IMG/VR virus record: IMGVR_UViG_3300005589_000075
Location: 1-33,057 of that record
DNA from: a virus
DNA: 33,057 nt
Direction: 5' to 3' (one strand)
The position numbers were made by a program, and so were the translations under genes. A model generated the notes under the pieces. It was not told the DNA's origin. It saw nothing but the letters and a program-made list of their open reading frames with translations, and did no database searches. Shown in pieces: positions 1 to 33,057 of the stretch. How positions within the stretch are numbered: the first letter of the stretch is position 1; each line of letters starts with the position of its first letter.

Positions 1-90
1 CTACCGTCTGTGCTTCAATCGGAGAAGCTATGTAACCCCGGTAGGGTAGGTTGTGATCCGCTTGGCGTTTCGCCGCTGCTGATGTATCCC

Positions 91-118
91 ATTATGCACA
101 TCGGGTTTAATCCGTCAA
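91..118 (-). promoter_or_regulatory. Sigma70-type early promoter pointing off the left edge
   Basis: On the minus strand a -35 box TTGACG (113-118) and a -10 box CATAAT (91-96) are separated by 16 bases; each box matches the sigma70 consensus at five of six positions. Upstream are T-tracts on this strand (A-runs at 122-128, 141-146, 150-155 and 162-165 on the plus strand), roughly helically spaced, as in UP elements or bent DNA. T7 early genes are read by host RNA polymerase from similar strong promoters next to the terminal repeat. The expected transcript would begin near position 84 and run left, with a small GGCG-AAA-CGCC hairpin near its 5' end. Confidence 0.55.
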
Positions 119-530
119 CAGAAAAAAACGCAAGTATGATAAAAAAGTTAAAAAAGCTAGGAAAATTGCGGGATACAGCCTGTTTTTTTTCCGGAGAAAG
201 CCGCTAGTGTTCGCGAACATGTGCACCGGGTACGCATCCGGACACTTAAAGGTCACTCAATCCTATTGTGGCCACTGTGGCTCACCTGGGCACAAGCGCG
301 CAAATGGTTGGCCTTTGAGCGGACCATTAAGGGATCATCAAGAGCCTTTGAGGGCGATAAAAAAAACAGATAGTGGCGGAAAGACGCGGGAATAAATCAG
401 GATGGACAGCCTTAACCGGCCGACCTACATATATTCCCTCTTAAACAGGGATTGCATAGCCTTATAAATCAATAGGTTAGCGTATGCAAAGAGCCTTTGT
501 GTGCCAGTATGTGGCGGATAGTGTGCCAGC

Positions 531-563
531 GGGGGGATCGGAAGGGGGAGGGGGTACGGGGGG
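531..563 (+). other. Potential G-quadruplex (four G-tracts)
   Basis: Four guanine runs occur at 531-536 (6 G), 544-548 (5), 550-554 (5) and 558-563 (6), with loops of 7, 1 and 3 bases. This fits an intramolecular quadruplex with up to five tetrads. The G-rich strand is the plus strand, opposite to the gene sense strand, so it could form in displaced or single-stranded DNA during replication or end processing, but not in phage mRNA transcribed leftward. The sequence feature is plain; the fold and any role are inference. Confidence 0.5.
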
Positions 564-719
564 AAGTCCGCGCGGTAGGATCATTAAGTGGGCATTCAGA
601 TTTCCGCACCAAAATAAACGGGAAGCTATAAAGCTCACCCATACCTCAGAGCCTCTCAGAGAACCCTCAGGGAAAGCAGAAGGCTCCCCATAGAGGGGTA
701 ACACCCTCAGGGAAGCTCT

Positions 720-741
720 AAGCCCTCTCAGCGAGTCTCTG
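720..741. repeat. 22-bp direct repeat, copy A
   Basis: This 22-bp sequence differs at one base from 2790-2811, in the gap between the terminase subunit genes. Around it (640-760) are further short repeats: CCCTCAGGGAA twice, and several CTCAGAG or CTCTGAG words. The pair brackets the large terminase gene. A packaging or terminase-recognition role is possible but not shown. Confidence 0.5.
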
Positions 742-857
742 AGGGACTCTCCGCGGCTCACAACAGGGCATCCTTTACCTCAAGGCTTAGAGGTTTGCTT
801 AAAGCTATACGGAGTGATCTCTAAGCTTCCTTAAAGGTATTGGTCCCCCTAAGACGG

Positions 858-896
858 GGGAACCCTTGTCTATGGATAACACAAACAGGGGTTCCC
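858..896. other. Inverted repeat, GGGAACCC/GGGTTCCC
   Basis: GGGAACCC (858-865) pairs with GGGTTCCC (889-896). Six further pairs including two G-U pairs (TGTTTG with TAGACA on the minus strand) extend the stem to about fourteen positions with one unpaired base on each side. A competing hairpin, CCCCC (845-849) with GGGGG (856-860), overlaps its left arm, so the two cannot form together. Neither is followed by a clean U-tract on the minus strand, so a simple terminator is not supported. The location between the phiOR-like promoter and the genome-end repeats suggests a role in concatemer processing. Confidence 0.45.
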
Positions 897-964
897 ATTG
901 AGTTAATCTTCAAGGTAACTATGAGCTATCTTAAAGAGTATCTTAAAGTATATCTCAGGGGGGT

Positions 965-985
965 ATCTCCTAGAGTGCGTACTAA
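965..985 (-). promoter_or_regulatory. Phage RNA polymerase promoter (phiOR-like)
   Basis: The minus-strand 21-mer here begins TTAGTACGCACTCTAGG and matches 18 of 21 positions of the site at 23560-23580, which begins TTAATACGCACTATAGG. Both contain elements of the T7 promoter (TAATACG and CACTATAGG), with the spacing between them three bases shorter. It lies twenty bases past the terminase stop, reads away from the genes into the terminal region, and so is placed exactly like T7 phiOR, which primes replication and packaging transcription at the right genome end. Confidence 0.7.
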
Positions 986-1004
986 GGGTGAGTCCGTAGA
1001 AAAG

Positions 1005-2681
1005 CTATCTTCTGCTCATCCACGCTGGAGGGGCAGGCTTACGTCCTTCACAGTCAGCGATGAACTCTTCTAGGGCAGCTTCAAGAGCAGCCTCTTCAGC
1101 CTTACGTTCAGCATCCTCCACATCAGCGATCAGCCGTTCACCCCAGTAGGCGACAGCCTTTGCGAGGGTCTCTAAGCGGTCATCATGCTTCAAGGCCCCT
1201 CTGTCTTTAGTGATGTGGGATAGCTGATAGAAGAGACGGTAGACGTTGGTGTCTACTGACTTGTAGTCGCTCTTGACTAGAGCCTTATCGATAACCAGCC
1301 GGTGTCCTGCAAGGGAAGGCTCAAGCTGTTCAATGATCCTGACTTCCTTCTGGCCGGACACTTTGTAATCTTCAAGGGTCACTGGGTAAACCTTGTTGAT
1401 CACCGGGGAGAATAGCTTGGTCCACATACCGTCCCCGAAGTTATCCTCGATGAGGATACGGTTCACCTTCTCTTCCTTTGCGATCTGAGCGAGGGTGTTT
1501 AGAGTTTCCTCTGAGTAACCATGACCACCTACGCCACCACACCTTCGGGCATAGATCATGCCTCTGAGCGTCTTGGTAACGGCGTATGCCGTCTCATCCT
1601 TCCCTCGACCTGATGGGTCAATGACCATAACAGACCCTTCGTAGTCCTCGAAGCGGTCCGCTACCCACATCGGCTTGTGAAACCTGTCACCGTCGAACCC
1701 GACGTTGAACTGAGAGAGTTCCTCTATGGCGTTCTGCTTGCCTGACCCATAGGTCACCTGAACGGGAGCCACATCCGGGTCCACGTCCATGACAATCAGG
1801 TCGTTGATCTTGAGGGGGTACTTCTCTTCGTCCGACAGACGCGTGTCGAGCATGAATTGTAGGGTGAAGCCGGTGGAGCTATACTCCAACTCGCGTTCCA
1901 TCAGGTCTGCCTCGTCGAACCTCTCAGGGTCGGTAGGTGCACCACCGTGCGGGGAGCCTGTCCGCTCCATTAGGGAAGGGTCTCCCTCAATGTCCCTCAG
2001 GAGGGCCGGAGAGAGGTACTCGCCATAGTGTTTCAGATTTTCAGAGGTAGGGTAGCGGCTGGGCCAAACACGCACTGAGTATCCCTTAGAGGGCAGCAGA
2101 CGGTAAATACTATCTTGAGACTGTGGAGTTCCCAAGTAAATCGTCTCCGCGTTCTGCTTACGGAGAGCCGCAGCTTCCTCTGTGCGAGCGGAGAGTTTCT
2201 CCCGCATTGTCTCGGTCTCCGAGTTGCTCGGAACCTCAACGTCATCAAACAGAAGGATGTCGCCACGGGAGCCTGTAAGCTGCCCGAAGATACCCACAGC
2301 TTTCACCGAGGGGGATTTATCCGGACGTGCTGGTCCAACATCAAAGATGAGAGTAGAGTCCCGTTGGCCGGGCTTGGCCCTCAGATGCGACAGAAACTCC
2401 ACCTGATTGATTATCTGCTTAATGAACGTGGTGATCTCTTGAGCGAAGGTCTCGTTGGCGGAGACCACGACAATCTTCAGATCAGGGTTCTTCCATAACC
2501 GCCATACGATATAGGCGGCTGTGATGAATGACTTGCCCACGCCACGGAACGCCTGTATGAAACGCTTTGGGGGTCCGTCGGAGAGGAACTGGGCAATGTC
2601 ATATTGTATTCTTGTAGGTTGCGGGAGGTAGAGTATCTTTGTCCAGACGAACCAGAGGAACTTTCTGAAGTCCTTCTGCAT
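1005..2681 (-). CDS. Terminase large subunit (T7 gp19-like)
   Basis: The ATPase and nuclease motor that cuts the concatemer and drives DNA into the prohead through the portal. The 558-residue product is close to the 586 of T7 gp19. A Walker A loop FRGVGKSF lies at about residues 45-52, a Walker B DILLFDDVE at about 141-149, and the nuclease domain near residue 350 begins with VMVIDPSGRGKDETA, with further acidic residues in ILIEDNFGDGMW and HDDRLE. The start is chosen at ATG 2681, which has GAGG five bases upstream; a GTG at 2687 is in frame but lies within that GAGG. It is the last gene of the late block, with the small subunit upstream across a 136-base gap. Confidence 0.95.
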   Translation of the reverse strand: MQKDFRKFLWFVWTKILYLPQPTRIQYDIAQFLSDGPPKRFIQAFRGVGKSFITAAYIVWRLWKNPDLKIVVVSANETFAQEITTFIKQIINQVEFLSHLRAKPGQRDSTLIFDVGPARPDKSPSVKAVGIFGQLTGSRGDILLFDDVEVPSNSETETMREKLSARTEEAAALRKQNAETIYLGTPQSQDSIYRLLPSKGYSVRVWPSRYPTSENLKHYGEYLSPALLRDIEGDPSLMERTGSPHGGAPTDPERFDEADLMERELEYSSTGFTLQFMLDTRLSDEEKYPLKINDLIVMDVDPDVAPVQVTYGSGKQNAIEELSQFNVGFDGDRFHKPMWVADRFEDYEGSVMVIDPSGRGKDETAYAVTKTLRGMIYARRCGGVGGHGYSEETLNTLAQIAKEEKVNRILIEDNFGDGMWTKLFSPVINKVYPVTLEDYKVSGQKEVRIIEQLEPSLAGHRLVIDKALVKSDYKSVDTNVYRLFYQLSHITKDRGALKHDDRLETLAKAVAYWGERLIADVEDAERKAEEAALEAALEEFIADCEGRKPAPPAWMSRR

Positions 2682-2778
2682 CGCCACCTCAGAGCGGGGT
2701 AATTGTTTCGTCAGAGCATTGTCTCCGTTTTAAGAGTCACTGAGCGCATGTAAGGAGGGTCGGGTAGGGTAAGCACCA

Positions 2779-2798
2779 AGAGGGCCTTTAAGCCCTCT
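2779..2798 (-). other. Hairpin with TTAAAG loop in the terminase gap
   Basis: On the minus strand AGAGGGC and GCCCTCT form a perfect 7-bp stem (2779-2785 with 2792-2798) around the loop TTAAAG, the core of the heptamer found in 245-948. It overlaps the second copy of the 22-bp repeat (2790-2811). It sits in the unusually long gap between the small and large terminase genes. It may be an RNA-processing site or a terminase-recognition site; no U-tract follows, so it is not a standard terminator. Confidence 0.45.
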
Positions 2799-2811
2799 CA
2801 GTGAGTCTCTG
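2790..2811. repeat. 22-bp direct repeat, copy B
   Basis: Second copy of the repeat at 720-741, with one mismatch (T for C near the middle). It lies a few bases downstream of the small terminase stop in a 136-base intergenic gap, while most neighbouring late genes overlap or nearly touch. Confidence 0.5.
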
Positions 2812-2817
2812 TGCGCC

Positions 2818-3078
2818 TCAGCGGGCCTTCATGTGAATAACGTTACCCTCGGCATCGAAGGAGACGCTCTCCAGCTCATCAGCGAGGGTGTCTATATGCA
2901 CCTCTTCACGGGCTGGGGCATCAATCCCATTATCCTTCAGAAACTTGGCCGCCTGCGCTAGGAGAGACGCTTGGATAGGCTCTCCGCTTGCCTTACAGCG
3001 ACGTATCTCTTCAACGAAGGAGTCGGCCACAAGGCCGTGAAGGGAATTGAGGAGTGCTTCTGTAGCGCGATCATTCAT
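2818..3078 (-). CDS. Terminase small subunit (T7 gp18-like)
   Basis: Regulates the large subunit and recognises the packaging substrate. The 86-residue product is nearly the size of T7 gp18 (89). It begins MNDRATEALLNSLHGLVADS and has the family pattern of a helical N-terminal half with a QASLLAQAAKFLKDNGI segment followed by an acidic C-terminal half. A longer open frame extends upstream, but its extra N-terminus is the shadow of the neighbouring gene, so the ATG at 3078 is chosen. It overlaps the holin-like gene by 8 bases, suggesting translational coupling. Identification rests on size, helix pattern and position directly before gp19. Confidence 0.85.
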   Translation of the reverse strand: MNDRATEALLNSLHGLVADSFVEEIRRCKASGEPIQASLLAQAAKFLKDNGIDAPAREEVHIDTLADELESVSFDAEGNVIHMKAR

Positions 3079-3283
3079 TGTTTTTGTCCTCGATCTCCGC
3101 TTTGATCTCTCTGAGCAGGTCTCTGATCTCGTTGGTTTCCTGCTTGATTTCACGGAGCTGTTCAATCTGCTCATCTTGGCGGACGTTATCCAGCTTGTTG
3201 CTGATAACAGTACCACCAAGGGACAGAAGGCCCGCCACTGCGACGGCTTTGAGCGTCCCTGCTAGGAAAATGTCTTCAGTCAT
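3071..3283 (-). CDS. Small one-span membrane protein, holin candidate (gp17.5 position)
   Basis: 70 residues: a short N-terminus (MTEDIFLAG), one hydrophobic segment at about residues 10-28 (TLKAVAVAGLLSLGGTVIS), then a long charged helical tail rich in Glu, Lys and Gln that should form a coiled coil. T7 gp17.5, the class II holin of 67 residues, lies at the same place between the tail fibre and small terminase genes, and size and topology agree. A holin would permeabilise the inner membrane so that the amidase encoded at 31523-32035 reaches peptidoglycan. There is no obvious Shine-Dalgarno sequence, and a strong hairpin (3293-3319) ends 10 bases before the start codon. A spanin-like role is the alternative. 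Confidence 0.6.
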   Translation of the reverse strand: MTEDIFLAGTLKAVAVAGLLSLGGTVISNKLDNVRQDEQIEQLREIKQETNEIRDLLREIKAEIEDKNNE

Positions 3284-3292
3284 TTTGGAGTT

Positions 3293-3319
3293 GAGACCCC
3301 GAGTTCACCTCAGGGTCTC
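3293..3319 (-). promoter_or_regulatory. Hairpin upstream of the holin-like gene
   Basis: On the minus strand GAGACCC-T-GAG pairs with CTC-G-GGGTCTC around a GTGAA loop, giving 11 pairs counting one U-G. The U-G pair would be a C-A mismatch on the other strand, which fits function in the leftward transcript. It ends just upstream of the holin-like start codon, where no clear Shine-Dalgarno sequence is seen. It could be an RNA-processing site or set the timing of holin translation. Confidence 0.45.
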
Positions 3320-3334
3320 CCTTGTGCGTGTGGA

Positions 3335-3496
3335 TTAGTACCGCCGCTTGTTGATGGAGCCTTTACGTCGGCCGCCACTGGAGCTTCCAGAGCGAGGGTC
3401 GATGTTGGGATTGCGAGCGTCACTATACAGCCGATAGACGTGGTAGGCTACAGCTACTGCGGCAACGCCCAAGATGAGGAAGAAGATTGGTTCCAT
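3335..3496 (-). CDS. Small membrane protein, 53 residues
   Basis: An ATG preceded by AAGGAAA eight bases upstream opens a 53-codon frame. Residues 4-24 (IFFLILGVAAVAVAYHVYRLY) form one membrane segment at the very N-terminus, followed by a Ser/Gly/Arg-rich basic tail ending KRRY. The topology suggests an inner-membrane anchor with a positively charged cytoplasmic tail. It lies between the Ig-like protein and the holin-like protein, so a part in lysis (second holin, antiholin or pinholin) is possible, but no family was recognised. Confidence 0.6.
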   Translation of the reverse strand: MEPIFFLILGVAAVAVAYHVYRLYSDARNPNIDPRSGSSSGGRRKGSINKRRY

Positions 3497-3522
3497 TTTG
3501 ATTTCCTTTAGGTTGATTTAGG

Positions 3523-3957
3523 TTACTGGGTGCCGATCTCAAAATCGACAATGATGCTTGGGGAGTAGACGGTCACGCCACCTGCGACGACCTTACAGCG
3601 GAAGGTGGCTGTTTCGACACCAACGTTGGCCTTTGTGAAGGTTGTTGTGGCGGCTGAGGGACTGTTGGCTGTGATCGCCGACGATCCACTTAACTTCTCC
3701 CAAGTGAAGACGTGGCCCTCGCCTCCCACAGGGGTGCAAGTGACGGGGGCTGTTGTCGCGGGGGCTGACGGGCCTATCTTAGTGAGAGATGTTGGACTTA
3801 AAGATGCCGAGGTCAGTATGGAGTTAATAACTGTCTTCCAGATACCGGCGTCCTTTATGTGAAGCTTCTTGACCTCTTTCCAGATACCGGCGTCCTTTAT
3901 GTGAAGCTTCTTGACCTCTTTCCAGATACCGGCGTCCTTTATGTGAAGCTTTGGCAT
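3523..3957 (-). CDS. Ig-like tail-associated protein with three 14-residue repeats
   Basis: 144 residues in two parts. Residues 3-44 are three tandem copies of a 14-residue unit, KLHIKDAGIWKEVK, the last ending KTVI; this resembles the short KDGGxWKxV repeats found in many phage tail and receptor-binding proteins. Residues about 50-144 look like an immunoglobulin-like beta-sandwich: Thr/Ser/Val rich, with a Cys-Trp-Cys core (VTCTP, FTWEK, FRCKVV). Its ATG overlaps the stop of the 981-residue fibre gene (TAATG), so the two are probably translated together. A role as fibre tip, accessory adhesin or capsid/tail decoration is inferred from context; no exact family is claimed. Confidence 0.7.
   Translation of the reverse strand: MPKLHIKDAGIWKEVKKLHIKDAGIWKEVKKLHIKDAGIWKTVINSILTSASLSPTSLTKIGPSAPATTAPVTCTPVGGEGHVFTWEKLSGSSAITANSPSAATTTFTKANVGVETATFRCKVVAGGVTVYSPSIIVDFEIGTQ
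3838..3950. repeat. 42-bp tandem repeat, 2.7 exact copies
   Basis: Units start at 3838, 3880 and 3922 with a period of exactly 42 bases and no differences seen between the copies until the third runs into the start of the gene. The period is 14 codons, so frame is kept. Lack of synonymous differences points to recent duplication or ongoing copy-number change. Confidence 0.9.
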
Positions 3958-6902
3958 TAGACCTCCATCCAGACGTCACCATCTGCGCCGCCGGTAGGGG
4001 CAGCCGCAGAGACTGTTATGGAGCCGGACGCATGAGCTGAAGCTGCATGGCAGAGAACGGACCCCTTACCGTTGAGTTTTATGCTCTTATCAACAGTAAG
4101 CCTACCGTCGTTTGTCAGCGCCATAGCCCCTTGGGCGTTCGTATGGGCATCCTGCCCCCACCAGAAGCCTCGATTGGCCGTGGAGTTCATCTGGAAAGTC
4201 ATGGCGAAGTCATTAAGGTCGCCATAGGTATAAGCGTTACCCATGCCGATACCATATAGGCTGCCACTCCACACACCTAACTTAACGCGCGCGGAGGTGG
4301 TTCTCGTCCTAATGCTGTCCACATCTAGGAGGCCAACGATGCTCACCCCAGCGCTTGTTGTCTGCAATTTAGTTGCACCGGCGTAGTGCAACTGTGTCAT
4401 ACCTCCGCTGAAGCAGTTCATCCCCCAAGTCCCATTAGACGTGGTTAAGCCTATGATGGTGGGTACGTTAGAATAGAGACGACCTCGTAGGGTTCCGTCC
4501 CCGCCGATTAACTTCAGCCCCACCACGGCAGCATCGCCACTCTTGAGGTTCAGGTGTTGGACATTACCATCATCATACAGCCTTACGTTGTCATTAAAGT
4601 GAAGCTGATTGACATAGTTGATGTCGGTGTTCTTCATATGCAGACTACCTGCCACGGTAAGCTTATAGCCACTTGCAGGGGCCACTCCGAGTCCAAGAGA
4701 GCCTGTGAGGGTTCCACCGAGGGAAGTTAAAACCTCCGCCCAAGAGCTCCAAACGCCAGCATCCTGCCCCCGGACGTACCACTTGTTCGTCCGCCAGTCG
4801 CCCGCGAGCTGTGTTTGATAAGCAGGACTGTAGGCCATCGTAAGGAGAGAGTGGTCTACCCCAGTTGGTTTGTTTACGGCTGCGCCGAGCATGTAGTCAA
4901 CGGAGAACCCTCTCCCATCCCCTACCGTATCCGGCGAGCCGGTGGCCCGATTAGCTAGCTCGGCGTTCACCACGATGTCAGCGTCACTGTTTCCGGGATA
5001 GAAGTATTCACCCCCGTTCTTAACAAACAAGCCACGAACCTCAACCGTATTCCCCGCTTCGCCCAAGTACATCGTCTGGGTACTTGTGTGCCCATGCCAA
5101 TGCTGGGACTGGAGAACATAGAAGCTAGTGTCCCACCTTGGGGCCGCCATCCCAGAGCTATATAAGGTCGAGCGCACGGTTCCGGCGTCTGTGAGAACCC
5201 TCTCTTTAGGCCCCCATGTTGTGCCAATACCAGACCTATAATACAGTGCCGTATCTGCGGACCCCATCTCAGAGCTGGCAATAAGCTGCCAAGCCCTGTA
5301 ACCGTCGGTCCACCCTTTCATCGTTATCATGGAGTCCCATGTGGATACGGACCCGGTGATGTCGTCCGTAAATGATAAGGTCATTGCCTTATCTGTGAAG
5401 CCATCAGGGGTGGTGTCGCCATTAAGGCGGGTATCCTTTACAGCGAACCCGCCCGTTGCGGATATAATAGGGGCTGTAAGGGTTCCAGACAGCGTACCAC
5501 CTGCTAAAGGAAGGTAGCTGTGTGTATGTCCAATAGGTGAGTAGGCGGCATCGTGGCTGTGTGTGGTAAGGGCGAACGTGGAGGGGTCTAGGTTACCTGC
5601 GTGCCATACCTTACTGCTATTAACGAATAGGTCGTAGTTCGCTATGATACTAGTACTCTTCAAGGTGAGCGAGGAGCCACCAATAGTTGTTACGATCATA
5701 TTGCCTGCGGCGTCGGTGCCTGCATAGCCATCCCACACGCCGTCAGCGCCGTAGAAGGAGATGTAGTTCCAATCATTAGCTTCTCCCGCAGGGACGCGGA
5801 GAGAGAGAGCAACATCGCCGCTCTGCTGGACTGTAAGGGTTCCAGATAGCGTACCACCTGCTAGGGGAAGATAGCCATGTGTGTGTCCTAGAGGCGCATA
5901 GTCCGCGTCGTGGTTGTGCGTGTCCGACGCATAGGGGTGTGTATGGGTATCCGCCTTACCGGCCAGAAAGCCGTCAACCTCCGCCTCCGTATAGTAGAGA
6001 TCGTTGTGACTGTGGGAAGATGGGGCATATATACCAGCATGGTCGTGAGACGTCAGGCTGTACCCGGAGGGGTCAAAGTTGCCGGAGTGCCACAGAGAGA
6101 ACCCCTGAGCCTCCCACTGATCCCCCGTCTCGTTCCATTTTAGGGTAGCGCTGGGAAGCGTCCCTCTGTTGATCTCAAGCCCACCATCGGCGATAGGAGT
6201 TGATCCTGCGTAGGCCGCATTGAGCGTCAGGATGCTATCCCCTATGTCAACCTGATTGGAGTTGATAAAGTTAACCGCCCCGGTTACGTCGAGCGACCCG
6301 GTAATGGATACATCGCCAGTGAAGGCCGCACCAGAAAGAGCGGCGTACAAAGCGGGGTTAAAGGTAGCCGCTGCGGCGGCGCTGGCGGCGGCGTTCGTCT
6401 CGCTTGTAGCGGCGGCTGTGGCGCTTGTTGCGGCTTTTGTCTCACTGACAAGCGCGCTTGCCTCTGAGGTCTGCGCGTTGGCCTCGCTCAGCGCGGCGGC
6501 CTGCCTGTGGACTAGTGAGTTGGCCTCTGAGGTAGCGGCGGTAAGCTTATGCTGCTCCGCCAAGTCACGAGCAGCAAGGGAGGCATCTCGCGCGCTCTCA
6601 GAGAACCCTTGAGCGGACACTGAGGCGTTCTGCGCTATGATGGTGTCGGCAAGGGCCGCCTCAGCAGCAGCCTGCGCAGCTTGTGCGGAGCCGGTTGGTC
6701 CCGACACATCCAGCTCAAGACGGGCTGGGCATTTTACATAATAGACTGTCCCGAGGAAGTCTGTGAGAGGGTAGCGCCCATCACTGTATGGCCCGCCGGT
6801 AGCGGAACCGCTGAGCCAGTCCCGCATCTCATCCTCTCGGAGAGACCACGCGGAGACCAGTTCGGACTGTTGCTGGGCGATTTGGGCGTTAGTGATGGGC
6901 AT
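3957..6902 (-). CDS. Second tail fibre / tailspike-like protein, 981 residues
   Basis: A long, fibrous virion protein likely to carry host-receptor binding. Residues about 70-185 form an Ala/Ser/Glu-rich coiled coil (SEANAQTSEASALVSETKAA). Two blocks near residues 275-355 and 440-480 carry histidine-rich loops (TSHDHAG, SSHSHND, THTHPY, THNHDADY, GHTHGY) followed by YLPLAGGTLSGTLT; such His pairs bind metal along the axis of trimeric fibres such as T4 gp37. WHAGNLD-type segments and a Trp/Gly-rich C-terminus complete it, ending GGADGDVWMEV. There is no T7 gp17 N-terminal anchor, so it probably docks on the 901-residue fibre encoded upstream. No endosialidase-type chaperone domain was recognised. 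Confidence 0.85.
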   Translation of the reverse strand: MPITNAQIAQQQSELVSAWSLREDEMRDWLSGSATGGPYSDGRYPLTDFLGTVYYVKCPARLELDVSGPTGSAQAAQAAAEAALADTIIAQNASVSAQGFSESARDASLAARDLAEQHKLTAATSEANSLVHRQAAALSEANAQTSEASALVSETKAATSATAAATSETNAAASAAAAATFNPALYAALSGAAFTGDVSITGSLDVTGAVNFINSNQVDIGDSILTLNAAYAGSTPIADGGLEINRGTLPSATLKWNETGDQWEAQGFSLWHSGNFDPSGYSLTSHDHAGIYAPSSHSHNDLYYTEAEVDGFLAGKADTHTHPYASDTHNHDADYAPLGHTHGYLPLAGGTLSGTLTVQQSGDVALSLRVPAGEANDWNYISFYGADGVWDGYAGTDAAGNMIVTTIGGSSLTLKSTSIIANYDLFVNSSKVWHAGNLDPSTFALTTHSHDAAYSPIGHTHSYLPLAGGTLSGTLTAPIISATGGFAVKDTRLNGDTTPDGFTDKAMTLSFTDDITGSVSTWDSMITMKGWTDGYRAWQLIASSEMGSADTALYYRSGIGTTWGPKERVLTDAGTVRSTLYSSGMAAPRWDTSFYVLQSQHWHGHTSTQTMYLGEAGNTVEVRGLFVKNGGEYFYPGNSDADIVVNAELANRATGSPDTVGDGRGFSVDYMLGAAVNKPTGVDHSLLTMAYSPAYQTQLAGDWRTNKWYVRGQDAGVWSSWAEVLTSLGGTLTGSLGLGVAPASGYKLTVAGSLHMKNTDINYVNQLHFNDNVRLYDDGNVQHLNLKSGDAAVVGLKLIGGDGTLRGRLYSNVPTIIGLTTSNGTWGMNCFSGGMTQLHYAGATKLQTTSAGVSIVGLLDVDSIRTRTTSARVKLGVWSGSLYGIGMGNAYTYGDLNDFAMTFQMNSTANRGFWWGQDAHTNAQGAMALTNDGRLTVDKSIKLNGKGSVLCHAASAHASGSITVSAAAPTGGADGDVWMEV
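5474..5900. repeat. Diverged internal repeat in the second fibre gene
   Basis: About 70-80 bases starting at 5474 recur starting at 5831, 357 bases apart (119 codons, frame kept). Both encode a His-rich loop followed by YLPLAGGTLSGTLT. The copies have drifted, so this is an old fibre-domain duplication. Confidence 0.6.
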
Positions 6903-6910
6903 TCATTGGC

Positions 6911-7138
6911 CTACTCTGTGGGGTCGGAAGGGGTCTCTTCCTGCTTATCAATTTCATCCTGTTGCTGCTTCAGCAGTGCCTGCCCGAGCTGGACACCCTG
7001 CAACGAGCTGGATACTGCGTTGATCTTGGCCTCAACATCCGCCTTCTGCTTGGTAAGGCGACCAAGCTCTGCAAAGAGCTGCGTCTGTTCGTTCAAGAGG
7101 TTCTGCACCATTTCGGAAGGTTTGGCTTGTTGTTGCAT
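6911..7138 (-). CDS. Coiled-coil protein between the two fibre genes
   Basis: 75 residues from an ATG with GGAGAA seven bases upstream; the frame is open further upstream but without a better site. It is almost entirely helical: MQQQAKPSEMVQNLLNEQTQ, then ELGRLTKQKADVEAKINAVS, then a Gln/Glu-rich tail. Heptad-like Leu/Ile/Val spacing suggests a parallel coiled coil. Its position between two fibre genes suggests a fibre-assembly chaperone, a trimerisation adaptor joining the fibres, or a small structural protein. No named family was recognised. Confidence 0.6.
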   Translation of the reverse strand: MQQQAKPSEMVQNLLNEQTQLFAELGRLTKQKADVEAKINAVSSSLQGVQLGQALLKQQQDEIDKQEETPSDPTE

Positions 7139-7205
7139 TTTGGTTTCTCCATGTGAGGCGCGGGCGTGTGAGAACACAGAGGCCCGGCCTGATTAAGGTT
7201 AAGGA

Positions 7206-9911
7206 TTATTCCTCGGTTGAAATTATGGTCACGCGCTGAGAGATGGAACCCACAAGCGTGGATGCGTCGCCATCAGATATACGAGCGCGGTAAGTCCTGT
7301 CTGATGTGCTTGGGTCGGAGTCCGTCCAAGTTAGAGAGCCTGACAGGCTCCAGTCGGTGCGGGTGCCGCTCCAGTTGTTCTCAGCATTGTAGGACTCCCT
7401 GCTCCTCTTCGATCCTGTGAAGACTTGGGACATACGCGTTACCCATATGCCGCCAGTATATTCTTCAACATATAGCGTCAGGCTACCCCAAGAGGTTGTA
7501 GTATCGGATATTTCATCAAAAGGTATCCATGTTCCTGTCTCGTAGGAGCCAGAGATGGTAATGCTGGCGACAACCTGCTTGTTATTACCATTCGTGCCAA
7601 GAGGACCAACCGTGACGGACGCGTCTGCGGCCAGCGATGATGTGCTGGCGGACGTAGTAAGGATACCTGCGGATAAAGAGCCTCCATAGTAGGAGTCCCC
7701 GTTCGTCTTAATGTATGAAATGGCGTTCGCCTCGGTCATGAGATTAAGAGCCATCTTAGGCCCGAACCACTCAAGGAACTGGTTGGTTGACCCAAAGCCC
7801 AGCCCCATGACCTTTATGAAGACGCCATTATCCAAGATGATCCGGCCGGTCCCCATGTTCATGTCCCCATTAAGAGAACCTGTAACAAGCTTGTTGATCG
7901 CTAAGTTCTTCACCATGAGGTCTCGGATATAGGTGACTCCGTTATCTATCTCGAAGGGGATGGTCCCGTTCTGTGCACTGCCACCATCAGGATCAATGAC
8001 GACGAACTTGTCCGCCCTTATCTTGAATGTCCCGGAGGAGCCATCATTGTTCTGACTGAACCCGGTGATGTACCCGTTGACGTCCAAGGTAACCCCATAC
8101 TTGGCCTCAAGGCCGTTCAGGGATGAAGCATGTTGTGTCAGTGTTGCCGTATTCCCGTTCACTGTGGTCGTCAGTGCCGTTACGTCCGAAGCTGTAGACG
8201 TTATGCTCCCCTCTGTGGCCGTGACGCGCGTCTCCAGCGCGGAGTAGGCGTTGGCGTTGCTAACAATATCCTGATCCTGAATGGCGACCCATGAGGTTCC
8301 GTTGGAGCGATAAAGCTTGCCGTCGTCGGAGTCCCACCAGAGGTCACCGGCCTTATGTGACGACGGGGCAATAGCTTGATAGTACGTCAGGGGGAGAGAG
8401 GACACGGAGGAGTCGAGGTTAGTGATAGAACCATTGATGGCTGTGATGTCACCTTCGGCCGTCGTCACGCGCCCTTGGAGGGAGGCGATCGCAGTGGTGT
8501 TCCCCGAGAGGCCGCCTTCAGCGGTCGACATGCGGTTCTCTAGCTGAGTAATATCTGAGCTGATTGCAGCGTCGGCAGTAACCCGTGCGGACACTTCGTT
8601 TGCAATAGCGGCGGCGTTTCCACTTAGAGATACGTCAAAGCCGGATAGGCGAGTGCCAAGGGTTTCTCTGATAGTCGTGCTGCCTTCTTTGAATACCTGA
8701 ACCGTTGTTTCATCCAGATACCAAGCGGCCCCATCGCCGGACTTAGCGCCCATGAGAGCGAGGTCTGAAGCCAAAGCCCCATCCCCATCAGCGCGAGAGG
8801 TTTGTTCCGCAAGGATGGAAGCTTCCGCCGCCGCGATAGCGCCCTCAGCAGTAGTTACGCGCGCGGCCAAGGCTGTTCGGGCGGATGCTTCTGCGCTATC
8901 CCCATTGGCCCTTGCGGTTTGCTCCGTAACGATAGCTGACGTGTTAGCTGCAATGTTGCTATTCACAGTCGCCAGTAGTGCGTCAACGCGTGTGGCCTCC
9001 GCTGTGTCGGCAGCTACTCTTGCAGACTCCTCCGTGGTTATCGCTGACGTGTTAGCTGCAATGTTGCTATTTACAGTAGCCAGCAGGCCGTCAACACGTA
9101 CGGCCTCCGCTGTGTCGGCCGCCGCTCTGGCAGATTCCTCTGCGGTGATCGCTGCAACATTATCCCCCACGGAGGCATCAAGGGCGGACAGGCGCGTTGC
9201 CAGAGAAGTCGTGGGATCAACCCGTACCTTTTCCATGTTCAGGATATAGGCGAGGCTGTCAGCGGATTTTGCGCCGATGAGGTCCAGCTTCTCGTTAATA
9301 GCCGCGTCTGCATCAATGCGCGCTATCTGTTCATTCTGGATAAATGTAGAGATGCCTGTGCCGTCAATGTCCGCCAAGACGTCTACGGTAGCCTGAAGGC
9401 TTGTGACGCGCGCCGCCTCGTCCAGAATGGACTGGGCGTTTAGATCAATGTCCGTTATGCGCTGCTGTAGGTCCGCGACGACTGCCGTGTTCAGGATTTC
9501 TTGAGCAATGGCTTCTTGTTTATCGAGGGCGGTGCTGCCCTCAATGAACGAGCCATCAGACAGGCGAGACAAGCCATCAGAAATGGCATCCTCATAGCTG
9601 TCTTGAAGTTCCTGCTGGATGTAGAAGACCTGCGCCACAGCGGTATTTAGGTCTTGCTGTGTAAGCACAGAGCCATTCTGGAACTGAACCAATCGGCTAT
9701 CCATAGGGGTCACCCGTTGGATCACAACCTTGTCCCCAGCACCGGGGACGGTGTGTAGCTTAACGGTGCTATCGTTCAGCCAGCGGTGTGGGAGTATCTG
9801 TGGTGTCCCGTTGACAAGAACCTGAACGTGCGCCTTAGAGAGATACGGAAAGGGGACACTGAAAGTATCCACCGATCCGTTGCCTGTGTAGGCTGCGTAT
9901 GTAGTTGCCAT
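7206..9911 (-). CDS. Tail fibre with T7 gp17-type N-terminus, 901 residues
   Basis: Residues 1-150 match the T7 tail fibre anchor domain: MATTYAAYTGNGSVDTFSVP, then PYLSKAHVQVLVNG, VVIQRVTP and a QQDLNTAVAQVFYIQQELQD helix; this part joins the fibre to the tail tube complex. Residues about 150-500 are Ala-rich coiled-coil repeats. Near residue 520 a carbohydrate-module-like segment (AGDLWWDSDDGKLYRSNG) appears, and near 630 a segment like the phage lambda J C-terminal family (GTFKIRADKFVVIDPDGG). The C-terminus is a beta-rich tip. The protein is longer than T7 gp17 (553) and looks like a chimera of a T7 anchor and a J-like central fibre. Confidence 0.9.
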   Translation of the reverse strand: MATTYAAYTGNGSVDTFSVPFPYLSKAHVQVLVNGTPQILPHRWLNDSTVKLHTVPGAGDKVVIQRVTPMDSRLVQFQNGSVLTQQDLNTAVAQVFYIQQELQDSYEDAISDGLSRLSDGSFIEGSTALDKQEAIAQEILNTAVVADLQQRITDIDLNAQSILDEAARVTSLQATVDVLADIDGTGISTFIQNEQIARIDADAAINEKLDLIGAKSADSLAYILNMEKVRVDPTTSLATRLSALDASVGDNVAAITAEESARAAADTAEAVRVDGLLATVNSNIAANTSAITTEESARVAADTAEATRVDALLATVNSNIAANTSAIVTEQTARANGDSAEASARTALAARVTTAEGAIAAAEASILAEQTSRADGDGALASDLALMGAKSGDGAAWYLDETTVQVFKEGSTTIRETLGTRLSGFDVSLSGNAAAIANEVSARVTADAAISSDITQLENRMSTAEGGLSGNTTAIASLQGRVTTAEGDITAINGSITNLDSSVSSLPLTYYQAIAPSSHKAGDLWWDSDDGKLYRSNGTSWVAIQDQDIVSNANAYSALETRVTATEGSITSTASDVTALTTTVNGNTATLTQHASSLNGLEAKYGVTLDVNGYITGFSQNNDGSSGTFKIRADKFVVIDPDGGSAQNGTIPFEIDNGVTYIRDLMVKNLAINKLVTGSLNGDMNMGTGRIILDNGVFIKVMGLGFGSTNQFLEWFGPKMALNLMTEANAISYIKTNGDSYYGGSLSAGILTTSASTSSLAADASVTVGPLGTNGNNKQVVASITISGSYETGTWIPFDEISDTTTSWGSLTLYVEEYTGGIWVTRMSQVFTGSKRSRESYNAENNWSGTRTDWSLSGSLTWTDSDPSTSDRTYRARISDGDASTLVGSISQRVTIISTEE
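8935..9150. repeat. 108-bp tandem repeat in the tail fibre gene
   Basis: Two copies start at 8935 and 9043, 108 bases (36 codons) apart, with scattered mostly synonymous differences. They encode a coiled-coil unit containing LLATVNSNIAANTSAI. Recombination between copies could change fibre length. Confidence 0.7.
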
Positions 9912-12900
9912 TTAGTTCCAATACTCATCTTCTTGGGAGTGCTTAGGGAGGTTTTGGTTCATCATCTCGATCCCGTTTTTAACCGGGACAATGTTGGGGA
10001 GGAGGGCTTCAAGCACCCGTGAGTCCTCCTGTGAGAAGTTGTAGCTGGGATGTGCCAGCGATCCCGGAAGGGACGCAAGCTTCCCTAGGTTATTTATAGT
10101 GCTTACCGTAGGGTTCCCCGCGATGAAGCTTGCAGCCTGCCCGGAGCTTCGCCCGTATTTGAACACAGGATCAAAGCCGGTAAGCTGCATAGCAGTATCT
10201 ACAAGTCCCGGAAACAGGGTCAGCATCCCGTGCTTCTGGAGGGAACCTTTGACGATGTTGTCCAGAGACAGCCTATCCTCAAGTTTCTCCCCGTCCATCC
10301 AGTTGTTAGCTGTCTGCTGTCCGATATAGGCCAGAGAGGAGGACATAAGCCCCATGCTGAAAACCATGAAGGTCTCCATGTCACGGAAGTGAACGTTATG
10401 AAGGAACTGCTTCGAGTAAGCGTTGACCGCGAACGAGCGGAACTGAGTGAGAACCTTTCCGAGTTCTTTATGCATGAAGGGAATGGTGGAGCCGATGTCA
10501 TTCTCTTGAACAGCGATGCGTTGTAGCCTGTTCATTCCTAGTGAGAATGAGCCAAAGACTTCATCGTCCCAAGATTGGTAGTTGATGGCCTTGAGGCGGC
10601 CTGAGGGTGAGAACTTTGAGTGCTTACGCATCTCCTCAAAGATGCGTTCCTGCATCTTGTCAGACCACCCTGCGTCGCGCAGGCGCACCCTCTGAGCATC
10701 GGTCAGCAGCTTCCTGCCGCTGGCGAAGAGAGAGAGCTTATGTGCAATAGACTTGGCGGCGATACCTTGCATCCAAGCGGTCACGGGAGCAAGGCCACCG
10801 GCAATAGAGACAAAGCGTTTCATCCCTTGCAGGACATTATCGGCCTTCTCTAACCCCTGACCGAGACGTGTGGTCGTATCGAAGCCAATACCTAAGTCAT
10901 CAAACCCACGCATCACGGGGTTCCTAACGAAGTCCGAGCCTGAACCAAGAACGAAATGGAGTTCCTCGGCAAGGTCATCTTCGAGTTCGCCTTTACGCGC
11001 TCTCCGCCATAGTGCTTTCAGCCCCGGCATATTCGCGAGCATGTTCTTCAGGCCCACCTTACCGGCCACAAAGCCTAACTCGGCCATCTGACCAAACCAA
11101 CCAGCCTGTCCCATTTTTGTCACGAAGTTGAGGTCACGTAGAGACTTGCTCACCTGATTAAATGAGGAGTAGGGGTCTGTATCAATGGAGCGCCCTGTTA
11201 TAAGGTTTACCACCTCATCAAGCTTTTTGGCGGCTGTGACATCCCCTTGAGACCTGATGTCTTCAAGAGCCTTGTTCACATCCGACTGTGACCTATACCC
11301 TTTTTTGGCAAGGGCGGACCACCCTGCTGCTGATCGAACATACCGCGTACCCACGCGGCCCACGTCCTGATCGAACAGGTCCATCACCCGGTACGTCTTG
11401 CCGCCCACCTCGGTCTCTGCCGTCATATCCATAAATAGGCGCTTCTTCAGCCAAGAGGGGCGGCCATCGTTGGTATCCCCTTTGGACTTCTTTATAGCCG
11501 TCAGGGCCTCTTCAACTTCACTGAAGAGCTTGTCATCATCAAACCATAGGCGGAGGGATTCCATGTCGTCAAAGGACACCCCATGAAAATCCTCCATGTC
11601 CACTCGGTGTGACTTGGCGCTCAGCCTTCGGGCATATGCTTTAGACACCCTTGTAGCTACGTTCTCCGGCATCTCAGGATCGAGGCCCCTACGGATTATC
11701 TGTGCGAGACCTTCAAGATTGACCTCGGAGAGTACCTCTCGGACCTTTTTGAGACGAGGCACGCGAGGGAGGTAGTTTTTATTAAAGGGGATGTTCTCTG
11801 CGCCAAGGACGCCAGCAGCCTTCTGCTCTTCAAGCATGTTGCGCATCATTGTGCTGAACTGATCAGCAGCTTTGATCACATTCTCATCAGCCTCGTCAGC
11901 GCCGTGGAGGTACTCCCCAATACGCCGCCGGAAGACCTCTCCGGGGGCTGAGTTAAACTCAGCGGAGATGCCTCTATATCCGTTTTCCTTGGCCCAAGCC
12001 TTGTAGAAGGGGTTCGAGGATTTATAGTATGTCGTGAGGTGCTTGCGCTCAATGAGGTCAGCCTCAAGCTCAGCCGAGTGTTGCCGTACAGAGTCTTTAT
12101 TCTTCAGAGGCCCCGCCTCAAGTAGGTCAAGACCCATTTTACGCGCTCGGGAGCTTGCTGACCCGATTACCTGCTTGGCGTAAGTGGGTAGGTGGAAGGA
12201 TGCCAGAGCCAGATCATCGCTCTCCGGATGCGCCTCCAAACCTTCGGACTGTGTTCTGGTACCTGTGGTTGGCGCTTCATCCGCTTGTGGAGGCTTTGCC
12301 TTCCTAGAGAGAGGGATGGCTCCTCGCTCATCCGCAGCAAGTCTCTTAGCTGCTTCGATGAAGGCTGCATTGTCTTTCGGGGCAAGGTAGCCCAGCCCAC
12401 TACCGAGCGATAGCCCAAGTAGACCGGCATAAACAATATGCTCATTGCCCCTGAAGGAGCTACCACTTACCACAAAGCTCTCAACTGAGGCGTTAATTGC
12501 AGCGGCGGAGACGCCGGAGCGCAGCACACGCTGCATTTTAGTACCTTTACTCACCAAGCCGATAGGCCCGCTCAAGAGCGACAATGCCCAATCTGTAGGG
12601 TCTAATGTGGCAGCGGTGAAGGAGGCAAGCGCCCCCCAGCCCTCGGCCTGTGCAACATATTTATCTCTTTCCAGCTCATCCTCTGCGCGCTGAACGAGAT
12701 AGTCGAGATGCTTTCGGCTCATGGCGCTGCCATATTCAAACTCAAGGGGAAGCGCCTCGATCCTATCAGATAGCTCTTTGTCTTCGCGGAGAGTCTCCTC
12801 CAGATTAAAAAAGCGGTCATAGCTGAACCCAGCGTCCGTAAGTACGCGGGAGATGCCTGCGATAGAACTCTCCGAGTTCAAGGCTGTAGGAAGCACATCG

Positions 12901-13028
12901 AAGAACCCCGGCTGCTCATCCTCTTTCTTCAGGTGGTCCGGCGTGGGAAACGTGGTGACAACCGGGTCATATACGTTCTCCCTATGCTGGGAGGTTGAGG
13001 GGCTTACTTTGACCTGCTCGTCTTGCAT
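9912..13028 (-). CDS. Internal virion protein, gp16-like ejection protein
   Basis: 1038 residues, last of the core-protein genes and directly upstream of the tail fibre, the place of T7 gene 16 (1318 residues). In T7 this protein enters the host envelope and forms the DNA ejection channel. The central region has long amphipathic helices and Gly/Ala-rich, weakly hydrophobic segments (GWGALASFTAATLDPTDWAL, GLLGLSLGSGLGYLAP) suited to membrane insertion. The N-terminal lytic transglycosylase domain of T7 gp16 was not recognised: the protein begins with an acidic linker instead. Its shorter length fits loss of that domain. Family assignment is from position, size and composition. Confidence 0.8.
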   Translation of the reverse strand: MQDEQVKVSPSTSQHRENVYDPVVTTFPTPDHLKKEDEQPGFFDVLPTALNSESSIAGISRVLTDAGFSYDRFFNLEETLREDKELSDRIEALPLEFEYGSAMSRKHLDYLVQRAEDELERDKYVAQAEGWGALASFTAATLDPTDWALSLLSGPIGLVSKGTKMQRVLRSGVSAAAINASVESFVVSGSSFRGNEHIVYAGLLGLSLGSGLGYLAPKDNAAFIEAAKRLAADERGAIPLSRKAKPPQADEAPTTGTRTQSEGLEAHPESDDLALASFHLPTYAKQVIGSASSRARKMGLDLLEAGPLKNKDSVRQHSAELEADLIERKHLTTYYKSSNPFYKAWAKENGYRGISAEFNSAPGEVFRRRIGEYLHGADEADENVIKAADQFSTMMRNMLEEQKAAGVLGAENIPFNKNYLPRVPRLKKVREVLSEVNLEGLAQIIRRGLDPEMPENVATRVSKAYARRLSAKSHRVDMEDFHGVSFDDMESLRLWFDDDKLFSEVEEALTAIKKSKGDTNDGRPSWLKKRLFMDMTAETEVGGKTYRVMDLFDQDVGRVGTRYVRSAAGWSALAKKGYRSQSDVNKALEDIRSQGDVTAAKKLDEVVNLITGRSIDTDPYSSFNQVSKSLRDLNFVTKMGQAGWFGQMAELGFVAGKVGLKNMLANMPGLKALWRRARKGELEDDLAEELHFVLGSGSDFVRNPVMRGFDDLGIGFDTTTRLGQGLEKADNVLQGMKRFVSIAGGLAPVTAWMQGIAAKSIAHKLSLFASGRKLLTDAQRVRLRDAGWSDKMQERIFEEMRKHSKFSPSGRLKAINYQSWDDEVFGSFSLGMNRLQRIAVQENDIGSTIPFMHKELGKVLTQFRSFAVNAYSKQFLHNVHFRDMETFMVFSMGLMSSSLAYIGQQTANNWMDGEKLEDRLSLDNIVKGSLQKHGMLTLFPGLVDTAMQLTGFDPVFKYGRSSGQAASFIAGNPTVSTINNLGKLASLPGSLAHPSYNFSQEDSRVLEALLPNIVPVKNGIEMMNQNLPKHSQEDEYWN

Positions 13029-13040
13029 CGTATCTACTTC

Positions 13041-15230
13041 CTAATCATTTGGGAGAGTTCCATAGTAGGTGTTGAAAGTCTCCATGTTACGTTCTCGGCT
13101 TTCGGCGGAGAGGTTATTCCGACGATCCAGCTCTTCCGCCACGAGAGCCTCCCAGTCTTCCTTGCCATACTTTTCAATGCCAGCCTTATCGATGGCGCGC
13201 GTGCGAGCGCCCGGTGAGACAACTCCAAAGGAGGTGGTGTTGAAAAGGACCGGAAGATTATCAACCGATCCTACAAGGGAGCGCACTGCTTCGGCTCTCT
13301 GCTCTTCCCGGAGCCTCTGATTTTCTTCCAGCTCCAGCGCCCGATCCCTAGCTGCGTAGCTGGCGGCCATCTCTCTGACGTTAAATGTTCGTATGTTTGG
13401 ATCGCCCGGTAGGAAGAGTTCCCCGCGCTTTACAACACGGACTGTGTTTCTGTCAGCCATACGCACTGTGGGGACGATCGCCCAGTCGTCAGCATCCTCC
13501 CCTTCAGGAATAAGCTTCTGCTTGGCGAACTCGGCGAACTCATCAGTATTCTGTGGCCACCCCTGATCTTTACGGAAGGCCACGTTGTCAACGTATACAG
13601 TTCCTTCCGAGTAAATCTCAGCAGCTCTCTCAAGAGCGTCCTCAGGCTTATAGAAGACGCCTGTACTATACATGACTTCACCAAGGGCCTGAACGTCTAG
13701 GATCGCGCTTTGTGGGGTTTCTTCCCCAAACTCAAACCACCGCGTAAGGCCGCTTTGGATGGTGCTTATCGCCGTCTCTGAGCGAGCGCCTGACCTGAAT
13801 CTCTTTGCGAGTTCCGGGTCTCGGTTGTTCATCAGCTCTTGCATCTGTTCTGGGGTCTTCCCGGCAAGCGTTGTGCCAGCTTTATAGACCTCAAAGTCTG
13901 CACGGACCTCTTTAGGGAGGACGCTGGCTACAAGTTGGGCATCCGCGTTATTCCACTGAACGTACTGTTCATATGCGGTTGGATACTTCACAGAGCCGGG
14001 AGCGGTGTGTTCGATGAACTCCTTCACAGCGGAAGGCATCATCTTGTTCTCAACGCCGACCTTTATGATTTCATCGTACTGACCCTGCCGGGCAAGCTCA
14101 GTAGTCTTCAGATCGAAAGCTTTCTGCTGATCTTTCGGGGGGATGAGGTCTACTCTGCCCTGAACCACCAAGTCGCCATATTGAGAAGCTATGGCGGCGT
14201 CCTGTCTCTTCGACCATGCCTTTGACATTTGAGAGGAAAGGAAGCTCTCTGAGATACCAAGGCGTTTGTTCCAGTCGTTCAACTTTGAGACATCAAAGAT
14301 GCCCTGATCAGCTTGTATTTCAATACTGGCTCTCGTCCCTATCCGCTCAAGAGCAAGAGCGTCCTGTGCAATCTTCCTCCGGTTCTGCTTAACAAGAGAG
14401 AGAGCCTGAGCAACATGTGCCTGCTGTGCAGCGTCTAGGAGAGGGCCATTAGCGTGGCGCGCATCCAGAAGTTCCTGAAGAGGGGCCTCGTCGTTAGCAT
14501 CAACGGCCATGCGGATAGCGCCGGGAACTAGTGCGTCCCTTAGCTTAACTGATGACGTCTTATCCGGGGCATCATTAATAATCTCCATGATGCCAAGCTT
14601 GCCGTTCTTGCCCATCTCGTCGAGAGACGCCATGTAGGCATTACGCATGTTTTCTGCTTCAATCGAGGCGTACTCGCTATCGACCCTATGGGTGATGATC
14701 TCTGTGGTTCTGCCAAGTATCCTCTGGCGGAGAGCGGAGGAGCGTTGCAGACCCGCTCGTAGCAGATCAGGCCGGTCGCCGAAGATGGAGACGCCCTCCT
14801 CATCCTTGTAGAACTTCTCAAGACCGAGATCGACCATCTCATTGACGTCTTCTAAGGTGACGCCTTTATTCTCCGCCGCGTGTTGGGCGATGGTGCCCTC
14901 TAGCTCAATTTCGTAGGCCGTAAGATCGCGATCAAACTTCGCAGCGTTAAATGCTCGCACGTAAGCATCAGACTTCTTAGCCAGTACAGGGTCCATCTCA
15001 CCTGTGGAGAGGAAGTCCTGCTGCGCCTGATCCGAGCGGTTCTGTTCGAGTCCATTAAGAGCCTCCGAGGCTACGCCGCCAACGAGACCAAGGGCAGCTT
15101 TAAGCTGTGTGGCAGTGCTAAGTCCGTCAGTTTGGACGTTAAGAGATGCCGCCACGCCTCTTCGAGCCGAGGAGCGGCTTGCTTGACGTATTCCGCCGCG
15201 AGGGCGTCGTGTTTCTGTAGGGCGAGGCAT
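13041..15230 (-). CDS. Internal virion protein, gp15-like
   Basis: 729 residues, very close to T7 gp15 (747), between gp14-like and gp16-like genes. Basic N-terminus (MPRPTETRRPRGGIRQASRS), then almost wholly alpha-helical and charged, with few membrane-like segments. In T7, gp15 and gp16 form the periplasmic tube through which DNA enters the cell. The start codon overlaps the stop of the gp14-like gene (TAATG), supporting coupled translation. Confidence 0.85.
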   Translation of the reverse strand: MPRPTETRRPRGGIRQASRSSARRGVAASLNVQTDGLSTATQLKAALGLVGGVASEALNGLEQNRSDQAQQDFLSTGEMDPVLAKKSDAYVRAFNAAKFDRDLTAYEIELEGTIAQHAAENKGVTLEDVNEMVDLGLEKFYKDEEGVSIFGDRPDLLRAGLQRSSALRQRILGRTTEIITHRVDSEYASIEAENMRNAYMASLDEMGKNGKLGIMEIINDAPDKTSSVKLRDALVPGAIRMAVDANDEAPLQELLDARHANGPLLDAAQQAHVAQALSLVKQNRRKIAQDALALERIGTRASIEIQADQGIFDVSKLNDWNKRLGISESFLSSQMSKAWSKRQDAAIASQYGDLVVQGRVDLIPPKDQQKAFDLKTTELARQGQYDEIIKVGVENKMMPSAVKEFIEHTAPGSVKYPTAYEQYVQWNNADAQLVASVLPKEVRADFEVYKAGTTLAGKTPEQMQELMNNRDPELAKRFRSGARSETAISTIQSGLTRWFEFGEETPQSAILDVQALGEVMYSTGVFYKPEDALERAAEIYSEGTVYVDNVAFRKDQGWPQNTDEFAEFAKQKLIPEGEDADDWAIVPTVRMADRNTVRVVKRGELFLPGDPNIRTFNVREMAASYAARDRALELEENQRLREEQRAEAVRSLVGSVDNLPVLFNTTSFGVVSPGARTRAIDKAGIEKYGKEDWEALVAEELDRRNNLSAESRERNMETFNTYYGTLPND

Positions 15231-15745
15231 TACGTTGCTCCTGCGCTTTTAGCTGCTTGTTTGGCCCCCTTGAGGACGTTCTCGGTATTGAAGCCTCCAG
15301 TAAGCTTCATACCGGCTTGATAGCCTGAATAGCCTGCTTTTGCGATCTGGAGGCCAGCGCCTAGGGCTGTAGGCATCTTGATCTGTGACAAACGTGACTT
15401 GGTTTGAGAGATGCGCTCCTGCTGCGCACTATCGTTATTCTTTGAAATAGTAGTGAGGTCCATCTCGGTCTGCATTGCGGAGTCCTGAAGGAAAGCCTCA
15501 ATTGAGCCGCTCGCTAGGTTTAACCCGGAGGCACCGGCGGCGACCCTGATCTGAGCATCTTCACGCCTCTTTGCGCGAAGCCGTTCGTTAGACTCAAGCG
15601 TGGCTTTGTCCTGAAGCTCATCAGCCTGTTTCTCGGATTGCCTGTTGATTTCATCTGCTTGGGCCTGAGCGGCCTTCATCTGACTTACTGTACTAGCTGC
15701 CGCGCCCACAACGGACACCACAGCGAATGTTACTGGATCACACAT
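15230..15745 (-). CDS. Internal virion protein, gp14-like
   Basis: 171 residues. A short hydrophobic N-terminus (CDPVTFAVVSVVGAAASTVS) is followed by a long helix rich in Ala, Gln and Arg (KAAQAQADEINRQSEKQADE), then IRVAAGASGLNLASGSIEAFL, the characteristic layout of T7-type gp14, which inserts in the outer membrane during DNA ejection. T7 gp14 is 196 residues. It is coupled to the gp15-like gene by a TAATG overlap. Confidence 0.88.
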   Translation of the reverse strand: MCDPVTFAVVSVVGAAASTVSQMKAAQAQADEINRQSEKQADELQDKATLESNERLRAKRREDAQIRVAAGASGLNLASGSIEAFLQDSAMQTEMDLTTISKNNDSAQQERISQTKSRLSQIKMPTALGAGLQIAKAGYSGYQAGMKLTGGFNTENVLKGAKQAAKSAGAT

Positions 15746-15756
15746 TATGATGTTCC

Positions 15757-16221
15757 CTAGGCTTGATGTCGTATAAAATGTAAAAAAGGAAGCCCCCCAA
15801 CTCCGTAAGACATGTCAATGTCAATTACCTTAAAGCCACACCATTCGAGCCACTTCTGGCTCTTTAGGTTCCTGAGGTCTATGAAGTTATGAAGGACGGG
15901 GAAGTGTTTATGCATCTTCTCAATATACGGAAGAGAGTTTCTGAGGATCGCTATGCCATTCTGGTCCATAGCCGGGGTGCCGAGCATCCAGACAGAGCCG
16001 ACGCAAGCCGGGCCAACGCACGGAGCGCACCCGAAGATAGCTATAGGCGTCCCGGAGCTGTCCAGAATAACCCAGCAGGCAACTGAGACCTCAACAGAGA
16101 GGGCTAGAGCTTGTAGAGGGTCAAGCCCACAAGACGCCGCAATCTCCTCCGTATCGCTCTCGCGGAGGTTCCCTGCGATTGCTCTGATGTGTTTGAAGGT
16201 GGGGTCTGTAAACTTGACCAT
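15757..16221 (-). CDS. gp13-like protein with acetyltransferase-like fold
   Basis: 154 residues in the T7 gene 13 position between tail tube B and gp14. The sequence has the feel of a GNAT acetyltransferase: an N-terminal helix pair, a central strand (ACWVILDSSGTPIAIFGCAP), and a C-terminal WLEWCGFKVIDIDMSYG resembling the GNAT segment where a residue gains a new position beside a Gly-Phe turn. T7 gp13 is needed for virion infectivity and is lost from mature particles; gp13-like proteins of related phages often score as GNAT-like. Catalytic activity is not implied. Confidence 0.75.
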   Translation of the reverse strand: MVKFTDPTFKHIRAIAGNLRESDTEEIAASCGLDPLQALALSVEVSVACWVILDSSGTPIAIFGCAPCVGPACVGSVWMLGTPAMDQNGIAILRNSLPYIEKMHKHFPVLHNFIDLRNLKSQKWLEWCGFKVIDIDMSYGVGGLPFLHFIRHQA

Positions 16222-16229
16222 ACTCTCTC

Positions 16230-18404
16230 CTAATAGGCTCTTGCCCTGTTATTGTACATGCCTTCCCATTCTGCCGACTGGAAGGATGAGCTGACATGCG
16301 TGTCATTGATTACGGCCACCGTGGCATCGCGGCTGTTTCCATAAACCTGAAAGGACCACGCCCCTGTTTCATAGGAGGGTTCACCAAGCTTTAACGAGGC
16401 TACCCCAAGGGTCTTTGCGGTGAAGTCAGCAGTACCTGCCGGGACAACCTCCTCGACTGTGGGGTTAATTCCATAAGGGGCCACCTCAAGCTTGAAGAAA
16501 GCCGTGTCTGTGAAATATAGCGTAAAGGTTCGTAGTATCAGCCTTCCGGTAGTTATGGCTTGACCCTCCCTGCCCACCATAAACTGCTCCGAGAACGTAT
16601 ACCGTGCGGTATAGTTTGCCCCGAAGTGTACAGGGTTGGCAGAGGTATCTCCGGGAACCTTGAAGGTAAGCGGGGTGGGCCACTCATACGTCGAGGGGTC
16701 GATTAACGAACCCACTCCTTCAGGATGTCCCGAGCCTCTTACAGCCCGGAACGTGGGCTGCTCAAAAGCGCCGGGGAGCGTATACTCCGTTTTGTCTTCC
16801 ACAGGGAGGTACGTACCTGAGACGGACATCTGTCGATCTAGGTGGAGTGCTTTACCGATGTCCGGATGGACGTAGCCTGAAGTAAGGTTTATACGCTCAA
16901 TAGACGTCCCTGTTGATCTGGAGATGACCATATAGAGATACTCATCGACAACCTCCATAGCAAGGATGCTATCCCCGTCTGCAAAATCCCATTGATGCCA
17001 CGCGGACTGCGCCTTCTGATCTCCAACCCAAAAGAACTGGTACACGTAAACAACATTTGGTTTACTCTCGGTGACGACAAAGAGCGCGTCGAGGTTGGGA
17101 CTTCCGGCGAGGACCGAGGCCCCCTTCGGGATATACCGGGGAACATGCGCCGTCACGTCGGATGCCTGCTCCAACCCTGTCGAGGCGGAGGCGAAGTATT
17201 CGTACATACGGGAGTAGTTGGCAGTGTCTGCCAAGAAGTAGATGTCCCTACCCACCATCCGTGGGCGAACCTTTAGGTTCATCTCATATCGTGTTGTGGG
17301 GTGTAGTTGGATGTTCCCGGCGGCGAGACCTTCTTCGCTGTATGTGAGTGCGAACTGGGTTTGCCCGGAGAAGAGCATAACCCCCTCTCTAAAGGGGACG
17401 GCGTAGCGTAGGATGTTGACGTTTGTCTCGGAGGACGCCACGTCAATGACATCAGAATCAATAAAGTCAAGTACGGTTGTCCGGAAAAAGTTTCCGAAGT
17501 CACCGGCAACGGACATGACGACGTTTTCATCTACAAGGAAGCTGAGGCGGTTCTGTGAGAAGAACACGTCGTTGATCTTCCGGCCAATGAATGTGGGGGC
17601 GGGGTTCGTATCCTCATCCCCTACACGTCGAGGTGCCCATGAAAAAGGCGCAAAGGTAAAAGTGCCATCGGCGTTCCTGACAAGGGCGTGAGGCATGGTC
17701 AGAGGATCAATCGCATTGGCGATGTTAGGGGCCACGGTTTCATCCCACACCCCTCCGTTCTTCACCACGTAATAGCTGGTGAATAGGCTTTCGGTCGTCC
17801 CTTTGATCCTATAGAGCGCCCCTTGGGGTGCCGTATCCGGGAGGTCTTCAAACGCCTGAACTGACGCCGTAACGCCGGTTCCGTAAAAAGTGTTGGGGGT
17901 ATACTGCTTATAGAGCAGAGAGGCTCCCCACGGGTCCACCCGCGTGTTGAGCCACGCGTAGTCGAGAGGGTCCGCCACATTGTCAGCCCCGACGACATCC
18001 ATCTTACACTCGACGGTCTTGTTAACAACGAAGGTATAGTCCGCTACTGTGACAAGAGCAAAGTCCTCCGAGGGGCTTGTGGCCGTCAGGTAGCTCTTCC
18101 CGGCTGGGAAGGACACAGCCTTGGCCTCTCCGGTTTCCTGATCGAAAACCTTGAGGTCGCCATTGGACAGCAGGACGATGTAGCGTTCCGTTACGTCCCT
18201 GTTTATATAGTGGATGAGCTGATCGCCCAAGGGACCAGCATCTATCTGATTAACATGCTCCGTCCCCGGCCGCTTGCCGAGACCATCCACAATAGTGGCC
18301 CAAAAGTTCACCTGCTCAGCGCACTGGTCAGGCCGGTGCATAGTCGCTGGCTGTTGAGAAATCCCATTATACATTCCGGGAATCTGACGGGTTATCAGTG
18401 ACAT
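16230..18404 (-). CDS. Tail tubular protein B (T7 gp12-like)
   Basis: 724 residues (T7 gp12: 794). The N-terminus is the family signature: LITRQIPGMYNGISQQPATM, followed by NFWATIVDGLGKRPGTEHV. Further typical segments are INRDVTERYIVLLSNGDLKV and PSEDFALVTVADYTFVVNK. It forms the distal nozzle of the short tail, a beta-propeller-like hexamer that carries the fibres. It follows the tail tube A gene by three bases and lies eight bases before the gp13-like gene. Confidence 0.95.
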   Translation of the reverse strand: MSLITRQIPGMYNGISQQPATMHRPDQCAEQVNFWATIVDGLGKRPGTEHVNQIDAGPLGDQLIHYINRDVTERYIVLLSNGDLKVFDQETGEAKAVSFPAGKSYLTATSPSEDFALVTVADYTFVVNKTVECKMDVVGADNVADPLDYAWLNTRVDPWGASLLYKQYTPNTFYGTGVTASVQAFEDLPDTAPQGALYRIKGTTESLFTSYYVVKNGGVWDETVAPNIANAIDPLTMPHALVRNADGTFTFAPFSWAPRRVGDEDTNPAPTFIGRKINDVFFSQNRLSFLVDENVVMSVAGDFGNFFRTTVLDFIDSDVIDVASSETNVNILRYAVPFREGVMLFSGQTQFALTYSEEGLAAGNIQLHPTTRYEMNLKVRPRMVGRDIYFLADTANYSRMYEYFASASTGLEQASDVTAHVPRYIPKGASVLAGSPNLDALFVVTESKPNVVYVYQFFWVGDQKAQSAWHQWDFADGDSILAMEVVDEYLYMVISRSTGTSIERINLTSGYVHPDIGKALHLDRQMSVSGTYLPVEDKTEYTLPGAFEQPTFRAVRGSGHPEGVGSLIDPSTYEWPTPLTFKVPGDTSANPVHFGANYTARYTFSEQFMVGREGQAITTGRLILRTFTLYFTDTAFFKLEVAPYGINPTVEEVVPAGTADFTAKTLGVASLKLGEPSYETGAWSFQVYGNSRDATVAVINDTHVSSSFQSAEWEGMYNNRARAY

Positions 18405-18407
18405 CTT

Positions 18408-19010
18408 TTAGCGTCCTTTGTGGAACTGACGGGCGTGGAAACTGTTGAGGAAGTTATCATCCCCCTGACGCGTCTCGTAAGAGATAAGGGCCGCTCTGGC
18501 CTCATCTTCCTCTTCTTTTGTAAAGTAGTAGAGAATCTGCGATCCGATGCTAGCAGCTTGGAAGCGCCGCGCCGCGCGCATTGTGATGTAATCGCGCGCT
18601 GCCTGTGGGATGTCCTCAAAGGGGAGAAAATAGCTTATATCTGCGGTAATATCCTCGGCGAACTCAAAGGTGTTCTCTAGGCGATCCCACAGCTTCTGTA
18701 CGTTGCCATCGGAGCTGTCCGTGCGTGGCACCACGTCCATGAATGGGTCTGAGGGGTCGATGGAAAGGGCATTCGCAGGGACCAGAATGTGATCATTTAG
18801 GTCTCTCGTCATTTCCACATTGAGGTCAGTATTAAAGCTCCAGTCGTTATTCTGGACAGAGCGGGATACGTTATGCACATGAAGCTTCGCGATCTCGACG
18901 TCGCGTATCCCCGAAACCTCAATGGTGTTTACCGGGGACTGCCCGATCGACATCAATAGGACATTGACGGCATCAAGCTCGGTCATGGGTGTTAAAGGGA
19001 GTGTGGCCAT
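18408..19010 (-). CDS. Tail tubular protein A (T7 gp11-like)
   Basis: 200 residues (T7 gp11: 196). The start TPMTELDAVNVLLMSIGQSP and the later DRLENTFEFAEDITADI and PQAARDYITMRAARRFQ segments are hallmarks of this family. It forms the adaptor ring between portal and nozzle and binds the fibre N-termini. It begins the tail operon after the capsid terminator and tRNA-like element; the only upstream space is the stretch between 19011 and 19039. Confidence 0.95.
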   Translation of the reverse strand: MATLPLTPMTELDAVNVLLMSIGQSPVNTIEVSGIRDVEIAKLHVHNVSRSVQNNDWSFNTDLNVEMTRDLNDHILVPANALSIDPSDPFMDVVPRTDSSDGNVQKLWDRLENTFEFAEDITADISYFLPFEDIPQAARDYITMRAARRFQAASIGSQILYYFTKEEEDEARAALISYETRQGDDNFLNSFHARQFHKGR

Positions 19011-19038
19011 TTGCTTATCCCGAAGTTAGGTTAAATAT

Positions 19039-19105
19039 AGTCGGCGGCGGGGAATCGAACCCGCTCCTTATGGCGCGACCACAAGGCGTCTCCAGACCCA
19101 CCAAC
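19039..19105 (-). ncRNA. tRNA-like cloverleaf element
   Basis: On the minus strand the segment folds as a four-arm cloverleaf: acceptor-like stem of seven pairs (19099-19105 with 19040-19046, including two U-G pairs); a three-pair D-like hairpin GTC-TGGA-GAC (19088-19097); a middle hairpin of eight pairs with loop TCGCG (19066-19086); and a T-arm-like hairpin (19047-19064) with stem GCGGG/CCCGC and loop TTCGATTC. Linkers are 1, 1, 1 and 0 bases. The T-loop contains the tRNA signature TTCGATT but is one base too long, the middle loop is not a seven-base anticodon loop, and no CCA is encoded. It is therefore a tRNA-like or decayed tRNA, not a standard decoding tRNA. Confidence 0.5.
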
Positions 19106-19109
19106 ACAG

Positions 19110-19142
19110 AAAAAAAAAGCAGGGAACCCGAAGGTTCCCCGC
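19110..19142 (-). terminator. Intrinsic terminator after the capsid gene (Tphi position)
   Basis: Minus-strand stem of ten pairs (19119-19128 with 19133-19142) closed by a stable C(UUCG)G tetraloop and followed by nine U residues (19110-19118). One pair is U-G on this strand and would be A-C on the other, so it acts leftward. It starts seven bases past the capsid stop, as T7 Tphi lies between genes 10 and 11, and would give the capsid transcript a sharp 3' end. Confidence 0.93.
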
Positions 19143-19149
19143 TATGAGA

Positions 19150-20157
19150 TTAGGCGGTAGCCAGCTCCACTGCGCACTTGGTGCGGAGTGTACCGTGGCC
19201 CGTGGCGTACTTACCGTACACCAGCTCGCCGATGCGGCGTGGGTCATCAGCCATGGTCACCCCGACCTCGCGGAGATGCACAGAGGCGGCGGCCTGTTCA
19301 GTCCATACCATACCCACAGTGCTCGCCCAGTCGCCCTGATATTTGGCTTTGAGCTTAGCCACGTCAGCGGCGAGAGGATCGCTGGGGTGGCCGATCAGGC
19401 CATCTGTGTTCGTGGTGGCGTTGTAGGCGGTTTCATCACGACCGAACACAAAGGCGTTCGACTTCAGAACAATGACGTCGTTTACGGTCTTGATGCCACG
19501 GCCCGAGAGGGAGCCGGTGCCGCCAAAGTTCTTGTCGATGTTCTTGTCGTCGTTGGCCAGCAGGTAGTACTGAGCGGGTTTGAAGCCAGCATAGACCTGA
19601 AAAGTGTCAACAGGGACGTCCTTCTCATCCATAGTCTGAACGGCGTCGTTCAGGCCATTGAACAAGTCGGCGGCGACGGTGCCGTAGTTGGCGTTAGTCA
19701 GCGTAGACCCACCGAGGTCGTCGGTGAATAGGGCAGCGCCCCGCGAAGACAGAAGGATGTTCCGGCAGACGTTCCGATCATACTGGAGAGCCAGCTCACG
19801 GCCGATCTCCATGGCGTACTTGGAGCGGACATCCCACTCACTCATGGCCTCATCAATCTCTGAGATGAAAGTATCGGCGATCAGGAATCCGTCAACGCCG
19901 ATCAAAATCTGATCATGGTCAACGTTCTGGCCGAGGATTTCAGCGCCGGGTGTGTGGTAGCTGGAGCCGACCTTCCAAACGGCATCAAAGCTTGCGCTTT
20001 TACCGGACTGGATGGTCTTGATAGTGTGTTTGTCCTTCAGGAGAACCTGAGTTTCAAAAGCGGTGATTACTTCACCGGTAAACTGATCACGGAACAGTTC
20101 GAGGTCGTCGGAGCCACCTTCGCGAAGGCCCGGACGGGAGGGATTAGCAGCAGTCAT
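19150..20157 (-). CDS. Major capsid protein (T7 gp10-like)
   Basis: 335 residues (T7 gp10A: 345). N-terminal GGSDDLELFRDQFTGEVITA, then HTIKTIQSGKSASFDAVWKV and DGFLIADTFISEIDEAMSEW are the family's HK97-fold signature. It builds the T=7 head around the scaffold. The ATG has AAGGA six bases upstream. A 288-base leader precedes it and a strong terminator follows it directly, so the gene can be expressed at a high level on its own. No slippery site and extended frame like T7 gp10B were noticed. Confidence 0.97.
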   Translation of the reverse strand: MTAANPSRPGLREGGSDDLELFRDQFTGEVITAFETQVLLKDKHTIKTIQSGKSASFDAVWKVGSSYHTPGAEILGQNVDHDQILIGVDGFLIADTFISEIDEAMSEWDVRSKYAMEIGRELALQYDRNVCRNILLSSRGAALFTDDLGGSTLTNANYGTVAADLFNGLNDAVQTMDEKDVPVDTFQVYAGFKPAQYYLLANDDKNIDKNFGGTGSLSGRGIKTVNDVIVLKSNAFVFGRDETAYNATTNTDGLIGHPSDPLAADVAKLKAKYQGDWASTVGMVWTEQAAASVHLREVGVTMADDPRRIGELVYGKYATGHGTLRTKCAVELATA

Positions 20158-20445
20158 TAGCTGTCCTTATACTTAGAGTTGATACACGTTGCATGTACCC
20201 TTGAAGCTCTCGTTCAGCTTCCATGAGTTATCTCCGCAGAGGCTCACTTCCGTCATCGGTCGATGCGTTCTTGGGAGTAGGTTGTAGGGGTGATCAGCCC
20301 CGGAAGCCACACGGCGATGCCGGTGGGGAGGGTGGATGACCCGCCGGGGTGCGCAAAATGTGGGGCGGGTGCTGTTAAAGGTGGCCTGATATTTATGTAC
20401 AGGCTCAGGCCGGACCTGTTTCGTGGGAGGAGAAACCACGAATAC
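20158..20445 (-). promoter_or_regulatory. 288-base capsid leader without a gene
   Basis: This is the longest gap within the structural block. On the minus strand it begins with two adjacent hairpins past the scaffold stop: TTCGTGG/CCACGAA (20436-20442 with 20420-20426, 9-base loop) and ACAGG/CCTGT (20416-20420 with 20400-20404). Near the capsid start lies GTATCAACTCTAAG (about 20172-20185), which shares ten of fourteen positions with the promoter at 965-985 and is a weak candidate for a capsid promoter. Open frames crossing the gap have no convincing ribosome binding site. Confidence 0.4.
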
Positions 20446-21291
20446 CTACAGAACGATTGTGCCCGACCGTTTGGATCGTGCGATCTTCTGTGCCACACGC
20501 GCGCGCTCGGCGCTCGATGTTTTGTAAAGTTCAGATGATTGGTCCTTGATCATCTCAAGGCGGTCTCCGTATGTGTCGCTGCCGCTGTTAGAGGGCGTAG
20601 CGTCCAACCGCTTACCAGAAACCCCGGTCGCCAACTGATACCTGGCGTATAGGCCCTTAATGGTTGACACTGTTTTCTTGGCGTCTGCAAGGTCGGCGTT
20701 GATACCTTCAATCTCATCAGGTGGTAGGCTCTCAGCCCACTTCATCATTGAGTTAAAGCTTTCCTCGCCCCCTGTCACCTCGTGCGCGGCAGCTAAGGCA
20801 GCCGTCTCCGACGCCTTGACACCCGCGAGGTATGTTTCAATCTGGCTGTCTGAGAAGCCGGCCTCTTTAAGGGTGGTTCGAGACTCCTCATTGAGTTCGC
20901 CAGTTTTAGCATACTGAGCCGCAGCAGCATCGACCGCTTTCTGGATGACTTCAGGTGCAGAAGACTCCTCGGCGGTTTCCTCGCTGCCGCCCTCTTTACT
21001 GGCCTCCTCGGAGCCAGCTTCAGGCTTACTCCGCGCGGCTTCAAGCTCGGCATACGATTTCGCCAATGCGTCTACGCGCACCTCACCCTTTTCAGCATCC
21101 CAAAACTTCTCTGGAATGTTATCCGGCCGGGCCGGTACTTCAGCTTCAGCGGCTTCAGTGGAACCTTCAGGTTCAGCTCCGCGCGTCCCTTCACGGGACT
21201 GCCGCCCGATCTCAGCCATGCGCGTAGCCCGCTCTTCCTTGGACTCAGGGGCCGCTTCTGTGTTCTCGCTGTTTTTCATTTCGACGGTCAA
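20446..21291 (-). CDS. Scaffold / capsid assembly protein (T7 gp9-like)
   Basis: 281 residues (T7 gp9: 307), highly acidic and Ala/Glu/Ser rich, with the typical NIPEKFWDAEKGEVRVDALA segment near residue 60 followed by SYAELE. It shapes the prohead and exits before DNA packaging. The C-terminal third (about residues 180-281) is helical and basic, as needed to contact the capsid protein. The start is a TTG at 21291: it has AGAGGAGAT seven bases upstream, whereas the in-frame ATG at 21279 is nineteen bases away. It follows the small basic gene and precedes the capsid leader. Confidence 0.9.
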   Translation of the reverse strand: MTVEMKNSENTEAAPESKEERATRMAEIGRQSREGTRGAEPEGSTEAAEAEVPARPDNIPEKFWDAEKGEVRVDALAKSYAELEAARSKPEAGSEEASKEGGSEETAEESSAPEVIQKAVDAAAAQYAKTGELNEESRTTLKEAGFSDSQIETYLAGVKASETAALAAAHEVTGGEESFNSMMKWAESLPPDEIEGINADLADAKKTVSTIKGLYARYQLATGVSGKRLDATPSNSGSDTYGDRLEMIKDQSSELYKTSSAERARVAQKIARSKRSGTIVL

Positions 21292-21312
21292 TGTTGATCT
21301 CCTCTCTTTTTG

Positions 21313-21456
21313 CTACCAGTCTTTCCGGTAGGTCTTTACGGCATCCTTACCTTTAGGAGCACGTAGCGTTACCTTTTCGCGCTTCTGACCGGTCTCTTTA
21401 ACCTTGGCGCGGTCTTCTTTCGTCATCGGGTTCTTTGCTGGGTTTGCGTCAGCCAT
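21313..21456 (-). CDS. Small basic protein between portal and scaffold
   Basis: A 47-codon frame with ATG at 21456 and AAGGA eight bases upstream. The product is rich in Lys and Arg (MADANPAKNPMTKEDRAKVK at the start, ending KTYRKDW) and has no membrane segment. Spacing of 11 bases from the portal stop and 21 from the scaffold start fits a genuine cistron. No family was recognised; a DNA- or scaffold-binding virion assembly factor is possible. Confidence 0.65.
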   Translation of the reverse strand: MADANPAKNPMTKEDRAKVKETGQKREKVTLRAPKGKDAVKTYRKDW

Positions 21457-21467
21457 TTTAAATATCC

Positions 21468-22994
21468 TTATTGTGCTTGCTTCATCGCTTCGGCAGTTGC
21501 AGCCGGAGCGATCTGCTGTGCTGTTTGGTTCATCATAGCGGCTTGCTCAGCCTGCTCGATTTCCTCGTCTGTCTTCAAGAGACCTTTGAGGTCTTCGACG
21601 CCATGGCCCGTGCCGAGCCTCTTGATAACCTCTCCGTCGTTGATCCGTCGTAGCAGAGCCTCAGGGCCGAGTAGAGCCGCTGCATCACTAAGCCAGCGGC
21701 GGAGACGGTTTACGGTCTGGTTACGCCCAAGGGCTTCAAAGCCGGTCACGATGGTGATGGAGGTGGAGCCTTCAGGGAGCTTAGGAAGCTTGTTGCTCTT
21801 CTCTAGGATGTGAATCACCCTGCGAACGATAGGGAGCTGAAGTTCCCTTGTCAGGAACGTATAGACACCACCTAGGACATCTTCGAGTTCTTGAGCCATC
21901 TCACGGATTTCCTCCGCTGTGACCCTTTCCGCTTGCCTTACAGTTCCTGAGCGGAGCAAGAAGGCGTTAGAGAGGCGTAGTGTAAGTTCCTCGGCCTGTT
22001 CCTTGGCGACGCGAAAGTCGGCATACTTCTCTAGTTGGAGGACGCTCACATCATCAACGCTTCCGGTAACGAAAGCTCCAGAGTCGGCTTTCGCCAAGTC
22101 CTTTGCCTTGGTAGTCCCGTTCGGACGGAGCAAGAAGACGATCTTTGCGGCGGCGGCGGTGAAATCCACGATTGACTTGTTGATTCCCTCTAGGGACAGT
22201 AGGTCACCAAGGTACTCGCTTACCATGCTGCGGCCATAGCTCTCCCCAGCTACCGCTGTCCAGCGGAGGGGGATGTATGAGGGCTTGTCTATAGGATCGA
22301 AGCCTTCGCTTTCGGGAACGATGGTCCCGTTAATCTCTTGGTAGTATGTCAGCCGTTTATCTGCCCATTTCCACTTGATATGGGTGTAGACCTCGACATC
22401 ATCCTTTTTATCTGCGGGGATGCCAACCGCCATTTTAGTTGCCTCATCCAGAGTGACCGGGCTTACCTTTTCCCGAATAACGGCCTCTATGGGTTTGCCA
22501 GAACCATCTCTAAGCGTGACGAACTGATCCAGACGAAATATCCGCATGGCTTCCAGATCGTCAGGCATATATAGGAGGGTGTTGCCCCCCACGACGAGGT
22601 GCTTCAGTACTTCGTTTAAAGTTGTCCGGAGGTTTGATGCCTCTAGGGCGGTAAGAACCTTATTCTCCATCCCGGCGAGAGCTTCTTCGACCTCGGCCTT
22701 GGATTCCGAGAGTTGTTCCTCAACGTCCTCTTCCATGCGGAAGCGGAACATGCTTGCCCCTGCTGGCATAATCGTCATGAATAACCGAGAGGATATGTTG
22801 TTGACCCCTCGCGCCCCTAAGCTCTGATAAGGCGTCGGGAGTGTGCTGTCTTCGGTATGCCCATCTGGCGGGATGAGGTCCGGGATTGTCAGGACGGAGC
22901 TTTCACGTGCCCTACTAAGAGGGCCTTCACGGGCACCTACCAGCGCGTCCCAGCGTTCTTTAGCTACGGGGAGTGTTTCTGAGTTCTCTGTCAT
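21468..22994 (-). CDS. Portal / head-tail connector (T7 gp8-like)
   Basis: 508 residues (T7 gp8: 536). Typical N-terminal ARESSVLTIPDLIPPDG, then YQSLGARGVNNISSRLFMTI and PAGASMFRF, and later QAERVTAEEIREMAQELEDV, are diagnostic of podovirus portals. Twelve copies form the DNA channel at one capsid vertex, dock the terminase and then the tail. Its ATG overlaps the preceding stop (ATGA), so it is coupled to the 95-residue gene. Confidence 0.97.
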   Translation of the reverse strand: MTENSETLPVAKERWDALVGAREGPLSRARESSVLTIPDLIPPDGHTEDSTLPTPYQSLGARGVNNISSRLFMTIMPAGASMFRFRMEEDVEEQLSESKAEVEEALAGMENKVLTALEASNLRTTLNEVLKHLVVGGNTLLYMPDDLEAMRIFRLDQFVTLRDGSGKPIEAVIREKVSPVTLDEATKMAVGIPADKKDDVEVYTHIKWKWADKRLTYYQEINGTIVPESEGFDPIDKPSYIPLRWTAVAGESYGRSMVSEYLGDLLSLEGINKSIVDFTAAAAKIVFLLRPNGTTKAKDLAKADSGAFVTGSVDDVSVLQLEKYADFRVAKEQAEELTLRLSNAFLLRSGTVRQAERVTAEEIREMAQELEDVLGGVYTFLTRELQLPIVRRVIHILEKSNKLPKLPEGSTSITIVTGFEALGRNQTVNRLRRWLSDAAALLGPEALLRRINDGEVIKRLGTGHGVEDLKGLLKTDEEIEQAEQAAMMNQTAQQIAPAATAEAMKQAQ

Positions 22995-23278
22995 ACAAGC
23001 CTCTTGTTAAATGAAAAGCGGCCCCCGGAGCCTCCACCTATCTGAATCCCCGCGTAGGGCGTGGACTGGTTAATGCCGGGAAGCAGGGTTGGTGCCCGAG
23101 TGTTGGGGATATAGAGCTTGTTTGCTGTCTGGTCGGACCCCTTAGTTATTCGGAGTGAGTTTCTGCCAGAGCGCATGGCGTCAGCCTCTGGCCCTACCCC
23201 GTCTAGGTATGGGTTTCGGAGGTATTGAGGCTTCTTCTCCTTAGTATCTCTGATCTTCGGACTCTTAACGAGGCACAT
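22991..23278 (-). CDS. Probable virion/tail-assembly protein upstream of portal
   Basis: 95 residues from ATG 23278, which has AGGAGAT seven bases upstream; the longer open frame upstream is rejected. The protein is basic, Gly/Asn/Ser rich and probably poorly ordered, with a central RSGRNSLRITKGS and a C-terminal GGGSGGRFSFNKRLV. T7 gp7.3, a small tail-assembly protein encoded immediately before the portal, ends in a similar GGKKSLSVARSSGGG. The shared location and motif suggest the same role, with moderate confidence. Stop and portal start overlap (ATGA). Confidence 0.65.
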   Translation of the reverse strand: MCLVKSPKIRDTKEKKPQYLRNPYLDGVGPEADAMRSGRNSLRITKGSDQTANKLYIPNTRAPTLLPGINQSTPYAGIQIGGGSGGRFSFNKRLV

Positions 23279-23288
23279 TAGGCATCTC

Positions 23289-23465
23289 CTAAATATCCTC
23301 GATCTCGTCTTCACCGAGTAAGTGGACCAGATGATCAACAACACTACGCTGCCCGGACCTAAACATAATCTTATGCATAGGCATATCAGGCGGCGGACAT
23401 CTGTCTGGATACATCTTGTCGAGGGTGTGGATTAATTCTTCAACGGTTAAAGGTAGCTTCTGCAT
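23289..23465 (-). CDS. Hypothetical 58-residue protein (gp6.5 position)
   Basis: Start at ATG 23465, with GAGAAG about six bases upstream; ten further upstream codons are open but lie in the terminator U-tract and are rejected. The product is acidic at its end (LLGEDEIEDI), begins MQKLPLTVEELIHTLDKMYP, and looks like a small helical domain. It is the first gene after the 23560 promoter and 23479 terminator, the T7 gene 6.5 place. Nothing shows its function. Confidence 0.65.
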   Translation of the reverse strand: MQKLPLTVEELIHTLDKMYPDRCPPPDMPMHKIMFRSGQRSVVDHLVHLLGEDEIEDI

Positions 23466-23478
23466 ATCGGTCTTCTCG

Positions 23479-23522
23479 AAAAAAAAACCCAGCAAGCTAT
23501 CTTAAAGATAAACTCACTGGGT
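23479..23522 (-). terminator. Intrinsic terminator after the exonuclease gene
   Basis: Minus-strand outer stem ACCCAG/CTGGGT (23517-23522 with 23487-23492) and inner stem TATCT/AGATA, with an internal bulge on each side, followed by nine U residues (23479-23487). It lies between the phage promoter at 23560-23580 and the first gene of the structural block, so part of the promoter's transcripts should stop early and the rest read through. Confidence 0.7.
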
Positions 23523-23559
23523 ATGATTATGGGAAGCTTAAAGGTATGTTTACACATGC

Positions 23560-23580
23560 ATGTCCTATAGTGCGTATTAA
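23560..23580 (-). promoter_or_regulatory. Phage RNA polymerase promoter (phi6.5-like)
   Basis: The minus-strand 21-mer opens TTAATACGCACTATAGG and combines the TAATACG and CACTATAGG parts of the T7 promoter, with three bases fewer between them. It matches 18 of 21 positions of the site at 965-985. It is intergenic, starting just past the exonuclease stop, where T7 has phi6.5, and should drive the structural genes. A CTTAAAG heptamer occurs 25 bases downstream (about 23536-23542). Confidence 0.75.
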
Positions 23581-23593
23581 GCTTCGCGCTGCG

Positions 23594-24367
23594 TTAAACA
23601 AGGAGGTACGGCGTCTCAAAAGGGCGGACCTGTGACGTGGACCAGTCCCAGTCCCATGACTTTAGAATGGTGGACATGCGTACTTGGAGGATGGCGTCTT
23701 CTTCCGAGAGACCACGGGATCTGTAGGCGCACAGGACGCAATCCCACATCTCCAGCGGATCATCTTCTTCCAGAAGAGCCTCGACCCATTCATTTTTTGG
23801 GCCGACGCCGGGGCATCCGAGGTAACCGTCTGTTGGGTCACCAACGACCGCCTGCCAAAGCCTGAACTTCAGGGCATCCTTCTCGGACACGTCAATAATT
23901 CCCAGTTCCGCCCTGTTTGGGTTGAACAGTTTACCGGGGATCGTCCGCATGTCCTTATCTTCAGAAACCATGATGACATCTGACCACCCCATCTTCGCTT
24001 GGAGCGTCTTATTCGTAGCCAATATGCCCATCACGTCGTCGGCCTCCAGCGTGGGTCTAACGTAGCTGTCATAGCTTGCCGCTAGGTGGTCTTTGAGCAT
24101 CCCTAATAGGATCGGTTTCTCGAAGCCCGCCCTGTTGGCCTTATAGGAGGGATTAAGCTCTTTACGGAAGTTACGCTCCGGGTCGGACAGGCAGATGATG
24201 ACATGTTCTGCGAAGAGCTTGCGTTTCAACCATCCAATAGTGCCATCAACCTCAGCAAGGGCCGCTTCCTCGTTAACGGAGACGCCCTCACCGAATGGAT
24301 TCTTGGTCTGGTGTTTCGCCGCAGCCTGATAGGCAACAATGTCAGCATCTATAAGCAGAACCCTCAC
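23594..24367 (-). CDS. 5'-3' exonuclease (T7 gp6-like)
   Basis: 257 residues (T7 gp6: 300). FEN-type nuclease motifs are present in order: LLIDADIVAY at the N-terminus, LSDPERNFRKELNPSYKANR, TLEADDVMGI, VSEDKDM, and the H3TH element GDPTDGYLGCPGVGPK. In T7 it removes RNA primers, degrades host DNA to nucleotides and processes concatemers. The start is GTG, overlapping the upstream stop (GTGA), with GGAGAGG upstream. It closes the replication block. Confidence 0.95.
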   Translation of the reverse strand: MRVLLIDADIVAYQAAAKHQTKNPFGEGVSVNEEAALAEVDGTIGWLKRKLFAEHVIICLSDPERNFRKELNPSYKANRAGFEKPILLGMLKDHLAASYDSYVRPTLEADDVMGILATNKTLQAKMGWSDVIMVSEDKDMRTIPGKLFNPNRAELGIIDVSEKDALKFRLWQAVVGDPTDGYLGCPGVGPKNEWVEALLEEDDPLEMWDCVLCAYRSRGLSEEDAILQVRMSTILKSWDWDWSTSQVRPFETPYLLV

Positions 24368-24771
24368 TTAGAGCCTCTCCACTTATTTAACACAGGGAGG
24401 ACGTTGCGGATGCCATATACGGCCCCGGAGATCGTCAAGACAAGCCCTGTGTACCATAGAGGGAAGTCATCGAGGGTCGCCACGGCCTCCCTCGCGGGGA
24501 GCATCCAGAACAACTTGATAATAGGCCAGTAGATGACAATTAGGATGAACTCATCCTTGTAGCCAGCGTTCTTTATCTGCGCCATTTCCCACTCATGTGT
24601 GTTCTCAGCCCCCTGCTTGACGAGCGCTACGGCCGTCTCGTACTTGACCTTCAGCAGATTGATCTCACCCATCCGCTCCTCATTCTTCATAGAGCGTGAG
24701 TGCTTTATGGTGTCAGTTATGGGGGATACTATGCCGGTGAAAAAGTCACCTATCGCGGTCCATATGGACAT
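24364..24771 (-). CDS. Membrane protein with two or three spans, holin-like candidate
   Basis: 135 residues from the second of two adjacent ATG codons (24771), which has AAGGAG at the usual seven-base distance; the first (24774) is too close. A short amphipathic N-terminus (SIWTAIGDFFTGIVSPITDT) is followed by a charged helical middle (about 25-75) and two hydrophobic spans (DEFILIVIYWPIIKLFWML, LWYTGLVLTISGAVYGI). The layout resembles the three-TM holin family of gene transfer agents and marine phages. It overlaps both neighbours, between the HNH-like gene and exonuclease, an unusual place for a holin in a T7-like genome. A structural or replication-anchor role is also possible. Confidence 0.5.
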   Translation of the reverse strand: MSIWTAIGDFFTGIVSPITDTIKHSRSMKNEERMGEINLLKVKYETAVALVKQGAENTHEWEMAQIKNAGYKDEFILIVIYWPIIKLFWMLPAREAVATLDDFPLWYTGLVLTISGAVYGIRNVLPVLNKWRGSK

Positions 24772-25114
24772 CATCTTTCTCCTTTTCTAATTGAGTAAAG
24801 AAGCGTCCCACAGCCAGTATTTCACTGGGGGACGCATCCTGTTTTATTCGGTTGGCGCGTTGGGAGACGACAAGCACGTTGCCCTTTACGTAACCCTTGG
24901 AGGGGTCTATGCGATCCACCGAAGGGGAGTAGTCTTTCGGCCCCATGCCCTGCCCCTTGTGGAGAGCTATACCCAACACAGGGCAGTAGTCGGGGGCTAT
25001 TACGTCATCAGGGTCAAGGTTAAAGGGAATACCTGCGCGCGACGCGCGTGTTCGTAGCTTGCGCCAACGCAATAGGGACTGCTTAGTGGGTGTCAAGCCA
25101 TGTTTCCCCGACAT
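24746..25114 (-). CDS. HNH-like phage protein (VDRIDPSKGY type)
   Basis: 122 residues if read from ATG 25114; a TTG at 25096 with GGGGAAA upstream is an alternative. The N-terminal half is basic (RWRKLRTRASRAG), then DYCPVLGIALHKG, then SVDRIDPSKGYVKGNVLVVSQRANRIK. This last pattern is shared by many short phage proteins labelled HNH or endonuclease VII-like, in which the Asp-Arg-Ile-Asp and Gly-Asn-Val positions resemble the HNH beta-beta-alpha core. The first catalytic His of a classical HNH is not seen and only one Cys of a zinc pair is present, so activity is uncertain. It overlaps the end of the polymerase gene by 32 bases. Confidence 0.55.
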   Translation of the reverse strand: MSGKHGLTPTKQSLLRWRKLRTRASRAGIPFNLDPDDVIAPDYCPVLGIALHKGQGMGPKDYSPSVDRIDPSKGYVKGNVLVVSQRANRIKQDASPSEILAVGRFFTQLEKEKDDVHMDRDR

Positions 25115-26996
25115 CGGCCGCGCCAGCGAGAGGGCAACGGAAGCCAAAGTGTTCACCGGCTTCGGCGATGGCGGCTTCCGCCGTCTCAGCCACACGTGGG
25201 GCGTGTTCCGCCAGCACCTCTATCTGGAACTCATCGTGGACATTGAGAACAAACTCATAGTCAACTCCGGGGGTGAGGAAGGTGGATAGCGAGGCGTCCA
25301 GAATGACGAGAGCTTTCTTCATAACTAGAGCGCCCGCGCCTTGAAGCAGCGTGTTGAGCGCCGCGTGTGCCGAGCGGACTTTAACCCGGCGGCCATCCAG
25401 ACCCCTTAGGAAGCCTCTGGATTTGACGGCCCGCTGGATAGCGCCCTGAAGCTCTGAGAGGCCATTGGCGGCTCCTTCAAGCTCTTTACGCTTCTTGAGG
25501 CCGAGCCGCTTGAACTGCCTATCTCGGGGCCTTCCTGATGGGAACCGGGCATAGAAGCGCGCCTTCTTCTCGTCACCAAAGTCATCAACGTATGTGGTGC
25601 CGATCTTGTAGTCACCGGCTCCATACAGGTATGCATACATGAGCGTCTTTGCGCCATCCCGCGTACGCATCCCGGTCGCTTTCTGATTAAGCGTGTGGAT
25701 GTCAGTCCCAAGCTTCTTGTCGCCGTTAAGGACAGTGTCGGCGTAGGCTCCTCCATCATATCTGTGGAGGAAGTGAGCAAGACAGCGCAACTCCAGCCCC
25801 TCGGCATCACACCCAACGAGGCGATAGCCTTCCGGGATGGTGAATAGCGCACGGCACTCTTTACCATAGGGCGCTCTGGCGGCGGGCACCTGCGCGAGGT
25901 TAGGGTGGTTATGTGTCATCCTCCCCGTGACGGCCCCGTTCGAGTTCACAGACCCATGTATGCGGTCGTCATCTTCCATCTTCTTGAGCCACGCCTGATC
26001 CCCCTCAGCAAGCGCCCCGATGCGCTTATTAATCATGAGGTACTCAACGCAAAGCTTCGCTTCAGGGTAGGGGAGAGAGGAGAGGGTCTCCTCGTCCACC
26101 TTCGGCTTGCCCGTTGGGGTCCGTTCTGTTGGTTGCCAGTCGAACAGCTTAATCATTCTGTCGGCGATATGGTCTGTTGAAGCGGGGTTGAAGGTGTTAA
26201 GCTTTACGCGGCACATTTCCGCCCCTTTAGAATATCCCAGCGTTTTGTTATTGGTCTTAGGGGTGAACAGAAAGCTCCCCTTTGTGTACTTTGGGGCGAA
26301 CCAAGGCTTGAAGGTATCCCGGAGCTTATCTTCAAGTTCGGCTCGGCGGGCCATAAGCTTGGAGAGCAACGCCTCGGCGGCGCTCTTATCGAACAGAACC
26401 CCTTTTAGCTCCTGACGGCAGATAATCGCGAAGACGTCATTCTCAAGCTTCAGAGCCTCGGCGCTGTAGTCCTTACCCCATATAAGCTCAAACAGCTTCA
26501 GGTTAACGATGACATCCTGCATACAGTAGTCATCCATCTCTTCAGTGTATGTCTCCCACGGCCCCTCGAAGTCACCTTTATGCTCCCCGAGCCGCCAACC
26601 CCAAGCTTCGATGGAGTGGCGGCCAACGAGGCGATTCTTGGCGAAGTCCTTCGAGAGTCTCCCGGCTTCCATTGCGCGGAAGTCGCGGTCACGTACGTCC
26701 GACCATACTAGACGGGCCAGAGGGAGGCTATCCCATACATAACCTTGCGGGTTAAACTCGGGGTACACTTTCTTGAGAGCGGGAATATCGAACTTCTGGA
26801 CGTTGTGTCCGCCGATCTCCGAAGACGCCTCGAGCATCTCCATGCCCTCTTCGAGGGTGCCTGCGAAGTCCTTCACGGCTGGATTCTCATTGTTAAAGCG
26901 GTAGCGCTTGCTTGTCTCACTATCGACCACGTTGATCATGTGGACCTTAGTGAGGACGTCCAGAAAGCCGTCGGTTTCAATGTCAAATATTAGCAA
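25083..26996 (-). CDS. DNA polymerase, family A (T7 gp5-like)
   Basis: 637 residues (T7 gp5: 704), replicative polymerase with proofreading. The 3'-5' exonuclease motifs are LIFDIETDGF at the start, NVQKFDIPAL, and YCMQDVIVN. Polymerase motifs are GRMTHNHPNLAQVPAARAPY, motif A VGCDAEGLELRCLAHFL, motif B RDGAKTLMYAYLYGAGD and motif C NVHDEFQIE. All key acidic residues are intact. The start is placed at TTG 26996 with GGGAG seven bases upstream, because the T7 polymerase also begins two or three residues before its exonuclease motif; the open frame to 27092 adds an unlikely N-terminus that is the shadow of the 52-residue gene. Confidence 0.96.
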   Translation of the reverse strand: MLIFDIETDGFLDVLTKVHMINVVDSETSKRYRFNNENPAVKDFAGTLEEGMEMLEASSEIGGHNVQKFDIPALKKVYPEFNPQGYVWDSLPLARLVWSDVRDRDFRAMEAGRLSKDFAKNRLVGRHSIEAWGWRLGEHKGDFEGPWETYTEEMDDYCMQDVIVNLKLFELIWGKDYSAEALKLENDVFAIICRQELKGVLFDKSAAEALLSKLMARRAELEDKLRDTFKPWFAPKYTKGSFLFTPKTNNKTLGYSKGAEMCRVKLNTFNPASTDHIADRMIKLFDWQPTERTPTGKPKVDEETLSSLPYPEAKLCVEYLMINKRIGALAEGDQAWLKKMEDDDRIHGSVNSNGAVTGRMTHNHPNLAQVPAARAPYGKECRALFTIPEGYRLVGCDAEGLELRCLAHFLHRYDGGAYADTVLNGDKKLGTDIHTLNQKATGMRTRDGAKTLMYAYLYGAGDYKIGTTYVDDFGDEKKARFYARFPSGRPRDRQFKRLGLKKRKELEGAANGLSELQGAIQRAVKSRGFLRGLDGRRVKVRSAHAALNTLLQGAGALVMKKALVILDASLSTFLTPGVDYEFVLNVHDEFQIEVLAEHAPRVAETAEAAIAEAGEHFGFRCPLAGAADVGETWLDTH

Positions 26997-27141
26997 GAGG
27001 GTTCTCCCGCAGTCGCCAATCAGCGTACTTTTGTGAGAGGCGATCCAACCGATCACGTAGAGCGCCGCCGACGAGGACAGCCGAAGGGGCATACTTCTTG
27101 ACGTGGGCCAGTACTTCCACCCACTCTTGAGGGATGATCAT
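26983..27141 (-). CDS. Nucleotidyltransferase-like stub, 52 residues
   Basis: Start at ATG 27141 with AGGAGAT seven bases upstream. The sequence EWVEVLAHVKKYAPSAVLVG followed by GALRD is the first helix and the GG-x-[LV]-R-D loop of the polymerase-beta nucleotidyltransferase fold, seen in CCA-adding enzymes and in phage nucleotidyltransferases. Right after it the catalytic Asp-x-Asp segment should follow (for example KDxDxF) but the frame gives RLDRLSQKYADW and stops; neither other frame restores it. It is therefore a remnant or a small protein reusing the fold start. Its end overlaps the polymerase start by 14 bases and holds that gene's ribosome binding site, which may be why it is retained. 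Confidence 0.5.
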   Translation of the reverse strand: MIIPQEWVEVLAHVKKYAPSAVLVGGALRDRLDRLSQKYADWRLRENPLANI

Positions 27142-27204
27142 TACATATCTCCTGATGTTAATAGGTAGGGCCGCCCACAGGTCGGCCATCGTGCTAGAGG
27201 AGGG

Positions 27205-27921
27205 CTAGACGCCCTTTCCCTGTTTATCCAAGTCATAGGTCATCTTGAAAAGCTGGCGGGAGGCACTATGGAACACCATGATCCCTTCAGGCTTCTTATA
27301 GTGCTGCGCTCTGGCGAAGCTGCCAAAGTTCGCAAGCATCTCAAAACAATCGTTAACGACGTTTGTGCTATAAAAATCACCCACCCCTAGGACGGGGACG
27401 ACATCAACGCAGGCCGGGGCGAGAACTGCATCAGCGCCTCGCCTGCCTCCGGTAACCATGTCGAGAGACCAAGGGTGGTGGTAAGATTTCCACCTGTTGA
27501 CGTTAAAGAGCGCAAATACTCTATCCTTTAGGCCATAACCCCGCTGGATGCCGGAGCCGTACCACTCACCAAAGTGGGAGCCTTCGCCCAAATCAACAAG
27601 CTCACTTGCGTGTTCATAAGCCCACGCCGCGAACCCATAGTTATCCGTAGACTTATCTCCGGAGATACTTGCGGGCATCAGCCAGCGGTTCCGGGAGGCG
27701 GCGGCCATGACCCAAGCCTTCCCATCTTTAACGACAAGCCACCCGGAGTCTGAAGGGGCCTCCGGCTCGAGCGGGCAAACGACGTCTCGTGTCTTGGGCC
27801 GCTCAGTTACCGGCTTGATGTGGATGGAGGCGTTTGTCCCATCAAGCTTCTCCGTTATGACGCAGGAGCGGTCAAGCCGGGGTGTCTTTGGCATAGGGGT
27901 GAAATCATGGAAGAAGCTCAT
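27205..27921 (-). CDS. RNA ligase (T4 Rnl2-type fold)
   Basis: 238 residues. Nucleotidyltransferase motif I is ITEKLDGTNASI, with adenylated Lys25; motif III FGEWYGSGIQ; motif IIIa RVFALFNV; motif IV EGIMVF; motif V FKMTYD. The KLDGTN form and the size fit an RNA ligase rather than the T7-type DNA ligase (359 residues, different motif context). Such enzymes seal nicked RNA, classically tRNA cut by host defence nucleases. It is the first gene after the terminator at 27943-27969, with GAAGGA eight bases before ATG, and precedes the stub gene and polymerase. It replaces or adds to the T7 ligase gene 1.3, which lies in the early region. Confidence 0.85.
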   Translation of the reverse strand: MSFFHDFTPMPKTPRLDRSCVITEKLDGTNASIHIKPVTERPKTRDVVCPLEPEAPSDSGWLVVKDGKAWVMAAASRNRWLMPASISGDKSTDNYGFAAWAYEHASELVDLGEGSHFGEWYGSGIQRGYGLKDRVFALFNVNRWKSYHHPWSLDMVTGGRRGADAVLAPACVDVVPVLGVGDFYSTNVVNDCFEMLANFGSFARAQHYKKPEGIMVFHSASRQLFKMTYDLDKQGKGV

Positions 27922-27942
27922 TGCAATGTCCTTCGCTGGTTA

Positions 27943-27969
27943 AAAAAAAAAGACCACCCGAAGGTGGCC
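27943..27969 (-). terminator. Intrinsic terminator before the RNA ligase gene
   Basis: Minus-strand stem GGCCACC/GGTGGTC (27963-27969 with 27952-27958) with loop UUCG closed by C-G, followed by a run of U residues (27942-27951 on the plus strand as A). A G-U pair on the minus strand, A-C on the plus strand, shows the direction. It shares the C(UUCG)G design with the capsid terminator. It separates the upstream replication genes from the ligase-polymerase group. Confidence 0.9.
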
Positions 27970-28025
27970 TGAGATGGAGGAAAGTTGTGTGTATACGTGT
28001 GTAGTGGGCTACTGAGGGGCAGTCC

Positions 28026-28610
28026 TCAGAGGTTCTTAAAGGTGACAGCAGGCTCCTGCGCAGCTACTTCAGCGACTGCTTTGAAAACCACGTAGGTTTC
28101 CCCCGGGTTTTCTTTTGCCATAACCTCTGCATCCGCAGTGGCGTCCTCTAGGCTCCTTCTTTTATAGGCGCAGCGGAGAGCAACGTACTCTTCTGTAGGA
28201 TCGCCTGCGGGTTCAAGATCACTGTGCATATAGTGATCTTTATGCCTCCCATCCCACTCAACATAAACAGGCCATATGATGTTATCTATACGCCGTACAG
28301 TACCCTTTACGCTATCATCGTGATTATTGCCCCAGTTATAAAATCCGGAGCTTTTCGACAGGGTTACGCGATCTCCGATGGAGAACTCATGACCACCTTC
28401 GCTCACTTCCGCCGGTTCAATGTCTCTGTTGTAAGCCCACCAGTGCGGCTCGCCTGAGACGTCAACCTTGTACGTCGCTGCACAGCCCGCAAAGCGTTCT
28501 TCCGTATCCTCTTTATCTATGCTGACGATGGTTCCTACACACCCGGCATGGTCATCGGCACCCTGTTTAAAGCGCACCTTCGTTCCTAATTCATAGAAGT
28601 CTTTACTCAT
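28026..28610 (-). CDS. Hypothetical protein with two SH3/KOW-like repeats
   Basis: 194 residues. Two related beta-rich units are visible: LGTKVRFKQGADDHAGCVGT followed by IVSIDKE (about residues 8-45), and IGDRVTLSKSSGF...VKGTVRRIDN...VYVEWDG (about 78-125). The pattern of a start strand, Gly turn, and V-x-G-T-V-x-x-I is typical of small SH3-like barrels of KOW or Tudor type, often nucleic-acid or protein binding. A Glu/Ala-rich C-terminal helix follows. Its ATGA start overlaps the DUF3310 gene by four bases, so the two are coupled. No named function. Confidence 0.7.
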   Translation of the reverse strand: MSKDFYELGTKVRFKQGADDHAGCVGTIVSIDKEDTEERFAGCAATYKVDVSGEPHWWAYNRDIEPAEVSEGGHEFSIGDRVTLSKSSGFYNWGNNHDDSVKGTVRRIDNIIWPVYVEWDGRHKDHYMHSDLEPAGDPTEEYVALRCAYKRRSLEDATADAEVMAKENPGETYVVFKAVAEVAAQEPAVTFKNL

Positions 28611-29113
28611 AGCTCGGTTTCTCCTTTAAGCTGATTGATGCGCATCTCGGCGTACCGCCGGACCTTTTCAAGGTCTGTGATTTCAGACTGTGTGGCGTCC
28701 TGTCCATCGTACAGCTTATGCCCGGCGCGACAGGCATACTTGATGATGTTCCCTGTGTGGAAGGGGAGGTGGTTCCGCATGATGAAGGTCACGGGTTCGA
28801 GATTGAACCGCGTGTAATGTGCCGGGCGGATGACAACGTTGTCCTCATCCTCAGTGACATAGGTGTTACACCCGTCATCATGAACTGTGTAGCCTTGTTT
28901 TTCGTCCGGTTCCTCGGAGGCGCGGGCGCTGTGGTCAACACCCCGAACGTAGAAGCCTTGCCCCTCGTCCGCCTGTTTAGGTACTGTAAGAATGGCAGGC
29001 GACCATCTGCTCTGTTCCCCGAACCCACAAGAGATGCACGGTTCTTCGTCATGCATGACGCGTTTAAAGACGCATGTATGACAGGATGGTTGGGTTTTTG
29101 CGTTATCACTCAT
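28607..29113 (-). CDS. DUF3310 protein (gp1.7-related) with N-terminal Cys cluster
   Basis: 168 residues. The C-terminal part (about 95-165) is the DUF3310 family: IRPAHYTRFNLEPVTFIMRN, FHTGNIIKYACRAGHK and DLEKVRRYAEMRINQL, the family that includes T7 gp1.7, a thymidylate/nucleotide kinase. The N-terminus adds CHTCVFKRVMHDEEPCISCGFG, a C-x2-C plus C-x2-C array fit for one zinc ion, not found in the bare domain. In T7, gp1.7 is a middle gene next to 1.3; here it follows the primase-helicase. It overlaps both neighbours. Confidence 0.8.
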   Translation of the reverse strand: MSDNAKTQPSCHTCVFKRVMHDEEPCISCGFGEQSRWSPAILTVPKQADEGQGFYVRGVDHSARASEEPDEKQGYTVHDDGCNTYVTEDEDNVVIRPAHYTRFNLEPVTFIMRNHLPFHTGNIIKYACRAGHKLYDGQDATQSEITDLEKVRRYAEMRINQLKGETEL

Positions 29114-29354
29114 GCTTAGCCCCTTCCTGCTTAGCCTCTGGATTATGCACTCGGTGCAGCATTAAGAGATATACCTCTTGAAAGAACGTGCGGCCGTCCT
29201 CTTTCAGAATCCCCCAGCATTCACTAACTACCAGCGCTATGAGAATAATGGGCATACCAAGCAGTAGCATCAGGCCGAGTGGTGTCCAGAGATATTTCCG
29301 ATCGCGAATCCAAGGCTTCAGATCAGCCTTGTAGAGCATAGGTCTGTTGTTCAT
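29106..29354 (-). CDS. Small single-span membrane protein
   Basis: 82 residues. A basic N-terminus (YKADLKPWIRDRKYLW) is followed by one long hydrophobic segment at about 25-52 (TPLGLMLLLGMPIILIALVV) and a charged tail ending QEGAKHE. It lies between primase-helicase and DUF3310 genes and overlaps the latter by eight bases. No family recognised; a membrane anchor or exclusion factor are possibilities without direct evidence. Confidence 0.7.
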   Translation of the reverse strand: MNNRPMLYKADLKPWIRDRKYLWTPLGLMLLLGMPIILIALVVSECWGILKEDGRTFFQEVYLLMLHRVHNPEAKQEGAKHE

Positions 29355-29370
29355 TTGTCAATAATCCTTA

Positions 29371-31134
29371 TTAAAAGTCTTGTTCTTCACCTGCCTCACT
29401 AAAAGGACAATCATCGTCCTTTCGGGCGGGTATAGGGCATTCGTGCAGACGGCCCGTGGGCTTGTCATAGCGAAGCCCAAAGGTCACGCCGTTCCCATCA
29501 CCGGAGAAGCGATCCTTCAGTATGCGGAAAGTCGAAGGTTCATCTGGTGTCTGCTTGTTCCGCTCAATGGCAAACAAGCCGTGCGCCCAGCGGCTTATCG
29601 CGCGGGAGCCTGTGAAATGTTTCTCGAACACCCGCCCGCCTTCCTCATGAGGCTTGCCTTTAGGCGTCGTAAGGTGGCTGATGAAGTAGAGCGTGAAGTC
29701 CATCTCTTTAGCTAGGCTGGCTAAGTCCGCCATTAAGAAATCCAGAGAGCGGCGTTCATCGTCAACATCGGCGGTTAGGGCCGTCAGATGGTCCAGAAAG
29801 ATGTCCTTGATCCCAAGGCCCTGTACCATATATTTAATCTGACCCCGAATGGTCTCATAGTCCTTGGAGCCGAAGTGATCATAAACTTCGATCATTCCAT
29901 CTAGTTTCTTCAAGTCCCTATCAAGGTCTTCCTGCTCCCAATCGGGCGCAGGACGGGGGCCTTCGTTACCGACGCCCATAGTCTCCCGCAAGTCCCATAT
30001 ATCGCAGGCACGTGGTACGTGATACCGTTTATTGCCAATCTTCCCGGCGAGAACCTTTGCGGTAAGTTCCGGGTCTTCTTCGAGAAACAATAGACCAGCC
30101 TTATTCCGCTCAACATGCGTGACGAAGTAGATGAGGTCTTTGAACATCTCAGTCTTCCCGCAACCAACGCCACCACCGAAGCCATAGATTTCCCCACGGC
30201 GGCGGCCATACATAGCCAGCGTCATGGTATCCCACGGCCAGAGAAGCTGTATTTGGGGCATTTTTCGAGCGCCATCGTATAGTTGATGGAGAGCCTTCAC
30301 GCCGTCGGGTCTGTATTCCTTGGCCTGAAAGATAGCGTCAATGATTTCCTTTGAACGCCCCGCAACAAGACACTCATTGGCATCCTTTAGCGGCAGGCTT
30401 GCTATGTAGACCTTACCCGGGGTGAGGGCGGCGGCGCACTTAACAGCAGCCTCTTGTCCCGGATCGTCCATATCAAACATAAGGATGACCTTGTTGAAGC
30501 TCTCAACGAACTGGATGTTTTCCTTGATGGCCCGGACAGCACTCTGGCTACCCGTTGGGATGGAGACGACAGGCCACTTGTTATTCTGAGCCTGACTGAC
30601 GGAGAGACAGTCGATCTCCCCCTCAGTGATCACGAGGTTCCCCCGTCCGGCCTTAAAGAGATGCTGGCCGAAAAGCTCAACGCTCTTGCTGGACCCTATA
30701 AAGCAGAACTTCTTATCTTTAAAGCGAAGCTTCTGGCCCTGCCATGTGCGGTCCTTGAAGTAATCGGCAACTTGACAAGCGTGGGTACCCGCTTCGCCTT
30801 CGTTTGGGTTTCTCCAAGCTGACTTCCCAGCATCCCAAAGAACCTTTGCGACGGCGTACCCGAACTTTCGGCAGGTCTCCTCGGAGATACCACGAGCGGC
30901 CAGCGACCGGGCTTCCCCCCGGATGCGGGAGGATGAGAAGGGGTTATCATTGTCTTCAGGATGTTTCTGGCTGTTCGTGGAGTCAGCCTCCCCTTTCTCA
31001 TAATGCCCACAGCCGAAGCAGAAGCCATGCCCATCATCGTAGCGGCCGAGGTTATCTCGGCTACCACACGACGGACAAGGCTCATGACCTATACACTGGG
31101 ACTCTGTTTCTTGGGTTTCTTCGTGCCGAGCCAT
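29371..31134 (-). CDS. DNA primase-helicase (T7 gp4-like)
   Basis: 587 residues (T7 gp4: 566). Zinc-binding primer-template domain with C20-x2-C23 and C39-x2-C42, then TOPRIM primase motifs LVITEGEIDCLSV and KVILMFDMDDPGQEA, and a RecA-type helicase with Walker A GFGGGVGCGKTEMFKDL and Walker B KDIFLDHLTAL. It makes short primers and unwinds DNA at the fork as a ring. The start lies inside the preceding small gene (46-base overlap), so translation is coupled or that small gene is a by-product. Confidence 0.96.
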   Translation of the reverse strand: MARHEETQETESQCIGHEPCPSCGSRDNLGRYDDGHGFCFGCGHYEKGEADSTNSQKHPEDNDNPFSSSRIRGEARSLAARGISEETCRKFGYAVAKVLWDAGKSAWRNPNEGEAGTHACQVADYFKDRTWQGQKLRFKDKKFCFIGSSKSVELFGQHLFKAGRGNLVITEGEIDCLSVSQAQNNKWPVVSIPTGSQSAVRAIKENIQFVESFNKVILMFDMDDPGQEAAVKCAAALTPGKVYIASLPLKDANECLVAGRSKEIIDAIFQAKEYRPDGVKALHQLYDGARKMPQIQLLWPWDTMTLAMYGRRRGEIYGFGGGVGCGKTEMFKDLIYFVTHVERNKAGLLFLEEDPELTAKVLAGKIGNKRYHVPRACDIWDLRETMGVGNEGPRPAPDWEQEDLDRDLKKLDGMIEVYDHFGSKDYETIRGQIKYMVQGLGIKDIFLDHLTALTADVDDERRSLDFLMADLASLAKEMDFTLYFISHLTTPKGKPHEEGGRVFEKHFTGSRAISRWAHGLFAIERNKQTPDEPSTFRILKDRFSGDGNGVTFGLRYDKPTGRLHECPIPARKDDDCPFSEAGEEQDF

Positions 31135-31262
31135 AAAGGTTCCGCCTTTCCTTGGGGTTTCAGGTTACGTAAGCGGATGACTTTTCCGCCAACCGTATGG
31201 ATGGAACTTCCAGCCGCCTCAAAGGCAAGCTGGATGGCTGTCTTACTACGGACCTTACGCAT
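31089..31262 (-). CDS. Small basic protein overlapping primase, 57 residues
   Basis: Start at ATG 31262, which overlaps the stop of the upstream gene (ATGCGTAA). The product is strongly basic (MRKVRSKTAIQLAFEAAGSS, ending WLGTKKPKKQSPSV). The last 46 bases overlap the primase start in another frame, so part of it is constrained by the primase zinc domain. The overlap with the upstream stop favours a real translated cistron; function unknown. Confidence 0.5.
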   Translation of the reverse strand: MRKVRSKTAIQLAFEAAGSSIHTVGGKVIRLRNLKPQGKAEPLWLGTKKPKKQSPSV

Positions 31263-31494
31263 TAGCAGGTGCCAGCTCATAGTAGGCATAGCGGCGACCG
31301 GATTCAGCCTGCTTCATGGTTGTTTTGATCGCACGGCCGTTCACGTAGTCTTTGTGCTTCTCCCGGAGAAGCTTAATGACAGCCGGGAGCTGGTCCATAG
31401 CATATTCAGCATGGGCGATCTGTGGCGTGATGTAGCCGCGCTTTAAGAGGTGCCGGGCAATAACCTTATGGCGGACTGATAGGTTGTATGTCAT
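31255..31494 (-). CDS. Small DNA-binding-like protein, 79 residues
   Basis: Start chosen at ATG 31494, with AGGAGAAG six bases upstream; the open frame extends to 31908 but only as the shadow of the amidase gene. The product is basic and helical (LSVRHKVIARHLLKRGYITP, then EHAxxAMDQLPAVIKLLREK-like segments) with a winged-helix feel and an aromatic end (GRRYAYYELAPANA). It sits between amidase and primase-helicase, where T7 has gene 3.8 and 4-region small genes. A DNA-binding or regulatory role is plausible, no family is named. Confidence 0.65.
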   Translation of the reverse strand: MTYNLSVRHKVIARHLLKRGYITPQIAHAEYAMDQLPAVIKLLREKHKDYVNGRAIKTTMKQAESGRRYAYYELAPANA

Positions 31495-31522
31495 TGTCTT
31501 CTCCTGACAGTGTTTGGTGTTG

Positions 31523-32035
31523 TTACATTGTGAGGTATGGGTCGATGTCCGTTGCGCAGTCCCAAGCTTTGCCGGAGCGCATGGTGTCCCACCACTCGCG
31601 TACATCGAAGCTCGGACATGCCTTACGGACGTCCGGCAGGTCTCTGTGACCAAGTATAGTTGCATCTGGATGTTCAGCAGAGAGCCGTGACAGAAGGTCG
31701 TAAAGGGCCAGCTTTTGCTTATCCGTGAAGTTATCTTCAGGCTCCAGCGTGAGCTTTTTGGTGACCGGATCGCGTACCTGCTTGACGCCACCGATGAGGC
31801 AGATGCCAAGAGACAGGTGGTTATATCCCCGAGCATGAGCGCCGGGCTTATTATCCGGGCGTCCCTTCTCAATGGTGCCATCTCTCCGAATGACGTAGTG
31901 ATAGCCAACGCCGCCGATAAAGCCCCGCTTCCGGTGCATCGCGTCGATTTCCTTGACGCCGATGTCCGATTTAGCTTGTGACGCCGAGGCGTGAACGACC
32001 AGATAGTCTACAGACTTTATAGGCTTAAAACGCAT
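31523..32035 (-). CDS. N-acetylmuramoyl-L-alanine amidase / T7 lysozyme (gp3.5-like)
   Basis: 170 residues (T7: 151). Zinc ligands His15, His130 and Cys140 and catalytic-site Tyr45 and Lys138 are all present in the expected settings (LVVHASAS, GVGYHYVIRRDGT, ILGHRDLP, KACPSFD). The enzyme cleaves the amide bond between N-acetylmuramic acid and the stem peptide; in T7 it also binds and inhibits the phage RNA polymerase, coupling transcription to replication. It overlaps the RusA-like gene by 11 bases. An eight-to-twelve residue insertion relative to T7 lies around residues 85-100. Confidence 0.95.
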   Translation of the reverse strand: MRFKPIKSVDYLVVHASASQAKSDIGVKEIDAMHRKRGFIGGVGYHYVIRRDGTIEKGRPDNKPGAHARGYNHLSLGICLIGGVKQVRDPVTKKLTLEPEDNFTDKQKLALYDLLSRLSAEHPDATILGHRDLPDVRKACPSFDVREWWDTMRSGKAWDCATDIDPYLTM

Positions 32036-32498
32036 TAGCCACTCCTGAGAAGATCAGCCGCCGGTAAGCTTCAAGCTGATCGGGGTTGCGAAGCTCGCGG
32101 CACTGGACCCGGATCACTGGGGTGCCGAAGCTTTTGGAGGCCCAGGCGATTATGATCTGGCAGTCATCTTTCCACCACTTACCATCTTTTGTGATAACGT
32201 CGTATATCGTCTTCTGATGATTATCAATGTCGCCCGTCCGTAACCCTGTAGGCTCAACGAACTTGGATGTGCGCGCCTTCTCCATGACGAAGTCGGTGAG
32301 GACGAAGAGAGGGCCTTCGAGAGGCCCCCCTTCCGGTCCTTTAAGGCCACTTAGGACATCCTGAGCCTCCTTCTGCCACTTAGTATATGCGGATGGGTTG
32401 TAAACGGAGGCCATCGGCTTCCCGCGCATCATGAAGGCACGTGCGCGGGGTCTTGGAGCGGGTACTGGAGGTAGCGGAAGTTCAAAGGCGAATGACAT
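32025..32498 (-). CDS. RusA-type Holliday junction resolvase
   Basis: 157 residues. N-terminal PPVPAPRPRARAF and the acidic active site TGDIDNHQKTIYDVI (Asp90, Asp92, Lys96, Asp100), followed by KDDCQIIIAWASK (Asp112), define the RusA family. It would cut branched DNA formed during replication and packaging. In T7 this location, between 2.5 and 3.5, holds endonuclease I (gp3), which has no sequence relation to RusA. The gene starts next to the stop of the ssDNA-binding gene and overlaps the amidase gene. Confidence 0.88.
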   Translation of the reverse strand: MSFAFELPLPPVPAPRPRARAFMMRGKPMASVYNPSAYTKWQKEAQDVLSGLKGPEGGPLEGPLFVLTDFVMEKARTSKFVEPTGLRTGDIDNHQKTIYDVITKDGKWWKDDCQIIIAWASKSFGTPVIRVQCRELRNPDQLEAYRRLIFSGVANAF

Positions 32499-33057
32499 TT
32501 AGAAGTCTTCGCCCTCGTCGCATGGGGTGTTCCCACCTCCGGCCTGATCATCCTCGAATGGTGATGTATCGGCGGTAAAGCCCTCTTCATAGGTGCCAAA
32601 GCCGTGGCTTTCAGCAGACCCCCCACCGGCGCTTACCAGTTTAACAACCTGTACGGCATACAGGCGAAGGCTGATTCCGGCTTGGTTAGTGTCCGCCTTA
32701 TAGAACCCGTTCAGGCCCACGGACAGCGCGATGTGGGAGCCATTCCACACCTCGGGAATCGCGGAGCCTTTAAGCTCGTTCCCTTGCGCATCCCATACGG
32801 AGGGACGCTGGTCCCACTCTTTGCCGGTCGAGGTCTTGACGTGGGCGTTCATCTTTGACTTGAAAATCAGGTTCCCTGTTTCGTCGCCTTCGTCATCATA
32901 TTCAGGCTCATAAGGATAAAAGGCCGTGAGTTCCTTGGCTTTGTTCTTTGACTTCCCATCGCCGGACATCAGCTTCTTCTTCTGTTCCCCGAAGACCCCC
33001 TCCACAGCGTCGTCGATCTTCTTCTTGAGGCCGCCAAACTGGTCGGGTGTGAGAATC
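32499..33057 (-). CDS. ssDNA-binding protein (T7 gp2.5-like), start beyond right edge
   Basis: The frame is open to the window edge, so the true start lies outside; the visible part is 186 codons including stop. The OB-fold end region GLNGFYKADTNQAGISLRLY followed by AVQVVKL matches the gp2.5 pattern, and the C-terminus is acidic and ends in Phe (DEGEDF), as T7 gp2.5 does; there the acidic tail and final Phe contact polymerase and helicase. The segment ending LFAGRGL in another frame is a shadow. It coats single-stranded DNA at the fork and aids annealing. Confidence 0.88.
   Translation of the reverse strand, partial: ILTPDQFGGLKKKIDDAVEGVFGEQKKKLMSGDGKSKNKAKELTAFYPYEPEYDDEGDETGNLIFKSKMNAHVKTSTGKEWDQRPSVWDAQGNELKGSAIPEVWNGSHIALSVGLNGFYKADTNQAGISLRLYAVQVVKLVSAGGGSAESHGFGTYEEGFTADTSPFEDDQAGGGNTPCDEGEDF

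Follow-up and report, generated by a model that had tools for sequence, protein, structure and literature searches.

What is the 67-base, tRNA-shaped stretch that lies between the capsid terminator and gene 11 of this phage, and is it kept for some purpose or is it the remains of a tRNA gene? The window, by which we mean the whole stretch of DNA analysed, is a 33,057-base record of a T7-like podovirus whose late genes lie on the minus strand, in the order portal, scaffold, capsid, terminator, element, gene 11 and gene 12. The features of the locus are as follows.

19150..20157, minus strand: gene 10, major capsid protein, 335 aa (PHROG 267 major head protein, E 1.1e-52)
19110..19143, minus strand: intrinsic terminator 3′ of the capsid gene, GCGGGGAACC-TTCG-GGTTCCCTGC and then T9 (hairpin 19143-19118, T9 19118-19110)
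19106..19109, minus strand: spacer CTGT, 4 bases from the T-run to the element
19039..19105, minus strand: tRNA-like element, 67 bases, read from 19105 to 19039, defined by fold and by a cloverleaf descriptor
19068..19084, minus strand: anticodon arm of the element, TTGTG-GTCGCGC-CATAA, 5/5 pairs, by fold and descriptor
19047..19064, minus strand: T-arm of the element, GCGGG-TTCGATTC-CCCGC, 5/5 stem pairs
18408..19010, minus strand: gene 11, tail tubular protein A, 200 aa (PHROG 446 tail protein, E 2.6e-50), downstream of the element

The preliminary description had drawn attention to the location directly behind a strong terminator, and the coordinates bear this out, with four spacer bases between T9 and G1 (19105), the first base of the element. 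A search for a sigma-70 promoter beside the element found none. The window also carries an RNA ligase gene (27205-27921, minus strand; PF09414, 38.4 bits; PHROG 548) of a type that repairs cleaved tRNAs in other phages.

The cloverleaf is real. The four helices and the T-loop signature TTCGATT that had been described were confirmed by the predicted fold (−31.6 kcal/mol for the 67-mer) and by the specificity of the descriptor, and the element also forms inside the fold of its 151 nt context. Its acceptor stem, GTTGGTG/CGCCGAC, is fully paired (7/7, three of the pairs being G-U), and is followed by TATA (UAUA in the RNA), with U at position 73 and no CCA. The D-like arm of three pairs was seen again as GTC/GAC (3/3), closing a 4-base loop, TGGA, that retains GG, and the variable region has 3 bases. 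An eight-base T-loop had been reported; it stands as one drawing of the T-arm, but the arm can equally be drawn with a 7-base loop, TTCGATT, and a single bulged C in the stem. The statement that a seven-base anticodon loop is missing did not hold, since the loop GTCGCGC, with U33, the anticodon CGC at 19077-19075 and G37, sits on a 5-bp stem. That statement matches the minimum free energy (MFE) structure only, in which the anticodon stem is lengthened to nine pairs (CCTTGTGG/CCATAAGG) and G32-C38 and U33-G37 close the loop to a triloop, burying the anticodon.

Against chance, the evidence is modest by energy and strong by shape. The fold energy has a z-score of −2.29, and 5 of 200 shuffled sequences folded equally well. 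The strict descriptor, which asks for 7/7 acceptor pairs, 5/5 T-stem pairs, a TTCRA T-loop of 7-8 bases, a D-arm of at least 3 pairs, a 5/5 anticodon stem and a 7-nt anticodon loop with T33, was built with the element in view (the 8-nt T-loop and the short D-loop were permitted), so that its false-hit rate is the actual test. On both strands of the window it matched the element alone; 100 dinucleotide shuffles of the whole window gave 0 matches, and about 1 Mb of relatives gave only ordinary tRNA genes and an identical copy in L002. It is this lack of false hits that makes the shape evidence strong. With a looser descriptor the element was again the sole match in the window, with some non-tRNA matches in relatives.

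The element fails tRNA membership while keeping nearly the whole helical plan of a tRNA. ARAGORN called no tRNA there, and Rfam at its gathering scores left the element unmatched. A covariance-model search of the 67-mer had been suggested earlier; we ran it with Rfam, and the tRNA model RF00005 (cut-off 29 bits) gave no match even at E 10. The helices nevertheless follow an RF00005-type plan in the acceptor (7/7), T-stem (5/5) and anticodon stem (5/5), and the D-loop of 4 bases is outside the 7-11-base range of tRNAs. The judgement that this is not an ordinary tRNA is thus upheld by the two negative searches, the D-loop, the extra base of the T-arm and the missing CCA. The top Rfam scores for the stretch, all below threshold, were 18.3 bits for mascRNA and 17.8 for tRNA-Sec. 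A selenocysteine tRNA (RF01852) was considered under the marks of that family (more than 47 bits, a 12-13 bp acceptor/T stack, a long variable arm and a UCA anticodon) and rejected on its 17.8 bits against 47, its 3-base variable region and its anticodon CGC in place of UCA.

We then compared the capsid-gene 11 gap in about 70 relatives with both genes, mostly at 28-54% protein identity. A terminator of the same type lies behind the capsid gene in most of them, and the gap typically spans 60-110 bases with only the terminator and a ribosome site. In the window it spans 139 bases, a surplus of about the size of the element. All other copies found of the element were 100% identical (L002), and L003, which covers the neighbouring region, is from the same phage population. 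Scans for closer relatives with gene 11 (as a single sequence and as an alignment), capsid, gene 12 and portal returned either this population (L002, L003) or phages with gene 11 at no more than 54% identity, and a DNA search with the element in 50,697 phage records gave T-arm fragments only (best E about 7). Two unrelated phage contigs have the same 20-base T-arm string (L024:4030-4110 and L023:5600-5660); in the former, one can draw a 7/7 acceptor with ACCA after it, downstream of a terminator-like hairpin. ARAGORN, Rfam and the descriptor make no call in L024, and both contigs were set aside as supporting cases. ARAGORN also found no tRNA in the stretches fetched from Rhizobium and Pseudovibrio prophage relatives.

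One of the nearest relatives (L004, IMG/VR contig 3300012940_000200; capsid 53% identical) has a tRNA at the same spot. ARAGORN called a tRNA-Trp(CCA) at L004:229-300, within the gene 10-11 gap and about 6 bases past the T-run. This tRNA resembles the element in its gap, in the terminator T-run just before it, in its TTCGAT T-loop, in a 4-base D-loop with GG (AGGT there) and in scoring below the RF00005 cut-off (23.4 bits against 29; its tRNA-Sec score is 37.6 against 47). It differs in having a normal CTCCAAA anticodon loop, a normal 7-base T-loop and one acceptor mismatch, and its surroundings differ from the window in a CCA in the DNA 1-2 bases past the acceptor and a small ORF between the tRNA and gene 11. 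End to end, the element and this tRNA align nearly without gaps at 39/71 identities, a result equalled by 0 of 500 shuffles. Alignments with the tRNA-His of another relative, L057 (45/76 identities), and with a second tRNA of Rhizobium phage RHEph21 (42/76) are similar, so that a tRNA origin is supported and no particular tRNA is indicated. The sister of L004, L005, whose gene 11 is 78% identical, has no tRNA in the gap.

About ten further lineages have an isolated tRNA of varying identity on the opposite side of the capsid gene, between genes 9 and 10 (L047, L048, L057, L059, L065, L082 and L093; also L061, L070 and L072).

Gene 9-10 gap, tRNA-Asn: RHEph21 (L047), LUZ100, L065/L066; L070 (capsid position not mapped)
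Gene 9-10 gap, tRNA-Trp: L059/L073, L082
Gene 9-10 gap, tRNA-His: L057
Gene 9-10 gap, tRNA-Met: L093; L061 (capsid not mapped)
Gene 9-10 gap, tRNA-Cys: L072 (capsid not mapped)

Like the element, the tRNAs of L004, L059/L073 and L061 start about 3-6 bases past a terminator T-run, and in the two gene 9-10 lineages among them (L059/L073 and L061) the distance is 3 bases. In these sequences a T6 run lies equally close upstream of a random point in 0.13% of cases, a null that overstates the significance because both features favour intergenic DNA. The closest likeness on this side is the tRNA-Trp(CCA) of L059/L073, which is likewise unmatched by RF00005 and without CCA; it is 71 bases long, with a 4-bp D-stem and a 3-base D-loop, AGG, where the element has TGGA. 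Unlike the element, it precedes gene 10 and has a CTCCAAA anticodon loop, G73 and an intact A1-U72 pair (in the descriptor frame). These comparisons suggest that T7-like phages of this group recurrently keep a tRNA beside the capsid gene, often behind a terminator.

Two further observations concern RHEph21. Right after its annotated tRNA-Asn lies the second tRNA mentioned above (L047:2245-2314, MW980070.1 23184-23253), which is unannotated, was missed by ARAGORN and reaches 39.1 bits with RF00005; its anticodon hairpin has the loop TCGCG, the same as in the element. Just 5′ of the tRNA-Asn is a match to the abiF RNA (RF03085, L047:2062-2097, 38.0 bits against a cut-off of 37), which may also be a terminator-like hairpin.

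LUZ100 offers a mapped RNA end. Its terminators were deposited by a rule of −60 to +40 around the mapped 3′ end (PMC10134795). Under this rule, terminator T14 (20769-20868) places an RNA 3′ end at about 20828-20829, 1-3 bases upstream of the tRNA-Asn that precedes the capsid gene and starts at 20831. This is the position that an RNase P leader cut with slight trimming would give. A short hairpin and TTTC stand just before this end, and it could also be termination.

Taken together, the helices, the T-loop, the GG of the D-loop, U33 and G37, and the tRNA-Trp of L004 at the same spot make descent of the element from a tRNA well supported, as judged from sequence comparison. It has most likely lost decoding. 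The reading that we prefer, at a probability of roughly 0.45, is that a former phage tRNA was miniaturised, no longer decodes and is kept for its fold, as a processing or 5′-end-protecting site of the gene 11 read-through RNA. All 20 standard tRNA pairs of the element are intact. In a neutral simulation with at least 20% site divergence, all 20 pairs survived in about 0.1% of runs or fewer, with the ancestor assumed and a divergence that may be overstated. It is this intact pairing despite divergence that supports the step from a tRNA to a structural element.

In this model, a tRNA that once sat behind the capsid terminator would have become the element, and only transcripts reading through the terminator would contain it. 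Its acceptor/T-arm stack would form the central part of a substrate for the host RNase P, which would cut at G1 (19105). A stack of 12 bp is predicted, with the helix starting at the putative cut site. The cut would leave the capsid message with a 3′ end four bases past the T-run, near the hairpin-protected termination end, and would give the gene 11-12 message a 5′ end held in the paired acceptor stem. In bacterial mRNA decay generally, a paired 5′ end should slow RNase E. The element lacks the 3′ RCC(A) contact of RNase P substrates, having UAUA after the acceptor; the RCCA motif is described as helping RNase P in PMC12710915. RNase P may plausibly process the message of gene 11. A counterpoint is that phages without the element manage with a plain terminator. 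The wider proposal, a functional non-decoding tRNA mimic that separates the capsid and gene 11 messages by way of RNase P and is part of a broader habit of setting tRNAs or tRNA-shaped leaders at late-gene borders, seems to us rather unlikely. We found no reports of tRNA-like elements in T7-like late messages in the open-access papers searched, which leave most subscription journals outside.

The main rival is neutral decay, in which the element would be a tRNA pseudogene behind the terminator that is losing its D-loop, T-loop geometry and anticodon loop and has no function. Its rejection by both ARAGORN and RF00005 fits such a course, and so do the relatives: with only 23.4 bits for the tRNA of L004 in the same place, the slot seems tolerant of degenerate tRNAs, and the absence of a tRNA from its close sister L005 suggests that tRNAs are easily gained and lost there. 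Decay sits poorly with 20 of 20 intact pairs at only about 47-59% identity to the sampled phage tRNAs, and with an anticodon helix that has even gained pairs. Because the ancestor was assumed, only identical copies were found and the RCCA contact is missing, we hold the structural reading no more firmly than stated and regard decay as a possible, if doubtful, account.

It is improbable that the element works as a miniature tRNA, aberrant but still charged and used, that reads the Ala codon GCG with the anticodon CGC. The 5-bp anticodon stem with U33, CGC and G37 in a 7-base loop would suit decoding, GCG is frequent among the codons of the phage (20.5 per thousand), the second RHEph21 tRNA with the same loop TCGCG passes RF00005, and the tRNA-Trp of L059 likewise combines a tiny D-loop and no CCA with failure against RF00005. 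Against this, the MFE structure buries the anticodon inside a 9-bp hairpin, the acceptor has U3-G70 rather than the G3-U70 that marks tRNA-Ala, position 73 is U and the T-stem is bulged.

That the element is an attachment site, or a fragment of a host tRNA gene captured through integration, is very improbable. T7-like temperate phages do carry tRNA remnants, and in LUZ100 a tRNA-Leu adjoins the integrase (PMC10134795). The preliminary description had proposed a match to a host tRNA 3′ half and a search of host genomes for it. We made this search for exact matches of the 22-base 3′ segment GGTTCGATTCCCCGCCGCCGAC and found none in 84,980 bacterial and archaeal genomes; moreover, the element forms an entire cloverleaf where an attachment site would supply a 3′ half, and its T-arm, with an 8-base loop or a bulge from the extra base, would fail to regenerate a host tRNA, so the proposal is not supported. 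No integrase was found among the window proteins searched; the early region expected to hold one is missing from the contig. A chance fold in GC-rich intergenic DNA is equally remote, as the modest z-score, the one point in its favour, is outweighed by the absence of descriptor matches in the 100 shuffled windows and, beyond tRNAs, in the roughly 1 Mb of relatives, and by the coincidence of the element with the tRNA position of L004.

The element is most likely a degenerate or repurposed phage tRNA, and as such it offers a case for testing whether T7-like phages use tRNAs as message boundaries. If it is functional, a phage tRNA gene would have been turned into a signal for processing or protecting mRNA, and the isolated tRNAs beside capsid genes in many T7-like phages would gain a reason other than decoding. 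T7 cuts its own messages with RNase III, and an RNase P-based boundary among its relatives would, if true, be new. If the element is only decaying, it is still a record of a site behind late terminators where tRNAs come and go.

Among known RNAs, the element is like mascRNA/menRNA (RF01684) and tRNA-Sec (RF01852) in being a tRNA-like cloverleaf with odd arms. It stays far below the cut-offs of both (42.5 bits for the former), which are a eukaryotic RNA and a long-armed tRNA, respectively. The tRNA-Asn of RHEph21 and LUZ100, the tRNA-His of L057, the tRNA-Met of L061 and L093 and the tRNA-Cys of L072 lie beside the capsid gene as the element does, and that of L061 is also directly behind a terminator, but these are standard tRNAs that pass RF00005.

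Another conserved RNA hairpin lies upstream of the capsid gene (window 20248-20223, minus strand) and recurs in about 20 relatives, 85-140 bases upstream. Its GC-rich stem carries a UNCG-like tetraloop, an invariant GA(U/C)AAC on its 3′ strand looks like an asymmetric bulge, and the loci searched gave no Rfam match at gathering score.

A further parallel comes from the gene 9 leader of KP32-like Klebsiella phages (L126:1277-1336; L127-L138, L145, L150, L151, L156-L183), which was caught by the looser descriptor. This leader begins at +1 of the gene 9 promoter (GGGAGA...) and folds into a junction of three helices: 8-9 pairs close it, and it also has a middle arm and a hairpin resembling a T-arm, whose loop is UU(C/G/A)GAGU. 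T7 itself has a version (phi9 leader, L152:208-268). When 13 distinct sequences were aligned with MAFFT, both partners of a pair had changed in 39 cells, compared with 14 in shuffles, and the covariation score was 0.396 against 0.152 (0 of 500 shuffles reached it), with all slid registers far lower. A plain hairpin replaces the leader in K30 and Toyotomi, a different leader is found in KMI2 and RCIP0165, and in JSS1 the same leader element precedes gene 10 instead. Like the element, the gene 9 leader is a structured RNA 5′ of a late structural gene with a closing helix and a T-arm-like hairpin; unlike it, the leader starts at the +1 of a phage promoter, has three helices and lacks a D-arm. As far as tested, the two do not appear to be homologous. 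The leader shows that T7-like phages do begin late messages with structured RNA that is in part shaped like a tRNA.
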